From assembly GCF_023516435.1 (NCBI RefSeq), contig NZ_CP097332.1, forward strand, positions 1,116,001-1,180,000: DNA of 64,000 nt, read 5' to 3'. The notes beneath the pieces are model-generated. The model made no database searches, had not been told where the DNA came from, and worked only from the letters and a program-made list of their open reading frames with translations. Shown piece after piece: positions 1 through 64,000 of the stretch. The position numbers and the translations under genes were made by a program. The DNA comes from Jatrophihabitans telluris (GTDB lineage Bacteria; Actinomycetota; Actinomycetes; Mycobacteriales; Jatrophihabitantaceae). Within the stretch, counting starts at the first letter, position 1, and every line of letters starts with the position of its first letter.

Positions 1-1065
1 GGGGGCCGGGTCTCGGGTCGCTACGTGCTCATCCACACCGGCGGCAAGAACTGGATCATGCACCGGATGTCACCACCCGCTCAGGAGGACTACGTGCCCT
101 TGCCCCAGGACATCCCACCGATGCTGGCCACCCTGGCCACCCTGCCGCCGGCCGCGGAGGACGACAGGTGGGCGTATGAGACCAAGTGGGACGGGGTGCG
201 GGCGGTGGTCTACGTCGACGGGGGCCGGGTGCGGGTGATGTCGCGCAACGATCGCGATGTCAGCGTCAGTTACCCGGAGCTGCGCGCGCTCGGGGAAGCG
301 CTGTCGAGCACTCAGGTCGTGCTCGACGGCGAGATCGTGGCCTTCTCCTCAGCCGGCCGACCCAGTTTCTCTCGGCTGCAAAAGCGCATGCACGTGACCA
401 AGGCGGCCGAGGTGAGACGGCTGGTCGAGTCCGATCCGGTGGTCTATCTGATCTTCGACCTGCTCTACCTGGATGGGCATTCCACCGTTGATCTGCCGTA
501 TGAGAAGCGTCGCGAGCTGCTGCAGCAGATGCAGCTGGCCGGCCGGTCCTGGCAGACCCCCGCGCACTTCATCGGCGGCGGTGCCGAGGTGCTGCGGATC
601 AGCCAGGAACACGGCCTGGAGGGCATCGTCGCCAAGCGACTGGACAGCAAGTACCGACCGGGTCGCCGGTCCGCCGACTGGCGCAAGGTCAAGAACGTCC
701 GCGCCCAGGAAGTGGTGATTGTGGGCTGGAAGCCGGGCAAGGGCCGTCGGGAGGACACCGTCGGCGCCCTCATGCTCGCCGTCCCCGGCCCGGACGGCCT
801 GCGGTACGTCGGCAATGTCGGCACCGGATTCACCGACGCGATGCTCGACGATCTGCACACCACCCTCACCCGGCTGAGCCGCAAGTCCTCCCCGCTGGCC
901 GGCACGCTGACCACCGCCGAGGCCAGGGACGCACGGTTCGTCACGCCCAAGCTCGTGGGCGAGGTCAGCTTCGGTGAGTGGACACCCGATGAGCGAATCC
1001 GGCACCCGGTCTGGCGAGGACTACGTCCGGACAAGAACCCTGATCAGGTCGTGCGGGAAAGCTGA
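1..1065 (+). CDS. ligD: ATP-dependent DNA ligase, LigD type (5' end outside window)
   Basis: The reading frame is open from base 1, so the gene starts upstream of the window. The first 23 residues, including 'GRYVLIHTGGKNWIMHRM', match the end of a LigD 3'-phosphoesterase domain. They are followed by an adenylating ligase domain with motif I 'ETKWDGVRA'; the nucleotidyl lysine codon is at 184-186. The end 'RHPVWRGLRPDK' is typical of the LigD OB-fold. The protein would seal DNA ends in Ku-dependent non-homologous end joining. Domain order here is phosphoesterase then ligase. Whether a polymerase domain exists upstream cannot be seen, and no Ku gene is in view. Confidence 0.88.
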   Translation, partial: GGRVSGRYVLIHTGGKNWIMHRMSPPAQEDYVPLPQDIPPMLATLATLPPAAEDDRWAYETKWDGVRAVVYVDGGRVRVMSRNDRDVSVSYPELRALGEALSSTQVVLDGEIVAFSSAGRPSFSRLQKRMHVTKAAEVRRLVESDPVVYLIFDLLYLDGHSTVDLPYEKRRELLQQMQLAGRSWQTPAHFIGGGAEVLRISQEHGLEGIVAKRLDSKYRPGRRSADWRKVKNVRAQEVVIVGWKPGKGRREDTVGALMLAVPGPDGLRYVGNVGTGFTDAMLDDLHTTLTRLSRKSSPLAGTLTTAEARDARFVTPKLVGEVSFGEWTPDERIRHPVWRGLRPDKNPDQVVRES

Positions 1066-1129
1066 AAGCCGCTTGGCCAGCGCGACCGACACAGCGTCTC
1101 GGAGCCAGTGGTCGGGGCAGCGGTCACCG

Positions 1130-1555
1130 TCAGCGGTAGTAGCCCGCGACGGCCGCCCTGGCCTTGTCCGGTAGGAACGGTCCGTCGGTGGCGACGACCG
1201 GCCATCCAGCTCCGGGTTTGAGTTCTGCGAGCTGGTCGTTGGACAACGCGAACACCACGCGGCCCAGACCGGATCGCTCGATGGCTCCCGCGCACATCCG
1301 GCACGGCTCGCAGCTGGTGTAGAGGGTGGTCGTGGCCGCCTTCGGCCCGTCCAGGTTCTGCGCGGCCCAGCGGGCGAGTTTGAGTTCCGGGTGGGCGGTG
1401 ATGTCGTTGTCGGAGGTGACCGTGTTGTGGGCTTCGATCAGCACCCGGCCGTCGGCGTCCACCAGCAGCGATCCGAAGGGCGCGTCCCCGGACGTGCGGC
1501 CGGCCACGGCGAGGCGGATGGCGCGTTCCAGGTAGTGCTCGTCGGTTTCCCGCAT
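1130..1555 (-). CDS. nucleoside deaminase (CDA/TadA-like zinc hydrolase)
   Basis: This is a 141-residue zinc deaminase of the cytidine/guanine deaminase superfamily. It carries the 'AHPE' motif (zinc His plus proton-shuttle Glu) and the 'SCEPCRMC' motif (two zinc Cys). Such proteins deaminate guanine, cytosine or related bases; the substrate cannot be told from the sequence. The ATG at 1555 is preferred because a GGGG stretch lies just upstream. A longer start at 1609 would overlap the divergent VOC gene and has no ribosome-binding site. The gene is divergent from the VOC protein at 1599, with about 40 bases between them. Confidence 0.8.
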   Translation of the reverse strand: MRETDEHYLERAIRLAVAGRTSGDAPFGSLLVDADGRVLIEAHNTVTSDNDITAHPELKLARWAAQNLDGPKAATTTLYTSCEPCRMCAGAIERSGLGRVVFALSNDQLAELKPGAGWPVVATDGPFLPDKARAAVAGYYR

Positions 1556-1598
1556 GGCCCCAGTATGCCCGCCCGCATTGTCGGAGGGGTCCGGCACG

Positions 1599-2045
1599 AT
1601 GGTGGTCATGACAACGCGGTGGACCCTGACCTTCGATTGCGTGAATGCCCCGGCGCTGGCGGCGTTCTGGGCCGAGGCGCTCGGTTATCGACCGGCGCCG
1701 GCTCCCGACGGCTACGCCACCTGGGAACAGTGGCTGACCGCCTTCGAGGTGCCGGAGGACGAGTGGGACGACGGGGCCAATCTCGAAGATCCCGCCGGCC
1801 TCGGTCCGAACCTGTCGTTCCTCAAGGTGCCCGAACCCAAGGTGGTCAAGAACCGCCTGCACCTCGACCTCAGGGTGACCGGGGGTCGCAACGAGCCGGC
1901 TGAGCAGCGGCGAACGGCCATCCTGGCCAAGGCGGAGTACCTGGTCTCGCTCGGGGCGGTCCAGCTCGCCGAACACCGTTTCGGCGAGGTGCTCGACCAC
2001 CTCGTGATGGCCGACCCCGAGGGCAACGAGTTCTGCATCGTCTGA
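1599..2045 (+). CDS. VOC (glyoxalase/bleomycin-resistance-like) family protein
   Basis: A protein of about 148 residues with one vicinal-oxygen-chelate-like fold. It opens with 'WTLTFDCVNAPALAAFWAEALGY' split over the first beta-alpha unit and ends 'MADPEGNEFCIV', the usual C-terminal strand of this family. Members are metal-dependent isomerases, dioxygenases or binding proteins, so the substrate is unknown. The start is set by GGAGG at 1583-1587, 11 bases before the ATG at 1599; an internal ATG at 1608 is the alternative. The stop touches the first unit of the 32-bp repeat array. Confidence 0.75.
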   Translation: MVVMTTRWTLTFDCVNAPALAAFWAEALGYRPAPAPDGYATWEQWLTAFEVPEDEWDDGANLEDPAGLGPNLSFLKVPEPKVVKNRLHLDLRVTGGRNEPAEQRRTAILAKAEYLVSLGAVQLAEHRFGEVLDHLVMADPEGNEFCIV

Positions 2046-2172
2046 CCCGTTGAGGTTGCCCTCGTTGCGCCCGCCGGCCCGTTGAGGTTGCCCTTGTTGC
2101 GCCCGCCGGCCCGTTGAGGTTGCCCTTGTTGCGCCCCCGGCCCGTTGAGGTCGCCCTCGTTGCTCAGTCCGG
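2046..2172. repeat. 32-bp tandem repeat array, four units
   Basis: Units start at 2046, 2078, 2110 and 2141; the third is 31 bp. The core reads GTTGAGGTTGCCCTCGTTG on the plus strand. The last unit runs into the 3' end of dinB and includes its stop codon (2164-2166), so the array looks like tandem duplication of the gene's tail. The same core and period recur at 24883-25037 in the opposite orientation. There are no unique spacers between units, so this is not CRISPR. Confidence 0.92.
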
Positions 2173-3387
2173 CAGTAGCGGGACACTCGGACCGGCGTCA
2201 CGGCCGAGCAGGACACCGCGGGTCAGCGACAAGGTGCCGTAGCGGTCGCGAACCCGATCGACGGCGACGTCGAGATCGTGAGAGTCCCGCCGGGTAAAGG
2301 GGAGTTCGAGCTGGACGGCCTCGGCGTCGTCGAGGTTGGCCAGCGTCACACCGACCAGGGTCAGGCCGCGTTCGCCGATCAACGGAGCGCACGAGCGCAA
2401 CAGCGACCGCAGGGCCGAGAGCACGGTCGCGGTGTCGTCGGTGGCCGCGGGCAAGGTGTGCGAGCGCGTGATGCGAGCGAAGTCGCCGAAGCGCAGCCGG
2501 AGCACGACGGTGCGGCACAGCCGTCCCGCGGTTCTCAGCCGGCGACACACCCGCTCGACGAGCCCGATGAGCCGTGCCTGGAGTTCGTCCGGGCGTAGGC
2601 CACGCTGTCCGAGCGCGCTCTGGGCCCCGATGGAGCGGCGACGGCGACCGGTCACGACGGGCCGGGGATCGCGGTTGTGCGCCAGAGCGTGCAGGTGCCG
2701 ACCCGACGCCGGACCCAACATCGCGACCAGGGACTTCTCCTCCAGAGCCGCGACCTCGGCCACGGTGTGGATGCCGCGCTCGTGCAACTTGTCGGCGGTC
2801 TTCTGGCCGACCCCCCAGAGTTTCTGCACCGGCAGCGGATGGAGGAAGGCGAGTTCGTCGGCGGTACGCACCACCAGCAGACCGTCCGGCTTGGCCACGC
2901 CGCTGGCGACCTTGGCCAGGAACTTCGTCCGGGCCACGCCGACGGTGATGGCCAGCCCGACCCGTTCCAGCACCGCCCCGCGAAGCCGGACGGCGATGTC
3001 GTGGGGTGAGCCGGCGATGGTGGCCAGCCCCCGGACGTCCAGGAACGCCTCGTCGATGGACAACGCCTCCACCAGCGGGGTGGTGTCGTCGAAGACCGCG
3101 AAGACGGCCTTGCTCGCGGCGGAGTAGGCCGACATGCGGGGCGGCACGACAACCGCCTCTGGGCACAGCGCACGAGCCCGCCGGCCGCCCATCGCGGTGC
3201 GGACGCCGAAGGCGCGAGCTTCGTAGCTGGCCGCGAGCACCACGCCGGCTCCGACGATCACCGGACGGCCACGCAGCCAGGGGTGGTCCCGCTGCTCGAC
3301 CGAGGCGTAGAAGGCGTCCAGATCGGCGTGCAGGATGCCGGGATCAGCGGTGTGCGAGGACTCGGCCACGTGGCAATATTCGCACAT
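2164..3387 (-). CDS. dinB: DNA polymerase IV (Y-family translesion polymerase)
   Basis: A 407-residue DinB homologue, which copies past damaged bases with low fidelity. The N-terminal metal site is in 'ILHADLDAFYASVEQ' and the catalytic acidic pair is in 'SIDEAFLDV'. The helix-hairpin-helix thumb ('LWGVGQKTADKL') and little-finger region follow. The ATG at 3387 has no good ribosome-binding site and overlaps a LexA-box-like sequence, so the in-frame GTG six codons downstream may be the real start. The 3' end is embedded in the 32-bp repeat array. Confidence 0.93.
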   Translation of the reverse strand: MCEYCHVAESSHTADPGILHADLDAFYASVEQRDHPWLRGRPVIVGAGVVLAASYEARAFGVRTAMGGRRARALCPEAVVVPPRMSAYSAASKAVFAVFDDTTPLVEALSIDEAFLDVRGLATIAGSPHDIAVRLRGAVLERVGLAITVGVARTKFLAKVASGVAKPDGLLVVRTADELAFLHPLPVQKLWGVGQKTADKLHERGIHTVAEVAALEEKSLVAMLGPASGRHLHALAHNRDPRPVVTGRRRRSIGAQSALGQRGLRPDELQARLIGLVERVCRRLRTAGRLCRTVVLRLRFGDFARITRSHTLPAATDDTATVLSALRSLLRSCAPLIGERGLTLVGVTLANLDDAEAVQLELPFTRRDSHDLDVAVDRVRDRYGTLSLTRGVLLGRDAGPSVPLLPD

Positions 3388-3395
3388 GTGTTCTA
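3380..3395 (-). promoter_or_regulatory. SOS (LexA) box-like sequence at the dinB start
   Basis: On the minus strand the sequence TAGAAC-ACAT-GTGCGA matches 10 of 12 fixed positions of the actinobacterial LexA consensus TCGAAC-N4-GTTCGA. It overlaps the annotated dinB ATG. If functional it would place dinB under DNA-damage control. Two mismatches and the overlap with coding sequence keep confidence low. Confidence 0.35.
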
Positions 3396-3431
3396 TTCAA
3401 GCCAGCAGTCCCGGGACGGCTGTTCCTCGGC

Positions 3432-4490
3432 TCAACAGCGTTCGAGCGCTCCGGTGTCCGGCACGGTCAGGCTGACCTCGGCGCGCATCGCGCGGTTGCG
3501 TCCGGCGTGCTTGGCGCGATACAGCGCCAGGTCCGCCGCGGCCAGCGTCTCGACGCCGGAGTCACCGGGGCGGTAGGCGCGATAGCCGGCGGAGAAGGTT
3601 GTGGTGGACCCGGTAGTGCGCCAGCGACGGGCGAGGCGGCCCAACACCTCGGCCGCCTCCTCCTCGTCGGTGTCCGACAGGATCAGGACGAACTCCTCGC
3701 CGCCGTAGCGTCCGGCGTAGTCGTCGCCGCGCAGACAGCCGTTGAGCACCGCTCCGAAGTCGCGCAGCACCCGGTCGCCCGCGGCGTGGCCGAGGGTGTC
3801 GTTGACCTGCTTGAAGTGGTCGAGGTCGCAGACGACCACCGTGTCGCCGGTCGTGAGCCGTGTGAGCCGGTCGTCCAGGTCGCGCCGCGTTCCGACCCCG
3901 GTCAGGGCGTCGACGAGCGCGGCTCGCTGCAACAGCGCCGTCGCTTCCCGCTGCCGCAACATGAGAAAGCCCAGGACGTAAGCCAGGCCGACCCAGACAG
4001 CGCACCCGATCACCAGGCGTACGGCGACCGAGGAGTTCCACACGCCGATCGCGAACAGATAGGCGGGCACGCCCAGCACCAGTAGCGGCGGCGCGGAATG
4101 CAGCGGTTCGTAGAGGCCCACGTAGGCGAAGCAGAAGACGAACAGGCTCAGGTAGCTCGAGGCCACGGGGCCTTCGCTGAAGGCTCCGAGCGAACCCACG
4201 GCAGCCATGACCGTGATCGGGAAGCACAGCGTGCACCGGGCCGGCAGCCGCGACCAGGGCAGCGCGAAACTCAGTAGCAGAACCGTGATCACGGCGAGCG
4301 AGACGCCGAAGATGGCCTTCCAGTCCTCAGCGGACGGACCCAGGGCAGGAACGGTGACGAGCACGACGGTGCCGCTCATGAGCAGCAGGGCTCGCCCGGC
4401 GGACACGGGTGAGGAGTCCAGCCGCAAGCGCAGCAGCGCGTCCCGCCAGTGGTGGGCGAGTGCGCGGATCGGCCGGAACGGCTCGGTCAT
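3432..4490 (-). CDS. membrane-bound diguanylate cyclase (GGDEF)
   Basis: A 352-residue protein that should make cyclic di-GMP from two GTP. About six hydrophobic segments occupy residues 33-178, followed by a GGDEF domain. 'DLDHF' at 222-226 holds a metal-binding Asp, and the signature is GGEEF at 263-267. An RxxD product-inhibition site (RGDD, 254-257) lies five residues upstream, so feedback control is likely retained. The ATG at 4490 is chosen because AGGGAGGT sits 8 bases before it. The reading frame stays open upstream, but that part is low-quality coding. The HAD gene is divergent. Partners acting on the same signal include the EAL protein at 35654. Confidence 0.9.
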   Translation of the reverse strand: MTEPFRPIRALAHHWRDALLRLRLDSSPVSAGRALLLMSGTVVLVTVPALGPSAEDWKAIFGVSLAVITVLLLSFALPWSRLPARCTLCFPITVMAAVGSLGAFSEGPVASSYLSLFVFCFAYVGLYEPLHSAPPLLVLGVPAYLFAIGVWNSSVAVRLVIGCAVWVGLAYVLGFLMLRQREATALLQRAALVDALTGVGTRRDLDDRLTRLTTGDTVVVCDLDHFKQVNDTLGHAAGDRVLRDFGAVLNGCLRGDDYAGRYGGEEFVLILSDTDEEEAAEVLGRLARRWRTTGSTTTFSAGYRAYRPGDSGVETLAAADLALYRAKHAGRNRAMRAEVSLTVPDTGALERC

Positions 4491-4716
4491 CTGTCGGGAC
4501 CTCCCTGTTCGAGCCGACCCCATTCCATCGGCACAAAAGCCCCAGAGCTGAGAGCATCGAGTGCTCCGGCCGGGAACGTCAGCCCGGCGGCACGGTGCTG
4601 AAAGCGATCTCGCGGCGCCGTCCCGATGATCTTGGGGCGCTGCCACCCCGCCACGGGCGGTCCACGGCGGACGGCTACGGTGGGCCATCCGGACGACGAG
4701 CCGAAGGAGCCGGTCA

Positions 4717-5367
4717 GTGGTGGTGCATGTTCCCGCTCGCGCGATCCTCTTCGACTGCGACGGCGTGCTGGTCGATTCCAAGGACAGCGGCAACCGATCG
4801 TGGACGACGTGGGCCGAGCGCTACGGGCTCGACCCGGCCACGGTGCTTGACGGGGTGCACGGCCGCCGGTCGCGCGAGACCGTGGCGAAGTTCCTGGCCG
4901 AGACGGATCGGCCGACCGCGCTGGAAGCGATCGACCGCCTTGAGATCGCCGACGCCGTCGGGACGCGCCCGATCGCAGGCGCACGCGAACTGCTGATCCA
5001 GCTGCCCCGCAACTGGGCTGTGGTCACGTCGGCGACCGATCCGCTCCTGCGGGCGCGGGTGGGCGCGGCCGGGCTACCGCGCCCGCTCGTGGTGGTCACC
5101 GCCGAGGACGTCAGCGTCGGCAAGCCGGACCCGCAGGGATATCTGCTCGCCGCGCGTCGGCTCGGTGTAGCGGCGTCCGAGTGTGTGGTCCTCGAGGACA
5201 GCCTGACCGGCATCAAGGCCGGGCGCGCTGCCGGTGTTCGTTACGTCCTGGGCGTGGGGGCCGAGGCCCTCGACTCCGACGCCGACGCGGTCGTCACGGA
5301 CCTGGCCGGACTCAGCTGGGACGGCAGCGGGCTGGTCATTGCGGATTCGGCGCTGCTGCGCGGCTGA
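4717..5367 (+). CDS. HAD-superfamily sugar-phosphatase / beta-phosphoglucomutase-like hydrolase
   Basis: A 216-residue HAD hydrolase of the beta-PGM subfamily. Motif I 'FDCDGVLVDS' supplies the Asp nucleophile (D13) and acid/base (D15). 'GKPDPQGYL' carries the motif III Lys, and 'LEDSLTGIKAGRAAG' is motif IV. It probably dephosphorylates or isomerises a small sugar phosphate; the exact substrate cannot be read. The start is the first of three consecutive GTG codons, 7 bases after AAGGAG (4704-4709). Confidence 0.85.
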   Translation: MVVHVPARAILFDCDGVLVDSKDSGNRSWTTWAERYGLDPATVLDGVHGRRSRETVAKFLAETDRPTALEAIDRLEIADAVGTRPIAGARELLIQLPRNWAVVTSATDPLLRARVGAAGLPRPLVVVTAEDVSVGKPDPQGYLLAARRLGVAASECVVLEDSLTGIKAGRAAGVRYVLGVGAEALDSDADAVVTDLAGLSWDGSGLVIADSALLRG

Positions 5368-5379
5368 GGCCGGGTGGGT

Positions 5380-5751
5380 TCAGCGGTCCTGCAGCACCGA
5401 GAGGATGTTGCCGGACGGGTCACTGAACCAGGCGATGAGCGGGCCGCCCTCGCGCATGATTCCCTTTTCGTCCTGGGGCATTCCGGGATAGCGGGCGATG
5501 CTGACGCCGCTGTCCACGAGGCTGTCGACGGCCTTGTCGATGTCCTCGACCGGAAAATTCAGGATGGTGAAGGACGCGGGCTGGTGGTTGGGCTTCGGGT
5601 AGGCCAGCACCGTCGCGCCGGTGCCGAGGTGAATCAGCAGCATGCCGTTCTCCTCGCTGACCTGCAGGCCGAGGACCTCGGCGTAGAAGTGTTTGGCTGC
5701 CGCGATGTCGGCAACCGAGAAGCCACTGAAGGCGGGACTGGTAGACAGCAT
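5380..5751 (-). CDS. VOC family (glyoxalase-like) protein
   Basis: A 123-residue single VOC domain. It begins '[22 protein letters not shown]' in outline and ends '[15 protein letters not shown]', the canonical last strand with a possible metal-binding Glu region lost. The ATG at 5751 is preceded by GGGAGA. It is convergent with the HAD gene, 12 bases apart. Function within the superfamily is not predictable. Confidence 0.8.
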
Positions 5752-5871
5752 GGGGTCTCCCTTTTCGAGTCGGTGACAGGGTAGACCGGCGCGCGACGCC
5801 GAAGTCATCGCCGTCCGGCGACGTTCGTGAGTCGGAGCGGGCGGCGGGAGGAGTCGCGCCGGGAAGCCCCG

Positions 5872-7473
5872 TCAGCCGCGATAGATACGGCTCAGAGCGG
5901 TATCGGTGATGCGACGTCCGACCCCGCCGAGCGTGCCGTTACGCCGCAGGGCCGCGCGGGCCGCGTTCGCGCCGCACGCGCCATGGACGCCACCGCCAGG
6001 GTGCGCGGAGGAACCGGCCAGGTAAAGCCGGTCGATCGGCGTGGCCGAGCCGCCCAGTCCGGGCACAGGGCGGAAGACCAGCTGCTGGTGCAGTTGCGCC
6101 GTTCCGCCGTTGACCGCTCCGCCGACGAGGGCCGGATTGGCCTCCTGAAGCGCGGCCGGCGACTGGACGTGCCGGGCGAGCACCGACTCGCCGAAGCCCG
6201 GAGCGTGGTGTTCGAGCGTCGACTCCACCCGGGCGACGTGGTCGGCCACCAGCTCGTCGGTGACCGGCACCCGGCGCGGCAGGTGGGTGTAGGCCCAGGC
6301 CGACTCGGTGCCGGCGGGCGATCGGCTCGCATCGGCGGTGGTCATCTGGCCGAAGAGCAGGAACGGCCGTTGCGGGACGCGGCCCGTGGCCAGGTCCGCG
6401 GCGTAGTCGGTCAACCCGTCCAGGTCGACCCCGAGGTGGACGGTTCCGGCCCCGCGGGCACCCTCGGCGGTCCAGTTCAGCTTGTGGGACAAGGCCCAAT
6501 CGATCTTCAGCGTCGGCGGGTCCCATTCGAAACGGTCGAGGTCGGCCCGCATTCGCGCCGGCAGTACCGACTCGTCCAACAGGTTGCGGTACAGGATCGG
6601 TGCGGGCACGTCGGCCAGCACCGCACGCCGGGCCCGAATCCGCTCGCCCCCGGCCAGCCGGACACCGCTCACGGCTCCGCTGGCGTCCAGTTCCAGTTGC
6701 TCCACCGGCGATTGCCGGCGCACCGTCCCGCCGGACTTGCGCAGCCGGGAGTCCAGGGCCTCGCCGAGCCGGCCGGCCCCGCCGACCGGCACCGGGAATC
6801 CGACGGTCTGCCCGAGCATGCACAACAGCCAGCCGTACAAGGCACTTCCGGCCCCGTCCGGACCGAGGTCGGCGTGCAGGGCGTTGCCGGCCAGCAGCAT
6901 GCCGCCGCCGCTACCGGTGAAGGTTTCCTCGCCCATTCGCCGGACCGGTTGCGCCGCCATCCGCGCCAGTCGCAGGGCATCGGCGGTGCCGAGGGTTCGC
7001 AGCAGCCGGGTGACCGGTCCGATCGCGGGCAGCGGGTTGAACAACGCCGCGAGCAGCGGGTCGAGGATTTGGGTGAACTGCTCGGTCAGGCGCGTCCAGG
7101 CCGCTCCGTCGCCGGTCCCGAAGGTTTCCAACCCGGCGGCGGTTGTCGCGAGATCACGGGAAAGCACGGCGCAACGATCGTCGGGAAAGACATGGGCCAA
7201 CACCGCCGGCGCGTGCGTCCAGGTCAGACCGTGGCGGTCGAGTTCGAGCGCCCGGAGCACCGGTGAGGCGCCGGCCAACGGGTAGAAAGCACTGAACAGA
7301 TCGGTGACGAACCCCGGCGCGGTCACCTCTGCCGATCGCACCGCTCCGCCTATGTGGTCGGTGGCCTCGCATACGAGGACGTCCCAGCCGGCGTCGGCCA
7401 GCAGGTTCGCGGCGACCAGGCCGTTGTGGCCGGCGCCGATCACCACCGCGTCGACCGTCTCGGCCGGGCTCAT
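5872..7473 (-). CDS. FAD-dependent phytoene desaturase-like oxidoreductase
   Basis: A 533-residue flavoprotein of the CrtI/amine-oxidase-like family. An N-terminal dinucleotide-binding motif 'VVIGAGHNG' at 10-18 is followed by 'GGAVRSAEV', and the C-terminal FAD motif is 'LYLAGSSAHPGGGVHGACG'. Homologues are called phytoene dehydrogenase-like, but most actinobacterial members are not in carotenoid clusters and none is here. Its start overlaps the stop of the SRPBCC gene by 4 bases (ATGA), so the two are co-translated. This suggests a shared lipophilic substrate, which is inference. Confidence 0.85.
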   Translation of the reverse strand: MSPAETVDAVVIGAGHNGLVAANLLADAGWDVLVCEATDHIGGAVRSAEVTAPGFVTDLFSAFYPLAGASPVLRALELDRHGLTWTHAPAVLAHVFPDDRCAVLSRDLATTAAGLETFGTGDGAAWTRLTEQFTQILDPLLAALFNPLPAIGPVTRLLRTLGTADALRLARMAAQPVRRMGEETFTGSGGGMLLAGNALHADLGPDGAGSALYGWLLCMLGQTVGFPVPVGGAGRLGEALDSRLRKSGGTVRRQSPVEQLELDASGAVSGVRLAGGERIRARRAVLADVPAPILYRNLLDESVLPARMRADLDRFEWDPPTLKIDWALSHKLNWTAEGARGAGTVHLGVDLDGLTDYAADLATGRVPQRPFLLFGQMTTADASRSPAGTESAWAYTHLPRRVPVTDELVADHVARVESTLEHHAPGFGESVLARHVQSPAALQEANPALVGGAVNGGTAQLHQQLVFRPVPGLGGSATPIDRLYLAGSSAHPGGGVHGACGANAARAALRRNGTLGGVGRRITDTALSRIYRG

Positions 7474-7934
7474 TCGGGAATCGGTCGATGCTCGACCCGG
7501 TCGGCCAACCGGCTCAGCGTCTCGGTGTTGCGCGCCTTGAGCATCCAGCGCAGGGCAGGATTGTCCAGCCACCGACCCGGTCCGGCCGAGGGTGCCTCCC
7601 GCAGGCTCACCAGGCACTGGCCGTCCTGCTCGGTCAGCACGATCTCGACGGTCGCCTCGCCGAGCGGCCAGCCCTTGGCCCGCAGCAGCAGGCGCCGGTC
7701 CGCTTCGCTCTCGAGCACCTCGGTGGTGTCGCTGATGGCCGCGGGCCAGCTGCCGACCTGATGGTGGATCCGGCTGCCGACGTCGGGCCATTCGGCGTCG
7801 ACATCGCGGATGTGGGTGGCGCCGACGACCCAGCCGACGTAGGCCCAGCCATCGCTGAGTTCGGCGAACACCCGGTGTGGGGTGGCCTTCACCGTTCGGC
7901 TCACTTCGGACATGTTCGTGCGATCAACGCTCAC
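7470..7934 (-). CDS. SRPBCC (START/Bet v1-like) polyketide cyclase-type protein
   Basis: A 154-residue helix-grip protein with a hydrophobic ligand pocket. The N-terminal strand 'VSRTVKATPHRVFAELSDG' and the long C-terminal helix fit the family. The GTG at 7934 is supported by TGGAG about 6 bases upstream; an internal ATG lies at 7913. It is first in a two-gene operon with the FAD oxidoreductase through a 4-base overlap, so it may bind or present that enzyme's substrate. Confidence 0.78.
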   Translation of the reverse strand: MSVDRTNMSEVSRTVKATPHRVFAELSDGWAYVGWVVGATHIRDVDAEWPDVGSRIHHQVGSWPAAISDTTEVLESEADRRLLLRAKGWPLGEATVEIVLTEQDGQCLVSLREAPSAGPGRWLDNPALRWMLKARNTETLSRLADRVEHRPIPE

Positions 7935-8007
7935 GCAGACTCCAGAGTCAGGCGTCGAAAGGCTGTAGCTGAGCCTGTTGCTCACCCTAGCTGTTGTCCG
8001 GGTGCGG

Positions 8008-8952
8008 TCAGTCCAGACCGTCGGCGAGCTGCTGTGCCTGGGCGGCGGACGTCTCGGCGTCATCGAGGCTCTGCTGCTCACGGGTGAGTTCTGCGGTCGC
8101 GGCGTCGGCGTCGTCCTGAGCGCGTCGGAGCTGCTCGCTGAGCTCGGCCACCCGGTGTGCGAGGCGGTCCGCGCGGCGCTGGGCGTCGGCCACCGTGCGG
8201 CGTTGCTCGGCGACCCGGGTCCGTGCCTGCTGCCAGCGCTCACTGGCCGCCCGGCGCTCGGTCCGCTGCCGGGCGGCGTCCTGCTTGGCCGTGTCCTGCT
8301 TGGTCGTGTCCGGCTTGGTCGTGTCCGGCTTGGCCGTGTCCGGCTTGGCCGTGTCCGGCCTGGCGGCTCCGTCGGCGGCGACCGCGCCCACGGCACGCAG
8401 CGAAGGAGTGGGACGGCGCGGGGGACGCTGACCGGCCTGCCGGGGTACATCCACGGCTTGCGACAGGTCGACCGCGCCGAAGCCGGCGTAGCTCAGGGCC
8501 GTGACCAGACGTCCCGAGGAGACCGCCTGGGCGGCGCCCTCGTCGGCGACGGCGGCATCGAAGGTCTCGTTCAGCTGTCGCTGCACGGCATCACTGAGTC
8601 CGCCGGGAGCTGAACCCGCGGCGGCCTTTCGGACCAGGCCGTCCACCAGGCTCCGCCGGGCTGCGCTCAGTTCGCGCACCACGTCTCCGGACAGGGACCG
8701 GTGCGCCTGCCGCATTCGAGCGCCGAGATCGAGCAGTTCGGCGATCAGCTCGGGCTCGTCGCGGGCGAGGCGGTTCACGGCATCGGCGGCCACCGTGGGC
8801 CGGCGGAGCTTGTTGATCTGTTGGGCCAGTTCCTTCTCGCCGTCGCCGCGGGCCTGCTTGGCCAGAGCCGTCCGGGTGGCGGTGAACGACTCTGGATCGC
8901 CGAGGTAGAGCTGGTCGGCGACCTCGTCCAGGGTCAGTGGGCCGTCGGTCAT
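8008..8952 (-). CDS. hypothetical alanine-rich coiled-coil protein with pentapeptide repeats
   Basis: A 314-residue protein I do not recognise by name. Residues 1-165 are mostly helical ('LTLDEVADQLYLGDPESF' opens it) and look like a conserved actinobacterial domain of unknown role. Then comes a low-complexity linker of five DTxKP/Q pentapeptides, encoded by the 15-bp repeat at 8281-8355. The tail is an Arg/Gln/Glu-rich helix (about 225-314) likely to form a coiled coil. No signal peptide or membrane segment is seen. The upstream leader (8961-9020) is itself a 12-bp repeat tract. Confidence 0.75.
   Translation of the reverse strand: MTDGPLTLDEVADQLYLGDPESFTATRTALAKQARGDGEKELAQQINKLRRPTVAADAVNRLARDEPELIAELLDLGARMRQAHRSLSGDVVRELSAARRSLVDGLVRKAAAGSAPGGLSDAVQRQLNETFDAAVADEGAAQAVSSGRLVTALSYAGFGAVDLSQAVDVPRQAGQRPPRRPTPSLRAVGAVAADGAARPDTAKPDTAKPDTTKPDTTKQDTAKQDAARQRTERRAASERWQQARTRVAEQRRTVADAQRRADRLAHRVAELSEQLRRAQDDADAATAELTREQQSLDDAETSAAQAQQLADGLD
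8281..8355. repeat. 15-bp tandem repeat inside a coding sequence, five units
   Basis: Units run 8281-8295, 8296-8310, 8311-8325, 8326-8340 and 8341-8355, with one to three substitutions among them. On the minus strand each encodes a pentapeptide of the form DTAKP, DTTKP, DTTKQ or DTAKQ. Unit length is a multiple of three, so copy-number change would keep the reading frame. Confidence 0.9.
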
Positions 8953-8960
8953 CGGCCCAG

Positions 8961-9020
8961 TCTGACCGATGCGCAGACCGTTGCGCTGAGCGATGCGCTG
9001 ACCGATGCGCTGACCGATCC
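8961..9020. repeat. 12-bp tandem repeat in an intergenic leader, five units
   Basis: Degenerate 12-mers of the type GCTGACCGATGC occupy 8961-8972, 8973-8984, 8985-8996, 8997-9008 and 9009-9020. They fill most of the 79 bases between the dioxygenase 3' end and the start of the coiled-coil gene. They could therefore overlap that gene's promoter or 5' leader. Confidence 0.85.
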
Positions 9021-9031
9021 GGTGATCGTCG

Positions 9032-9844
9032 TCAGGCTACGGCGAACGTGCGCTTGGCCAGACCCATCCAGAATCCGTCGATGAGCTGCTCCGGTGCGGC
9101 TTCGGGGTCGGCGGCACTGCCCAGAGTGATGAACAGCGGAGCGAAATGCTCGATCGTGGGGTGGGCGTAGGGCATCCCGGGAGCCCGGTTACGGAAGTCG
9201 GCCAGTTCGTCCACCGCGCCGCGGGCCAGGGTTTCGGCCAGCCACGCGTCGAACTCGCGCGACCAACCCGGAGCCGGCGCGTCGGTGCGGAAATCGCGCA
9301 GGAAGGGCAGACCGTGGGTCGCGAACCCGGAGCCGATAATGAGCACGCCCTCATCCCGCAGCGGACGCAGCCGGGCACCGAGTTCGAGCAGGCGACCGGG
9401 GTCCAGAGTCGGCAACGACATCTGCAGCACCGGGATGTCGGCGTCGGGGTACATGACCGTCAGGGGTACGTACGCGCCGTGGTCCAGGCCGCGCGTGGGC
9501 TGCCGCGACACCGGTTCGGAGTCGGGCATCAGAGCAGCGACCCGGGCCGCGAGCTCCGGCGCGCCCGGGGCGGGATAACGGACCTGGTAGTAGTGCGGGG
9601 CGAAGCCGCCGAAGTCGTAGACCAGCGGGACGGTCTCGGTCGCGCCCAGCATGAGCGGCGCCGACTCCCAGTGCGCGGAAACGACCAGGATCGCCGAGGG
9701 CCGGGGCAGATCGTGGGCCAACTCGGCAAGCTGCGCGGTCCACAGGCGGTCCTCGACCAGCGGCGGGGCACCGTGGCTCAGATACAGCGCGGGTAGTGCA
9801 GTCAGGTCACTCGGGGTCGCTTCGGCTGATGTGGTCATGTCCAT
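9032..9844 (-). CDS. LigB/DODA-family extradiol dioxygenase (4,5-DOPA dioxygenase-like)
   Basis: A 270-residue class III extradiol dioxygenase like YgiD. Likely metal ligands are His24 in 'YLSHGAPP', His58 in 'VVSAHWE' and later His residues in 'GLDHGAYVPL' and 'YAHPTIEHFAPL'. Family members cleave catechol-type rings such as L-DOPA in plants, but in bacteria the natural substrate is usually unknown. ATG codons at 9844 and 9838 are both possible and neither has a strong ribosome-binding site. A TTGA-N4-TCAA palindrome lies just upstream. Confidence 0.85.
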   Translation of the reverse strand: MDMTTSAEATPSDLTALPALYLSHGAPPLVEDRLWTAQLAELAHDLPRPSAILVVSAHWESAPLMLGATETVPLVYDFGGFAPHYYQVRYPAPGAPELAARVAALMPDSEPVSRQPTRGLDHGAYVPLTVMYPDADIPVLQMSLPTLDPGRLLELGARLRPLRDEGVLIIGSGFATHGLPFLRDFRTDAPAPGWSREFDAWLAETLARGAVDELADFRNRAPGMPYAHPTIEHFAPLFITLGSAADPEAAPEQLIDGFWMGLAKRTFAVA

Positions 9845-9852
9845 CCCAACGA

Positions 9853-9864
9853 TTGAGCGTTCAA
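9853..9864. promoter_or_regulatory. TTGA-N4-TCAA palindrome upstream of the dioxygenase
   Basis: TTGAGCGTTCAA is a near-perfect dyad 9 bases upstream of the possible ATG at 9844. The size and position suit a repressor operator. No cognate regulator is adjacent, so this is only a candidate. Confidence 0.25.
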
Positions 9865-9984
9865 CTACCATCATAGACCTAGAACGATCGCCCGTCAGCA
9901 ACGGAAATGGGCGTAGCGTCATCGGCACCTACACCGCGGCGTGGAGCACCGAGGGATCTGTCCCTACCACCCGAGGAGTTGCAC

Positions 9985-10110
9985 ATGTCCGGAAAGAGCA
10001 AGGGCGGCCGCGAGGTCCGTAAACCCAAGGTCGTCAAGAAGGCCGCATCATCGATGGATACCGGCCTGATGAAGGCCGAGACTCCGAAGAAGACGAAGAT
10101 GGCCAAGTAG
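9985..10110 (+). CDS. 41-residue lysine-rich small protein
   Basis: The ATG at 9985 is preceded by GAGGAG (9973-9978) with 6 bases spacing, which is strong support for translation. The product is 41 residues, about a third Lys/Arg, beginning 'MSGKSKGGREVRKPKVVKK' and ending 'KKTKMAK'. I recall similar short 'KGGKEAKKPK' proteins annotated as hypothetical in several bacterial phyla, but no function is known to me. The charge suggests nucleic-acid or ribosome binding, which is inference. It is divergent from the dioxygenase. Confidence 0.7.
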   Translation: MSGKSKGGREVRKPKVVKKAASSMDTGLMKAETPKKTKMAK

Positions 10111-10204
10111 GCCGAGTAGGCCAAGTCGGCCGAGTCTTCGCCTCGATCCAGCTCGCCCCGACCCGGTCTCAGTTCGCGGCGCGATTCGATTCAGCGCGCG
10201 ATGG

Positions 10205-10233
10205 CGTGCACGGCTCAGGCCGAGCCGTGCACG
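10205..10233 (-). terminator. perfect 12-bp hairpin across the aldO stop codon
   Basis: CGTGCACGGCTC (10205-10216) pairs perfectly with GAGCCGTGCACG (10222-10233) around a 5-nt loop. The aldO stop (10215-10217) lies inside it. There is no T tract, as is common in high-GC actinobacterial terminators. It could end aldO transcription or protect the 3' end. Confidence 0.45.
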
Positions 10234-11486
10234 TAGCGGTCGATGAACTCGTTGCCGAATGTCGCCTGCGGGTCCACCCGCTGCACCAGTTCTGAGAAAT
10301 CACCCAATCGCGGATAGGCCGTACGGAAGTCCCGCGGGTCCAGGGTGAAGACCTTGCCCCAGTGCGGCCGGGCACCCAGCGGTGCCAGCGCCGTTTCGAT
10401 GGCGCGCGTGATCGGCTCCACCTGCGCGAGCCCGGGCATCCAGGTGAAATGCAGGGCCACCGTCTGGCGATCGAGGAACGGGCTTATCCACAGCTGGTCG
10501 GCGGCGATCGTTCGAATCTCGCCGATCAGTAGCCGCGACCCGATGAGCGCGCTGATGCCCGACAGCGCCCGGATGGCCGCCGGAGCATGCTGCCGGTCGA
10601 GGAAGTACTCCGACTGAAGTTCATCGCCCGCGCTCGGGGTGAAGTCCATCCGGAAGTGCGGCAACCGCTCGTGCCAGGGCCCGACCTCGCCGAGCTGGGC
10701 GGTCGCCCAGTCCGCCTGCTCGCCCGGGATCGGGTGGTGGGCCACGGTGGCCAGGCGGCTGCCGAACAGCTCGGCCGGGGCCGCCGCGGGGTCCACGCCA
10801 GGGGTGATGCGCTGCTTGAGCCACAGGGCACCGATCCGACCGGAGCTCCAGTCGGTGAAGGCGCTCGTGGAGTACGAACCGCCGGTGATCGCATCAAGGT
10901 GATCGCAATAGCCGGTCAGCGGCAGGTCCTCGTAGACGAACTGGCGCACGTCGAAGCGTTCCACGACCGACAGCTCCAGGGCGTAGGCGATACCGAGGGC
11001 GCCCAGCGCGATGACCGAGCCGTCGAAGTCGGCCTCGCCGCGGGCTACGCGGCGCAGCGATCCGTCCGGCCCGACGTACTCGATCGCCTCCACGCTGGCG
11101 GCCAGCACGGCATTGCCGTCACCGGATCCGTGTGTGCCGGTCGACACCGCTCCGGCAACGGCGATATGGGGCAGCGAACCCATGTTGCGCAGCGCGAAGC
11201 CGTTGCGGTCGAGGTAACGGGCCAGTTCGCCGAAGCGCACGCCTCCGGTGACGCGGACGGTCCGTGCGGCCGAGTCCAGCTCGAGTTCATCCGGCAGGTC
11301 GGACAGGCTTACGGATTCCTCGCGCGGGGCGGCGATGGTGTTGAAGGAGTGCCCGGTGCCCAGAGCGCGGATGAACCGTGCCTTCGCTACCGCGCTCTGC
11401 AACTCGTCGACGGTTCGTGGTCGGTGCAGCTCGGTGGGCGAGAAGGTGATGTTGCCGGCCCAATTGTGCAGCGAAGTGTCAGTCAC
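10215..11486 (-). CDS. aldO: alditol (xylitol/sorbitol) oxidase
   Basis: A 423-residue VAO-family flavoprotein closely resembling Streptomyces AldO from its first residues ('HNWAGNITFSPTEL'). AldO oxidises the terminal carbon of sugar alcohols and makes hydrogen peroxide. His46 in 'ALGTGHSFN' matches the His that covalently carries FAD in AldO, and 'PHIAVAGAVSTGTHGSG' is the FAD-domain signature. 'PWHERLPHFRMDFTPS' and 'HWGKVF' are active-site regions. The GTG at 11486 fits the homologue's length, although the AGGAG there overlaps it. It lies 9 bases after the XRE regulator, probably as one operon. Confidence 0.9.
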   Translation of the reverse strand: MTDTSLHNWAGNITFSPTELHRPRTVDELQSAVAKARFIRALGTGHSFNTIAAPREESVSLSDLPDELELDSAARTVRVTGGVRFGELARYLDRNGFALRNMGSLPHIAVAGAVSTGTHGSGDGNAVLAASVEAIEYVGPDGSLRRVARGEADFDGSVIALGALGIAYALELSVVERFDVRQFVYEDLPLTGYCDHLDAITGGSYSTSAFTDWSSGRIGALWLKQRITPGVDPAAAPAELFGSRLATVAHHPIPGEQADWATAQLGEVGPWHERLPHFRMDFTPSAGDELQSEYFLDRQHAPAAIRALSGISALIGSRLLIGEIRTIAADQLWISPFLDRQTVALHFTWMPGLAQVEPITRAIETALAPLGARPHWGKVFTLDPRDFRTAYPRLGDFSELVQRVDPQATFGNEFIDRYVHGSA

Positions 11487-11495
11487 TCCTGCACG

Positions 11496-12026
11496 TTAGC
11501 GGTCGGCGTTGACCCGATCGTCGGGAAGGCGCTCGGCGCAGCCCAGATTGATGAGCTGCTCGATCAGGGCGGGCGTCGTCAAGGCGTAGCTGGCCGCGAT
11601 GACGTCCAATTCGTTGGCGCGCAGCACGACCTGGCTCACGCCTTCCTGATCGCGCATCTTGGTGACCCTGACGGCGAAGCTGTACAGCGAGCCCCAGCGC
11701 AGCTGACCGCCCAGAGCGAGCAGGTTCAGCACGCAGTTGTTCTGGGGGGCCGCATCCAGCCCAGCGGCTACCGGGTCGATGACTTCGAGGACGTTGGTCT
11801 CGTAGGTGCGTGCAACCTCGGCGAGGGTGGCCACGGTCAGGGTTCGGCTGCCCCGCTCGTAGGAGCCCAGGGCGGCGGCGGAGATGCCGGACACGTGCGA
11901 CGCTGCGGCCAGTGACCAGCCCAGGCGGTTGCGGGCATCGCGCAGCCGGTGGCCGATGGTGCCCGCGTCGGGTCCGTTGAGGGCGCGTTCGCCGTCGTCC
12001 GGGCCGACCACCTGAGCTGAGGTCAT
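11496..12026 (-). CDS. XRE-family transcriptional regulator (BldD-like N-terminus)
   Basis: A 176-residue protein with a helix-turn-helix at about 22-85. The motif 'ALGSYERGSRTLTVATLAEVA' closely parallels the second half of the BldD DNA-binding domain. The C-terminal half ('LRWGSLYSFAVRVTKMRDQ' onward) is helical and may bind a ligand or dimerise. ATG 12026 lies 8 bases after AGGAG, so it is preferred over the GTG at 12035. Placement 9 bases upstream of aldO suggests it controls aldO. Confidence 0.82.
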   Translation of the reverse strand: MTSAQVVGPDDGERALNGPDAGTIGHRLRDARNRLGWSLAAASHVSGISAAALGSYERGSRTLTVATLAEVARTYETNVLEVIDPVAAGLDAAPQNNCVLNLLALGGQLRWGSLYSFAVRVTKMRDQEGVSQVVLRANELDVIAASYALTTPALIEQLINLGCAERLPDDRVNADR

Positions 12027-12266
12027 GGGTTTCACTCCTAGCTATCAATGGCTACTGAGAGTCATTACGAGAATTATTACCGCAGAAGTGCCCCGGAGTC
12101 GAACGAGACGCGAGATCAGCCTGGCGATTTGCTGGTAACGCCGGAAAAGTCGGGCCGAGTCGGGGGAGGGAACTCAACCCCGGCGCCGTAACGTTGAGCG
12201 GACGTACGACGTAACGACCGTGCCGGGCGACTGTTCCGGCGCGGGTGCCCGAAGGGGGAAACCAGA

Positions 12267-13112
12267 GTGGCCAGCAACCCGGTCCTGCGCAACTTCGAGA
12301 AGTCCGGGCAACCCGGCGTCAACGCCCGCCCCGCGGGCCCGATCGCGCCGCCGCCGCCGTCCGCCGACCAACTCGACCAGTGGTACGCCCAGCCCGCCTA
12401 CGGCCAGCAGCCGCCGTCCGGCCTCGCCCCCGCCGCCCCGGCGCGGTACCTCACCCTCGACGACGTGATCACCCGCTGCGTGATCCTCTTCGCCACCGTC
12501 TTCGCGGCCGCGGCGGTGGCCTGGTTCTCGCCCAGTTCGCTGCAGGGCCTGTTCGTCCTGGTCGGCATCTTCGGCGGTCTCGGCCTTGGCCTCTACATCA
12601 GCATCACCGGCAAGGCCAACGCGATCAACTGCAGCATCTACGCCGCGCTCGAGGGACTGTTCCTCGGCGGCGTCAGTGCCTTCTTCAACGACCGCTGGCC
12701 CGGAATCGTGGTGCAGGCCGTGACCGGGACGATCCTGGTGGCCGGCGGCACCCTGATCGTCTACAAGACCGGCGCGGTGCGCGTCACCCCCCGGTTCACC
12801 AAGATCGTCTTCGCGGCCACCCTGGGTGCGGTCGGCCTGATGCTCGTCAACGGCCTGGCCAGCATCTTCGTCAGCGGTGGCCTCGGCCTGCGGGATGGCC
12901 AGAACCACCTCGGACTCGCCATCGGGTTCAGCCTGCTGTGCATCGTCATCGCCGCCTCGAACCTGATCGTCGATTTCGACACGGTGGAGCAGTCCGTTCG
13001 GCGGGGCGTGGACGAGAAGTACGGCTGGTACCTGTCCTTCGGCATCCTGGTGACGCTGGTCTGGCTCTACCTGGAGATCCTGCGGATGCTCAGCTACCTG
13101 CGCAACAACTAG
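12267..13112 (+). CDS. Bax inhibitor-1/YccA family membrane protein
   Basis: A 281-residue integral membrane protein. A Pro-rich cytoplasmic N-terminus (residues 20-65) precedes seven hydrophobic segments from about 73 to 278, ending '[13 protein letters not shown]' as actinobacterial YccA-like proteins do. Known relatives act as pH-sensitive calcium leak channels or interact with membrane proteases; the role here is unproven. GTG 12267 follows GAAGGGGGA with 8 bases spacing. The divergent region to the XRE gene (240 bases) is AT-richer than its surroundings, with ATTATT at 12073-12078, and probably holds both promoters. Confidence 0.88.
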
Positions 13113-13124
13113 CGCGTTCGCGGC

Positions 13125-14345
13125 TCAGGACAGCCGCTCCAGCACCAGCGCCATGCCCTGGCCGCCGCCCACGCACATCGTCTCCAGGCCGAACTGCTTG
13201 TCGTGGGTCTGCAGTGAGTTGATCAGCGTCGTCGTGATCCGGGCTCCGGTCATGCCGAAGGGGTGGCCCACGGCGATCGCGCCGCCGTTGACGTTGAGGC
13301 GGTCCAGGTCGATGCCCAGGTCCCGGTAGGAAGGGATCACCTGCGCGGCGAACGCCTCGTTTATCTCCACGAGATCGATGTCGCCGATGCTCAGGCCGGC
13401 CCGGGCCAGCGCCTGCTTGGACGCCTCGACCGGGCCGAGGCCCATGATCTCGGGGGACAACGCGGTGACGCCGGTCGAGACGATGCGCGCCAGCGGGGTC
13501 AGCCCGAGCTGGGCGGCCTTGGTGTCACTCATGATGACCAGCGCGGCGGCCCCGTCATTGAGCGGGCAGCAGTTGCCGGCTGTGATCCGGCCGTCGGGCC
13601 GGAACACCGGCTTGAGACCGGAAACAGCGTCATAGGTGACCCCGGCGCGCGGACCGTCGTCGGCGGACACGACGGTCCCGGACGGGGTCGTGACCGGTGT
13701 GATCTCCCGCGCCCAGAAGCCGTCCGCGATCGCCTTCTCGGCCAGGTTCTGAGATCGGACGGCGAAGGTGTCCATCTCTTCCCGGGACACTCCTTTGAGC
13801 AGCGCGAGGTTCTCCGCCGTCTGGCCCATGGCGATGTAGGCGTCGGGGACAGCGCCGTCCTCGCGCGGGTCGTGCCAGTCGCCGGCGCCTTCCGCAGCGA
13901 TCCTCGCCGTGCGGGCCCGGGCCGGTGCGAACAGCGGGTTCTGGGTGTCGGGCAACCCGTCGGAGGAACCCTTGGCAAAACGGGAAACCGCCTCCACCCC
14001 GGCCGAGATGAACACCTCGCCCTCGCCGGCCCGGATGGCGTGCAGCGCCATTCGCGTGGTCTGCAGGGAGGAGGAGCAGTAGCGGGTGATGGTGGTGCCG
14101 GGCAGGAAGTCGTAGCCCAGTTCCACGGCCACGATCCGGGCCATGTTGTAACCCTGCTCGCCGCCGGGCAACCCGCAACCCAGCATCAGGTCGTCGATGT
14201 CGTGCGGATCGAGCTCAGGCACCTTGGCCAGGGCGGCGGTGATGATCTGGGCGGTGAGGTCGTCCGGTCGGATTTCGGCCAGCGATCCCTTGCCGGCGCG
14301 GCCGATCGGCGATCGGGCGGTGGCGACGATGACGGCTTCCGGCAT
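13125..14345 (-). CDS. acetyl-CoA C-acetyltransferase (thiolase)
   Basis: A 406-residue thiolase. The acyl-accepting Cys90 is in '[10 protein letters not shown]', the catalytic His (about 361) is in '[10 protein letters not shown]', and the second Cys (about 391) is in 'CVGGGQG'. It either condenses two acetyl-CoA or performs the last step of beta-oxidation. No fadB partner is adjacent, so direction is open. CAAGGAGTCCCC precedes the ATG. It is convergent with the Bax-inhibitor gene, 12 bases apart. Confidence 0.92.
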
Positions 14346-14430
14346 GGGGACTCCTTGGGCGGCAGGCCTCGGCGGTGCTCCGTCCGGGGCGATCGGGCCA
14401 GTGGGACTGGATACCGGCCCGGCAACGCAG

Positions 14431-15468
14431 TTACCGGTCGGTATCGGACATGGTGGCAGGTTGGTCGTGTACGGCGGCTTCGGGCGTGGGAGTAATCACG
14501 TCCCCGGCCCGGCGGCGGGTCAGCCTGGCCCAGCGCCCGTGACGTCCGGTGGCCACCCCGTCCACGGACGTCCCGACCACCTCGGTCCCGGGGCGGCTGG
14601 CCGCACGAGCTGCCGCCCGGGCGATCGGACGGGCCTTGTCGGAGGTGAACGGGCCGGCCGGGCGAGCGACCGTCACCAGTCCGAGCGCGGCCGCGGCCGA
14701 GGGCAGCAGGACGTCGGCCGCGCGGGCGTACCCGGTGGCCGAGGGATGGAACTGGTCCTCGGAGAAGTAGTGCCGCTCGGTGGCGAACTCCGGACCCAGG
14801 ATGTCGCCGAGGCTGACCGCCCGGCCACCCGCGCCGACCACGGCCATGGTCTGGGCGGCCGCCAGAGTCCGGGACAGGCGGCGCACCATCCACCGCAAGG
14901 GCTGTGCGATCGGCCTGATGGTGCCCAGATCCGGGCAGGTTCCGACGACGACCTCGATGTTGTTCTCCCGCAGGAGCTCGATCGCCGCGCTGAGATGCCG
15001 GACCGAGTCCGAGGCGCGCACCAGGTGGGTCACGTCGTTGGCCCCGACCATGACCACGGCCAGGGCGGGCTTGCGCGGCAGGACCCGCTCCGCTTGTTCG
15101 AGCAGCGCGCTCGACTGCGCCCCCACCTCGGCGACGTTGACCAGCTCGACCGGGCGGCGCGACAGCGCGGACAGGCCGACGGCGATCCGGGCAGCCGGGG
15201 TTTCGGCGTCGCGATGCACACCGTAGCCGGCGGCGGAGGAGTCCCCGAGCATCGCGAAGACGAGCTTGTCACGCTTGCTCTGGACCCCCGGCGCGGTCCA
15301 CAGCCCGTCGGCGGTGGGCGGATTGGTCTCGGCGGGGGCGATCCGGCGGCGCGCGAGCTTGGACTCGCCGTACATGAGTCCGGCGGCCGCCGCGCCGATG
15401 GCTCCGAGGCCGGTGCCACCGAACGCCGCCGCCGTCGCCACCCGGCGTGCGCGTGAAGCCCGTCCCAT
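14431..15468 (-). CDS. SGNH/GDSL-family hydrolase with N-terminal anchor
   Basis: A 345-residue protein. The basic start 'MGRASRARR' and the hydrophobic stretch at about 11-33 suggest a signal anchor. Block I is 'MLGDSSAAGYG' (Ser nucleophile), block III is 'VGANDVTHL', and block V is 'DQFHPSATGYA' (Asp/His). It is probably an exported or membrane-tethered esterase acting on lipids or cell-wall esters. The tail is Arg/Ala-rich and disordered. The much longer open frame upstream of 15468 is the antisense of cbs and is not part of this gene. Confidence 0.85.
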   Translation of the reverse strand: MGRASRARRVATAAAFGGTGLGAIGAAAAGLMYGESKLARRRIAPAETNPPTADGLWTAPGVQSKRDKLVFAMLGDSSAAGYGVHRDAETPAARIAVGLSALSRRPVELVNVAEVGAQSSALLEQAERVLPRKPALAVVMVGANDVTHLVRASDSVRHLSAAIELLRENNIEVVVGTCPDLGTIRPIAQPLRWMVRRLSRTLAAAQTMAVVGAGGRAVSLGDILGPEFATERHYFSEDQFHPSATGYARAADVLLPSAAAALGLVTVARPAGPFTSDKARPIARAAARAASRPGTEVVGTSVDGVATGRHGRWARLTRRRAGDVITPTPEAAVHDQPATMSDTDR

Positions 15469-15579
15469 GCTGCCCGACCCCCGTTCGTCCGATGTGGCGC
15501 CGCGGGTGTCCGGCCCAGAAGTCGTGGCTATCGAGTTTCGGACCGGTCGCGGCTGCCCTTCGAGGTTAGCCTTTGGCGC

Positions 15580-16956
15580 ATGCGCTACTACACATCGCTG
15601 GTGGACCTGATCGGCAACACCCCGCTGGTTCAGCTCCGCAGCGTCACATCCCATCTCGACCCGGCCAACGCACCGACCGTGCTGGCCAAGGTCGAGTACT
15701 TCAACCCAGGCGGATCGGTGAAGGACCGGATAGCGGTGCGAATGATCGAGGCGGCCGAGGCCAGCGGCGAGCTCAAACCCGGCGGCACGATCGTCGAACC
15801 CACCTCGGGCAACACCGGGGTCGGTCTGGCGATCGTGGCTCAGCAGCGCGGGTACCGGTGCGTTTTCGTGCTTCCGGACAAAGTCGCGGCGGACAAGGTC
15901 AACACGCTCAAGGCCTACGGCGCCGAGGTGCACGTCTGCCCGACCGCGGTCGCCCCGGAGGACCCGAGGTCCTACTACTCCGTTTCCGACCGGCTGGTGC
16001 GCGAGATCGACGGTGCCTGGAAGCCCAACCAGTACGCCAACATCAACAATCCGCGCTCGCACTACGAGACGACCGGCCCCGAGGTCTGGGAGCAGACCGA
16101 CGGCCGGATCACGCATTTCGTGGCCGGCGTCGGAACCGGTGGCACGATCTCGGGCACCGGCCGCTACCTCAAGGAGGCATCCGGCGGGCGCGTGCAGATC
16201 ATCGGCGCGGACCCGGAGGGCTCGGTCTACTCGGGCGGCACCGGTCGCCCCTATCTGGTCGAAGGAGTCGGCGAGGACTTCTGGCCCGATGCCTTCGACC
16301 GGACCATCACCGACGAGATCATCGCCGTCTCGGATCGGCAGTCCTTCGAGCTGACCCGTCGGTTGGCGCGTGAGGAGGGCCTGCTTGTCGGCGGCTCCTG
16401 CGGGATGGCGGTCGTCGCGGCCTTGCGCGTGGCCGAGCGGGCCGGCAAGGACGACGTCATCGTCGTGCTGCTGCCCGACGGAGGACGCGGTTACCTCGGC
16501 AAGATCTTCAACGATCAGTGGATGAGCGACTACGGCTTCCTCGACACCGCGGCCGGCGACACGGTGGGCGATGTGCTCACCGCCAAGAGCGGCCAAACCC
16601 CGGCACTGGTGCACGCCCACCCGAACGAGACCGTTCGCGAGGCCATCGACATCCTGCGCGAGTACGGGGTTTCGCAGTTGCCTGTGGTGAAGGCCGAGCC
16701 GCCCGTCACCGCGGGCGAGGTCGCCGGGTCGGTGTCGGAGCGCGCGTTGCTCGATGCGCTCTTCGCCGGAACCGCGTCGCTGGCCGACCCGCTTGACAAG
16801 CACATGTCCGCGCCGCTGCCGATCATCGGATCGGGCGAGCCGGTCCGGGCCGCGGTCGCACTGCTGGAATCGGCCGATGCCCTGCTGGTGCACATCGACG
16901 GCAAGCCCGCCGGGGTGCTGACCCGTCAGGACCTGCTCGGACACCTGGTGGGCTAG
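15580..16956 (+). CDS. cbs: cystathionine beta-synthase
   Basis: A 458-residue PLP enzyme that joins serine and homocysteine into cystathionine. The PLP lysine is Lys48 in 'PGGSVKDRI', and the substrate loop is 'EPTSGNTGVGLA'. Two CBS domains occupy about 330-455 ('AREAIDILREYGVSQLPVV' part and 'GVLTRQDLLGHLVG' end) and could bind adenosyl ligands. There is no N-terminal heme domain, as usual in bacteria. With metB 237 bases downstream it supports reverse and forward transsulfuration. Starts 111 bases from the divergent SGNH gene. Confidence 0.94.
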   Translation: MRYYTSLVDLIGNTPLVQLRSVTSHLDPANAPTVLAKVEYFNPGGSVKDRIAVRMIEAAEASGELKPGGTIVEPTSGNTGVGLAIVAQQRGYRCVFVLPDKVAADKVNTLKAYGAEVHVCPTAVAPEDPRSYYSVSDRLVREIDGAWKPNQYANINNPRSHYETTGPEVWEQTDGRITHFVAGVGTGGTISGTGRYLKEASGGRVQIIGADPEGSVYSGGTGRPYLVEGVGEDFWPDAFDRTITDEIIAVSDRQSFELTRRLAREEGLLVGGSCGMAVVAALRVAERAGKDDVIVVLLPDGGRGYLGKIFNDQWMSDYGFLDTAAGDTVGDVLTAKSGQTPALVHAHPNETVREAIDILREYGVSQLPVVKAEPPVTAGEVAGSVSERALLDALFAGTASLADPLDKHMSAPLPIIGSGEPVRAAVALLESADALLVHIDGKPAGVLTRQDLLGHLVG

Positions 16957-17004
16957 GGCGCTCGGCTAGGGGCCGGTTCAGCCGGATCGGTCGGTCTTCG
17001 GCGA

Positions 17005-17049
17005 CGGTCATGCCGGACGGGGGAGCTTCGACGCCCGCCGGCATGACCG
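17005..17049 (+). terminator. 12-bp perfect hairpin between cbs and metB
   Basis: CGGTCATGCCGG (17005-17016) pairs exactly with CCGGCATGACCG (17038-17049) around a 21-nt loop that may pair further (CGGG with CCCG). It lies 48 bases after the cbs stop and probably terminates cbs. A second, weaker inverted pair, GAGAGTTC (17059-17066) with GAACTCTC (17105-17112), follows in the metB leader. Confidence 0.5.
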
Positions 17050-17193
17050 CCTTGTGCAGAGAGTTCGTGCGGGTCGTCCACGCGCGTGCGGGTGACCACG
17101 AGGAGAACTCTCGTCCCCGACCCCGGGAGAATCCTTGGCTCGACATATGCGCCAGCACAGAGGATCGGCCCGCTGCGCAGTAACGTGCAGGTC

Positions 17194-18351
17194 ATGAGCA
17201 ACGACGCTTTCGCCGGTGCCGGCTTCAACACCCGCGCGATTCACGCCGGCCAGGAACCGGACTCCCTGACCGGGGCGGTCGCCGTTCCGATCTACCAGAC
17301 CTCGACGTACAAGCAGGACGGCGTCGGCGGTCTGCGTTCGGGCTATGAGTACTCGCGCAGCGCGAACCCCACTCGCACCGCGCTGGAGGAGTGCCTGGCC
17401 GCGCTGGAAGGTGGGGCGCGGGGCCTGGCCTTCGCCTCCGGGCTGGCCGCCGAGGACACCGTGCTGCGGACCCTGTGCAAACCGGGGGATCACATCCTGC
17501 TCCCCGATGATGCCTACGGGGGTACGTATCGCCTTATCGCTCGGGTGCTGGCGCCGTGGGGGGTGGACTTCACCCCGGTGGCCATGCACGATGTGGACGC
17601 TGTCGCGGCGGCCGTGCGTGCCAACACCAGTGTGATCTGGGTGGAGACGCCGACGAATCCGTTGCTCAACGTGGCCGACATCGCCGCGCTCGCCGAGGTG
17701 GCCGACGGCATCAATGCGACGCTGGTCGTCGACAACACCTTCGCCTCGCCCTATCTTCAGCAGCCCTTGGCCCTTGGTGCCGCGGTCGTCCTGCATTCGA
17801 CCACCAAGTACCTCGGCGGCCACAGCGACGTGGTCGGCGGAGCCGTGGTCGCCCGGGAGGACGAACTCGGCGAGCGGCTGGCCTTTCACCAGAACGCGAT
17901 GGGCGCGGTGAGCGGGCCCTTCGACGCCTGGCTGGTGCTGCGCGGGATCAAGACGCTCGGGGTCCGGATGGACCGCCACTGCGACAACGCCGAACGGGTG
18001 GTCGAGTTTCTGACCGGTCATCCCGGGGTGAGCAGGGTGCTCTACCCCGGTCTGCCAGAACATCCCAACCATGCGGTTGCCGCGCGGCAGATGAGCCGGT
18101 TCGGAGGCATGGTGTCCTTCCGGGTCGCCGGTGGCGAGGACGCTGCCCTCAAGGTGTGCGAGCTGGCCGAGGTCTTCACGCTCGGGGAGTCCCTCGGCGG
18201 CGTCGAATCACTGATCGAGCATCCGGGCCGGATGACGCACGCCAGCGTGGCGGGTTCGGCGTTGGAGGTGCCCCCCGACCTCGTTCGGCTGTCCGTGGGA
18301 ATCGAGAACATCGAGGATCTGCTCGCCGACCTCACCGCGGCGCTGGCCTGA
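17194..18351 (+). CDS. metB: cystathionine gamma-synthase
   Basis: A 385-residue PLP enzyme of the Cys/Met metabolism family. The PLP lysine is Lys205 in 'HSTTKYLGGHSD', and 'SGYEYSRSANPTR' and 'SLGGVESLIEHP' are family signatures. It makes cystathionine from an O-acylated homoserine and cysteine; some relatives act as gamma-lyases, which sequence alone does not exclude. The ATG at 17194 matches homologue N-termini. acuC begins 3 bases after its stop, and a third gene follows, so transcription is probably shared. Confidence 0.92.
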   Translation: MSNDAFAGAGFNTRAIHAGQEPDSLTGAVAVPIYQTSTYKQDGVGGLRSGYEYSRSANPTRTALEECLAALEGGARGLAFASGLAAEDTVLRTLCKPGDHILLPDDAYGGTYRLIARVLAPWGVDFTPVAMHDVDAVAAAVRANTSVIWVETPTNPLLNVADIAALAEVADGINATLVVDNTFASPYLQQPLALGAAVVLHSTTKYLGGHSDVVGGAVVAREDELGERLAFHQNAMGAVSGPFDAWLVLRGIKTLGVRMDRHCDNAERVVEFLTGHPGVSRVLYPGLPEHPNHAVAARQMSRFGGMVSFRVAGGEDAALKVCELAEVFTLGESLGGVESLIEHPGRMTHASVAGSALEVPPDLVRLSVGIENIEDLLADLTAALA

Positions 18352-18354
18352 GCG

Positions 18355-19560
18355 ATGGACACGGACCCGCTGAAGGAGACCTTTCCCGACGGCTGTGACG
18401 CCACGCTGGTGTGGGGACCGGACTATCTGCACTACGACTTCGGCGAGCATCCGATGACCCCGGTCCGGCTGGACCTCACCGTGGGTTTGGCCCGCCGGCT
18501 AGGGGTGCTCGACCAACTCACCATGGCCACACCGCATCCGGCGTCGGAGGCGCAACTGCTGGAGGTCCATTCGGCGCAGTACCTGGCGGCGGTGCGGGCG
18601 GCGAGCAAGGATCCCGGCTACCTCGGCCACGGACTGGGCAGCGACGACAACCCCGTGTTCGACGGCATGTTCGATGCCGCCGCGCTGATCTCCGGTGGGT
18701 CACGTCAGGCCGCCCTCGAGGTGTGGGAAGGCCGGCGCGCGCACGCGGTGAACATCGCCGGTGGCCTGCATCATGCGATGCGCGATTCGGCCGCAGGATT
18801 TTGCGTGCTGAACGACGTGGTCGTCGCGATTCGCGCCCTGCTGGACGCCGGTGCGCAGCGGGTGGCCTACGTCGACGTCGACGTGCACCACGGGGACGGG
18901 GTGCAGGCCGCCTTCTACAACGACCCTCGGGTGCTGACGATTTCGCTGCATCAGGATCCGCGGACGCTCTATCCCGGTACCGGCCAGCCGACCGAGACCG
19001 GCACCGGGGCCGGAGAGGGCAGCTCGATCAACCTGGCGCTGCCGCCGGCCACCTCCGACGACGGCTGGCTACGGGCCTTCAACGCCGTTGTGCCCGGGGC
19101 GTTGACCGCCTTCAAACCCGAGATCCTGGTCAGCCAGTGCGGGTGCGACACCCATCACGAGGATCCGTTGGCCGACCTCGCGCTGACCGTCGACGGCCAG
19201 CGCAGCGCCTACGCCGCGATGCACGTGCTGGCCCACCAGTTCTGCGAGGGCCGCTGGGTCGCTCTCGGGGGCGGGGGGTACGGCGTGCTGCGCTGCGTCC
19301 CGCGCACCTGGACCCATCTGCTGGCCGAGGTCTCCGGTCGCCGGGTCGATCCGTCGACCGAGATTCCCCAGGAATGGACGGATGATCTGCGCCGGCGCGG
19401 CGTGACGGCGCGACTGCCCCAGCTCATGGGCGAGGGCCGGCTGCCCACGCCGGCACGGTGGATCCCCGGTGGGGACAGCTGGCTCGACCGTGCGATCGGT
19501 GCTACCCGTCACGCCAGTTTCCCCCTGCTGGGCTTGGATCCCGACGACCCGAGAGACTGA
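18355..19560 (+). CDS. acuC: AcuC-type protein deacetylase (histone deacetylase family)
   Basis: A 401-residue zinc deacetylase. Motifs are 'GGLHHAMRDSAAGFC' (tandem active-site His), 'YVDVDVHHGDGVQ' (zinc Asp/His) and 'ALGGGGYGV' (near-C-terminal Gly-rich loop). AcuC removes acetyl groups from lysines, classically reactivating acetyl-CoA synthetase. The next gene, 4 bases downstream, encodes the opposing acetyltransferase, so writer and eraser are made together. Linkage to metB is unusual as far as I know. Confidence 0.9.
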   Translation: MDTDPLKETFPDGCDATLVWGPDYLHYDFGEHPMTPVRLDLTVGLARRLGVLDQLTMATPHPASEAQLLEVHSAQYLAAVRAASKDPGYLGHGLGSDDNPVFDGMFDAAALISGGSRQAALEVWEGRRAHAVNIAGGLHHAMRDSAAGFCVLNDVVVAIRALLDAGAQRVAYVDVDVHHGDGVQAAFYNDPRVLTISLHQDPRTLYPGTGQPTETGTGAGEGSSINLALPPATSDDGWLRAFNAVVPGALTAFKPEILVSQCGCDTHHEDPLADLALTVDGQRSAYAAMHVLAHQFCEGRWVALGGGGYGVLRCVPRTWTHLLAEVSGRRVDPSTEIPQEWTDDLRRRGVTARLPQLMGEGRLPTPARWIPGGDSWLDRAIGATRHASFPLLGLDPDDPRD

Positions 19561-19564
19561 CCTG

Positions 19565-22252
19565 ATGGCCGAACAGACCGTCCAGAACGGCGCGACCGAC
19601 GAGGAACTCGCAGTCAGCTACAACTATCCGCCGCACTGGGAGGCCGACGTCGTCGCCGCCGACGGTGGCACCATGCACCTGCGACCGATCACCCCGGACG
19701 ACGCCGACAAGATCGTGCAGTTCCACGGCAAGTTGTCGATCCGCACCCGGTATCTGCGTTACTTCTCGGCCTATCCGACGATTCCTAGTCGGGATCTGCT
19801 GCGATTCAGCCGGGTCAACCACCGAGACCGGGTTGCGCTCGCCGCCTGGCTGGGCAGCGACATCATCGCGATCGGGCGCTTCGAATCACTGTCGCAGGAC
19901 GGCGTCCCGACCGGGACGGCTGAGGTGGCCTTCGTGGTGGCTGACGCGCACCAGGGCCGCGGCATCGGATCGGTGCTGCTGGAACACCTGGCCGAGGCCG
20001 GACGCGAGGTCGGGATCGCCCGGTTCGAAGCACTGGTGCTGGCCGAGAACTCCGCCATGATCAGGGTGTTCCTGGACGCCGGCTACCAACCGAGCCGCCA
20101 GTTCGACGGCAGTGAGGTGACTTTGGAGTTCGACATCGCCTCGACCCCGCAGACGGAGAAGGTGATGGCCGAGCGCGAGCAGCGGGCCGAGTCCCGCTCC
20201 ATCCGCAGGCTGCTCTTTCCCGCGTCGGTCGCCGTCATCGGGGCCAGCGCGGACGAGAGCAAGATCGGCAATCTGGTGTTCGAGAACCTGCAGAAGTCCT
20301 CGTTCACGGGGCCGATCTATCCGGTGAACACGCACGCCCGCTCGATCAACGGGGTGCTGGCCTACCCCTCGGTGGCCGACGTCCCGGGAACCGTCGACCT
20401 GGCCGTCCTGACGATTCCGGCCGAGACGGTCGGCCAGGTCGTCGAGGACTGCAGCGACCGTCAGGTGCGGGGGCTGGTGGTCATCTCGTCGGGCTTCGGC
20501 GAGTCCGGTGATGCTCAGGCGCGGCGCGATGGCCTGGTTTCCCAACGGAATCTGGTCAACAACGCCCGCGCGCACGGCATGCGAGTCGTGGGGCCGAACT
20601 GCCTCGGGGTGATCAACACCGACCCGGCGATCTCCCTCAACGCCTCGTTGGCGACCGTAGCCCCGCTACGCGGCCGGGCCGGTTTCTTCTGCCAGTCCGG
20701 GGCTCTCGGGGTTGCGGTGCTGGGCGAGGCCGCCCGCCGCGGGCTCGGAGTGTCCACCTTCGTCTCGGCGGGCAACCGGGCCGACGTCTCGGGCAACGAC
20801 CTGTTGCAGTTCTGGGAAGGTGACCCTGACACCGAGATCGCCCTGCTGTATCTGGAGAGTTTCGGCAATCCGCGCAAGTTCGCCCGCCTGGCCCGTCGCT
20901 TCGCCCGGCGCAAGCCCATCGTGGCGGTCAAGAGTGGCCGGGGCTCGGTCGTGGCCGGGTTGCAACACACGTCCGTGGAGATTCCCGAATCCAGCGTCCA
21001 GGCCCTGTTCGAAGCGTCCGGCGTCATTCGTACCGAGACGTTGGCCCAGTTGTTCGACGTCGCGATTCTCCTGACGACGCAGCCGTTGCCGGCCGGGGAT
21101 CGGGTGGCGGTGGTGGGTCACTCCACGGCTCTCGGGGTCCTGGTCGCCGACGCCTTGGCCGTGGCGGGGCTCAAGCTGGCGCGCTTGGTCGACGTCGGCG
21201 TGGACGCCAGCACGGAGGCGTTTACCTCGGCCGTATCGGAGGCTTTGGACGCGGACGATGTCGACGCCGTGGTCAGCATCTTCGTCCCGCCGATGCACCG
21301 CGGTCAGGAAAAGCCAGTAGCCGAAGGGCTGCGCCGGATCGTGGCGGGAGCGAGCAAGCCGGTGCTGTCGACCTTTCTCGGCTTCGACGGCGTCCCCGCC
21401 GAACTGGCCGTCGCCGGTGACTTCGCGCCGATGCGGGGATCGATCCCGTCGTACTCCTCGCCCGAGCGGGCGGTCGCTGCCCTGGCCCACGTCGTCCGCT
21501 ACGCCGCCTGGCGCCAGCGTGAACCGGGACTGGTGCCCGAGCTGGCCGGCATCGACACCGAAGCTGCCCGGCGACTCGTCACCGAGGTGATGATGTCCGC
21601 GCCGAGCGGTCGGCGGCTGACACCGGCCGAAACCCAGCAGCTACTGGGGTATTACGGCATCGAGCTGGTCCCGGGTCGTACCGTTTTCGGTCCGGACGAG
21701 GCGTTGGCGGCGGCCGAGGAGCTGGGCTGGCCAGTGGCGTTGAAGGCACCGGGCGCCGTGCGGCTGCACCTGGGCGGTGCGGAGGATCTGCACGAGGCGT
21801 GGCGGTCGCTGGCTACGCCAACAGGCACGGAACTGACCGTTCAGCGGATGGCGCCCCGAGGGGTGGACACCGTTCTGGAGGTTCACGACGACCGTTCGTT
21901 CGGGTCGCTGGTTTCCTTCGGGGTCGGGGGAGTGGCAACGGAACTTCTGGACGACCGGGCCTACGCCGTCGTGCCGTTGACCTCGTTGGACGCGGCCGAG
22001 TTGATCAGCGCGCCGAAGGCATTTCCGTTGCTGACCGGCTACGGCGGAGCTGAGCCGGCCGACATCCCGAGCCTGGCCGAGATGGCTCTGAGGCTGTCGC
22101 AGCTGGCCGACGACTTGCCCGAAGTGGTCGAGTGCGTGCTGGCGCCGATGGTCGCCGAGCCGGCCGGCGCCCACGTGTTGTCGGCCGGAATCCGGATCGC
22201 CCGGCCCGCCGCCCGCGCTGATCTTGGCGCCCGGCGGCTGCGTGGACTGTGA
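19565..22252 (+). CDS. GNAT acetyltransferase fused to acyl-CoA synthetase (NDP-forming)-like domains
   Basis: An 895-residue PatZ/Pka-like fusion with GNAT first. Residues about 20-190 form the acetyltransferase ('VADAHQGRGIGSVLLEHL'). From about 215 come the CoA-binding domain ('VAVIGASADESKIGNLVF'), the ligase domains ('CQSGALGVAVLGEAA', 'GLQHTSVEIPE' at the catalytic-His region) and an ATP-grasp domain ('TPAETQQLLGYYGIE'). The ATP-grasp lacks the usual HKxDxGGV segment, reading 'LKAPGAVRLHLGG', so synthetase activity may be lost and the region kept for sensing. It likely acetylates lysines of central metabolic enzymes, opposed by acuC. The ATG at 19565 is 4 bases after acuC. Confidence 0.88.
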   Translation: MAEQTVQNGATDEELAVSYNYPPHWEADVVAADGGTMHLRPITPDDADKIVQFHGKLSIRTRYLRYFSAYPTIPSRDLLRFSRVNHRDRVALAAWLGSDIIAIGRFESLSQDGVPTGTAEVAFVVADAHQGRGIGSVLLEHLAEAGREVGIARFEALVLAENSAMIRVFLDAGYQPSRQFDGSEVTLEFDIASTPQTEKVMAEREQRAESRSIRRLLFPASVAVIGASADESKIGNLVFENLQKSSFTGPIYPVNTHARSINGVLAYPSVADVPGTVDLAVLTIPAETVGQVVEDCSDRQVRGLVVISSGFGESGDAQARRDGLVSQRNLVNNARAHGMRVVGPNCLGVINTDPAISLNASLATVAPLRGRAGFFCQSGALGVAVLGEAARRGLGVSTFVSAGNRADVSGNDLLQFWEGDPDTEIALLYLESFGNPRKFARLARRFARRKPIVAVKSGRGSVVAGLQHTSVEIPESSVQALFEASGVIRTETLAQLFDVAILLTTQPLPAGDRVAVVGHSTALGVLVADALAVAGLKLARLVDVGVDASTEAFTSAVSEALDADDVDAVVSIFVPPMHRGQEKPVAEGLRRIVAGASKPVLSTFLGFDGVPAELAVAGDFAPMRGSIPSYSSPERAVAALAHVVRYAAWRQREPGLVPELAGIDTEAARRLVTEVMMSAPSGRRLTPAETQQLLGYYGIELVPGRTVFGPDEALAAAEELGWPVALKAPGAVRLHLGGAEDLHEAWRSLATPTGTELTVQRMAPRGVDTVLEVHDDRSFGSLVSFGVGGVATELLDDRAYAVVPLTSLDAAELISAPKAFPLLTGYGGAEPADIPSLAEMALRLSQLADDLPEVVECVLAPMVAEPAGAHVLSAGIRIARPAARADLGARRLRGL

Positions 22253-22328
22253 TCGCCGCGGCGGTTGGGTTATCCACAGAAGCGTGATTCCTGAGACACG
22301 AGATTGTTGCGGCTGACATAGTCCGGGA

Positions 22329-23048
22329 ATGCTCAAGCGACTGTGGATCGTGGCCGCGTTGTCGGCGCTGCTGCTGACTGCCGGCTGTCAACGGTCCGCC
22401 CGGCCCGGCGGGCCCTCGACGACAGGATCGGTTGTGGGTACGGCACATTCCTCGAGTCCGGGGCTGCCGAGTCGCAGCCGTTCGGGTACGCCGGTGCCGT
22501 CGGGTTCAGCCGGTTCAGGCCCCGCACCGGTGGCGGTCGATCAGATTCCACCGGGACGGCCGGCGACCTGGTTGCCACCCGGCGTGCAGGTGGACGCTCC
22601 GTTCAAGGAGCCGGGGGACAAGGTGCCGATGTTCACCCTGGCCATGTTCACCCACGACGAAGCGGGTGCCCTCGCTACCGCCACCTACTACGTCGACGCG
22701 GTGAACTGGTCAGGCGCGATGCTCTCAACCCTTCCGATCGAAGCCATCTGTGACGACTCGTCATGTGTTCCGAATCGGGAGTTGCTCAGCTCACTTCGTC
22801 GGGCCCATCAACACTTCCGCGGTGGGCGAATTTCTGTTGTGGGGTTGCGAACCTTCAGGCCAGATCCGCCGGACCGAGCCGAACGAGTGATTCGTGTCCG
22901 TATCGCCTCTCAGAAGGCCGCGATCGTTACGGCTGGCGGACAGACGGTTCGTTCTGTATCCAGTGGGATCGTGTCGAACGATCTCTACCTCAAGTGGTCG
23001 GGAGCGATGTGGCGAATTATCGGCGTATACCTGACGGCACCGTCGTGA
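22329..23048 (+). CDS. secreted lipoprotein, DUF6318-like
   Basis: A 239-residue lipoprotein. The signal peptide ends in the lipobox 'LLTAGC' with Cys20 as the lipidated residue, followed by a Ser/Pro/Gly linker (to about 70). The folded domain, with 'ATATYYVDAVNWSGAMLSTL', resembles DUF6318, found in actinobacterial lipoproteins of unknown role. Its stop overlaps the next gene's GTG by 4 bases, so the two secreted proteins are co-translated. Confidence 0.8.
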   Translation: MLKRLWIVAALSALLLTAGCQRSARPGGPSTTGSVVGTAHSSSPGLPSRSRSGTPVPSGSAGSGPAPVAVDQIPPGRPATWLPPGVQVDAPFKEPGDKVPMFTLAMFTHDEAGALATATYYVDAVNWSGAMLSTLPIEAICDDSSCVPNRELLSSLRRAHQHFRGGRISVVGLRTFRPDPPDRAERVIRVRIASQKAAIVTAGGQTVRSVSSGIVSNDLYLKWSGAMWRIIGVYLTAPS

Positions 23049-23950
23049 CGGCACGTGCGATAGCGCTTGCCCTTGCTCTGGTGGTTACGATTCTGATCCT
23101 GCCTACGGTGCAATCTGACGCCGCTCAAGGGTGCGTCGGTCAGGGCCTCAATGGGTTGCACTGCATAGACGCGCCCCAGCCGGTGGGGCCGAGGTCATCA
23201 GACGATGTTGCTGGAACCTCCTACGTGCAGACGACCGAGTGCGGTCCGCGTCGGCAGAGATTCAGCGATACCGTGGCCAACGTATCGCTCGGGTGTGGAA
23301 TGTTCATCGCCTTCTGTGCGCTACCGGCCGGGCAGCAGGTCGACGCGAATCGGCAGATCGTGGCGTATACCGTTCGCGAGGTCGGGACGGGCCGCTTCCT
23401 CAGTCTGGATCTGAATTGCGAGGTGCCCGCGGGCGCGGGTTTGCCCCCGATCGCCGCGGTGAAGCGCGAAATCACCAAGCAGGTGACACCACCGGTCGTG
23501 ATGTCGGGCGGAACCCGGTATCTGTACCGCGCCGGTGTGGTCTTCTATCTGCGGGGGCCGACAGGCTCGTCCTCGGTCGTCGACCCGGCCATTGCCCCGT
23601 TCGAACTCGGCGGTCATCGGTTCGCGGTCTCGCTGCACCTCGTGCGGTCCACGTGGACGTGGGGCGACGGCCCGAGCGACACCTACGTCGCGTCGAGCCA
23701 TGACCCGGCCGGAATGCCTTATACCGAAACGCGGCCGTGCGAGTCGGTGTCGGTGTGTTCGGCCTATATCGCGCATGCGTGGACGACGACCGGCACCCAC
23801 ACCGTGGGCGTCGTGGCGTACTGGCAGGGCACCTACACGATCGACGGCGGCAGGACGCGAATTCCGATTCCGGGAGAGATCTCCCGTGCGGGCGTCAACC
23901 GTGTCGTCGAAATCAGGACGGCACACAGTATTCTCATCGCGCCATCCTGA
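23045..23950 (+). CDS. secreted protein with PKD-like domain
   Basis: A 301-residue protein starting at a GTG that overlaps the upstream stop. An N-terminal signal peptide ('ALALALVVTILILP', cleaved near 'SDAAQG') is followed by a Cys-containing domain. A PKD-like fold follows: 'STWTWGDG' and 'IAHAWTTTGTHTVGV' are its signatures. A Cys pair in 'CESVSVCSAY' may form a disulfide in the inserted loop. It probably works outside the cell together with the lipoprotein; ligand unknown. The larger open frame upstream of 23045 is out of context and not used. Confidence 0.8.
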   Translation: MTARAIALALALVVTILILPTVQSDAAQGCVGQGLNGLHCIDAPQPVGPRSSDDVAGTSYVQTTECGPRRQRFSDTVANVSLGCGMFIAFCALPAGQQVDANRQIVAYTVREVGTGRFLSLDLNCEVPAGAGLPPIAAVKREITKQVTPPVVMSGGTRYLYRAGVVFYLRGPTGSSSVVDPAIAPFELGGHRFAVSLHLVRSTWTWGDGPSDTYVASSHDPAGMPYTETRPCESVSVCSAYIAHAWTTTGTHTVGVVAYWQGTYTIDGGRTRIPIPGEISRAGVNRVVEIRTAHSILIAPS

Positions 23951-23961
23951 TCTGTGCCGCC

Positions 23962-24414
23962 CTACAGGTCCCGAAGCATCCGCACGTGCGGACGGTGCTG
24001 GTCCTCGTCGATGAATTCTGCGCTCATCACCACGAATCCCAGTCGCTCGTAGAATCCGGCGGCTGTGGTCCGCGCGTTGCACCAGAGCACATCACAGTCG
24101 CGTTCCCGCAACCACGACAAGGCGAAGTCGATCACGGCCCGGCCGGCGCCGCTGCCGCGTACCGCCGGATCGGTGGCCATCTGCCGAAGGTGCCACGGCT
24201 GGACGGCCAGCGGTCGATCCGGGCACGGGTCAGGGTTCAGGATGCAGGTACTGACCGGCAGCCCGTCGAGCAGAGCGGCCACGTGCACAACGTCCGGGCG
24301 CTCGTCGCCAGGCAACGGGCCCTCGATCGGCAGCTGAGGACGCAGCACATCCCGACGCAGTCTGCGGGTGACCGACTGGTCGACAATCCCTACGGACACC
24401 GGCGATTCGGGCAC
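23962..24414 (-). CDS. GNAT family N-acetyltransferase
   Basis: A protein of about 150 residues. The acetyl-CoA loop is 'VRGSGAGRAVIDFAL' and the C-terminal strand region is 'ARTTAAGFYERLGFVVMS'. The substrate is unknown. The start is uncertain: GTG 24414 lies 2 bases after the stop of the upstream membrane-protein gene, and GTG 24399 is possible. The open frame further upstream overlaps that gene and is rejected. Confidence 0.75.
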   Translation of the reverse strand: MPESPVSVGIVDQSVTRRLRRDVLRPQLPIEGPLPGDERPDVVHVAALLDGLPVSTCILNPDPCPDRPLAVQPWHLRQMATDPAVRGSGAGRAVIDFALSWLRERDCDVLWCNARTTAAGFYERLGFVVMSAEFIDEDQHRPHVRMLRDL

Positions 24415-24416
24415 CG

Positions 24417-24848
24417 TCAGGAGCCGGGTTTGTAGACCATCAAGACCACGATGGCCACGTACAGCAACGCGACGATGCCGCCACCGGCCGCCACCCGCCC
24501 GGCCAGGTTCGCGGCCGACGATCCGTTCCGCAAGGCCGTCGCGGCCCCCTGCAAGTTCGGCAGGATCAGGGAGAAGACCAAGCCCGACGCGACGAACCAC
24601 AACACCAGGGCCGTCCAGACCCAGGTGTCGCCGAAGCTGTGGTCGTACCTGGGTTGCACCAGGCCCACGCCCAGGATGGCGACGACCACCGACAGGTAGC
24701 CGTAGATCTTCACCGTCCGGGCCGATGACGCGACGGCGTTGGCGTCGGCCGCCTTGATTCCGCGGGCCGCCGTCGTCGCGGCGTGAACCAGCGGGCCGAT
24801 GGCGAAGATTGCGAAGACGATGTGCAGGGTCTCCAGAAGATGCCGCAT
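24417..24848 (-). CDS. four-helix membrane protein (DUF2269-like)
   Basis: A 143-residue protein with hydrophobic segments at about 4-25, 47-67, 78-98 and 119-138. The first helix 'LLETLHIVFAIFAIGPLVHA' and the overall four-helix layout resemble DUF2269 integral membrane proteins, whose function is unknown. It is followed within 2 bases by a GNAT gene. Its upstream region is occupied by the second 32-bp repeat array and a strong hairpin. Confidence 0.7.
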   Translation of the reverse strand: MRHLLETLHIVFAIFAIGPLVHAATTAARGIKAADANAVASSARTVKIYGYLSVVVAILGVGLVQPRYDHSFGDTWVWTALVLWFVASGLVFSLILPNLQGAATALRNGSSAANLAGRVAAGGGIVALLYVAIVVLMVYKPGS

Positions 24849-24869
24849 CCCGCCAGGCTAACCCGTCGG

Positions 24870-25037
24870 GGTTGCCCTCGTTGTGAGCAACGAGGGCAAC
24901 CTCAAGGGTGGTGGGTGAGCAACGAGGGCAACCTCAACGGTGGTGGGTGAGCAACGAGGGCAACCTCAACGGTGGTGGGTGAGCAACGAGGGCAACCTCA
25001 ACGGTGGTGGGTGAGCAACGAGGGCAACCTCAACGGT
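24870..25037. repeat. 32-bp tandem repeat array, five units, led by a perfect hairpin
   Basis: Units start at 24883, 24915, 24947, 24979 and 25011, exactly 32 bp apart. The core GAGCAACGAGGGCAACCTCA is the reverse complement of the 2046-2172 array core. The first unit is preceded by a mirror copy: GGTTGCCCTCGTTG (24870-24883) pairs perfectly with CAACGAGGGCAACC (24888-24901) across a 4-nt loop. The array ends 2 bases before the VWA stop codon and could act as its terminator. Confidence 0.93.
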
Positions 25038-25039
25038 TC

Positions 25040-27010
25040 TCAGCCGGCGCGGCGGGAGCCGCCTCGACGGCGTCCACCCCGCGCGGACAAGTAGTCCGAC
25101 ACGACGTACTCACCCAGCGCGCCGGTCTTGGGCAGGAACACCCGACCGCCGTTGCGCTGTCCGACCTCGTGCATGAAGTTCACCAGTCGCGGCTCGTCGT
25201 CCAGCATGAACACGTTGATCGTTGCGCCGCGGCGGGTGCATCGCTCGACCTCGGCCAACGTTGCGGCGATCGTCTCGTCCGAGGGCGGCCAGCTGAACTC
25301 GGAGAAGCCGTCCGGGGCCAGATGTGCGGTCGGCTCACCGTCGGTGATGACCAGGATGACCGGTTCCGCGTCTCGGTGCCGGTCCAGATGGCGGCGCGCC
25401 AACATCAGCGCGTGCTGCAGATTCGTGCCTTGCACGGCCTGCCAGTCGTGATCGACGAGATCGCGCGGACTCATCGTCCGGGCGTAGTCGGCGAAGCCGA
25501 TGATCTCGATCGCGTCCTGCGGATACTTCATCGTCACGAGTGCGTGCAGGGCCAGCGCGGTCGTCTTCGCCTCGCCCCAGCTGCCGCGCAGCTCCATCGA
25601 GTACGACATGTCGACCAGCAGCGCCACGGCAGCCGAGGACCGACGTTCGGTCTCGACGACCTCGAAGTCCTCGGGTTGGAAGCGGACACGCGCGCCTGAG
25701 CGCCCCTCGCCTCGCAAGACCGCATTGCGGACGGTTCGAACGACGTCCAATGGCTGCTCGTCACCGAACTGCCAGGCTCGGCTGGCTCCGGTGATCTCCC
25801 CGGCGGCGCCGGCGTCGCGCACGTCGTGGTCACCACGGCCACCTGACTCCAACTGTGCGAACACCCGTCGCAGGGCCGTGGACCCCAGCCGTCGCAGGGC
25901 TTTGGGGCTCAGCTGCAGGCCCTCGCCGCCCTGGTCGAGGTAGCCCTGACGCCGCAGTTCCTGTTCGATGCGCTTGAGCTGCTCGAGGTCGGTGACCGCG
26001 CCCTGGCCCAGCGCGCGCTGGACCAGTTCCTCGTCGATGTCGCCCAGGCTGGCGCCGGGATAGTCCTGCAGGGCGAGATCGGCCAGCTCGTCCAGATCGG
26101 CCAGCTCGGACAGGGCAGAAGTGCCGTCGGCGTAGCCCATCGGCTGGTCGCCGTTCATGCGTTCCCGCCCGGTCCAGCGCAGGTCCGGACGGGCCGCACG
26201 CAGCGATTGCTGCAGCCGCGACATCTCCCCGGCCAACCCGGACTGGGCCAGCGCCTGCTCCATGAGCTCGCCGAGTTCGGCGCGCTGCTCGGCCGACAAC
26301 GAATTCATCAGCCGCTCGGCCGCCGCCGCCCGACGGGCCAGCGAATCAACCAGCTCGGCGAGATTCTCCGGGTTCTCCGGAAAGAATTCACCGTGCTTGT
26401 CCATGAAATCAGCGAATTGTTCCTGCGTGTGTTCGCCCCGCGCGTCCGCGTCGAGCATTTCGTTGAGGTCGTGCATCATCTCGCGGATCGCCTGCATGGC
26501 CTGCGGGTCAGGGTTCGACAGCGCCTGCCTCATGCCGGCGAACTGGGCGTCGAGTACCTCCGAGCGCAACAGCTCCGAGATCTCCTGGTAAGCCTGCGCG
26601 GCCTCCGGGGAGCGCCACTGGTAGTCGGCCAGATCGCGAACCGCGCGTGCGGTGTCCTCAGGCAGGTTGTCCAGTTCGGCCTCGGCCATCCGGGCCAGGT
26701 CGTCAGGGTCGGGGAACAGCGCGGCGCGCTCGGCCTCCAGGGCCTTGTCGAGCAGCTCGCGGACCTGGTCCAACGTGCCGTTGAGTCGTCCGGAGTTGCG
26801 CAGTTCCTTGGCACGGCGCCGGGCGCGCTGACGCAACGCTTCGAGCCCGTTGCTTCCGGTGGTGCCCTGGCGCATCAGGCGCGACAGCGCCGAGCGCGGG
26901 GACATCCCGGCCAGGACGTCGTCGCCCATCTCGTCCAGGGCTCGCCGGATGTCGTACGGGGCCTCCAACGGATCGGGACCGCCGTGCCAGGCGCCATAAC
27001 GAAACGGCAT
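25040..27010 (-). CDS. VWA-domain protein partnered with a MoxR ATPase
   Basis: A 656-residue protein. Residues 1-400 are helical and Ala/Glu-rich, and the C-terminal von Willebrand A domain starts near 467. Its MIDAS metal site is complete: 'DMSYS' at 467-471, a Thr in 'GTNLQHAL' (about 529) and 'ITDGEPT' (Asp about 557). It ends in an Arg/Gly-rich tail. The gene is 3 bases downstream of the AAA ATPase, the usual MoxR/VWA arrangement, in which the pair acts as a chaperone or metal-insertase-like machine. The client is unknown. Confidence 0.87.
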   Translation of the reverse strand: MPFRYGAWHGGPDPLEAPYDIRRALDEMGDDVLAGMSPRSALSRLMRQGTTGSNGLEALRQRARRRAKELRNSGRLNGTLDQVRELLDKALEAERAALFPDPDDLARMAEAELDNLPEDTARAVRDLADYQWRSPEAAQAYQEISELLRSEVLDAQFAGMRQALSNPDPQAMQAIREMMHDLNEMLDADARGEHTQEQFADFMDKHGEFFPENPENLAELVDSLARRAAAAERLMNSLSAEQRAELGELMEQALAQSGLAGEMSRLQQSLRAARPDLRWTGRERMNGDQPMGYADGTSALSELADLDELADLALQDYPGASLGDIDEELVQRALGQGAVTDLEQLKRIEQELRRQGYLDQGGEGLQLSPKALRRLGSTALRRVFAQLESGGRGDHDVRDAGAAGEITGASRAWQFGDEQPLDVVRTVRNAVLRGEGRSGARVRFQPEDFEVVETERRSSAAVALLVDMSYSMELRGSWGEAKTTALALHALVTMKYPQDAIEIIGFADYARTMSPRDLVDHDWQAVQGTNLQHALMLARRHLDRHRDAEPVILVITDGEPTAHLAPDGFSEFSWPPSDETIAATLAEVERCTRRGATINVFMLDDEPRLVNFMHEVGQRNGGRVFLPKTGALGEYVVSDYLSARGGRRRGGSRRAG

Positions 27011-27013
27011 GGC

Positions 27014-28450
27014 TCAGGCTCCGTAGACCGCGCGGCCGCCGGCGGACTCCTTGGCCAGCCGCTTGTTGAGGTAGAGGCCTTCGAGTGCGAATTCGACGGC
27101 GGCAGCGGCGATTCCGACCGTTGCCGGACCCTCGTGCACACTGTCGGGCTCGAGCCGTTCCAGGAGGTCCGACAGCCCCGGGATCGTGCCGAGCTGCTCC
27201 AGCAGGGCATCGGCGGAGACGATGTCGCCGGTTTGCACGAGCAGCCCCTCGTCGAACTTGGCCTGCAGTGGACGGAGGTCCAGTCCGGCCAGCCGGGCAC
27301 GTGAGGTCTCGGCGATGGCTCGCCGCAGCAAATGATCGAGGACCTCGAACTCCCGGCCGGAGTCGGCGTCGTCGAATTCCACCTTGCCGCGTGAGGCGGG
27401 GATCACCGAAGCGAGATCGGCGACCCGCGCCACCGCGACGGTTTCACCGGTGATCGCCGCGCGTCGAACGGCTGAGGCGGCCACCGTCTCCACCGCCGCG
27501 ATCGCGAATCGTGCCGAGACACCCGAGCGCTGATCGACCTGGGGAGCCTCGCGCACAGCCCGGGCGAAGCGGCCCACGACCTCCAGCAGGTGCGAGGGGA
27601 CGAGCGGGGCGCCGTGCGCCGACTCGCCCTCGGCGCCCCACAGCACCGCCGCCTCCTGCGCGATGAGTTCGAGTTCGTCGCTGAGTTCGAGCGGGTAGTG
27701 GGTCCTCACCTCGGCCCCGAAACGGTCCTTGAGCGGCGTGATGATCCGGCCGCGGTTGGTGTAGTCCTCGGGGTTGGCCGAGGCGATCAGCAGCAGGTCC
27801 AGCGGCAGACGCAGCTGGTAGCCGCGGACCTGGATGTCGCGTTCCTCCAGCACGTTGAGCAGGGCCACCTGAATGCGTTCGGCCAGGTCGGGGAGCTCGT
27901 TGACGGCGAAGATGCCGCGGTTGGTGCGCGGGACGAGCCCGTAGTGCACCGTGTCGGGATCGCCCAAGGATCTGCCTTCGGCCACCTTGATCGGGTCGAT
28001 GTCGCCGATGAGGTCACCCACGGATGTGTCGGGCGTGGCCAGCTTCTCGCCGTAGCGGTCGCTGCGGTGACGCCAGCTGACGGCCAGCCCGTCCCCCTCG
28101 TCGGCCGCTCGGCGGATCGTCGCAGGCGTGATCGGGGCGTAGGGATGTTCGTTGAGTTCGGAGCCGGCGATGACCGGGGTCCACTCGTCGAGCAGGCCGG
28201 TCAGGGTACGGATGAGACGGGTCTTGCCCTGCCCGCGCTCGCCCAGCAGCACGATGTCGTGGCCGGCCAGCAGGGCCCGCTCGATTTCGGGCACCACGGT
28301 GTCGTCGAAGCCGACGATCCCGGGCAGAGTGGGCTCGCCGGCGGCCAGCCGCGCGATGAGGTTCTCGCGCACCTCCGCCTTCACTCCGCGGTGGATGTGC
28401 CCGGAAGCTCGCAGGGCGGCAAGGGTGTGGATGTCAGGGGCGTCGGTCAC
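27014..28450 (-). CDS. MoxR/ChlI-type AAA+ ATPase
   Basis: A 478-residue AAA+ protein. Walker A is 'LLGERGQGKTR' (about 69-78), and the sensor region 'LLIASANPEDYTNRGRIITPLKDRF' contains the family's N-P-E segment and Arg finger. An insertion after Walker A ('NEHPYAPITPATIRRAADEGD') resembles Mg-chelatase ChlI-like ATPases. It should power remodelling of a target through the VWA protein encoded 3 bases downstream. Confidence 0.87.
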   Translation of the reverse strand: MTDAPDIHTLAALRASGHIHRGVKAEVRENLIARLAAGEPTLPGIVGFDDTVVPEIERALLAGHDIVLLGERGQGKTRLIRTLTGLLDEWTPVIAGSELNEHPYAPITPATIRRAADEGDGLAVSWRHRSDRYGEKLATPDTSVGDLIGDIDPIKVAEGRSLGDPDTVHYGLVPRTNRGIFAVNELPDLAERIQVALLNVLEERDIQVRGYQLRLPLDLLLIASANPEDYTNRGRIITPLKDRFGAEVRTHYPLELSDELELIAQEAAVLWGAEGESAHGAPLVPSHLLEVVGRFARAVREAPQVDQRSGVSARFAIAAVETVAASAVRRAAITGETVAVARVADLASVIPASRGKVEFDDADSGREFEVLDHLLRRAIAETSRARLAGLDLRPLQAKFDEGLLVQTGDIVSADALLEQLGTIPGLSDLLERLEPDSVHEGPATVGIAAAAVEFALEGLYLNKRLAKESAGGRAVYGA

Positions 28451-28557
28451 TCACCTGACGCTACGACTCAACCGCGAGATCGGCCACGACGAGTGTGTGA
28501 ACTCTGGGTCGGTATCGCTGACCGCGAAACCGGGAATAGCACGCGCAGACGTCTGGC

Positions 28558-29055
28558 TCAGCCGGTGAAGGCCTTGGCGTCGATCAGGGTCAGCTTGAGC
28601 GTTTTGCCGTTGGGCGTCTCGTAGGACACGGTCTGCCCCTTCTTGGCTCCGGTCAGGGCGCGGCCGAGCGGGGATGCCGAGGAGTACACGTCGAGATCGG
28701 TCGTCTCGTTCTCCTCACGGGAGCCGATGAGAAACGTCTCGTCCTCATCATCGCCGGCGAAGCGCACGGTGACGACCATGCCGGGGCCGGCCGTCCCGTC
28801 GGACGTCGGCGCCTCGCCGACCTTGGCGGTGCGTAGCAGTTGCTGCAACTGCAGGATGCGGCCCTCGGCCTTGCCCTGCTCCTCGCGGGCCGCGTGGTAG
28901 CCGCCGTTCTCCTTCAGATCGCCTTCCTCGCGCCGGTCGTTGATCTCCTTGGCCATGGCGGGACGGTTGGCGATGAGGTCTTCCAGTTCCTTCGACAGGC
29001 GGTCGTAGGCGTCCTGGGTCAGCCAGGTGACAGCGGCGGCGTCGGTACTGGTCAC
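28558..29055 (-). CDS. greA: transcription elongation factor GreA
   Basis: A 165-residue Gre factor that rescues backtracked RNA polymerase by stimulating transcript cleavage. The N-terminal coiled coil carries the acidic tip in '[21 protein letters not shown]' split over its two arms. The C-terminal FKBP-like domain ends '[14 protein letters not shown]'. GTG 29055 is supported by AGGGAG 7 bases upstream. It is divergent from mca, as in some other actinomycetes. Confidence 0.95.
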
Positions 29056-29201
29056 GGTCGTACTCCCTAGGCGTGCGGGGACGGTGGTCGTCTCTCAGGC
29101 AGGTGCCTGAAGCTCTAAAACGTAACACCGGACCGATGCGTTCCGCGAAATCATCGCCGGTTTCCGGGCCTTGGCGCGAGTTGTCGGCGGCATCGGGGAC
29201 A

Positions 29202-30128
29202 ATGGTCGACGTGCCCGAAGCGAACCTCATCCCGACCGCCGGCCAGCCGCTGCGGCTGATGTGCGTGCATGCCCATCCCGACGACGAATCGAGCAAGGGC
29301 GCGGCCACCATGGCCCGCTACGTCGACGAGGGCGTCGAGGTCGTGGTGGTCAGCTGTACCGGCGGCGAGCGCGGCGACATCCTCAACCCCTCGCTCAAGG
29401 GCCGCTCCGACATCGAGGCCGATATCTCCTCGGTTCGCCGGCGTGAGATGGCGCAGGCGCAGGCGATCCTCGGCGTGAAGCACGAATGGCTCGGCTTCGT
29501 CGACTCGGGTCTGCCCGAGGGCGACCCCCTTCCGCCGTTGCCCGACGGGTGTTTCGGCCTGGTGCCGCTGGAAGAATCCACCGAGCGTCTCGTTCGTCTC
29601 GTGCGTCGATACCGTCCGCACGTCATGACGACCTACGACGAGAACGGCGGCTACCCGCACCCGGACCACATCATGTGCCACAACGTCTCGGTCGCCGCGT
29701 TCGAGGCTGCGGGCGATCCCGATCGCTATCCCGACGCCGGTGAGCCGTGGCAGCCCATGAAGCTCTACTACGACGTCACGTTCACTCGTGAACGCGTCGA
29801 GGCCTTCGACCGGGCGATGCGCGAGCTCAGCTTGGAGTCCCCGTACGCCGAGATGCTCGAGAAGTGGGACGAGCGGATGGTCGATCGGCGGGTGCCCAAG
29901 GTCACCACCAAGGTCTACTGCGCCGACCAGTTCGACCGCCGCGACGCCGCCCTGCTCGCACACGCGACCCAGGTCGATCCGGACGGCTGGTTCTTCAAGG
30001 TCCCGCTGGACGTCCAGCGTCGGGTGTTCCCATGGGAGCAGTTCGAGCTCGCCCGGTCCCTGGTGGACACCGACCTGCCCGAGGAAGACCTGTTCGCGGG
30101 CATCCGGGACCGGGTGGGCGCGTCGTGA
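29202..30128 (+). CDS. mca: mycothiol S-conjugate amidase
   Basis: A 308-residue zinc amidase of the LmbE/PIG-L family. 'VHAHPDDES' supplies zinc His and Asp, and '[12 protein letters not shown]' supplies the third His. It cleaves mycothiol adducts to release mercapturic acids for export, so the organism should use mycothiol as its thiol buffer. ATG 29202 has GGGGA only 2 bases upstream, and GTG 29211 has better spacing; both give nearly the same protein. The stop overlaps the next gene by 4 bases. Confidence 0.92.
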
Positions 30129-30421
30129 GCACGTTCTTCGCGGTCGGGGCTTCGCACTCCATCCGGGCCGCGCAGGTGCTGGCCGCGGGCACGGACGACA
30201 AGGACCGTGCCAGCCCGATCGGTCTGTTCGTGGTGCTGGCCCTGTGCATCGCGGTGTACTTCCTGTGGAAGTCGATGAACCGCCATCTCAAGAAACTGCC
30301 GGAATCCTTCGACGACATCCAAGCCGGCCCGTCCGCCTCGACCGATCTCGGCAGCGAGATGTCGCCCACCATCGAGCCGCCCCAGCCGCCGGTCTCGCTG
30401 GACAAAGAGCCACCCCGGTAG
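30125..30421 (+). CDS. small single-pass membrane protein next to mca
   Basis: A 98-residue protein whose GTG overlaps the mca stop (GTGA). One transmembrane segment, '[18 protein letters not shown]' at about 32-49, is followed by a basic stretch and an acidic, Pro-rich cytoplasmic tail ending 'SLDKEPPR'. I do not recognise a family. Translational coupling to mca is seen in the sequence; a shared function is inference. Confidence 0.75.
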
Positions 30422-30423
30422 TC

Positions 30424-30493
30424 GCAGACGACTCAGCAGCGCAGACGACTCAGCAGCGCGGACGACTCAGCAGCGCGCGGATGACTCAGTAGC
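30424..30493. repeat. 17-bp tandem repeat at the arfB stop codon, four units
   Basis: Units of the type GCAGACGACTCAGCAGC lie at 30424-30440, 30441-30457 and 30458-30474, with a 19-bp variant at 30475-30493. The last unit contains the arfB stop (30486-30488). The array therefore looks like repeated duplication of the gene's tail, comparable to the array at the dinB stop. Confidence 0.88.
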
Positions 30494-30974
30494 GCTCGGT
30501 AGACCGGACCCGGGTTCTGCCCGCCTTGAGCTCGGCACGATGCCGTTTGCCGTCCAACCGACGCTCCCGCGACGCGCGGGAGGGCTTGGTCGCGCGGCGC
30601 GGTGCCGGCGGCGGTTGCAGGGCTTGGGCTAGCAGCACCGCCAGCCGTCCACGAGCCGCAGCCCGGTTCTGCAGCTGCGATCGCTGTTCGGAGGCCGTCA
30701 GGGCGAGCACCCCGTCCACCAGACGACCGGCCAGCGCGGTCCGGACCCGGTCGCGCTGGACATCGTCCAGGGTGGTCGAGCGGCCGACGTCGAAACGCAG
30801 CTCGACCCGGCTGTCGGTGGTGTTCACACCCTGGCCGCCAGGTCCGGACGAGCGGGAGAACCGTTCCACCAGTTCCGCCGCGGGGATGGTCAGTCCCTGC
30901 GGAATGCCCCGACCAGCCGGGAGGACGAGGTCTCCTGGCGTGCTGGGGCGATCGGACTGACTGCGGGTGGGCAC
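30486..30974 (-). CDS. arfB: alternative ribosome-rescue peptidyl-tRNA hydrolase
   Basis: A 162-residue release-factor-like protein (ArfB/YaeJ). The catalytic GGQ motif is at 46-48 in 'SGPGGQGVN'. There is no codon-recognition domain, and the tail is Arg/Lys-rich ('RERRLDGKRHRAELKAG'), which in this family enters the empty mRNA channel. It frees ribosomes stalled without a stop codon. GTG 30974 is the only good start and makes the gene overlap the 3' end of the upstream transporter by 85 bases. Confidence 0.88.
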   Translation of the reverse strand: MPTRSQSDRPSTPGDLVLPAGRGIPQGLTIPAAELVERFSRSSGPGGQGVNTTDSRVELRFDVGRSTTLDDVQRDRVRTALAGRLVDGVLALTASEQRSQLQNRAAARGRLAVLLAQALQPPPAPRRATKPSRASRERRLDGKRHRAELKAGRTRVRSTERY

Positions 30975-31888
30975 CCCGCCATTCTTGCCGAGTCCCGCGC
31001 GAGAGTTGTTCGACGGTCTGGTGTCGAGCTGGTTCGGGCACCCACCCGCTGACCGGCGACCATCGATCCCAGCGCCAGCGCCATTCCCGCCAGCTGCACG
31101 CCGTTCAGATGTTGCCCCAACGCCAGCCACCCGACGCTGGCCGCGACCAGCGGGACCGCCAGCGAGAGGAAGCTGATCGCGGAGGCGGGCAGGATCGCCA
31201 TACCCCGCATCCACAGGTAGTAGGACAGGCCGCCGCTGATGGCGGCCAGGTAGAACAGGCCGAAGTAGTTCGTCGCGCTCAGCTGAGCCGGCCAGCCTTC
31301 GACGAGCAGGGCGGTCGGGGTCAGCACCAGGCCGCCCGCGGTGAGCATCCAGCCGGTGAACGTCGTGGCCGGCATGGGTGGTGGTCCCCACCGCTTGGCC
31401 AGCACGATGGCGACCCCCATCAGCGCCGTACCCGACGCCGACGCCGCGACCCCGATCGGATCGATCGAGCCGGTGGCGCGCAGGACGAGCAGACACACCC
31501 CGGCCACTCCGACCAGGCTGGTGAGTAGGGCTCGGGTGGTTATCCGGCTACCGAGCAGTCCGGCGCTGAGCAGCAGCACCAGCAGGGGTTGAGCCGCGCC
31601 GATCGCGCCCGCGACGCCGCCCGGAATGCGCTCGGCGGCCAGGAACAACAGGGGGAAGAACAAGCCGATGTTGAGCAGGCCGAGCACGGCGATGCGCCAG
31701 ATCCAGACTCCCGTCGGTCGTTGCCATCGCAGGGCGATCAGCAGCACTCCGGCGGGCAGGGCACGGAAGGCGCCGTCGAGCAGCGGGTGGTTCGCGGGTA
31801 GCCAGGTGGTGGTGGCGTAGTAGCTGGTGCCCCAGATCGCGGGGCCCAGCGCAGTCAGGGCGATGTCCCTGGGTGTCGTGGTGGGCAT
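30890..31888 (-). CDS. EamA/DMT-family transporter
   Basis: A 332-residue protein with ten predicted transmembrane helices in two EamA halves ('IWGTSYYATTTWLP' near the start, 'FLSLAVPLVAASVGWLALG' in the second half). Such proteins export amino acids, drugs or metabolites. ATG 31888 follows AAGGAGC with 6 bases spacing. The last 45 or so residues are hydrophilic and overlap arfB, an unusual extension. A strong inverted repeat at 31900-31924 and a marR gene upstream suggest repression by that MarR protein. Confidence 0.87.
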   Translation of the reverse strand: MPTTTPRDIALTALGPAIWGTSYYATTTWLPANHPLLDGAFRALPAGVLLIALRWQRPTGVWIWRIAVLGLLNIGLFFPLLFLAAERIPGGVAGAIGAAQPLLVLLLSAGLLGSRITTRALLTSLVGVAGVCLLVLRATGSIDPIGVAASASGTALMGVAIVLAKRWGPPPMPATTFTGWMLTAGGLVLTPTALLVEGWPAQLSATNYFGLFYLAAISGGLSYYLWMRGMAILPASAISFLSLAVPLVAASVGWLALGQHLNGVQLAGMALALGSMVAGQRVGARTSSTPDRRTTLARDSARMAGCPPAVSPIAPARQETSSSRLVGAFRRD

Positions 31889-31899
31889 GTGCGAGCTCC

Positions 31900-31924
31900 T
31901 TAGTGCTAAATATCTTAGCACTAA
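31900..31924 (-). promoter_or_regulatory. perfect 10-bp inverted repeat, probable MarR operator
   Basis: TTAGTGCTAA (31900-31909), 5-bp spacer, TTAGCACTAA (31915-31924). Each arm is itself nearly palindromic, like SlyA/MarR half-sites (TTAG-CTAA). It lies 11 bases upstream of the transporter ATG, next to its ribosome-binding site, where a bound repressor would block expression. The MarR gene lies 130 bases further upstream on the same strand. Confidence 0.65.
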
Positions 31925-31948
31925 GACACATGAGCGGCGCCGATAATT

Positions 31949-32046
31949 CCCGCCCCCGCCCCCGCCCCCGCGGCCGCCGCCCGACCCGACCTGCCCCGAC
32001 CCGACCCGACCTGCCCCGACCTGCCCGACCTGCCCCGACCTGCCCC
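31949..32046. repeat. low-complexity C-rich tract with CCGACCTGCC repeats
   Basis: About 100 bases of nearly pure plus-strand C/G: a (CGCCCC)n run at 31949-31971, then repeated CCGACC and CCTGCC units to 32046. No reading frame or dyad explains it. It separates the marR stop from the operator region and may be slippage-prone. Confidence 0.85.
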
Positions 32047-32052
32047 TGACGC

Positions 32053-32550
32053 TCAGGTTCGACCTTCGGCGTCCAGATTGAGGCGCGTCAGGAGGTCGAT
32101 CAGGGTGCGGCGCTCGTCGTCGGACAGGGCCACCAGCAGCTCACGCTCGGCCTCGATGTGCAGGGGCAGAGCCTGGTCGATGACCGACCGACCTTCGGGG
32201 GTCAGTTGAACCGTGGTCGAGCGACGGTCGGAGGCATGGGGTACCCGGCGCACCAGTCCCTGCCGGATGAGCCGATCCACGCGCTGGGTCACGCCGCCGG
32301 AGGAGATCATCATCTGCTCGGTCAGCTCGGACGGTGTGAGCTGAAAGGGCTCGCCCGACCGGCGCAGGGTCGCGAGCACGTCGAAGTCGGCCCCGGTGAT
32401 CTCGAACTGCCTGTAGGCCTGATCACTCGCCTCGAGCTGGGTGCGGTGGAGCTTGGCGATCCGGCCGAACACGGCCATCGGCGAGGTGTCGATCTCAGGG
32501 CGCTCGGTTGCCCACTGCTCGCTGATCCGAGCAACGCTGTCCGAGGTCAC
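32053..32550 (-). CDS. MarR-family transcriptional regulator
   Basis: A 165-residue winged-helix regulator. The recognition region is 'SELTEQMMISSGGVTQRVDRLIRQGLV' in two parts, and the wing is 'PHASDRRSTTVQLTPEGR', with the family D-x-R-S/G motif. It starts at GTG 32550. It is the best candidate to bind the inverted repeat before the EamA transporter gene downstream. The effector is unknown. pepP ends 13 bases upstream of its start. Confidence 0.88.
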   Translation of the reverse strand: MTSDSVARISEQWATERPEIDTSPMAVFGRIAKLHRTQLEASDQAYRQFEITGADFDVLATLRRSGEPFQLTPSELTEQMMISSGGVTQRVDRLIRQGLVRRVPHASDRRSTTVQLTPEGRSVIDQALPLHIEAERELLVALSDDERRTLIDLLTRLNLDAEGRT

Positions 32551-32563
32551 GACCTGCCCGGCC

Positions 32564-34093
32564 TCAGGGCAGAACCGGACGGGATTGCGCCTCGCGCATC
32601 CACGCCACGATCTCGTCCGGATCGCGGGGCAGCGACGCGGACAGGTTGACCGGCTCGGACTCGGTGACCAGGATGTCGTCCTCGATCCGGATGCCGATAC
32701 CTCGCCACTCGGCGGGGACGCTGAGATCGTTGGGCTGGAAGTACAAGCCCGGCTCGACCGTGAGTACGTAGCCGGCCCCCAGGGGGCCGTTGCGGTAGGT
32801 CTCGTCCCGGGCGGCCGCGCAGTCGTGGACGTCGATGCCCAGCATGTGGCTCACGCCGTGCAGGGTGTAGCGACGGTGCAGCCCGGCGCCGGGCGCCTCC
32901 GCGTCCTCCTGACACGACACGTCGGCACTCACCGGCAGCACGCCCCACGAGTGCAGGTGATCGGCCAGTACCCACATCGCCGCCTTGTGCGCGGCGAGGA
33001 AGTCCGCCCCGCTGCGAACCTCGGCGATGCCGGCCTGCTGTGCTTCCAGGACGGCGCCGTAGAGCTGCCGTTGGGCGGGTGTCCACGCCCCCGAAACCGG
33101 CAGGGTTCGAGTCACGTCGGCGGTGAACAGCGAGTCCACTTCGACACCCATGTCGGCCAGCAGGAGTTGGCCGGGCGCGAGGTCGCCGTCGTTACGCCAC
33201 CAGTGCAAGGTGGTCGCGTGTTGCCCCGCGCCGACGATCGAGGTGTAACCGACGTCGTTGCCTTCCATCCGGGCGCGTCGCCAGAACGTGCCCTCAAGCC
33301 ATCGTTCCCCGCGTCGGCCGCCCGCGGCCAGCACCTCAGGGATGGTGGCGGCCACGTCGGTGAATCCGCGGGTGGTCGCGTCGCAGGCGGCCTGCAGCTG
33401 GCTGACCTCCCAATCGTCCTTGGCCAGACGCAGCTCGTCGACGGCTTCGGCCAGGGCGGCATCACCGGTGCGAGCCGGAGGGAGCAGCGAATCCAGGGCG
33501 GGATCGAGACCGCTCAGCGCGACGACGTCGGTGTCGCCCAGCGCCTTGAGGTCGCGTGAGAGCTCACTCATCGGCCGGGTTTCCACCCCGAGCACCTCGG
33601 AGGTCTCCGCGACGGTCGGGACGTTGCCGACCCAGAGCGCTCCGTGCAGCCGGTTGGTGAAATAGCCGACCTCGCCGGGCCCGTCGTACTCACGCACGTA
33701 GAGCGTCGCCCGGTGGCTTCCCGCTCCGGTCGGTGCGAGCATCAGAACCGCGCCCTCGACCGTTTCGCCGGTCAGCCAGGTGAACGCCGAGGCAGCGCGG
33801 AAGGGGAAGTCGGTGTCGTTGGACCGCACCTTGAGCACGCCGGACGGGACCACGACGGCCTTGGTGGGGAACCGGCCGGACAGCGCGCCCCGGTTCTTGG
33901 CCGAGGTTGCCGCGCCGGCGGACAAGCGACCGTCCCGACCGGCCGGATGCGGCATACGCGGGGCCGGCTCCCAATCGGCGGCAATGGCCGTCGCCAAGCC
34001 GGCGGGCAGCGGAATGTCGTGTGAGGTGGTGCCCTCGGCGTGGGTGTCGGTGGGAGTCTCCGACGTGGGTTCGGCGGCGTCCGTCTCGCTCAT
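32564..34093 (-). CDS. pepP: Xaa-Pro aminopeptidase (aminopeptidase P)
   Basis: A 509-residue M24 metallopeptidase removing N-terminal residues before proline. Metal ligands are visible: Asp in 'LLADMGVEVDS' and 'FTADVTRTL', His in 'HGVSHMLGIDVHD', Glu in 'TVEPGLYF' and 'IGIRIEDD'. An N-terminal creatinase-like domain occupies about 50-230. The first 40 residues are acidic and Thr/Ser-rich, so disordered. Cytoplasmic, with no signal peptide. Confidence 0.92.
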   Translation of the reverse strand: MSETDAAEPTSETPTDTHAEGTTSHDIPLPAGLATAIAADWEPAPRMPHPAGRDGRLSAGAATSAKNRGALSGRFPTKAVVVPSGVLKVRSNDTDFPFRAASAFTWLTGETVEGAVLMLAPTGAGSHRATLYVREYDGPGEVGYFTNRLHGALWVGNVPTVAETSEVLGVETRPMSELSRDLKALGDTDVVALSGLDPALDSLLPPARTGDAALAEAVDELRLAKDDWEVSQLQAACDATTRGFTDVAATIPEVLAAGGRRGERWLEGTFWRRARMEGNDVGYTSIVGAGQHATTLHWWRNDGDLAPGQLLLADMGVEVDSLFTADVTRTLPVSGAWTPAQRQLYGAVLEAQQAGIAEVRSGADFLAAHKAAMWVLADHLHSWGVLPVSADVSCQEDAEAPGAGLHRRYTLHGVSHMLGIDVHDCAAARDETYRNGPLGAGYVLTVEPGLYFQPNDLSVPAEWRGIGIRIEDDILVTESEPVNLSASLPRDPDEIVAWMREAQSRPVLP

Positions 34094-34151
34094 GCCCCGA
34101 TTCTAGGACGGCGCCGGGTTTGTCCCGCCGGAGACTGGGCCGACAGGCCGG

Positions 34152-34727
34152 TCAGTCGTGCGAGGGTGCCAGCCGATTCAGCAGGGTCGACCAGATCCCC
34201 CGTAGTTCGGCGGTGACCGCCGGGTCCGAGATCAGCCCATCGGCGCCGGCGTCCTCTCGTCCGACCGGTACCTGTCGGCAGGCCGCGTCGAGGACCTCCA
34301 CTCCGAGGTAACCGAGCACGACCTCCAGCGTGGCGATGGCACCCCGGCCGCGTCCGGCCGCGCCGACGTTGATCCAGCACACCGGCTTGGCGGAGATCTC
34401 CGTGCCGCCCACCGTCCAGTCGAGCAGGTTCTTGAAGCTGCCGGGCAGCGTCCCGGCGTACTCCGGCGTGCAGAAGATCAGCGCGTCCGCGGCGGCGATC
34501 TCGTTGCGCAGGTGGGCGACTTCGGCCGGATAGGGCGGCTGGTCGTCGTCGGGGTTGAACGCGGGGAGCTTGGCCAGCCCGTCGTAGAGCTGGGCCCGCA
34601 CGCCGGGTGGCCGCACGTGGGCCAGCGTGGCGAGCGCTGCGGCGTTCGTCGATCCGCGGCGGGTGCTACCGGTGATCAGCAGTACCCGGATCCCCGAGTC
34701 GCTCAACCCGCGTGCATCGCCGTTCAT
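34152..34727 (-). CDS. NADPH-dependent FMN reductase
   Basis: A 191-residue flavodoxin-like oxidoreductase. The phosphate-binding loop is 'LLITGSTRRGSTN' and the isoalloxazine loop is 'FCTPEYAGTLPGSFKNLLDW'. It reduces FMN or quinones with NADPH; the physiological substrate is unknown. ATG 34727 has GGGGA 7 bases upstream and is preferred to the ATG at 34778. Confidence 0.87.
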   Translation of the reverse strand: MNGDARGLSDSGIRVLLITGSTRRGSTNAAALATLAHVRPPGVRAQLYDGLAKLPAFNPDDDQPPYPAEVAHLRNEIAAADALIFCTPEYAGTLPGSFKNLLDWTVGGTEISAKPVCWINVGAAGRGRGAIATLEVVLGYLGVEVLDAACRQVPVGREDAGADGLISDPAVTAELRGIWSTLLNRLAPSHD

Positions 34728-34817
34728 GACATCGTCCCCGCGTCCGGCGTCCACTCGGTGCGCCCAGGCATCGAGCATAGGGCCGTGACGCCGATGGCCG
34801 GATCCGTCCGCCTCGGT

Positions 34818-35336
34818 TCAGGTGACCTCGCCGGCAAGCAGGTCCATCAGCAACCCGTCGTGCCAGCCGCTGCCGTCCGGGGCCAGCTCGTAGCGGCGCA
34901 TCAGTCCGACCGGACGGAATCCCACGGCGGAATAGCAACGAATCGCGGCCTCGTTGTCGGCCGCCGGATCGATCACGATGCGGTGATGTCCGCGCGCGCC
35001 GAGCAAATGCCGCACCACCGTTCGGACGCTGTCGCGTCCCAGGCCCTGGCCGTGTACCGCCGGGTCGAGGAAGATGTCGATGCTCGCGTGGCGATACATC
35101 GGTTCGGTCTCCTCCTCGTACTGGATCAACCCGCGCACCGCGTCGTGCCTGAGGATCGCGTAGCGAACCGCGTCCGGGTCGTCGAAGGGCCAGCCCGGCC
35201 GCGCGCCCTCCTCGCCCCACCGTCGCCATACCTCCTCGGTGCGAAGGATCCGCAGCAGTTCCGAGACATCAGAGCCGCGCACCGGTCGCAACCTGACGAG
35301 TTCCCCGTGCAGCCACCCGCTCCGATTGTCGGTCAC
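34818..35336 (-). CDS. GNAT acetyltransferase, AAC(6')-like
   Basis: A 172-residue GNAT protein. 'WLHGELVRLRPVRGSDV' at the start, 'IDIFLDPAVHGQGLGRDSVR' (acetyl-CoA loop) and 'IDPAADNEAAIRCYSAVGF' resemble the aminoglycoside 6'-N-acetyltransferase group. Many relatives in soil actinomycetes are not resistance enzymes, so drug specificity is not claimed. GTG 35336 matches family N-termini. Confidence 0.8.
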   Translation of the reverse strand: MTDNRSGWLHGELVRLRPVRGSDVSELLRILRTEEVWRRWGEEGARPGWPFDDPDAVRYAILRHDAVRGLIQYEEETEPMYRHASIDIFLDPAVHGQGLGRDSVRTVVRHLLGARGHHRIVIDPAADNEAAIRCYSAVGFRPVGLMRRYELAPDGSGWHDGLLMDLLAGEVT

Positions 35337-35653
35337 GGGGTCATTCTCGTCCCGCTGTGCCGTTGTGGACGAGGTGGGGAAGGGGAGGATTCCGACTGAT
35401 TTCGCCGTACGGGGCGACATGCAAACCGACCACCCTGTACGGCCCGGTCGAGCCGTCGCAGCCCGGCCGAAACGCGGTGTCGAAGGGTCGACACGCCGCA
35501 TTCTTCGGGCCTTCCGCAGGTCGTCTCAGTATCAAGCTAAGGTCGAGCCCTCTGCGTCTTCCTTACGCCCTCAACATCTGTGTATAGTCCGGGTTAGCCC
35601 GCTTGGGGAAGTCGTCAGTCGGGGGTCTGACGGTTCGGGAAAGGCATAGGGGA
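35337..35653. other. 317-base intergenic region with candidate promoter for the EAL gene
   Basis: It separates two divergent genes. A TATAGT hexamer preceded by TG (35583-35588) is a plausible -10 element for the EAL gene, whose start is 66 bases downstream. A TTCCTT at 35559-35564 is a weak -35. GCCGTAC and GTACGGC near 35407-35446 form an inverted pair. No ORF with coding character is seen. Confidence 0.4.
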
Positions 35654-36958
35654 ATGCATTTCAAACGACCTCCGCGTCACTTCAGCGGCGTTTCCGCGCG
35701 GCGCGCCGGATCGCTGTTCGGCTCGGTCGAGATCGTGCTTCAGCCGATCGTCGACGTGACGACGGGTTCGCTGGTCGCGGCCGAGGCCCTGGCCCGCTTC
35801 CCCAACAACCCCGACACGTCGGTGGACGAGACCTTCGCCCTCGCTTACGCCAACGGACGCGGCGCCGACCTGGAAGCGGCCTGCCTGCGCTCGGCACTGC
35901 GGACCAAACGGGCCGAGTTGCCCGCCGATGTGGCACTCACCGTCAACGTCAGCCCGAACGCCCTTGATCATGCGGCGGTCCAGAGCGCCCTCGCGGTCGA
36001 CCTCACCGGCGTGATCATCGAGATCACCGAACACGTCGCCAGCGACCTCGACGTGCTGCGCGCCCGGCTGGAGGAACTGCGTTCGCGCGGTGCCCAGATC
36101 GCCGTCGACGACGCCAGCACCGGCTACGCCGGACTGCTGCGGCTGACCGCCTTGCGCCCGGACTTCGTCAAGCTCGACCGCGGACTGGTCCGCGGCGCGC
36201 GGGGCAGCCTGGAACAGTCGGCCGTCATCGAGGCGCTCGTCCGGTTGTCCCACCGCATGGGCGCGCGTGTCCTCGGCGAAGGCGTGGAGACACTGGACGA
36301 CTTGACCGCTCTGGCCGAGCTGGACGTCGACCTCGCGCAGGGCTTCTACATCTGCGAACCGACGGCCGATCTTCCCGTCGAGCTGCCCGACGCGATGGAA
36401 TCCTGCCGGATCGCCCGGGGCGAACTGATGCGCAACGAGAACTCGGCGGTGCCCGTCGCTGATCCGATCGGCATCCGCCGGGTCACGGCCGCGCTGGCCG
36501 CCAGTGTCCAGTTGGCCGACCTGCAGGCCGCGCTCGGCAGCGCCGCGGTGAATCTCGGGATCGACGTCATCTCGTTGTCGACGCTGACCGGCGGTCGTGG
36601 GTTGCGCGAAGTCAGCTGCTCGGGCGCCCGGGTTGATCCCAAGCTCTACCGGCTGGCCGACTACCCCGAGACCAAGCACGCGCTGGAGACCGGCGAGATG
36701 CTCGAGGTGCACCTGGCCGACCCGTTCTCCGACCGGGCCGAGCGAGCCGTGATGCAGGCTGACGGAACCGCGAGCATGCTGCTCACGCCGGTCATCGGGC
36801 GCGGGCAGCGACTGGGTGTGCTGGAGTTCCGCCACGGCGCGCACCGGCGCTGGAGCAGCCACGATCTGACGCAGGCCCGCATCCTGTCCGAGCACATCGC
36901 CAGCGTGCTGCTGCGCATGTCACTGCGCACCGGTCCCGCGGTCGCGGTGGCCGGCTGA
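35654..36958 (+). CDS. EAL-domain cyclic-di-GMP phosphodiesterase with C-terminal GAF-like domain
   Basis: A 434-residue protein. The EAL domain (about 20-265) keeps the key residues: EAL at 44-46, Asn in 'TVNVSPNAL', Glu in 'IIEITEH', Asp-Asp in 'AVDDASTGYAG', Lys in 'FVKLDRGL', Glu in 'GEGVET' and Gln in 'LAQGFYI'. Loop 6 reads DDASTG instead of DDFGTG. The C-terminal half ('LAASVQLADLQAALGSAAVNLG' start) looks like a GAF sensor. It probably degrades cyclic di-GMP in response to a small ligand. ATG 35654 is chosen; the frame upstream is non-coding in character. Confidence 0.87.
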   Translation: MHFKRPPRHFSGVSARRAGSLFGSVEIVLQPIVDVTTGSLVAAEALARFPNNPDTSVDETFALAYANGRGADLEAACLRSALRTKRAELPADVALTVNVSPNALDHAAVQSALAVDLTGVIIEITEHVASDLDVLRARLEELRSRGAQIAVDDASTGYAGLLRLTALRPDFVKLDRGLVRGARGSLEQSAVIEALVRLSHRMGARVLGEGVETLDDLTALAELDVDLAQGFYICEPTADLPVELPDAMESCRIARGELMRNENSAVPVADPIGIRRVTAALAASVQLADLQAALGSAAVNLGIDVISLSTLTGGRGLREVSCSGARVDPKLYRLADYPETKHALETGEMLEVHLADPFSDRAERAVMQADGTASMLLTPVIGRGQRLGVLEFRHGAHRRWSSHDLTQARILSEHIASVLLRMSLRTGPAVAVAG

Positions 36959-37014
36959 GCGCGGACGAGAACTCGAGCCCAGCTCCGCCCGCTGCCGGTC
37001 CGCAGGAGCCACGG

Positions 37015-38829
37015 TCATGCCTTGGCCTGCGACCAGCGCTCCACCACGCTGACGTCGGCGACGAACCGAACGGTGTCGCCGCCCGCGCCTCGGGTGACTC
37101 GACCCGGGCCCGGCTCGGCCCAACTCCGCGCCGCCTCGGCGAGCGCCTCGGTGACGAGCACGCCCACCCGCTCGGCGTGTTCGGCCGGGACGTGCACGAG
37201 CAGTTCGTCGTGCAGGCACAGGACGATCTGCGCGCCGAACGGAATGATCCGAGCCCGGACGACCGCGGCCCAGGTCTTGAAGAATTCAGCGGCGGCCCCT
37301 TGCACCATCGCGTTGCGGGCATAACGTCCACGACCGGCCAGCGCCGCACGTCGCTGCTGCTCGTCGAACGACTCCGCGACCGGATACATCAGCAGCAACC
37401 GGCCGCCGTAGGTGCGCAGTGAACGCCCGGCTCGGCCGGACTCGTTCGCGTTCTTCAGAAACCGCATCGCGACCGGATAAGCCGCTTCCATCCCTTGCAG
37501 GGCTTCGCCGGCCGCCCCGGAGGTCTGCCCGTACATAGCCGCGAGCACCGCCACCTTGGCGGTCGGTCGATCGACACCGATCCTCGCCGCGACCGGTGCG
37601 TACAGATCGTCCTCACCGGTAGCCGCGATCAGCGCCGGGTCCCGCGAGATGCCGGCCAGGACGCGGGGCTCGATCTGGCCGAGGTCGGCGCGAACGAACC
37701 GCCAGCCCGGCTCGGCTCGCACGGCCGGACGTAATTCGGCGGGCAGGCTGTGCAGTCCCGCGGTCGCCGTCATCCGTCCGGCACCCCCGTCACAGCCCGT
37801 CCAACCACCGCGCAGGCGTCCGTCACGTCCGACCTGCCGGTCCAGCCAGTCGTAGCCGTAGGTCGTGGCGAAGCGTTCCGCCTTGCGCCAGCGCAGCAAC
37901 GCCGGCACCACGGGATGGGCGTCGCTGAACACCTCCAGCCGCCAGGACCGGGTGTCGCGGACCTCGATGCCGATCCGGGCCAGCAGCGCCTTGACCTGCA
38001 ACGGGCTGCGCAGGTCGGTGTCGAGGCCGGGGACGAGGTCGAGTACCGATCGGTCCCGCTGGTGCCGGATGGCCGCGGCGTCCTCGTCGTTGTGCGGTCG
38101 TGGGCCGGCGACGGAGGCGACGATCTCCTCCGCGCGGCTGCGCTCGACCGGAATGCCGTCGTGGCCGAGTTCTGCGCACAGCAACTCCGCGGCGGACTCC
38201 GACCGCGCCGTGGTCAGAATCCGGGCCGGGTGTGGGCGTGGGTCCAGCCGGCCGTCAACCATCAACGCCTGCTGTGCGTGTGCGGTTCGCAGCAGGATGC
38301 GGGCCCAGTGCGCCCACCGGTCGGGCGCTCGTTGCCAGCCACCGCCGACCCACTCCGGCCGCAGGTAGCCGTCGGTCTGCAGGGGGTGGTCCGGATCGCC
38401 GCCGTCGTCGCCGCTCGCACCGAGCAGGTCCAGCTGGCCGCTGCCCGGCTGGCCGGCTGGGTCCAGCCCGTGAGCCGCGGCCCAGATCTGGGCCGGATCG
38501 GTGCGCCAGCCGCCGAACAGCAACCGGTGTACCGCGGCGAGGTCCCAGCACCGGCCGACCCGCAGGCCGCCGGCCACCAGCGCACGCGCCGTGGCGGTGT
38601 CCCACCACAGCCAGCGCGGTTGGTATTCGGCCTCGATGCGTGCGACTTCAGCGACCGGATCGGTTGACTCGACGGTCAGCAGGCGGGCCGGTGTGGCTGG
38701 GCCCCCGGTGTTCGGGTGTTCGGCGGGGTCGACGGCGTCCCACGCCATCGTCCAGCCGCGGCCGGGAACGAAGGCCAGAGCGAGCAGGGCTCCGCGCACG
38801 AGGGCGAGGTCGGCCGTGCTGGTGGGCAT
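37015..38829 (-). CDS. family A DNA polymerase without 5' nuclease (3'-5' exonuclease/polymerase-like)
   Basis: A 604-residue PolA-like protein of the shorter actinobacterial type. Polymerase motif A is 'RADLGQIEPR' (Asp about 382), motif B is in 'PTAKVAVLAAMYGQ', and motif C is 'LHDELLVHVP' (His-Asp-Glu about 540-542). The N-terminus corresponds to an exonuclease fold but lacks the DxE motif ('LAFVPGRGWTMAW' instead), so proofreading is probably lost. No 5' nuclease domain. It may fill gaps in repair. ATG 38829 has a weak ribosome-binding site. The long open frame beyond it is antisense to the lipoprotein gene. Confidence 0.86.
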   Translation of the reverse strand: MPTSTADLALVRGALLALAFVPGRGWTMAWDAVDPAEHPNTGGPATPARLLTVESTDPVAEVARIEAEYQPRWLWWDTATARALVAGGLRVGRCWDLAAVHRLLFGGWRTDPAQIWAAAHGLDPAGQPGSGQLDLLGASGDDGGDPDHPLQTDGYLRPEWVGGGWQRAPDRWAHWARILLRTAHAQQALMVDGRLDPRPHPARILTTARSESAAELLCAELGHDGIPVERSRAEEIVASVAGPRPHNDEDAAAIRHQRDRSVLDLVPGLDTDLRSPLQVKALLARIGIEVRDTRSWRLEVFSDAHPVVPALLRWRKAERFATTYGYDWLDRQVGRDGRLRGGWTGCDGGAGRMTATAGLHSLPAELRPAVRAEPGWRFVRADLGQIEPRVLAGISRDPALIAATGEDDLYAPVAARIGVDRPTAKVAVLAAMYGQTSGAAGEALQGMEAAYPVAMRFLKNANESGRAGRSLRTYGGRLLLMYPVAESFDEQQRRAALAGRGRYARNAMVQGAAAEFFKTWAAVVRARIIPFGAQIVLCLHDELLVHVPAEHAERVGVLVTEALAEAARSWAEPGPGRVTRGAGGDTVRFVADVSVVERWSQAKA

Positions 38830-39012
38830 CGGCCCATTGTCGTCGTCGCCACCGACAGTTCTGCGCGGCGCGTCCAGCGCGGGGGCCTCATCGGTCGAGC
38901 ACACGGTCGAATCACGAACCGCGGAGTATTTTTCGCCACCAGCCGGTATCAGCGTCTCGATCGCCTTCTCTTCTCGATCGAGACCTCGTACGTGTCCGGT
39001 TTGGAGGCCATC

Positions 39013-40089
39013 ATGCCGAAGGTGGGCCTGAGCGCCAGCACCGTCCCCAGCACCGTTCTCAGCGCTGTCCTCAGCGCGGTCCTCATTGCCGTCGCCTGCG
39101 GTGGATGTGCCGGCTCGAAGGGCAGAAACGTCGCGGAATCCACTGTCGATTCCGGCAATCCAGTCGTCACCAGCACGCGCAGCGCCTCGCCGAGCGGATC
39201 GACCGCCGCCACCACCCCCGGCGGCCACCGGTCCAGCAGCGCCCACGGCCCGGGTACCGGCTCGTCCGGTCCGTCCGGTAACCCCGGTGGTTCCTCCACT
39301 CGCGCAACCGGCGGTTCGGGCGGCCCGTCCGGCTCTGGCCCAGGTGGCGGTGGATCGTCGGGTGGACCCACGGGCAACCCCCGATCGAGCAGCGCCGGTC
39401 CGACCGGCCATCCCGGTCGCAGTTCGAGCGTGCCGCCACCGCCGCCCCGCGGCAACCCGGGCTGCCCCGGCCCGGCACCGGTTCTGCGGAACGGCAAATG
39501 GAGCCAGGCGATCTCCTTCCCGGCTCTGGGCGTTCACGAATATCCGCGCACCCAGGTGACCCTCGCCGCCTGCGCCCGTTCCGGCCTGCCGGTGAGCTAC
39601 GCCTTGTCCGGACCCAACAACAGCTGCACGCTCAACGGCGCCGTGCTCGACGTCGACGCCGTTCCCGCCTCGTGCACCGTGGTGGCCAGCCAGCCGGGTG
39701 ACGCGCAGTGGGCGGCGGCCGCGTCGGTTAGTCATCCCTATTCGGCCGATCCGCAGTCCGTCGACGGCTCGTGGGTGGGACCGAACCCCTCCGTGGCCGT
39801 TTCGCGCGCGGGCGGCAGCTTCACGGTCACCATCAAGCTCACGAGTATCGCCGGCTTCACCGTCGACCAGGTGTCCGTCGATCCCGACAACAGCGACGGA
39901 ATCTGCGGTTCCAGCGATCCTCAGCAGGTGCACGCCAACGGCACGACGACCGTGAACCTCGACGTGCCACTGTCCGGCAACGGCCTGACCAAGACGGGCA
40001 CGTGCACGCTGCGCATCAACCTCACCGGAAGCGCGAATACCCAGGTCAACCATTCGGGGGCCGAACAGAGCTTCACGATCGTCGACTGA
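39013..40089 (+). CDS. lipoprotein with Gly/Ser/Pro linker and bacterial Ig-like domain
   Basis: A 358-residue exported protein. GGAGG lies 5 bases before the ATG. The N-terminal hydrophobic stretch ends 'IAVACGGCAG'; the first Cys is the likely lipidation site. A 120-residue Gly/Ser/Pro linker follows. The region 'QAISFPALGVHEYP' to 'ASCTVVASQPGDAQWAAA' matches bacterial Ig-like repeats of surface proteins, and a second beta-rich domain ends 'GAEQSFTIVD'. The stop is 30 bases before the small helical protein gene, so these may share a transcript. Confidence 0.8.
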   Translation: MPKVGLSASTVPSTVLSAVLSAVLIAVACGGCAGSKGRNVAESTVDSGNPVVTSTRSASPSGSTAATTPGGHRSSSAHGPGTGSSGPSGNPGGSSTRATGGSGGPSGSGPGGGGSSGGPTGNPRSSSAGPTGHPGRSSSVPPPPPRGNPGCPGPAPVLRNGKWSQAISFPALGVHEYPRTQVTLAACARSGLPVSYALSGPNNSCTLNGAVLDVDAVPASCTVVASQPGDAQWAAAASVSHPYSADPQSVDGSWVGPNPSVAVSRAGGSFTVTIKLTSIAGFTVDQVSVDPDNSDGICGSSDPQQVHANGTTTVNLDVPLSGNGLTKTGTCTLRINLTGSANTQVNHSGAEQSFTIVD

Positions 40090-40119
40090 CCCGCCTGCGG
40101 CCAGATTCAGGAGCGAACC

Positions 40120-40578
40120 ATGGATCCCATCAGCGCGACCGCGGTGGTCGGCCTGCTCGTGCGCTACGCCCGGCATCTCAGTGGCCAGGTCGGCGAAAGC
40201 ATCGACAACGCCGTGAACGAACAACTCAGTGCGGTGTGGAAGAAGGTGCTCGGCCGGTTCCGGTCGAACCCGCTGGCCGATGGCGCCCTGATACGTCTGC
40301 AAGAGCAGCCCGACAACGCGAACCGGCAGGCCGCGGTGGCTGATCATCTCGAAGAGATCATGTCCGCCGACCGTGGATTCGTTGACGAACTCAGCCAGCT
40401 GATGGCGATGCGGCCGGCGGGCGACAGCTATGTCGAGGTGCACGCCCGCGACGCCGGTCCGGTCGCGGCCAACGGCAACGTCACCATCTCGGGCGCGCGC
40501 CTGGCCGCCGGCCGGGATCTCACCATCGGGACGGCGAGCGGCGCCCAGGACAGCTCGGCGGCCCAGGGGGAGACGTGA
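40120..40578 (+). CDS. small helical protein with C-terminal Gly-rich motif (putative NLR-associated effector)
   Basis: A 152-residue protein; AGGAGC lies 6 bases before ATG 40120. Residues 1-100 are alpha-helical with a hydrophobic first helix ('ISATAVVGLLVRYA'). This layout resembles bacterial 'Bell' (HeLo-like) cell-death domains encoded beside NLR genes. After a short linker, residues 111-138 carry 'GPVAANGNVTISG' and 'AAGRDLTIGT'. The STAND protein encoded 88 bases downstream has a matching motif at its N-terminus. The pairing suggests effector and sensor joined by motif-to-motif (possibly amyloid) contact. This is inference; no enzymatic motif is present. Confidence 0.7.
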   Translation: MDPISATAVVGLLVRYARHLSGQVGESIDNAVNEQLSAVWKKVLGRFRSNPLADGALIRLQEQPDNANRQAAVADHLEEIMSADRGFVDELSQLMAMRPAGDSYVEVHARDAGPVAANGNVTISGARLAAGRDLTIGTASGAQDSSAAQGET

Positions 40579-40666
40579 CGATCTGCCGGTTGCGCGCTCG
40601 GCCGCGGCGCGCGGGCCGGCGCGGTGTACGGCTGGTTCGGCTGAGCTCCCGCGGGGAGTCGCCCTG

Positions 40667-43600
40667 ATGGAATCGGTGCACGCCAGCGAGTCCGGACCGG
40701 TCGCCGTCGGGGGCAACATCTCCATCCTGGGCACCTTCGCCGCCGGACGTGACCTGCATATCGGCACGGTCACCGTCGTCGCCGACGACCGGGCGCCCGC
40801 GGGCGACCAATTGGCGGGGCCCGCCGCCGAGGCAATGCGCTGTCCCTACCCCGGCATGGCGGCGTTCGGAGATCAGGATCGCGATCTGTTCTTCGGTCGC
40901 GATGCGGATATCGCCGGCATCGTCGGCCTGATCCGGCACGCCGGGCTGGTGGGGGTCGTAGGAGCGTCCGGCAGCGGCAAGTCCTCGGTGCTCGCGGCGG
41001 GGGTGGTCCCGGCGCTGCGGGCGGCAGCGGAGCGCGGCCATTCGACAGCCGCCTTGTTCGAACCGGTCATCCTGCGACCGGGCACCCATCCCCGCGAGGA
41101 ACTCGCCGCTGTCACCGCCGCCGCTGTCACCGCCGCCACGGTCACCGCCGCCACGGTCACCGCCGCCACGGTCACCGCCGCCGCAGGCACTACCGGACCG
41201 ACGACGCCCGGCCCGGCTCGGCGACCGGTCTGGATCATCGACCAGTTCGAGGAGATCTTCGATCCAGCGGTCACCGAGGAGGAACGACGCAGCTTCGTCG
41301 GCGAACTGCTGGCCCGGGCGGCCCGGCCCGATGAACGGGTCGTCATCTCGCTGCGGTCGGACTTCTACGCGGCGCTGGAGGAATTCCCGCCGCTGGCACG
41401 GCTGCTCGCCCAGGCCCAACACCGGTTGCTGCCGCTGCGGGGACTCGAGTTGGACGCTGCGGTGCTGCGCCCGGCCGAGCGGGTCGGCCTGCGGGTGGAA
41501 GATGCCTTGCTCGGCCAGATTCGTCGCGAGATCGCCGAGAATCCGAACAGCCTTCCGCTGCTGGGTTATGCGCTGCAGCAGACCTGGCGCGCTCGCAACG
41601 GCAAGTGGCTGACGGCCGCCGCGTACCTCGACGGCGGCGGCATCGGCAACGCGCTGCGGCTCGGCGCGGACGCGACCTGGCAACGGTTGACGGCCGCCCA
41701 ACGAGAGACCGCCCGCCGTATCCTGCTGCGGCTGTCCCATCTCGGTGACAACGGGCTGGCGACGCGGCGCCGTCGACCGGTCAGCGAGGTCATCACCGAA
41801 CGGGACGACCGCGAATCGGTGGTCGCCACCGTCAACGTGCTGGCGACCGCACGATTGGTTACCGTTTCGCAGGACCGGTCGAACGAGCCGCTGCTGGAGA
41901 TCACCCACGAGGCGCTGCTGCGGGAGTGGCCGCTGTTGCGAAACTGGTTGCGGGAAAACGAGGAAGTCGCTCGCGGTCGCGACGAACTCGCCCAGGCGGT
42001 CCAGGCGTGGACGTCGCATGACCACGACCCTGGCTACCTGCTCTCGCCCCGACGCGTGGAGACCGTGCTGAACCTCGTCGGACGCGGCGATCTGGAACTG
42101 ACCACCTCCGAGCGACGGCTGATCTCGGACAGCCAGCGCCGCGGACGACGCCAGCGGCGCCTGCGCCGGTCACTGCCGATCCTGGCCCTGCTCGTCGTGG
42201 CGGCCGTCGTGGTCGCCGCGACAGCGGTCCGCGACCAACAGCGGGCCACGCGCGATCGGCACACCGCTGACGCACTGAAGGTGGAAGCCACGGCCCGCTC
42301 GCTGCTGGCCTCCCAGCGAGACCGCTCCGTCCTCCTCGCGCTGGCGGCCTATCGCGCGCATCCCGACGCGGCCTCTCGGTCCACCCTGATGGATACCGTC
42401 GCCGGCCACGACGGGCCGGTCGGCTACCTGCATCCGCAGCCACACGTCAATGTCGTCGCGGCCCAGCTCGATCCCGATTCCACCGCGCTGGCCGGGATGT
42501 CCGATGGTCACGTCCGCGCGCTGCGCCTGCCCCAGGGCGGCGGCACCGCCGCGGACTACCTCGGGCACCCGGCCGCGGTCAGCGCACTTGCCCAGCTGGG
42601 ACAGGGTTTGTTCGTTTCCGCCGACACCACCGGTGTCGTCCTGGTGCACCGACTGGGCGATGCGGCTCCGGTGGCCGAAGTTGCGCGCGCCGATGCTGCC
42701 CTGCCACCGATCACCGCAGTGGCCGGCGACGCCCGACGACAGCTCGTCCTCGTTGCTCGGGGCACTACGGTCCAGCGGTACCGCCTCGGTTCCGCGGCCG
42801 TATCGTCAGAGCCGCCCATCGTCGCCAGAGCGGCTGGTCAGATCACCGCCCTGGCCGTCGATGGCCCGGCCGATCTCGTTTACGTCAGTACCCGGCGCGG
42901 TGAAGTGCTTCGATGGCGGCTCAGCACGCTGCGCGCACTCACGCCACTGACCGACGCGTCAGACCCGCTGGCCACCTCCGCCCCGATCGAGTTGGCGATG
43001 CTCGGACGGGGCCGCCTGGCTGCGGTCGACGGCGCCGCGTTGACGATCTGGCCGGACCCCGCGACGCGGCCGGCGGCCCGGTCCCGTAGCGACGCGCCGG
43101 CAGCCGCGAGCCTGGCGTGGGATCCGAAGGCCGACCGGATCCTGACCGGCCGGCCCGACGGGTCCGTGGCAGCGTGGCTGAACTCCGAACCGCCGGCCCA
43201 GCTCGGCGCGTTCGCCGGCCTGCCGAATGCGCAGGCACAAACGGCGCCGGGCCTCGCCACCGACGGCGCGCGGCTGGTCGGGCTGGACCCGACGGGGACG
43301 ATGGTGGTGTGGCCACTGATCGCCGGTAACGGGCCGCCTGCGCAGACCGCCCTCGTCACGACGACGAACGTTCTCGCCACCGCCTATTCCACCGCGGGAA
43401 ACCTGGCCGTGCTCACGGCCGACGCAACGGTGCGGGTGATCTTCGGTCGCGGGGCAGACCGCCGGTTCGCGATCGGCCCGGGTCCGGTGCGCGGGCTGGT
43501 CTGGTCCTCGCCCGAGCAATTGTTGGTCGGAACCGGTGACGGCTCGGTCGTGAGTGTGCACCCCAATGGATCGGCACCACCGCAACGACTCATCCCCGCG

Positions 43601-44308
43601 ACCGGCTCGCCCGTCGTCGCGCTGGGCGTCGGACCCCATGGGCAGGTGGCCGTGCTCAGCCACAACGGCGAACTGCGGATCGTGCGATCCGACGGGGCAG
43701 TGCTGAGCACCAGGAGCTTCGGCCAGGATCCGCACGCACTGGCCTGGTCGAGCACCGGCCGCCTTGCGGTCGCGACCGGAGATGCCCGTACGACGGAGAT
43801 CACCCTTACCGATTCGAACGGATCTCGGTCGCAGGCACTGCGCGGGCATACGCTGCAGGTGGACAGCCTCGCCTTCAGCCCGGACGGCGCTGTCCTGGCC
43901 AGTGGCAGTGACGACCAGACCATCCGGTTGTGGTCCGTGCCTTCAGGACGCCGGCTGGGCGTTCTTGTCGGCCACACCGACATGATCCAGGCGCTCGCGT
44001 TCTCCGCCGACGGCCAGACCGTCGCCTCCAGCGGCCAGGACGGCAGCCTGCGCCTGTGGGACGTCCGCGGTCGACAGCAACTCGGTGAGCCGTTGACCGC
44101 GACTCCGGGCTTCATGCCTGCCCTTGCCCCGACCCCGTCCGAGGATCGGATCGCCGTGGCCGACGTGGATGCCGTCCTGAGCTGGCCGTTCTCGGGCGAC
44201 GGTTGGGCGGCCGCCGCGTGCGCGCTGGCCGGCCGGGATCTCAGCGCCGCGGAATGGTCACGGTTCGCCACGGGTCTGCGGCCCCGAGCTTTGTGCGGGC
44301 CAAGCTAG
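40667..44308 (+). CDS. STAND (NLR-like) ATPase with WD40-type propeller
   Basis: A 1213-residue signalling ATPase; GGGGAG lies 8 bases before ATG 40667. Residues 8-34 hold the motif shared with the upstream protein ('GPVAVGGNISILG', 'AAGRDLHIGT'). An nSTAND1-type NTPase follows: Walker A 'GASGSGKS' at 99-106, Walker B 'PVWIIDQFEEIF' at 187-198, and the arm motif 'ITHEALLREW' near 411-420. A hydrophobic segment at 503-520 could be transmembrane. From about 540 on is a beta-propeller; the last WD repeats are clear ('FSPDGAVLASGSDDQTIRLW'). A pentapeptide repeat (149-173) is inserted between Walker A and B. It probably senses a stress or phage ligand and triggers the small partner. Confidence 0.87.
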   Translation: MESVHASESGPVAVGGNISILGTFAAGRDLHIGTVTVVADDRAPAGDQLAGPAAEAMRCPYPGMAAFGDQDRDLFFGRDADIAGIVGLIRHAGLVGVVGASGSGKSSVLAAGVVPALRAAAERGHSTAALFEPVILRPGTHPREELAAVTAAAVTAATVTAATVTAATVTAAAGTTGPTTPGPARRPVWIIDQFEEIFDPAVTEEERRSFVGELLARAARPDERVVISLRSDFYAALEEFPPLARLLAQAQHRLLPLRGLELDAAVLRPAERVGLRVEDALLGQIRREIAENPNSLPLLGYALQQTWRARNGKWLTAAAYLDGGGIGNALRLGADATWQRLTAAQRETARRILLRLSHLGDNGLATRRRRPVSEVITERDDRESVVATVNVLATARLVTVSQDRSNEPLLEITHEALLREWPLLRNWLRENEEVARGRDELAQAVQAWTSHDHDPGYLLSPRRVETVLNLVGRGDLELTTSERRLISDSQRRGRRQRRLRRSLPILALLVVAAVVVAATAVRDQQRATRDRHTADALKVEATARSLLASQRDRSVLLALAAYRAHPDAASRSTLMDTVAGHDGPVGYLHPQPHVNVVAAQLDPDSTALAGMSDGHVRALRLPQGGGTAADYLGHPAAVSALAQLGQGLFVSADTTGVVLVHRLGDAAPVAEVARADAALPPITAVAGDARRQLVLVARGTTVQRYRLGSAAVSSEPPIVARAAGQITALAVDGPADLVYVSTRRGEVLRWRLSTLRALTPLTDASDPLATSAPIELAMLGRGRLAAVDGAALTIWPDPATRPAARSRSDAPAAASLAWDPKADRILTGRPDGSVAAWLNSEPPAQLGAFAGLPNAQAQTAPGLATDGARLVGLDPTGTMVVWPLIAGNGPPAQTALVTTTNVLATAYSTAGNLAVLTADATVRVIFGRGADRRFAIGPGPVRGLVWSSPEQLLVGTGDGSVVSVHPNGSAPPQRLIPATGSPVVALGVGPHGQVAVLSHNGELRIVRSDGAVLSTRSFGQDPHALAWSSTGRLAVATGDARTTEITLTDSNGSRSQALRGHTLQVDSLAFSPDGAVLASGSDDQTIRLWSVPSGRRLGVLVGHTDMIQALAFSADGQTVASSGQDGSLRLWDVRGRQQLGEPLTATPGFMPALAPTPSEDRIAVADVDAVLSWPFSGDGWAAAACALAGRDLSAAEWSRFATGLRPRALCGPS
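41111..41185. repeat. 15-bp tandem repeat inside the STAND gene, five units
   Basis: Five consecutive units GTCACCGCCGCCNNN (41111, 41126, 41141, 41156, 41171) encode VTAAA/VTAAT pentapeptides in a loop between Walker A and Walker B. Three units are identical, which implies recent expansion. Copy-number changes would stay in frame. Confidence 0.92.
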
Positions 44309-44317
44309 GACAAAGCT
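44287..44317 (+). terminator. 8-bp hairpin spanning the STAND gene stop
   Basis: AGCTTTGT (44287-44294) pairs with ACAAAGCT (44310-44317) around a 15-nt loop that includes the stop codon (44306-44308). It is a modest stem without a T tract and a possible transcription end before the hydrogenase locus. Confidence 0.35.
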
Positions 44318-44465
44318 GTCGATCACCGGCACGGCCGAAGAACTATCGACTTTCTGATGCGTAGGAAACCCGACGGGGGTAGCTTCAGGGTGTTCGTCTG
44401 AGAGGATCGCGCCGCGTGTCGGGCTCGATCGATTCGACCCCTGCCTAGACGGCGCCGCCGGACCG

Positions 44466-46919
44466 ATGAGTCGGGTGCGGGCGGCGCGCACACGGGGTGG
44501 TGACAGGGTGCTGACCGAGCGCGATCGTCACCGGCGACGGGTGGTCGTGCACGGACTCGTCCAAGGTGTCGGCTTCAGACCGTTCGTCTATGCGCTCGCC
44601 CGCGAAGCAGGTCTGAGCGGACAGGTCCACAACTGCTCCGACGGTGTCGAGGTTGAGGTCGAGGGGCCGACGCCGGCCTTGGAGGCGTTCGTCGCCTCAT
44701 TGCGCCCGCGAGCGCCGTCGATGGCCCGGATCGTCGCGATCGACGTGACCGAGGTCGAGGTTCGGGGCGGTAGTGAGTTCGAGATCGGGCTGTCGGACTC
44801 CGCTCCCCCGGGGCGCACCCTCGTCTCCCCGGACATCGCCACCTGTCCGGACTGTCTGTCCGAGTTGGCCGATCCGGCCAGCCGCTATTACCGACACCCC
44901 TTCGTCAGCTGCACAAACTGCGGTCCCCGGTTCACCGTCGTTCGCGGCCTCCCCTACGACCGGCCGAACACGACGATGGCCGACCTGCCGCTGTGTGCGC
45001 CCTGTTCCGCCGCGTACGCCGAGCCCGGCGACCGCCGGTTCCACGCGCAGACCATCGCGTGCCCGCAGTGCGGTCCGGTGCTCTCGCTGGTACGTCCCGG
45101 CCTCGCCGACGTGACGGGCCAGGACGCAGTGGCCGAGAGCCGCCGGCTGCTCAGTGCCGGAGCGGTGCTGGCCGTGAAGGGAATCGGGGGCTACCACCTC
45201 GCCTGTGACGCCTCGGCCGAGCAGGCCGTGGCCACACTGCGCAAGCGAAAGGGACGGGGTGACAAGCCGTTCGCCGTCATGGTTGCCGATCTGCCCACCG
45301 CCCGGCAGATCGTCCACGTCTCACCGGCCGAGGCTGGGTTGCTCGCTGATCATCGTCGTCCGGTCGTGCTGCTCGACCAGCGCAGACAGCGCCCGCCCGG
45401 CGCCCCGGCCGTGAGCGCCTCGGTCGCGCCCGGCCGGACGGAACTGGGCGTCATGCTGGCCTACACCGGGCTGCACCACCTGCTCTTCGGGCTATCCGGT
45501 GACCAGCCGTCCCCGCGGGTCCTGGTGATGACGAGCGGCAACCTTGCCGGGGAGCCGATCGTCATCGACGACGGTGCCGCCCGCGAGCGACTCGTGGCCC
45601 TCGTAGACGCGTGGCTCGTTCACGACCGGCCGATCCGGATTCCCTGCGACGACTCGGTCGTGCGGATGGCCGGCGGGATCGAGTTGCCGGTACGGCGCTC
45701 GCGCGGTTTCGCGCCGATGCCGATCTCGCTGCCCTTCGCGGTACGGCCGGCGCTGGCGGTGGGGGGAGACCTGAAGAACACGTTCTGCCTGGCCGAGGGC
45801 CACTACGCCTGGATGTCAGCGCACGTCGGGGACATGGACGACTGGGCCACCCTGCAGGCATTCGACGCCGCGGTCGAGCAACTAGCGACGATCACCTCGG
45901 TGCGTCCCGAACTGGTCGTGGCCGACCGGCATCCCGGTTATCGCAGTACAGCCTGGGCCAGGCGCGCGACTCGATCGCCGAGCCCCCTGCACCGGGGGCC
46001 CGCCGAGCAGGGAGCACACCCGCAGCTCGGTCTCGTCCAGCACCATCACGCCCACGTCGCCGCCGCGATGGCCGAGAACGGCCACCCACCGGGCGAGCCC
46101 GTCGTGGGTTTCGCCTTCGACGGAACGGGCTACGGCAACGATGGCGCGGTGTGGGGCGGTGAGGTCCTCGTCGCCGACTACGACGCCTTCGAACGGATCG
46201 GGCACCTGCGCTACGTCCGACTCCCCGGTGGGGACGCCGCGGTGCGAAACCCCTGCCGGATGGCCTTGTCGCACCTGCACTCCGCCCGCATCGGCTGGGA
46301 TCCCGCGATCCCGAGCGTCGCGGCCTGTCGTCCTGAGGAGTTGACCGTGCTGGAGCGGCAGGTGCGAACCGGGCTCGGCTGCAGCCCGACATCGAGCATG
46401 GGACGGCTGTTCGACGCGGTGTCCTCGCTGGCCGGGGTGTGCCACCGGATCGACTACGAAGCCGAGGCCGCGATGCTGTTCGAGGCGGCCGCGCGCCCCG
46501 CGATCGACGGGTGTCCTGATCCCTATGCGTTCTCGGTGGTCAGCGGCGTCGAGGGTTTGCTGGCCGATCCGGCGCCGGTGCTGGCCGCGGTGGTGGCCGA
46601 CGTGCTGGCCGGGGTCGGCGCCGCGCGGATCGCGGCCCGGTTCCACCTCGCCGTCGCCGGCCTCGTCCTGGACCTGGCCGAACACGTGCGAGCTCGCCGA
46701 GGCCTGGACACGGTCGCGCTGTCGGGCGGTGTGTTTCTGAATGCCGCCCTCACAACGTTGTGCGTGAAAGGCCTGCAGCAACGTGGGTTCCGTGTGTTGC
46801 GCCATCGGCTGGTGCCCCCGAGTGATGCCGGTATCGCGCTCGGACAGATCGCGGTCGCCGCGCGTCGCGATAGCTCATCCCACGGGATCACGACCACTGA
46901 GGGCCGCGCTGACGACTGA
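44466..46919 (+). CDS. hypF: carbamoyltransferase HypF
   Basis: An 817-residue maturation enzyme that makes the cyanide ligand precursor of [NiFe]-hydrogenase from carbamoyl phosphate. An N-terminal acylphosphatase domain ('VHGLVQGVGFRPFVYALA') is followed by two zinc fingers ('CPDCLSELAD' with 'CTNCG', 'CAPCSAAYAEPG' with 'CPQCG'). A YrdC-like domain and a Kae1-like domain ('QHHHAHVAAAMAENG') follow. ATG 44466 has no ribosome-binding site; GTG 44508, 8 bases after GGGGTGG, may be the true start. It opens the hypF-C-D-E cluster. Confidence 0.95.
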   Translation: MSRVRAARTRGGDRVLTERDRHRRRVVVHGLVQGVGFRPFVYALAREAGLSGQVHNCSDGVEVEVEGPTPALEAFVASLRPRAPSMARIVAIDVTEVEVRGGSEFEIGLSDSAPPGRTLVSPDIATCPDCLSELADPASRYYRHPFVSCTNCGPRFTVVRGLPYDRPNTTMADLPLCAPCSAAYAEPGDRRFHAQTIACPQCGPVLSLVRPGLADVTGQDAVAESRRLLSAGAVLAVKGIGGYHLACDASAEQAVATLRKRKGRGDKPFAVMVADLPTARQIVHVSPAEAGLLADHRRPVVLLDQRRQRPPGAPAVSASVAPGRTELGVMLAYTGLHHLLFGLSGDQPSPRVLVMTSGNLAGEPIVIDDGAARERLVALVDAWLVHDRPIRIPCDDSVVRMAGGIELPVRRSRGFAPMPISLPFAVRPALAVGGDLKNTFCLAEGHYAWMSAHVGDMDDWATLQAFDAAVEQLATITSVRPELVVADRHPGYRSTAWARRATRSPSPLHRGPAEQGAHPQLGLVQHHHAHVAAAMAENGHPPGEPVVGFAFDGTGYGNDGAVWGGEVLVADYDAFERIGHLRYVRLPGGDAAVRNPCRMALSHLHSARIGWDPAIPSVAACRPEELTVLERQVRTGLGCSPTSSMGRLFDAVSSLAGVCHRIDYEAEAAMLFEAAARPAIDGCPDPYAFSVVSGVEGLLADPAPVLAAVVADVLAGVGAARIAARFHLAVAGLVLDLAEHVRARRGLDTVALSGGVFLNAALTTLCVKGLQQRGFRVLRHRLVPPSDAGIALGQIAVAARRDSSSHGITTTEGRADD

Positions 46920-46934
46920 CAAAAGGAGATCACC

Positions 46935-47225
46935 ATGTGCCTCGCAGTGCCTGGCAAGGTCCTAGAGATCTGGGACAAGGACGGCACCCGGATGGCCTTC
47001 GTCGACTTCGGCGGAGTGGTCAAGGAGGTGTGTCTGCAGTTCGTACCGAACATCGAGGTCGATGACTACGCGGTCGTCCACGTGGGATTCGCACTACAGC
47101 AACTGGACGAGCACTCGGCGCTGGAGACGCTGGCGCTGTTCCAGCGGATGGGGGAGATCGAGATGGAATTCGGTGATCCGTGGGCACGTGCGGCCAAGGA
47201 TTCGGGCCAGGAGGTCCGACCGTGA
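46935..47225 (+). CDS. hypC: hydrogenase maturation chaperone HypC (copy 1)
   Basis: A 96-residue HypC/HupF protein. The invariant '[12 protein letters not shown]' start provides Cys2, which holds the Fe(CN)2CO unit with HypD. AAAGGAG lies about 7 bases before ATG 46935. Its stop overlaps the hypD GTG by 4 bases, consistent with equimolar synthesis of the HypC-HypD complex. A second hypC lies at 50810-51112 in the structural operon. Confidence 0.95.
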
Positions 47226-48355
47226 AGTACATCGACGAGTTCAACGATCCCGAGCTGGCCAAGCGCCTGCTCGATGACATCCACGCCACGGTCACCCGGC
47301 CCTGGGCGATCATGGAGGTGTGCGGCGGCCAGACGCACTCCATCATCCGTCACGGGATCGACCAGCTGATTCCCGAGCTGGTGGAGATGATCCACGGCCC
47401 GGGCTGCCCCGTGTGCGTGACGCCGCTGGAATTGATCGACAAGGCACTGGCGATCGCCGCGCGACCGGAGGTGATCTTCTGTTCCTTCGGCGACATGCTC
47501 CGGGTGCCCGGCAGCCACCAGGACCTGTTCCGGATCAAGAGCGAGGGCGGCGACGTGCGGGTCGTCTACTCGCCGCTGGACGCGCTGAGGGTCGCGCGGG
47601 ACAACCCCGACCGGCAGGTGGTGTTCTTCGGTATCGGCTTCGAAACCACCGCACCACCGAACGCGATGACGGTTTACCAGGCCGCACAGTTGAACATTCC
47701 CAACTTCAGCATGCTGGTCTCGCACGTGCGGGTCCCCCCAGCCATCGAGGCGATCATGAGTTCGCCGACCTGCCGGGTGCAGGCGTTCCTGGCCGCCGGG
47801 CATGTCTGCAGCGTGATGGGAACGTCGGAATACCCCGGTCTGGTCGAGAAGTTCTCGGTTCCGATCGTGGTCACCGGTTTCGAGCCGCTCGACATTCTGG
47901 AAGGTATCCGTCGCACCGTGCATCAGCTCGAAGCCGGCACCGCGGAGCTGGACAACGCCTACCTGCGCGCTGCCCCGGCGGCGGGAAATCCGGCCGCCCG
48001 GCGACTGCTCGACGACGTCTTCGAGATCACCGACCGGGGCTGGCGCGGCATCGGGGTGATTCCTGGCAGCGGCTGGCGGCTGTCACCGAAGTACCGGGCC
48101 TTCGACGCCGAGTACCGGTTCCAGGTCAGCGATATCGACACCGAGGAATCCACCCTGTGCCGCAGTGGTGAGGTGCTTCAGGGCTTCATCAAGCCGCACC
48201 AGTGTGCTGCGTTCGGCACGACGTGTACGCCGCGCAATCCGCTCGGGGCGACCATGGTGTCCAACGAGGGAGCCTGCGCCGCGTACTACCTGTACCGCAG
48301 GCTGGAGTCCACCCCGCGGCCGGACGGACGGCGGGAGGTGGCTTCCATTGGCTGA
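47222..48355 (+). CDS. hypD: hydrogenase maturation iron-sulfur protein HypD
   Basis: A 377-residue scaffold on which the Fe(CN)2CO group is assembled. Signatures are '[16 protein letters not shown]' (active-site Cys), '[10 protein letters not shown]', '[12 protein letters not shown]' and 'GFETTAPP'. The C-terminal cluster Cys residues are in 'CRSGEVLQG', '[12 protein letters not shown]' and 'GACAAYY'. It starts at GTG 47222 within the hypC stop. Its 3' end overlaps the hypE start region by 8 bases. Confidence 0.95.
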
Positions 48356-49415
48356 ATCGACACCCGTGCTGGACTTCGACGGCTGGTCCTGCCCGGTGCC
48401 TCTGCGCGACAGCCCGACGATCGTGATGGGCCACGGTGGCGGGGGGCAGCTGTCGGCTGAACTCGTCCAGCACCTGTTCGTCCCGGCGTTCGGTTCTCAG
48501 GGCGATGCAGGCACCGCCGACTCGGCCGTGTTCGAACTGGGCGGAGCCCGATTGGCCTTCTCCACCGACACATTCGTGGTTCGGCCGCTGTTCTTCCCGG
48601 GTGGATCGATCGGGGATCTCGCCGTCAACGGAACCGCGAACGACATCGCGATGAGCGGGGCGATGCCCAGCCACTTGTCCTGCGGATTCATTCTCGAGGA
48701 GGGGACCGAACTCTCCGTGCTGGGCCGAATTGCCGAAGACATGGGCGCGGCGGCGCGGCGAGCCGGAGTCGCGATCGTCACCGGTGACACCAAGGTCGTG
48801 GACGCCGGGCACGGCGATCAGGTGTACGTGAATACGGCCGGCGTCGGCCTCATCCCCGACGGCGTCGACATCCGGCCGCAGCGGGCCGCCGTCGGTGACG
48901 TCATCATCGTCAGCGGCGCGATCGGGGTGCACGGTATCGCCATCATGAGCGTCCGGGAGGGGCTGGAGTTCGGGACGGAGATCAGGACCGACACCGCCTG
49001 CCTGTACCCGTTGGTGGCGGCGATGCTCGCAGTCACGGCGGACATCCACGTGCTGCGTGATCCCACTCGTGGTGGTGTGGCCACCTCGCTGAACGAGATC
49101 GCCTCGGCGGCGCGTGTCGGGGTGCGGCTGACCGAGAAGGCGCTCCCGGTTCCCCCGGAGGTGCGCAACGCTTGCGCACTGCTCGGCTTGGATCCGCTCT
49201 ACGTGGCCAACGAGGGCAAACTGCTGGCCTTCGTTCCGCGGGAGCAGGCCGAAGCGGTGCTGGCGGCGATGCGCGCTCATCCGCTCGGGGAGCAGGCAAC
49301 GGTGATCGGGGAGTGCGTCGACGAACATCGCGCCATGGTGGTGGCGACGACGACCTTCGGCGGTACCCGGGTGGTGGACGTGCCGATCGGCGAGCAACTG
49401 CCCCGGATCTGCTGA
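48348..49415 (+). CDS. hypE: hydrogenase maturation carbamoyl dehydratase HypE
   Basis: A 355-residue ATP-dependent dehydratase of the AIR-synthase family. It converts the carbamoyl group on its C-terminal Cys to thiocyanate for transfer to HypD. The diagnostic C-terminus 'PRIC' is present, and '[14 protein letters not shown]' and '[16 protein letters not shown]' are conserved blocks. The best start is TTG 48348: GGGAGGT ends 8 bases before it, and no ATG or GTG exists nearby in frame. It overlaps the hypD stop by 8 bases. Confidence 0.94.
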
Positions 49416-49448
49416 CGCTCAGGTGACGTCGAGGTGAGGAGCGCGATC

Positions 49449-50210
49449 GTGCGGCAGGCCAGTGCGGGCGAGCGGATGTTCGCACGCTTCGCGTACGCGC
49501 CCAACGATCTCGGCTATTGCGGTCCAGCCGAATCCGCGGCGCTGTTCGAACTCGCCGCCGAGGGATCCAGCGAGGTCGACGTGCTGCGGCTGGCGCGAGG
49601 GTTCTCCGGGGCGTGGCCCTACCTTTGCCTGCTGGCCGAACTCGCGGGTATCGACGATCCGCTGGACGCCCGGGTGGTGCGCGCGTACTGGACGGGCGGG
49701 TCGGTGCTCGACCGCATCGACGGCCCGGAATTCGCTCGCCGGCTCCTGGACACACTGGGCGGGTGCACCAGCTCGTACTGGCAGCATCTGTCGGAGGATC
49801 TGCTTGCGGAGGTCCAAGCGACGCACGGGTTCCACGTTTTCGGTATCTATCCCTGGTCGCGCCTGCTCGGCGCGGGAGGTCAGCCGTTGCGGGTGCTCGA
49901 CAACTGCCGGATTCGCTGGGGACAGGTTGTCGAGGTCGAGCAGCAGGACGTGGTCGTACGCTGCCGTCGGCTGACGTGGGACGGTGAACGACTGGGGCTG
50001 GCACGGGCAGCACTCGAACGGGTCCCTTACCGGGTGCGCGGACGCGGCTTCGTGGCCGATCCGGCGCCGGGCCAATGGCTCGCGCTGCACTGGAACTGGG
50101 CGTGTGACCGGCTGACCGAACCCGAGCGGGCCGAGCTGGAGCGGCGGACGGGCTGGCAGCTGCGGGTCACCAACTCGCGCCTGGCCCGAGAGCGACAGGG
50201 GGCGGCATGA
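49449..50210 (+). CDS. DUF6390-like protein of hydrogenase loci
   Basis: A 253-residue cytoplasmic protein resembling DUF6390, a family I associate with actinobacterial hydrogenase gene clusters. Visible features are 'YAPNDLGYCGPAESAALFEL', 'FSGAWPYLCLLAELAGI' and a C-terminal beta-rich part with 'HWNWACDRL'. No catalytic motif is evident. GTG 49449 is supported by GAGGAG 7 bases upstream. It follows hypE by 33 bases and its stop overlaps the next ATG, so it is part of the maturation operon. A role in assembly or regulation is inference. Confidence 0.75.
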   Translation: MRQASAGERMFARFAYAPNDLGYCGPAESAALFELAAEGSSEVDVLRLARGFSGAWPYLCLLAELAGIDDPLDARVVRAYWTGGSVLDRIDGPEFARRLLDTLGGCTSSYWQHLSEDLLAEVQATHGFHVFGIYPWSRLLGAGGQPLRVLDNCRIRWGQVVEVEQQDVVVRCRRLTWDGERLGLARAALERVPYRVRGRGFVADPAPGQWLALHWNWACDRLTEPERAELERRTGWQLRVTNSRLARERQGAA

Positions 50211-50485
50211 GATTTCTGGTGCTGTGGAAGCTCGAACTGTCGCTGCTGTCGCGCGAGATGGCGCAGGCGGTCGCGCGGATGAGTGACTACGGTGCGGCCC
50301 TGGAGGACGAGGGCCGCGTGGTGTCGCGGTATCACGTGGTCGGAGCGCACGGCGGAGCATGGATCTACGAGGTCGAGTCGCACGAGCAGTTCGAGCTGCT
50401 GCTCGCCCGAGCACCGATCTTCAACTTCGCCCGCTACGACATCTACCCGCTGGCCGAGATGGCCCGGCTCAAGGAGGGTTCATGA
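50207..50485 (+). CDS. small ferredoxin-fold (muconolactone isomerase-like) protein
   Basis: A 92-residue protein with one alpha/beta ferredoxin-like fold: strand 'MRFLVLWKLEL', then helix, then 'YHVVGAHGGAWIYEVESHEQF' and 'FNFARYDIYPLAEM'. This resembles muconolactone isomerase/YCII-like domains, but no aromatic pathway is nearby. Start and stop each overlap neighbouring genes by 4 bases (ATGA), so it is tightly coupled between the DUF6390-like protein and the XRE regulator. Its job in hydrogenase biogenesis is unknown. Confidence 0.75.
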   Translation: MRFLVLWKLELSLLSREMAQAVARMSDYGAALEDEGRVVSRYHVVGAHGGAWIYEVESHEQFELLLARAPIFNFARYDIYPLAEMARLKEGS

Positions 50486-50859
50486 GCGAGGCCCAGCAGT
50501 CGGCGACGGCCGCCGGTCGGCACTATCTGATCAGCCAGCGTCTGCGTCAACGACGCGACGATCTCGGGCTCACCCAGAAGCAGATCGTGACCCGGCTCGC
50601 TCGATGTGGCCTGCAAACCACCAACCGGGCCCTGTCCAGCCTGGAGCACGGCGCGGGACTCGACGTGGCCAAATTGCCCGAGCTGGCCACGGCACTCGAC
50701 TGCACCGTCACCTACCTGCTCGGGCTGACCGATGATCCCCATCGCTGGGAGCCGGACCCCGCCTCGGTGCCCGTTCCCGCTTCGGCGCCGGGTTCCCCTT
50801 CGGCCTCGCTCATCCTGGGGGAGTTCGTACCTGAGCGTCCGCCCCGCCGACCAGTCTGA
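50482..50859 (+). CDS. XRE-family regulator at the end of the hyp operon
   Basis: A 125-residue protein with a helix-turn-helix at about 15-80 ('RRDDLGLTQKQIVTRLAR', 'ALSSLEHGAGLDVAKLPELA'). A Pro/Ser-rich tail ends 'FVPERPPRRPV'. AAGGAGGG precedes ATG 50482. Its last 50 bases overlap the 3' end of the converging second hypC gene. Location suggests control of the hydrogenase locus, possibly of the divergent 58279-58543 region; the target is not known. Confidence 0.8.
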   Translation: MSEAQQSATAAGRHYLISQRLRQRRDDLGLTQKQIVTRLARCGLQTTNRALSSLEHGAGLDVAKLPELATALDCTVTYLLGLTDDPHRWEPDPASVPVPASAPGSPSASLILGEFVPERPPRRPV

Positions 50860-51112
50860 GGTGCGCAGGGGTGGGCTCGGGGTCCGATCCCATCATCCGC
50901 AGGCCGGCCATGGCCTTGTCCGCGCCGGCCTCGTCGATACGTTCCAGAGCGAAGCCCATGTGAATCAGTACCCACGTCCCGGGCTCGACCGCGGGATCTT
51001 CCAACATCCCGAGGTTTACCGGGCGTTGCGCACCCAGGACATCGACGAGGGCGAGCTGACCCGCGTTGCCGTCGAGTACTCGGACGATCCGGCCAGGAAT
51101 CCCCAGGCACAT
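50810..51112 (-). CDS. hypC: HypC/HupF-family chaperone (copy 2)
   Basis: A 100-residue paralogue of HypC with the invariant start 'MCLGIPGRIVRVLDGN'. It is the last gene of the structural operon, one base after the protease stop, and probably a chaperone dedicated to the HhyL precursor, while copy 1 works with HypD. Its C-terminus is longer and overlaps the converging XRE gene by 50 bases. The frame extends upstream to 51154, but Cys at position 2 fixes the start at 51112. Confidence 0.9.
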   Translation of the reverse strand: MCLGIPGRIVRVLDGNAGQLALVDVLGAQRPVNLGMLEDPAVEPGTWVLIHMGFALERIDEAGADKAMAGLRMMGSDPEPTPAHLRLVGGADAQVRTPPG

Positions 51113-51113
51113 C

Positions 51114-51593
51114 TCAGCTCGCCACCCGTTCACGGAGCAGAGTTCGTACGGCATCCATTGCGGTCGGGACCGCCGCGGCGACGGTATCGCTCAGTCCGAT
51201 GCCCTCGCCGACGGTTTCCGGCCCGCACCCGACCACGTAGGTCGCCGGCACGGTGCCGCCCAATCTTCTGACCTCGGCCAGGACGGCGACCGGGGCCATG
51301 CCGTGCGGATCGAAACCGGTCGGCAGCACGGAGTCGGCCGAGTCCGAGCCCACGTCGAGCACGATCACCTGGCCCGCCGGCCCCGGGACAGCGAGCGCGT
51401 CGACGAGGACCAGGGCTCGATACCCCTCGAGCAGGTCATAGGCCAGGTGCAGACCGCGAATACCGTAGTCGATCACCGCTACGTCCGGCGGCAGTTCGTC
51501 CGCCTCGGCCAGACGGCGTACCACCTCGGGACCGAACCCGTCGTCACCGAGGAAGATGTTGCCGATTCCGGCGACCAGAACTCGATCGCTCAT
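51114..51593 (-). CDS. hydrogenase maturation protease (HupD/HyaD family)
   Basis: A 159-residue endopeptidase that trims the C-terminus of the hydrogenase large subunit after nickel insertion. 'VAGIGNIFLGDDGFG' carries the first acidic metal/nickel-sensing residue, and 'YGIRGLHLAYDLLEGY' and 'DPHGMAPVAVL' are conserved. The substrate is presumably HhyL, which has a C-terminal extension beyond 'DPCLPCGVH'. It is separated from both neighbouring genes by single bases. Confidence 0.92.
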   Translation of the reverse strand: MSDRVLVAGIGNIFLGDDGFGPEVVRRLAEADELPPDVAVIDYGIRGLHLAYDLLEGYRALVLVDALAVPGPAGQVIVLDVGSDSADSVLPTGFDPHGMAPVAVLAEVRRLGGTVPATYVVGCGPETVGEGIGLSDTVAAAVPTAMDAVRTLLRERVAS

Positions 51594-51594
51594 C

Positions 51595-51723
51595 TCAGAT
51601 CGAGCGCATGGAGCGCATCTTCAGGTAGCGCTTGATATCGGGGATCGACTGCAAGCCCGCCACGACGGCGGCGGCGCCGACCGCCATGATCACGAGGCTG
51701 GTCAGCCTGCCCAGAGCTTTCAT
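51595..51723 (-). CDS. 42-residue DUF6893-like membrane peptide
   Basis: A short gene within the hydrogenase operon. It starts at the ATG 51723, preceded by GAGGAGA at 7 bases and overlapping the upstream stop (ATGA), and ends one base before the protease start. The product begins 'MKALGRLTSLVIMAVGAAA' and ends 'LKMRSMRSI'. One hydrophobic helix precedes 'SIPDIKRYLK', a pattern matching the DUF6893 small-protein family that I associate with actinobacterial hydrogenase loci. It could be a membrane anchor or adaptor; that is inference. Confidence 0.78.
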   Translation of the reverse strand: MKALGRLTSLVIMAVGAAAVVAGLQSIPDIKRYLKMRSMRSI

Positions 51724-53129
51724 GATCGACTCTCCTCTCGGTTGTGCATCTCACCGGCCGCAGCCACTGGTTCCAGTTCGTCCGGGGCGAAGTAGAAGTA
51801 GCGGCCGTACCACTCGTGCAGCTCGATCGCGGGATCGTCCAGCAGCACCAACGCCACGTGGACGTCACCGTCCACGTCGCCGACCACCGCGTTGACCTGC
51901 GCCAACTGCCCAGCGAAGAACAGGTCTTGGGCGTCGGCCCGGCGGCTCGGGTGAACTCGGACGATGCTGCCCCGGCACACGCTGACCCCGTCGATGACAA
52001 CGGCGTCGACCTCGGGTCGAACGGCCGCGTCGGCAGCCGGATCCCACCACGCGGCCTCGCCCGGATCGAAGCTGGGCGGCTCGGCGTTGCGCAGATCGCG
52101 GTGCCCGGCGCCGGTCGCGTCGTCCAGGGCGGGATCACGCAGCATGCCGTGCAGATTCTGCAGTTCTTCCGGCGGCAATCGGTCGCAGCGGTCGATGATG
52201 GCGCGGGCCAGCGGATCGGTCGCACACGCTTCGGCCTTCTCCTGATCGGTCATCGTCATGACCCTCAGAGTGAGGATCTCGTCGATCTCGGTGGCGTCGA
52301 ACAGGGCACCCGGGCTCTGCTCGGCGATCTGCGGGTAGTCGTAGAGGATGATCGGCGCGCCCAGGAGCAGATCGTCGTCACCCGGGTCCCCGGCCAGGAC
52401 GGGGAAGCAACGATGCTGGCGGCACCGCTCGGCGGGGGCCGCCGCCTCGGCCGGCGGCTCCAGCAGCGAGATGAACCCGGCGTCCTCGGCCTCGATCAGC
52501 AGATGTGCCCCGAGCAGCGAGGCCCGAACGGCTTCGTCCTTGTCCTCGGCCTGAACCGGACACTCGTTGGTCACCGCAACACTCAGCCGGTAGTAGCCGT
52601 CCTGCACGTCGGACCGGACTCGCACCCTGGCCGTGAGCGGCCACCGGGTGCGCACGATCCGCCCCACCGTTCGGGCGGCCTCGTCGGTCAGTTCTTCCTC
52701 GTCCGCGCCGCCGGGGATCTCCAGTAGATGTTCGGCGCCGTCGCTGAAGTCGAAGTCCGGAAGCGTGAGGGCCTGCTCGACGGCCTCGTCCCAGCTCAAC
52801 ACCCGAAGGCCGTCGATCTGGACTTCGTCGGCTGACTCGTAACGGCCGTGCGGGCCGATGCGCTCGACGAGCCGGCGCTGAAGCTGCAGAAACCGCAGCT
52901 GGATCCTCACGCGCGCGCCCGGTGATCTCGGGCGCAGCAGACATTGCAGCGACATGTCCGGCGGCTCGCCGAAGCTGCTGCCGGACGCGTGTGGCGGACC
53001 GAGCACGCCGAACTGCCAGCGCGACTGGTTCTTGGCGGAACTGGCCCGGTACGGGTAAAGCAGGTAGCCCTCGTACATGACGGCATCGGCGATCTCGCGC
53101 ACGCGCTGTCGGCGGGCTGTGGTGCTCAC
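51720..53129 (-). CDS. 469-residue conserved hydrogenase-locus protein of unknown function
   Basis: It is not assignable to a named family. GTG 53129 is supported by GAGG 7 bases upstream and overlaps the stop of the previous gene (GTGA). The N-terminus 'MYEGYLLYPYRASSAKNQSRW' suggests a conserved beta-domain. A central region has several Cys ('ERCRQHRCFPVLAG'). The C-terminus, with 'DGVSVCRGSIVRVHPS' and 'GRYFYFAPDELEP', looks like an SH3-like barrel. It is acidic, cytoplasmic and without membrane helices. Its fixed place between the DUF6084-like and DUF6893-like genes suggests a structural or assembly role for the hydrogenase. Confidence 0.72.
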   Translation of the reverse strand: MSTTARRQRVREIADAVMYEGYLLYPYRASSAKNQSRWQFGVLGPPHASGSSFGEPPDMSLQCLLRPRSPGARVRIQLRFLQLQRRLVERIGPHGRYESADEVQIDGLRVLSWDEAVEQALTLPDFDFSDGAEHLLEIPGGADEEELTDEAARTVGRIVRTRWPLTARVRVRSDVQDGYYRLSVAVTNECPVQAEDKDEAVRASLLGAHLLIEAEDAGFISLLEPPAEAAAPAERCRQHRCFPVLAGDPGDDDLLLGAPIILYDYPQIAEQSPGALFDATEIDEILTLRVMTMTDQEKAEACATDPLARAIIDRCDRLPPEELQNLHGMLRDPALDDATGAGHRDLRNAEPPSFDPGEAAWWDPAADAAVRPEVDAVVIDGVSVCRGSIVRVHPSRRADAQDLFFAGQLAQVNAVVGDVDGDVHVALVLLDDPAIELHEWYGRYFYFAPDELEPVAAAGEMHNREESRS

Positions 53130-53767
53130 GAGAGGACCTCGCGCTGGACGGACAACAAGCTGGCCACGGTCTCGTCCCAACTCAGCAGCCCGCGGCGGGC
53201 GCGGAACTCGGCCAGGGCATCGATGAGGTCCTGTTCCAAGCGAATCCAGCCGGAGTTCGGGAAGTAGGAGGTCATCATCTGTTGCCATACCGACACGGGC
53301 AGGTCGTAACGCGCCTCGCAGTCCCACGGGACCTGCGCCACCCCGAATCCACCGTCGCCGCGGGTGAAGACAGTGCCGGAGAACAGCAGCGCGAGCGGTA
53401 CGGTTCCGGCGCCGAGCGCATGCAGGTAGCGCGCGGCCACGACGTCGAAGTCGTACGTGCAGGGCAGCACCAGCTCGGCGTCCGTGGCTGAGGAGAAGCC
53501 TTGGACGGTGGTGTTGCATTGCATCCACAGGAAGGGCTTGAGGGTGTCTGCCCAGCGCTCGTGGCCACCGAACAGGCTGCTCAGCTTGTCGTGCTCACCG
53601 GGGTCGTAGCGGCGGCGCTGCGGTTCGATGCGGACCTGACACCGCAGCACCATCGCATGAACCCGCTGCCCGCTGCTGTCGGTGATACGCAGCCGGGCCG
53701 TCAGCTGGGGCGCGGCCGCATAGGGTTCGGCAACGATGTCGAGCACATCGAAGGTGTAGGTACTCAT
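53126..53767 (-). CDS. DUF6084-like protein of hydrogenase loci
   Basis: A 213-residue protein matching what I know of DUF6084: 'AVLRCQVRIEPQRRRY' pattern (here 'MVLRCQVRIEPQRRRYDP'), 'CTYDFDVVAARYLHAL', 'LLFSGTVFTRGDGGFGV' and 'YFPNSGWIRLEQDLIDAL'. It is probably beta-rich and cytoplasmic. It is coupled on both sides by 4-base overlaps in the hydrogenase operon. No function has been established as far as I know. Confidence 0.82.
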   Translation of the reverse strand: MSTYTFDVLDIVAEPYAAAPQLTARLRITDSSGQRVHAMVLRCQVRIEPQRRRYDPGEHDKLSSLFGGHERWADTLKPFLWMQCNTTVQGFSSATDAELVLPCTYDFDVVAARYLHALGAGTVPLALLFSGTVFTRGDGGFGVAQVPWDCEARYDLPVSVWQQMMTSYFPNSGWIRLEQDLIDALAEFRARRGLLSWDETVASLLSVQREVLS

Positions 53768-54429
53768 GGTGCGATCGGTACTGGGGCGGGCCGGCTCCGC
53801 GAGTCGACCATGGCGAAGAACTCCGAGATCGCCTCGTGCGCCTGCTGACCGCCGTCGAAGCCGCGCCACAGCAGGCGCAGCCGGCCGACGAGTTCGTAGC
53901 AGGCATCGATGGGAACCAGATGGCACGACACCGTCGGGCTGTCCGCGCGTCGGAGCAGCAGGGCCTCGACGTCCGGGCGCAGTTCGGCCAGCCCCGGATT
54001 GGCGTGCACGATTCGGTCCCACGCGGTCAGGGGCAGCTCCGACTCGGTGGCGCCGGCCGGGCTCGGGTAGAACGCGATCGTGCGATCCTGGACGGAGTTG
54101 CGGAACAAGAAGGCCAGACCGACCGGGATCTGCAACTCGTCCCAGGCGCCGGTGTCGAGCGTGAACTCGTTGAAGGACAGGTACCGATCAGGGACCGCCC
54201 GGTAGTGCAGGTGGGCACGCTCGTCGGTGAACAGCAGGTAGCAGGCGCGGCAGGTACACAGCAAGGCGCGGCTGTCGAGGTTGACCACGTGGGGATGTCC
54301 GTCGGTGATTGTCGTGGCGCACATCTCGCAGCGTTCACCCAGCGGCAGCGGTGGCCGCGAGCGGGTGACCCGTCGCAGTGCGGCCAGTGGTGTACCGGTC
54401 GGCGAGGCCGACGTTCCGTTGGAGATCAT
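53764..54429 (-). CDS. DUF5947-like Cys-rich protein of hydrogenase loci
   Basis: A 221-residue protein resembling DUF5947. The N-terminal metal site is 'GERCEMCATTI' (CxxC) followed by 'LLCTCRACYLLF' (CxCxxC), enough for a zinc or iron-sulfur centre. 'HYRAVPDRYLSFNEF' and 'IPVGLAFLFRNS' are conserved blocks. It is coupled by ATGA overlaps to the NifU-like and DUF6084-like genes. It may mediate electron transfer or cluster delivery to the hydrogenase, which is inference. Confidence 0.82.
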   Translation of the reverse strand: MISNGTSASPTGTPLAALRRVTRSRPPLPLGERCEMCATTITDGHPHVVNLDSRALLCTCRACYLLFTDERAHLHYRAVPDRYLSFNEFTLDTGAWDELQIPVGLAFLFRNSVQDRTIAFYPSPAGATESELPLTAWDRIVHANPGLAELRPDVEALLLRRADSPTVSCHLVPIDACYELVGRLRLLWRGFDGGQQAHEAISEFFAMVDSRSRPAPVPIAP

Positions 54430-55367
54430 GCCGTCGCGGCCGTGGGAATCGCGATGGAGACAGACACGCCGTCGGACAGCAGCGGTAGCGGGTCCAGGTG
54501 CAGGCTCTGGTTCCCGTCGTCGATGCACGCACCGGCACGCCGAACGGCGTAGTGACTGCGACACGTCGGGCAGGTCAGGACGGCCTCGTCGGCCGCGCCG
54601 CCCAGCTGGCGGGCCAGCACCGCACCGGTCATCGGCTGACGGCACCGGGCGCACCGGTCACCGAAGGCGAACAGGCCGGTCCCGACTCGGCTGACGACGA
54701 TCGGCAGTCCGCCGACGGTCACATGGGCGACCCCGCCGGCCGGCAGGCTCATCAGCGCCGGGACGTCCTGCCAGCCCGCCTCGGCCGGCTCGTCACGCGG
54801 AGCCACCCGCGAGAACAGTGACGTCAGCGGGATCACGCCACCGGTGGATGGTGCCGGTGCGGACGTCTCGACCTCGATCGTGGTGATCTCCGGGGCGGCC
54901 GCGTCGATCGCCGATTCGACCGCCAGCTTCAGGGTGACCGACGAGGACGGGCAGCCGTCACAGCTGCCCAGCAGGCGCAGCCTCGCCACCCCGTCATCGG
55001 TGATCTCGACCAGTTCCACATCGCCGCCGTGCGAGCCGAGGTAGGGCCGAACGCTGTCGAGTGCTGCATAGACCCGTTCCTCGACCCCGTACGGGTGCAG
55101 GCCGTGCACGAGCAGCAGGCTGGCCACCAGCTCGTCCTCAGCCAGCTCCCGCAGCGTGTCCTCGTCCAGATGCCCGCGTTGGTGCATGATGTCGAGCAGT
55201 CGTTCCAGACCTGCGCCGTAGAGGTCGGCAACCAGCCGCAGCAGTTCTTCAGCGCGCTCCCGGGCCACGACACCGCCACTCGAACTCGCCTCGAGCAGCC
55301 GGTCGATGCGATCGCCGACCTCCCGCCAATCCATCCCGGGCGGACCGATCGCCTCCGCCTGGCTCAC
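54426..55367 (-). CDS. NifU C-terminal domain fused to a Rieske-like four-Cys domain
   Basis: A 313-residue fusion. A helical N-terminus (1-95) precedes a NifU/Nfu domain with Cys136-x-x-Cys139 in 'GSCDGCPSSS', the usual site for a transient 4Fe-4S cluster. The C-terminal domain (about 200-290) has the Rieske-like layout. Its ligands read Cys239-x-x-Cys242 and Cys266-x-x-Cys269, with His272 nearby, instead of CxH and CxxH. It may be a zinc-ribbon or rubredoxin-like centre. Coupling to hhyL by GTGA suggests cluster insertion into, or electron transfer from, the hydrogenase. Confidence 0.85.
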   Translation of the reverse strand: MSQAEAIGPPGMDWREVGDRIDRLLEASSSGGVVARERAEELLRLVADLYGAGLERLLDIMHQRGHLDEDTLRELAEDELVASLLLVHGLHPYGVEERVYAALDSVRPYLGSHGGDVELVEITDDGVARLRLLGSCDGCPSSSVTLKLAVESAIDAAAPEITTIEVETSAPAPSTGGVIPLTSLFSRVAPRDEPAEAGWQDVPALMSLPAGGVAHVTVGGLPIVVSRVGTGLFAFGDRCARCRQPMTGAVLARQLGGAADEAVLTCPTCRSHYAVRRAGACIDDGNQSLHLDPLPLLSDGVSVSIAIPTAATA

Positions 55368-57151
55368 CCGGCACCGGCTGATTGTGTCGGTGAGTGCAGC
55401 AGTTCCAGCTTCTTGCCCTCGCCCAGGTACATGTGCACCCCGCAGGGCAGGCAGGGATCGAAGCTACGGACCGTACGCATGATGTCGATGCCCTTGAAGT
55501 GTTCCCGATCGTTCTCCTCGAAGATGGGCTGACCCTGGACCGCGTCCTCGTACGGGCCGGGGGTGCCGTAGCTGTCGCGGGGATTGGCGTTCCACGGCGT
55601 GGGCGGGTACGGGTGGTAGTTGGCGATCTTGCCGTCCCGGATGACCATGTGGTGCGACAGGACGCCACGGACGGCCTCGGTGAATCCGCAGCCGATCCCC
55701 TCCTGCGGTACCTCGAACTTCTCCCACGTCTTCGTGCGCCCAGCTCGGATCTCGACCAAGGCCTTTTCGGCGAAGTGCAATGCGGCCGCGGCGGCGTAGG
55801 CCTGGAAGTAGGTGCGGGCGCGGTTGCGCTCCAGGGTGTTGCTCCACTGCGGCACTTTCCACTCGAACTCGACCGGACCCTTGAGGGCGGTCTTGGGCAG
55901 GTTGATCTTCACGCTGCTGCCGGTGGACTGGACGTAGCCGATGTCGACCAGTCCGGCCAGCGCGGTGGCCCACAGCCTGGCCAGCGGGCCGCCGCCGGTG
56001 TCCAGGGCCAGATAGTCCTTGCCGTCGTACCAGCGAGGTGACATCACCCAGCTGTACTTGTGGTCGAGATCGCGCTTCTGCGGCTTGGGATTGGTGTGCT
56101 GGTTCCACGGGTGGCGGCGGTCGACAGGATTGCCCAGCGGATCGCGGGCGACGAAGATCTCCTGGTCCTCCCAGTCGTCGTAGTAGGAGGAGCCGAGCAG
56201 AATCCGGATGCCGAGGTTTATCTCGACCAGGTCGGCCGTGACGAGCTTGCCGTCGACGACGATGCCGGGGGTGACGTACATCTTGCGTCCCCAGTCGGTC
56301 ATGTCGCGGTACTCGAAGTTGCAATGGTCCGGATCCTGGAACGATCCCCAGCAGGCCAGCAGGATGCGGCGGTTGCCGACCATCTCATAACCCGGCAGCG
56401 CCTCGTAGAAGAAGTCGAACAGGTCGTCGTGCATCGGGACGACCTTCTTCATGAACTCGATGTAGCGCATCAGCCGGGTCATGTAGTCGGTCATCAGCTG
56501 GATCGTCGCGACCGTGCCGACACCGCCGGGGTAGAGGGTGGACGGGTGGACGTGACGCCCCTCCATCAGGCAGAACATCTCGCGGGTCATCCGGCTGACC
56601 TGCAGGGCTTCCCGGTAGAACTCGCCGGTGAAGGGGTTCAGCGACCGCATGATGTCGCCGATGGTTCGGTAGCCGTGCGCTTGCGCGTGGGGTGCCTCGG
56701 TACGGTTGGCCATCTCCAGCACGCCCGGATTGGTCTCGCTGACCATCTTCTCGCAGTAGTCGACGCCGACCAGGTTCTCCTGGAAGATGTTGTGGTCGAA
56801 CATGTATTCCGCGGCTTCGCCGAGGTTGACGATCCACTCGCCGAGCGCGGGAGGTTTCACGCCGTAGGCCATGTTCTGCGTGTAGCAGGAGCACGTGGCG
56901 TGGTTGTCCCCGCAGATTCCACAGATCCGGCTGGTGATGAAGTGCGCGTCGCGGGGGTCCTTGCCCTTCATGAAGATCGAGTAGCCACGGAAGATCGAGC
57001 TCGTGCTGTGACATTCGACGACGTGACGTTGCTTGAAGTCGATCTTGGTGTAGATGCCGAGACTGCCGACGATTCGGGTGATCGGGTCCCAGGACATGTC
57101 CACCAGGTCGGTGGCTTCGTGCGTGGTGGTGGCGGTCATTGGCCGACTCAT
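55364..57151 (-). CDS. hhyL: [NiFe]-hydrogenase large subunit, group 1h type
   Basis: The 595-residue catalytic subunit. N-terminal nickel ligands are Cys77 and Cys80 in 'RICGICGDNH', and C-terminal ones are Cys567 and Cys570 in 'SFDPCLPCGVH'. About 22 residues after that His should be removed by the maturation protease. Overall sequence and locus content fit the high-affinity, oxygen-tolerant group 1h (actinobacterial) enzymes that oxidise atmospheric hydrogen. ATG 57151 is used; ATG 57139 is also possible. It follows hhyS by 71 bases. Confidence 0.95.
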   Translation of the reverse strand: MSRPMTATTTHEATDLVDMSWDPITRIVGSLGIYTKIDFKQRHVVECHSTSSIFRGYSIFMKGKDPRDAHFITSRICGICGDNHATCSCYTQNMAYGVKPPALGEWIVNLGEAAEYMFDHNIFQENLVGVDYCEKMVSETNPGVLEMANRTEAPHAQAHGYRTIGDIMRSLNPFTGEFYREALQVSRMTREMFCLMEGRHVHPSTLYPGGVGTVATIQLMTDYMTRLMRYIEFMKKVVPMHDDLFDFFYEALPGYEMVGNRRILLACWGSFQDPDHCNFEYRDMTDWGRKMYVTPGIVVDGKLVTADLVEINLGIRILLGSSYYDDWEDQEIFVARDPLGNPVDRRHPWNQHTNPKPQKRDLDHKYSWVMSPRWYDGKDYLALDTGGGPLARLWATALAGLVDIGYVQSTGSSVKINLPKTALKGPVEFEWKVPQWSNTLERNRARTYFQAYAAAAALHFAEKALVEIRAGRTKTWEKFEVPQEGIGCGFTEAVRGVLSHHMVIRDGKIANYHPYPPTPWNANPRDSYGTPGPYEDAVQGQPIFEENDREHFKGIDIMRTVRSFDPCLPCGVHMYLGEGKKLELLHSPTQSAGAG

Positions 57152-57222
57152 TCCGTGTGCCGTGGGGAGAGAAGTTATCGATGATCAGCAGCCGATCGGA
57201 TACTGGTCCGACGGCGTCGCGC

Positions 57223-58278
57223 CTACCAGGTTCGTGTGGCGCCCGTGGTCAGTCGCCGTCCGGGCTTTCGCCACTTGGGTTCCTGCTCGATGGTGTGGGT
57301 CGTGACTTGACGCAGTCGACGGACCGCACTGCCGTACACGCCGACCACGTTCGTGGACAACTTCCCGCCGGGGGGCTCGTCCATGAACGGCATGAACTTG
57401 TCCGGGAACCCAGGCATCGTGCAGCCGATGCAGATGCCACCGACGTTCGGGCAGCCGCCCATGCCGTTCATCCAGCCCCGCTTGGGGACGTTGCACTTCA
57501 CGACCGGTCCCCAGCAACCGAGCTTGACGATGCATTTGGTCGACCCGTATTCGCTGTCGAAATCGCCCTGCTCGTAGTACCCGGCGCGGTCGCAGCCCTC
57601 GTGCACGGTGCGCCCGAACAGCCATGTCGGCCGAAGGGACTCGTCCAACGGGATCATGGGCGCCTGGCCGGTTGCCATGTACAGCAGGTACGTCAGGGTC
57701 TCGGACATGTTGTCGGGTTGCACCGGGCAGCCCGGCACGCAGACGATCGGGATGCCGGCCTTGGACTTCCACTCCCACCCGAGGTAGTCGGGCACCCCCA
57801 TGGCGCCGGTCGGATTACCGGCCATCGCGTGAATGCCGCCGTAGGTGGCGCAGGTCCCGACCGCCACGACCGCGGTCGCCTTCGGGGCCAGCCGGTCCAG
57901 CCATTCGCTCGTGGTTATCGGCTGGCCGGTGGCCGGGTTGTTGCCGAAGCCGCACCAGTAGCCCTCGTCGTGCAACTGTTCGTTGGGGATCGAACCCTCC
58001 ACCACCAGGACGAAGGGTTCGAGTTCGCCTCGATCGGCCTTGAAAAACCATTCCAAGAAGTCGTCCGCGCCGCCGTTCGGGCCGCACTCGAAATCGATCA
58101 ATGGCCAGTGCACCGCGATTTTCGGCAGTCCGGGCAGGGCCCCGAGCGCGATCTCCTCGATGCTGGGTTGGGTTGCCGCGGTCAGGGACACCGAGTCCCC
58201 GTCGCAGCTCAGCCCGGCGTTGATCCACAGCACGTGGATGAGGGTGTCCTCGGCCTTCTTGGCTTGTTCGGTGAGCAT
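57223..58278 (-). CDS. hhyS: [NiFe]-hydrogenase small subunit, group 1h type
   Basis: The 351-residue electron-transfer subunit. There is no Tat signal peptide, so the enzyme is cytoplasmic or membrane-associated from inside. The proximal cluster site reads 'GLSCDGDSVS' (Cys25, Asp28) where most hydrogenases have CxxC. A three-Cys/one-Asp proximal cluster is known for the actinobacterial-type hydrogenase of Ralstonia. Other cluster Cys are in 'GTCATYGG', 'PGCPVQPDN', 'KLGCWGPVVKC' and 'GGCPNVGGICIGCTMPGF'. It is first in the structural operon. ATG 58278 matches homologues; the open frame upstream is ignored. Confidence 0.94.
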   Translation of the reverse strand: MLTEQAKKAEDTLIHVLWINAGLSCDGDSVSLTAATQPSIEEIALGALPGLPKIAVHWPLIDFECGPNGGADDFLEWFFKADRGELEPFVLVVEGSIPNEQLHDEGYWCGFGNNPATGQPITTSEWLDRLAPKATAVVAVGTCATYGGIHAMAGNPTGAMGVPDYLGWEWKSKAGIPIVCVPGCPVQPDNMSETLTYLLYMATGQAPMIPLDESLRPTWLFGRTVHEGCDRAGYYEQGDFDSEYGSTKCIVKLGCWGPVVKCNVPKRGWMNGMGGCPNVGGICIGCTMPGFPDKFMPFMDEPPGGKLSTNVVGVYGSAVRRLRQVTTHTIEQEPKWRKPGRRLTTGATRTW

Positions 58279-58543
58279 CGCGGCCGCCCTTCGATTCGAT
58301 GAGGTCCGGACGTCTCCGTTCGCGCAGCGCCCAGCGGACGCGGTGATGCCAACGGACCGTGATCCGACGATAGATCCCTCTCGACGCCGGTGCGCGGGTC
58401 TCTTCTGCGGCAATTACCGAATCCCGGATTTCGCGATTTTTGCCCTACGAACCCTGTCGATTCCCGGCCTAGGCTGGCACCTGCCCGGGCCGGTGGCGGG
58501 TGTCGTCCGGGCCGGTCTGTGCGGTGTGGGAGGCAGCCCGATC
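58279..58543. promoter_or_regulatory. divergent control region of the hydrogenase locus
   Basis: 265 bases between hhyS (left) and hypA (right) contain no coding frame. A TAGGCT hexamer at 58470-58475, 74 bases before hypA, is a plausible rightward -10. GTCCGGAC near 58304 is an 8-base palindrome on the hhyS side. Promoters for both operons should lie here, possibly under the XRE regulator encoded at 50482. None of the elements is strong enough to fix. Confidence 0.4.
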
Positions 58544-58876
58544 ATGCACGAACTCGCGATTGCCGAGAGTGTGTTGTCCACGATCATCGACCGGGTCGGC
58601 GAGCGCAGGGTGCACAGCGTCCGGCTCGAGATCGGGCAGCTGTCCGGTGTGTCGGCCGAGGCGCTGCGCTTCTGTTTCGAACTGGCGAGCGTGGGCACCG
58701 GGCTGGAGCAGGCCCAGCTGGAGATCCTCGAGCCTCCGGGCCGCGGGCGCTGTCGCACCTGCCGGGAGGAGTTCACGGTGCAGGACCACATCCTGCTCTG
58801 CTCCTGCGGTAGTTCGGACGTCACGCTGATGACCGGAGACGAGTTGCGGGTCCTGTCCGTGGAGGTGATTCGCTAG
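58544..58876 (+). CDS. hypA: nickel metallochaperone HypA
   Basis: A 110-residue chaperone delivering nickel to the large subunit. The N-terminal 'MHELAIAES' gives the Ni-binding Met-His-Glu. The zinc site is 'CRTCREEF' plus 'LCSCGSSD', a CxC instead of the usual CxxC in the second half. GGGAGG lies 10 bases before ATG 58544. hypB starts directly after its stop, so nickel delivery genes form their own short operon. Confidence 0.93.
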   Translation: MHELAIAESVLSTIIDRVGERRVHSVRLEIGQLSGVSAEALRFCFELASVGTGLEQAQLEILEPPGRGRCRTCREEFTVQDHILLCSCGSSDVTLMTGDELRVLSVEVIR

Positions 58877-59746
58877 ATGTGCGTGACCTGCGGCTGCGGC
58901 AACGACCAGAACACTCGGCTGATCGAGGTCGGCCGGCCGCACAGCCACGGCCACAGCCACAGCCACAGCCATGACCATGACCATGACCATGACCATGACC
59001 ATGACGGTCACGTCTTCGCCACCGGGCATGAGTACTTGGCCACCGTTGCGACCACCGAGACCCTCGTGCTGGAGGAGCGGGTGCTGGCCAAGAACGATGC
59101 TCTGGCTGAAGCGAACCGCCGCTGGCTGCACAGTCGTCACGCGATGGCGGTCAATCTGATGAGTTCTCCCGGGTCGGGTAAGACGACCTTGCTGGAACGC
59201 ACGATCCGTGAGCTCGGCAGCACGCTGACGATGTCGGTGATCGAAGGCGACCAGGAGACGACGTTCGACGCCGAACGAATCAGGGCCGCGGGTGCCCCGG
59301 TGCTGCAGATCAACACCGGTGCCGGGTGCCATCTCGACGCGGTCATGGTCGAAACGGCTTTGCGCACCCTCGACCCCGCACGGGGGATCGTGCTCATCGA
59401 GAACGTGGGCAATCTCGTCTGCCCGGCTCTGTTCGATCTGGGGGAGGATGTCCGGGTCGTCATCGTGTCAGTGACCGAGGGCGCGGACAAGCCACTGAAG
59501 TACCCGCACATCTTCGTGTCGGCGACGGTCGTGCTGTTGAACAAGGTCGACCTGCTGCCCTACGTGGATTTCGACGTGCAGTCCTTCGAACGCGACGTAG
59601 TCCGCCTCAACGCCAACGCCCCCGTGTTACCGGTTTCGGCCACCCGTGGCGACGGGCTCGCAGCCTGGTACACGTGGTTGAGCCGGCGCGCACCCGGCCG
59701 AGGTTCGGATCGGCCTCGATTCCGCGACGAATCCACGGCGACCTAG
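58877..59746 (+). CDS. hypB: nickel-storing GTPase HypB
   Basis: A 289-residue SIMIBI GTPase that loads nickel with HypA. The N-terminal metal site is 'MCVTCGCGND', and a His-rich stretch (about 22-45) of HSHSHDHDHD type can store nickel. The P-loop is 'SSPGSGKTTLL' (about 96-106), with 'ENVGNLVCPALFDLGE' (G3 region) and 'NKVDLL' (G4). The His-rich region is encoded by CACAGC and CATGAC hexamer repeats at about 58941-59008. ATG 58877 follows the hypA stop directly. It converges on the GMC gene with a 4-base overlap. Confidence 0.95.
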   Translation: MCVTCGCGNDQNTRLIEVGRPHSHGHSHSHSHDHDHDHDHDHDGHVFATGHEYLATVATTETLVLEERVLAKNDALAEANRRWLHSRHAMAVNLMSSPGSGKTTLLERTIRELGSTLTMSVIEGDQETTFDAERIRAAGAPVLQINTGAGCHLDAVMVETALRTLDPARGIVLIENVGNLVCPALFDLGEDVRVVIVSVTEGADKPLKYPHIFVSATVVLLNKVDLLPYVDFDVQSFERDVVRLNANAPVLPVSATRGDGLAAWYTWLSRRAPGRGSDRPRFRDESTAT

Positions 59747-61242
59747 CCGGCCAGGTCGGACTCCGCGACGACCCGCAGCGCCTGGGCCGCGATCGTCAGC
59801 GCCGGATTCATCGCACCCGAAGACGGGAAGAACGACCCGTCGACGACCCAGAGGTTGTCCAGATCGTGCGCCTTGCACCAGGGATCGAGGACGCTGCGAG
59901 TCGGGTCGGTGCCGGCCACGGCGGTCCCGCACTGGTGGCTGTTCATGCTGATGTCGAAGGGCTGGGTGGCGACGAAGTTGTAACCGGCCTCGCGCAACAT
60001 CCGTCGCGCACGCCGGTGCAGGATCGCGTGCTGCTTCATCCCGCGGGCCACCCGCGAGGTCCGGATGGTGCCGTCGGCGTCGAGGGTCACCCGGTTCCGA
60101 GGATCGGGCAGGTCCTCCGCCATGACGAGCCACTCCACGCTGCGGTGGGCGAGCTGGTCCAACACCGCGAGGGGCACCTTGGTCGCCCAGCTCTTCATCA
60201 TGACGCCCTGCACCTTGCCGAGCAGTTGCAGGCTGCCGAGCGGGTGCCCGTCGCCTCCGTCCTCGTACCAGTCCGTCACGGCGAGGGTCTTCTGGAAGAT
60301 CGCGTGATTGGGCTGGTCGAGGTCCACGGCGGCGATGTGGGCGTTGTTGTGCATCATGAAGTTTCGGCCGACGTAGCCTGAGGAGTTGGCCAGGCCGTCG
60401 GGATGTTCCGCGCTGCCTGACGCGAGCAGCAGGGCCGCGGAGTTGACCGAACCGGCGGACAGCACGAACCTGCGGCCGAGAACCCGGACGGGGCCCTCGG
60501 GCCCGTCGGCGAGGGCGGCGACGACGCGCTTGCTCGTGGACTCCAGGCGCCTGACCCGCAGGCCCGTGGCCAGCCGGGCGTGGCCCGTCGCGAGCGCGGG
60601 GTCGATTCCGCAGGTTTCGGCGTCGCTCTTGGCGCCCACCCGGCAGGGGAATCCGTCGCAGGTGCGGCAGCGCAGGCAAGACCCACCCTCGCGCAGGTCG
60701 ATGCCCATCGACGTGCTCGACGGCCGGACTCCGACGTCGCGCAGCCGCTGGGCGAGCGCGGCTACGTATGGATCGTGCGGCACCGCGGGGTAGGGGTAGG
60801 GCGCGCTGCGCCAGGGTTCGGTCGGGTCCTCACCAGTGGTGCCGTGGACGCGGTACATCCGCTCGGCCGCGGCGTAGTGCTGCTCGAGGTCGGCGTAGCT
60901 GAACGGCCACGCGGGGGACCGGCCTTCCAGATGCTGGACCTCTTCGAAGTCCGACACCCGTAAGCGGGGCAGACTCGCACCGTAGACCTTGGTATTGCCG
61001 CCGACGACGTAGTGGACGCCGGGCCCGAAACTGTTGCCGTGCAGGTCGCGCCAGCTCTCCTTCGGCTTGTAGCGCTTGTGCACGAAGACCTCCCTGGGAA
61101 ACCAGTTCTCCGGCTCGCGCGGCAACCGCTCGCCGCGCTCGAGGATGAGGACGTCGACCCCGCGCTCGGCCAGTGCTCGGGCCACCGTGCCGCCGCCCAT
61201 CCCGGACCCCACGACGACGACTTCGGCGCTCACTGTCTCCAC
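59743..61242 (-). CDS. GMC-family FAD oxidoreductase
   Basis: A 499-residue glucose-methanol-choline type enzyme. The FAD motif '[20 protein letters not shown]' opens the protein. A Cys-rich insertion '[13 protein letters not shown]' occurs mid-protein, and the active-site region is '[13 protein letters not shown]' with the C-terminal '[18 protein letters not shown]'. It probably oxidises an alcohol or sugar with an unknown acceptor. GTG 61242 is chosen because AAGGAGG ends 4 bases before it. It is not part of known hydrogenase loci as far as I recall. Confidence 0.87.
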
Positions 61243-61343
61243 GGTGCCTCCTTGATCGATTGAATCTAGGCTGTGCGGCACTCCTGTATCACTCTCGTGT
61301 ATCACGACGACCCCTCAGCGCCAGTCCTGAGACGGCGAGGATC

Positions 61344-63335
61344 ATGGAGCGGGTGAACCGACTCGGCCGCGCGACAAGCCCGTATTTGCTGCAGCACCAG
61401 GACAATCCCGTCGACTGGTGGGAGTGGGGTGAGCAGGCCTTCGCCGAGGCTCGGCGCCGGGACGTCCCGATCCTGCTCTCCGTCGGGTATGCGGCCTGTC
61501 ACTGGTGTCACGTGATGGCCCATGAATCCTTCGAGGACGATCAGGTGGCGGCTGTGCTGAACGCCGGCTTCGTGGCGATCAAGGTGGATCGTGAGGAGCG
61601 GCCGGACGTCGACGCCATCTACATGAGCGCCACGACTGCCCTGACCGGACACGGGGGCTGGCCGATGACCTGCGTGCTCACATCCTCCGGCGAGCCGTTC
61701 TTCGCGGGGACCTATCTGCCGAAGCCGAACTTCCTGCAGCTGCTCGGCGCCGTGACCGAGGCCTGGTCAGAGCGTCGCGAGGAGTTGCTCCAGGCCGGTT
61801 CCCGGATCGTCGGCGCCCTGCAGTCGGTGACGGCCCCGAGGTCACCTGCACCGCTGGCCGCTCCCGAACTCGACCAGGCCGAGTTCGTCCTGGCGCGGGA
61901 ATTCGATTCCCAGCATGGCGGTTTGGGTTCGGCGCCCAAGTTTCCACCCTCGATGGTGCTGGAGTTCCTGCTGCGTCAACACGCTCGCACCGGTGAGCAG
62001 CGCCCGTTGGACATGGTGACCCAGACGTGCGACGCGATGGCCAGGGGCGGAATCTATGACCAGCTCGCGGGCGGTTTCGCGCGCTACTCGGTCGACGCGG
62101 AGTGGGTCGTGCCCCATTTCGAGAAGATGTTGTACGACAACGCCCAGCTGCTGCGCGTCTACCTTCACCTGTACCGGGCGACCGGATCGGCGCTGGCGCT
62201 GCGTGTCGTGGGCGAGACCGCTGATTTCCTGCTCGCCGATCTGGGCACCACCGAGGGCGGTTTCGCGTCCGCGCTCGATGCCGACACCGACGGCGTCGAA
62301 GGTCTCACCTACGTCTGGAACCCGGCTGAACTCGTCGCCGTGCTCGGCGCAGTCGACGGCGTCGAGGCGGCGGCCTGGTTCGGGGTTACCGACCGCGGCA
62401 CGTTCGAGCACGGCCGGTCGACGTTGCAGCTGCCGAGCGATCCTGGCGATCCGGACCGATTCGCCACGATCCGTCGACGTCTGGCGCTCGCGCGCGAGGA
62501 TCGCCCTCAGCCGGCACGCGACGACAAGGTCGTGACCGCCTGGAACGGACTCGCGATCGCCGGGCTGGCCGAGGCCGGTGCGCTGCTCAAGACCTCCCGT
62601 TACCTTCACGCGGCGCAGGCAGCCGCGGACTTCCTGCTGCGCGAGCACGTGGTCGACGGGCGGCTGCGCCGCTCGTCCCGAGCAGGAATCGTCGGTGCCG
62701 CCGCAGGGGTGGCGGAGGACTACGGTGATCTCGCCGAGGGCCTGCTGAGCCTGCACCAGGCCGACGGAACTGCGCGGTGGCTGCGCTCAGCGGGCGAGCT
62801 TCTCGACGTCGCGCTGCGCCATTTCGCCCACGACAACGGGGGATTCTTCGATACTGCCGATGATGCCGAGACTCTGTTCACGCGACCGGCGGACCCGTCG
62901 GACAATGCCGCCCCAGGGGGGCAGTCGGCGCTGGCGGGGGCGTTGCTGACCTACAGCGCGCTGACCGGATCCCTGCGCCACCGGCAAGCAGCCGACGCTG
63001 CCGTCGCCGCGGCGGGCGAGCTGGCGGTGAACCAGCCCCGGTTCGCCGGATGGACACTGGCGGTGGCCGAGGCGTCGCTGGCCGGCCCGCTGCAGGTGGC
63101 GGTCGTGGGCGGCGACGAGGGCGCGGCCGGCCTGATCGGCCTGGCGCGGGCGAGCACCTCACCCGGTCTGGTTCTGGTGCAGGGGGAGCCTGACGCACCC
63201 GGCATCCCGCTGCTGGCCGATCGGCCACGGCCCGAGGGCCGCTCGGCTGCCTACGTGTGCCGCGGGTTCGTCTGCGACCGGCCGGTCACCACCGAGGCAG
63301 AGCTGCACGCGCTGCTGAACTCACCGATGTCCTAG
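61344..63335 (+). CDS. thioredoxin-domain protein, YyaL/spermatogenesis-associated 20 family (DUF255)
   Basis: A 663-residue protein. The N-terminal thioredoxin-like domain has the family motif '[15 protein letters not shown]' (Cys52, Cys55). A six-hairpin alpha/alpha-barrel glycosidase-like region follows ('[23 protein letters not shown]' in parts, '[12 protein letters not shown]', '[15 protein letters not shown]'). The biochemical role is unknown. The start may be ATG 61344 or a GTG four codons later. It is divergent from the GMC gene. Confidence 0.9.
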
Positions 63336-63345
63336 ATTTGCGGGC

Positions 63346-64000
63346 ATGACAACTCCCGTGCTGCGGGCCGGCGTCCTGGGCTTCGGCTTCGCCGGTCGTA
63401 TCTTTCACGCTCCGTTCCTGCGCGCGGCCGGTTTCGAGGTGGCCGGGATCTCCACCGGCACGGCGGAGCGGATTGCCCAAGCACGGCAGGAGTACCCCGA
63501 CGCCGACATCGTCTCGAGCGCTGCCGAGCTGATCGGGCGCGAGGACCTGGACCTCATCGTTGTCGCCACACCGAACTCCAGCCACGTCCCGCTCGGCATC
63601 GCGGCTCTGCGGGCTGGGCACGACGTCGTCGTGGACAAACCAGTGGCGGCCACGGTGGCCGACGCGCGCGAGCTGGTCGACGTGGCCGAGGAAACCGGCG
63701 CGATCCTGGCCACCTTCCAGAGCCGCCGGTTCGATTCGGATTTCACCACCGTCAGACAGGTCCTGCGTTCGGGCGAGTTGGGTGAGGTCTATCGCTTCGA
63801 ATCACGCTACGAACGCTGGCGTCCCGACCTTCGGGAGAACTGGCGCGAGTCGGGTGACCCGGCCGAGGCGGGCGGTCTGCTCTATGACCTCGGGGCGCAC
63901 CTGATCGACCAGTTCATCGCGCTGTTCGGGGTTCCGGACACCGTCTATGCCGAGTTGAGCGCGCGCCGGTCGGGTAGCGCGGTCGACGACGATGTGCTGC
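63346..64000 (+). CDS. Gfo/Idh/MocA-family oxidoreductase (3' end outside window)
   Basis: The frame opens at ATG 63346 and runs off the window after 218 residues. The N-terminal Rossmann domain has 'GVLGFGFAGRIFHAPFL' and 'IVVATPNSSHVPLGIAAL', and the catalytic-region motif is 'VVVDKPVA'. 'AGGLLYDLGAHLIDQ' is the family's substrate-domain signature. It should be an NAD(P)-dependent dehydrogenase of a sugar or inositol-like compound. It starts 10 bases after the upstream stop without a clear ribosome-binding site. Confidence 0.9.
   Translation, partial: MTTPVLRAGVLGFGFAGRIFHAPFLRAAGFEVAGISTGTAERIAQARQEYPDADIVSSAAELIGREDLDLIVVATPNSSHVPLGIAALRAGHDVVVDKPVAATVADARELVDVAEETGAILATFQSRRFDSDFTTVRQVLRSGELGEVYRFESRYERWRPDLRENWRESGDPAEAGGLLYDLGAHLIDQFIALFGVPDTVYAELSARRSGSAVDDDVL

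Follow-up and report, generated by a model that had tools for sequence, protein, structure and literature searches.

The window, by which we mean the whole 64,000-nucleotide stretch of DNA analysed here (positions 1116001–1180000 of the single 4,193,897-bp contig), contains two tandem arrays of one short repeat. Array 2 (24865–25034) lies between two open reading frames of the minus strand: upstream a gene for a VWA_2-domain protein (25040–27010; Pfam PF13519) and downstream a gene for a DUF2269 membrane protein (24417–24848; PF10027, 28.3 bits against a cut-off of 28). A previous reading of this DNA, made from sequence only, had described five units at exact 32-bp spacing, a perfect 14-bp hairpin with a 4-nt loop at their end, and an array filling the space between the two genes; all three descriptions proved accurate. 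Minus-strand cores start at 24888, 24920, 24952, 24984 and 25016. The gene-proximal unit 1 (25016–25034) is an exact GTTGAGGTTGCCCTCGTTG and starts 5 nt past the VWA stop codon; units 2 (24984–25002), 3 (24952–24970) and 4 (24920–24938) match the 21-mer CAACGAGGGCAACCTCAACGG, and the distal unit 5 (24888–24906) has C in place of G as its first base. TRF reports 24883–25037 as a tandem array of period 32, with 4.8 copies and 99% match. A lone opposite copy on the plus strand (24865–24883, two mismatches to the core) pairs with unit 5, forming the hairpin at 24870–24901, which was found both as an inverted repeat and by RNA folding (arms 24870–24883 and 24888–24901, loop 24884–24887). The array ends 16 nt before the DUF2269 start. 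The hairpin is followed by CCGACGGGTTAG and lacks the U tract that, together with a GC-rich hairpin, defines an intrinsic terminator.

Array 1 (2049–2162, plus strand) belongs to the same core family, with cores at 2049, 2081, 2113 and 2144 (spacings 32, 32 and 31), and occupies the 118-bp gap between the stop of a Glyoxalase_6 gene (open reading frame 1554–2045, plus strand; PF18029 for 1599–2042) and a convergent open reading frame (2164–3387, minus strand), named dinB in the sequence-only reading, whose stop lies 1 nt past the array. Ten matches to the 21-mer (≤3 mismatches) occur in the window, four in array 1 and six in array 2; dinucleotide-preserving shuffles gave 0.00. Unit sequence and period had been thought common to the two loci, and this holds for the 19-nt core and the period but not for the 13-nt linker, which is locus-specific. 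Likewise, array 2 had been called inverted; it does lie on the opposite strand, but in both arrays the core GTTGAGGTTGCCCTCGTTG is read in the sense of the preceding gene, starting 3 nt (Glyoxalase_6) or 5 nt (VWA) past the stop, so that the inversion reflects gene strand only.

A 32-bp repeat with local linkers

The earlier claim that the repeats form a dispersed family, which genes do not explain, is borne out genome-wide: the 19-mer GTTGASGTTGCCCTYGTTG has 467 exact copies in 4.19 Mb (230 forward, 237 reverse), against 0 for the reversed-pattern control, the 14-nt core GGTTGCCCTCGTTG has 238 copies and its variant GTTGASGTTGCCCTTGTTG 223. Anatomy was studied in the DNA around listed matches, about 1.0 Mb with the window, which contains 217 of the 238 14-mers; beyond about 2.4–2.8 Mb, copies of the second variant are only those among the matches listed. 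After exclusion of runs 60 nt or less from a locus edge and of lone copies with three or more mismatches, 468 copies (≤4 mismatches) were counted in this DNA; they make up 136 same-strand runs, of which 112 have at least two units, arranged in 92 clusters. Runs comprise 2–9 head-to-tail units; three two-unit runs inside gene calls (1412538, 2079123, 3496391) may be chance. Same-strand spacing is 32 bp in 298 of 332 cases, 31 bp in 22 and 33 bp in seven. The consensus, taken from 468 copies for the core and from 103 runs for the linker ends, is C-GTTGASGTTGCCCTYGTTG-CKSG.

Linkers are 13 nt long; within an array two of them are identical at a mean of 11.5 of 13 positions, whereas consensus linkers of different arrays agree at 5.8. 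Family-wide (103 runs) they begin and end with C and often have G at position 4, the remainder only leaning to C. They resemble their own surroundings: positions 7–12 match the upstream flank at 3.16 of 6 sites (shuffled 2.00) and positions 2–7 the downstream flank at 3.50 of 6 (shuffled 2.24), values that none of 5000 shuffles reached. Exact flank matches jointly spanning the whole linker occur in only eight of 103 runs. From this likeness we infer that the repeat unit was made at each locus from the core plus local DNA.

In the 78 arrays with at least three units, core mismatch is 1.4% per site (17 sites, polymorphic sites 6 and 15 left out) against 11.1% for the linkers of the same arrays; linker divergence is higher than core divergence in 61 arrays, equal in 11 and lower in six. 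With all 19 core sites, by unit pairs, the values are 2.4% and 11.7%. The detection limit of four mismatches could hide decayed cores from this comparison, but few units are skipped (a single 63-bp spacing among 332). Core and linker would be duplicated together, yet the core diverges less; hence the core is either selected or recopied. The suggestion that the arrays are recombination-driven agrees with the homogeneity of linkers within an array but not with the low divergence of the core.

The same figures bear on a neutral minisatellite, generated by replication slippage and unequal crossing-over only. Such a process would account for homogenised linkers, slightly more alike in neighbouring units (with mismatch of 10.4% between units at distance 1 and of 13.6% at distance 4), and for their resemblance to the flanks, but it predicts equal divergence of core and linker and leaves unexplained one core and one period in 92 clusters with different linkers. 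We consider it extremely improbable: slippage and crossing-over are contradicted as a full account and could explain no more than the amplification step. Same core, same period and local linkers at many places raise the question of how a unit of fixed length is made. A putative enzyme might first write the 19-nt core at the end of a gene and afterwards duplicate, again and again, the 32 bp around it, made up of the core and about 13 nt of the local DNA beside it. We regard this as improbable; if true, such fixed-length writing would work like a ruler, much as CRISPR repeats are duplicated but with no spacers, and would have given some 90 places one period with local linkers.

Distribution in the genome and absence from relatives

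Array clusters are unevenly spread. In 0–2.437 Mb, where both match lists are complete, 43 clusters lie below 1.4 Mb and nine above (P 0.0002), the stretch 1.4–2.44 Mb of the contig thus being sparse, with nine of the 52. Regional clustering is modest, 19 of 43 clusters having a neighbour within 5 kb against a uniform expectation of 11.2 (P 0.026). The coarse skew of sampled stretches changes sign, weakly, near 2.4–2.5 Mb, which weakly suggests that the cluster-sparse part lies near the replication terminus. The contig start was considered as an origin with dnaA and rejected, three genes in the first 20 kb being those for a glycosidase, a lectin-type protein and a solute-binding protein. Twenty 20-kb stretches of the same genome gave one weak pair; they were picked with the first match lists known and 13 fall in the sparse 1.4–2.9 Mb, and this biased sample was discarded as a measure of array density.

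Elsewhere in the order the 19-mer has a single match in one of 396 other genomes, and there are no matches in eight genus mates. A 14-mer scan of 60 relatives gave 0–5 matches each (26 in total), and each of the ten places inspected has one exact copy, in surroundings that contain an open frame of 180 codons or more. One match was found in each of 31 viral contigs. Three exact 21-mer matches in named genomes, two in Streptomyces and one in a Mycobacterium MAG, were rejected as homologues: those in Streptomyces are one match each amid many coding-type repeats, presumably RHS/YD repeats from their pattern, and that in the MAG is one match in a stretch with a long open frame. The sequence-only reading held that an element family would be unlikely if the genome had no further copies and relatives lacked both arrays. 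Many more copies were counted, and so the first of these fails; the second holds in the genomes searched.

In all eight genus mates the VWA protein has an orthologue, 83–89% identical over its last 334 aa, and the 3' side was compared by eye in six (G001–G004, G006 and G007). The genus mates have no array at the three loci compared. In G004 and G006 the VWA–DUF2269 order is kept with a short, array-free gap (34 nt in G006 against 191 nt here), in G007 there is a longer gap with a long unrelated hairpin, and in G002 and G003 a hairpin past the stop and a different convergent neighbour. Hairpins lie directly behind the VWA stop in G007, G003, G001 and G002 (loci L148, L151, L152 and L153), those of G003 and G002 being alike. 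The G001 hairpin was rejected as a second repeat family, its arm occurring only at that place in 25 genomes searched. Past the VWA stop, L151 and L153 are rich in short GTCTTGGCC-type repeats, probably within a convergent lysine/alanine/threonine-rich gene. Behind lsr2 (Pfam), which is followed by a gene that we take to be clpC, G003 has a 10-bp hairpin 6 nt past the stop, by eye, in place of the four units found here. At 769782, G003 is without the array and DNA further downstream is still alike. No tandem repeats of period 25–45 (not a multiple of three) with at least 2.5 copies were found in 630 kb of genus-mate DNA, which comes in part from many-contig drafts where repeats can be lost; one 32-bp repeat of other sequence (L102, 1.9 copies) lies below that cut. 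Hundreds of copies here, and no arrays in the related genomes searched, point to a gene-end element that spread recently.

Orientation at gene ends and facing copies

By our own codon-usage gene calls, which are not those of a standard gene finder, a same-sense stop lies no more than 30 nt from the start of 71 of the 112 runs and no more than 20 nt from that of 68; at the 30-nt limit, random intergenic places score 9.2% and the real runs with their orientation flipped score 21 of 112. Nineteen runs stand at distance −5, where a TGA inside the core is the stop codon of the gene. Runs outside gene calls number 103 of 112, and nine overlap one. The remaining 41 are not directly behind a same-sense stop; some of these exceptional runs adjoin an opposite-sense start codon (122137, 2794545, 3364469) or lie between divergent genes (3229255, 2346514). 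The upstream genes of runs with at least four units are ordinary in the 17 of 41 tested (Lsr2, RNase H, aldehyde dehydrogenase, ketoacyl synthase and others). A tRNA or known RNA gene as the upstream gene of exceptional runs was rejected, ARAGORN finding four tRNAs in 26 loci and none directly upstream, and Rfam finding one tRNA and one mraW motif in 12 loci, the latter (RF01746, 53 bits against 50) near an array locus (L126:4540–4650, minus strand).

Opposite copies occur only as a facing run or copy. Of 44 facing pairs, 24 have a gap of 3–5 nt, 13 of 14–16 nt and seven another gap. The two modes are about one DNA turn apart. Taken together, the 20 gaps above 5 nt are phased (P 2.5e-5), an effect carried by the 13 gaps of 14–16 nt; the seven gaps above 16 nt show no helical phase (P 0.41), and so the phase argument consists of the 32-bp period and one further mode. 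A facing opposite copy is missing from 48 of 92 clusters, so the hairpin is a frequent extra and not a defining part. A single unit has a stem of only 4–5 bp, broken by a G6-to-C variant in 97 of 468 copies, and facing copies form a palindrome with a 3–5 nt loop in the 24 pairs of the shorter mode.

The core might work as RNA in the 3' UTR, through mRNA stabilisation, binding of a protein or small RNA, or stem-loop termination. This is possible if unlikely. Gene-sense orientation just past stop codons would fit it, as would pairing of units with one another through GAGG/CCCTC and the folding energy of array 2, which deepens from −30.4 to −59.3 kcal/mol once the opposite copy and 11 more bases are added; the broken stem within the unit argues against it, as do the 41 runs elsewhere and a folding excess that is only mild (85 runs, mean z −1.3 sense and −1.9 antisense against shuffles). 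As a test of terminator replacement by the arrays, hairpin content behind partnerless arrays does not differ clearly from that behind other genes: the best 40-nt fold reaches −20 kcal/mol or lower in 13% of 38 post-array stretches, in 23% of 250 and 29% of 83 stretches behind other genes, and in 13% of 274 upstream controls. Rho-site-like C richness was rejected, sense-strand C minus G having no consistent sign in 12 arrays.

Facing pairs also recall DNA-uptake signal sequences, whose copies spread by transformation bias. Those of Neisseria are often paired into terminators; such signals mostly stand singly and are common in coding DNA as well. Hundreds of exact copies and 24 short-looped pairs are what an uptake signal would give, but the 103 runs outside gene calls are tandem, and we judge this origin very improbable.

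Known repeats and a tentative reading

In a literature search this repeat was not found described; 13 nt of its core are present in the accessible text of one Leishmania paper. In the accessible text of one source, REPs are palindromes tagged with GTAG or CGTC, lie for the most part downstream of coding regions and between genes that are unidirectional or convergent, can provide stop codons, and form large clusters by tandem reiteration with flanking DNA of variable length (PMC3733652). The present repeats are similarly short, intergenic, high in copy number and mainly 3' of genes, can also provide a stop codon, and are likewise reiterated in tandem along with flanking DNA. They differ from REPs in tag, transposase, fixed period and orientation, and perhaps in palindrome: by the tag rule of that text, the consensus has no GTAG or CGTC end tag, and against a REP palindromic body of 20–40 bp the stem of the unit is short, palindromes arising between facing copies. 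A REP-type transposase had been named as an example of a common enzyme to look for; the Y1 (RAYT) profile PF01797 matched none of 13 genomes (our own and 12 relatives) and matched five of 14 control genomes, including E. coli. Hence the REP/RAYT route was not found, and the description of the family as mobile is unproven. BIMEs resemble the arrays in lying at gene ends with variable copy number, but BIME units alternate in orientation (accessible part of PMC2817692), unlike the head-to-tail, same-sense units of one period seen here. CRISPR arrays share identical, regularly spaced repeats; their spacers are unique, whereas linkers within one array here are alike, and the arrays are many, small and at gene ends. 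MIRU of mycobacteria are likewise intergenic tandem minisatellites, with units far longer than 32 bp. We read the 32-bp repeats as extragenic repeats of a REP/BIME-like kind with a new layout, and not as a REP.

A selfish repeat, moved by an enzyme other than the REP-type transposase, tolerated at gene ends and purged elsewhere, would be private to one species among the genomes searched, absent from the three loci in genus mates, modestly clustered by region, and common to its arrays in the core only, linkers differing between arrays; all of this is seen. We nevertheless hold it distinctly unlikely, given the strong orientation bias to the upstream gene, a core kept far beyond the linkers of the same array, the negative Y1 search, and no autonomous element having been identified.

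The family, its private distribution in the genomes searched, the fixed period, local linkers, excess core conservation and gene-sense position at gene ends are directly established. The reading that we tentatively prefer, and would give a little less than an even chance, is that these are species-private, REP/BIME-like repeats whose core is a putative protein-binding site and whose array is a putative transcript-end element. The 19-nt core GTTGASGTTGCCCTYGTTG, reiterated head to tail along with some 13 nt of its local flank so that cores stand 32 bp, or about three DNA turns, apart, could be a sequence-specific site for a putative DNA-binding protein. Such a protein is favoured by a spacing near whole helical turns, by facing gaps that step by one turn and by a core better conserved than its linkers. 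The array would have supplanted the 3' region that the preceding gene formerly had and would now be its transcript-end element; in about half of the clusters it would be closed by the facing opposite copy. Binding of gyrase or IHF characterises BIMEs, and BIME-2 has a gyrase role; the array might be a roadblock, a terminator or a BIME-2-like site that buffers topology. Gene-sense position behind stops and the hairpin at the lsr2 site of a relative favour a role at the transcript end; a pure terminator fits badly, given the 41 exceptional runs, some of them at starts or between divergent genes.

This is a large, young-looking and well-ordered family of extragenic repeats in a GC-rich genome, probably actinobacterial since it has lsr2, where no transposase of the kind that explains REPs was found. 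Its position behind stop codons makes the takeover of a gene's transcript end by a repeat directly testable within one genus.

The window also carries other short repeats: a 17-bp tandem repeat CGCGGACGACTCAGCAG at 30423–30495 (4.2 copies, period not a multiple of three), a 10-bp repeat CCCGACCTGC at 31985–32046 (6.3 copies) overlapped by a 19-bp unit, and two adjoining hexamer repeats at 58940–59005, CACAGC (5.3 copies) and then CCATGA (6.2 copies), with 100% match.
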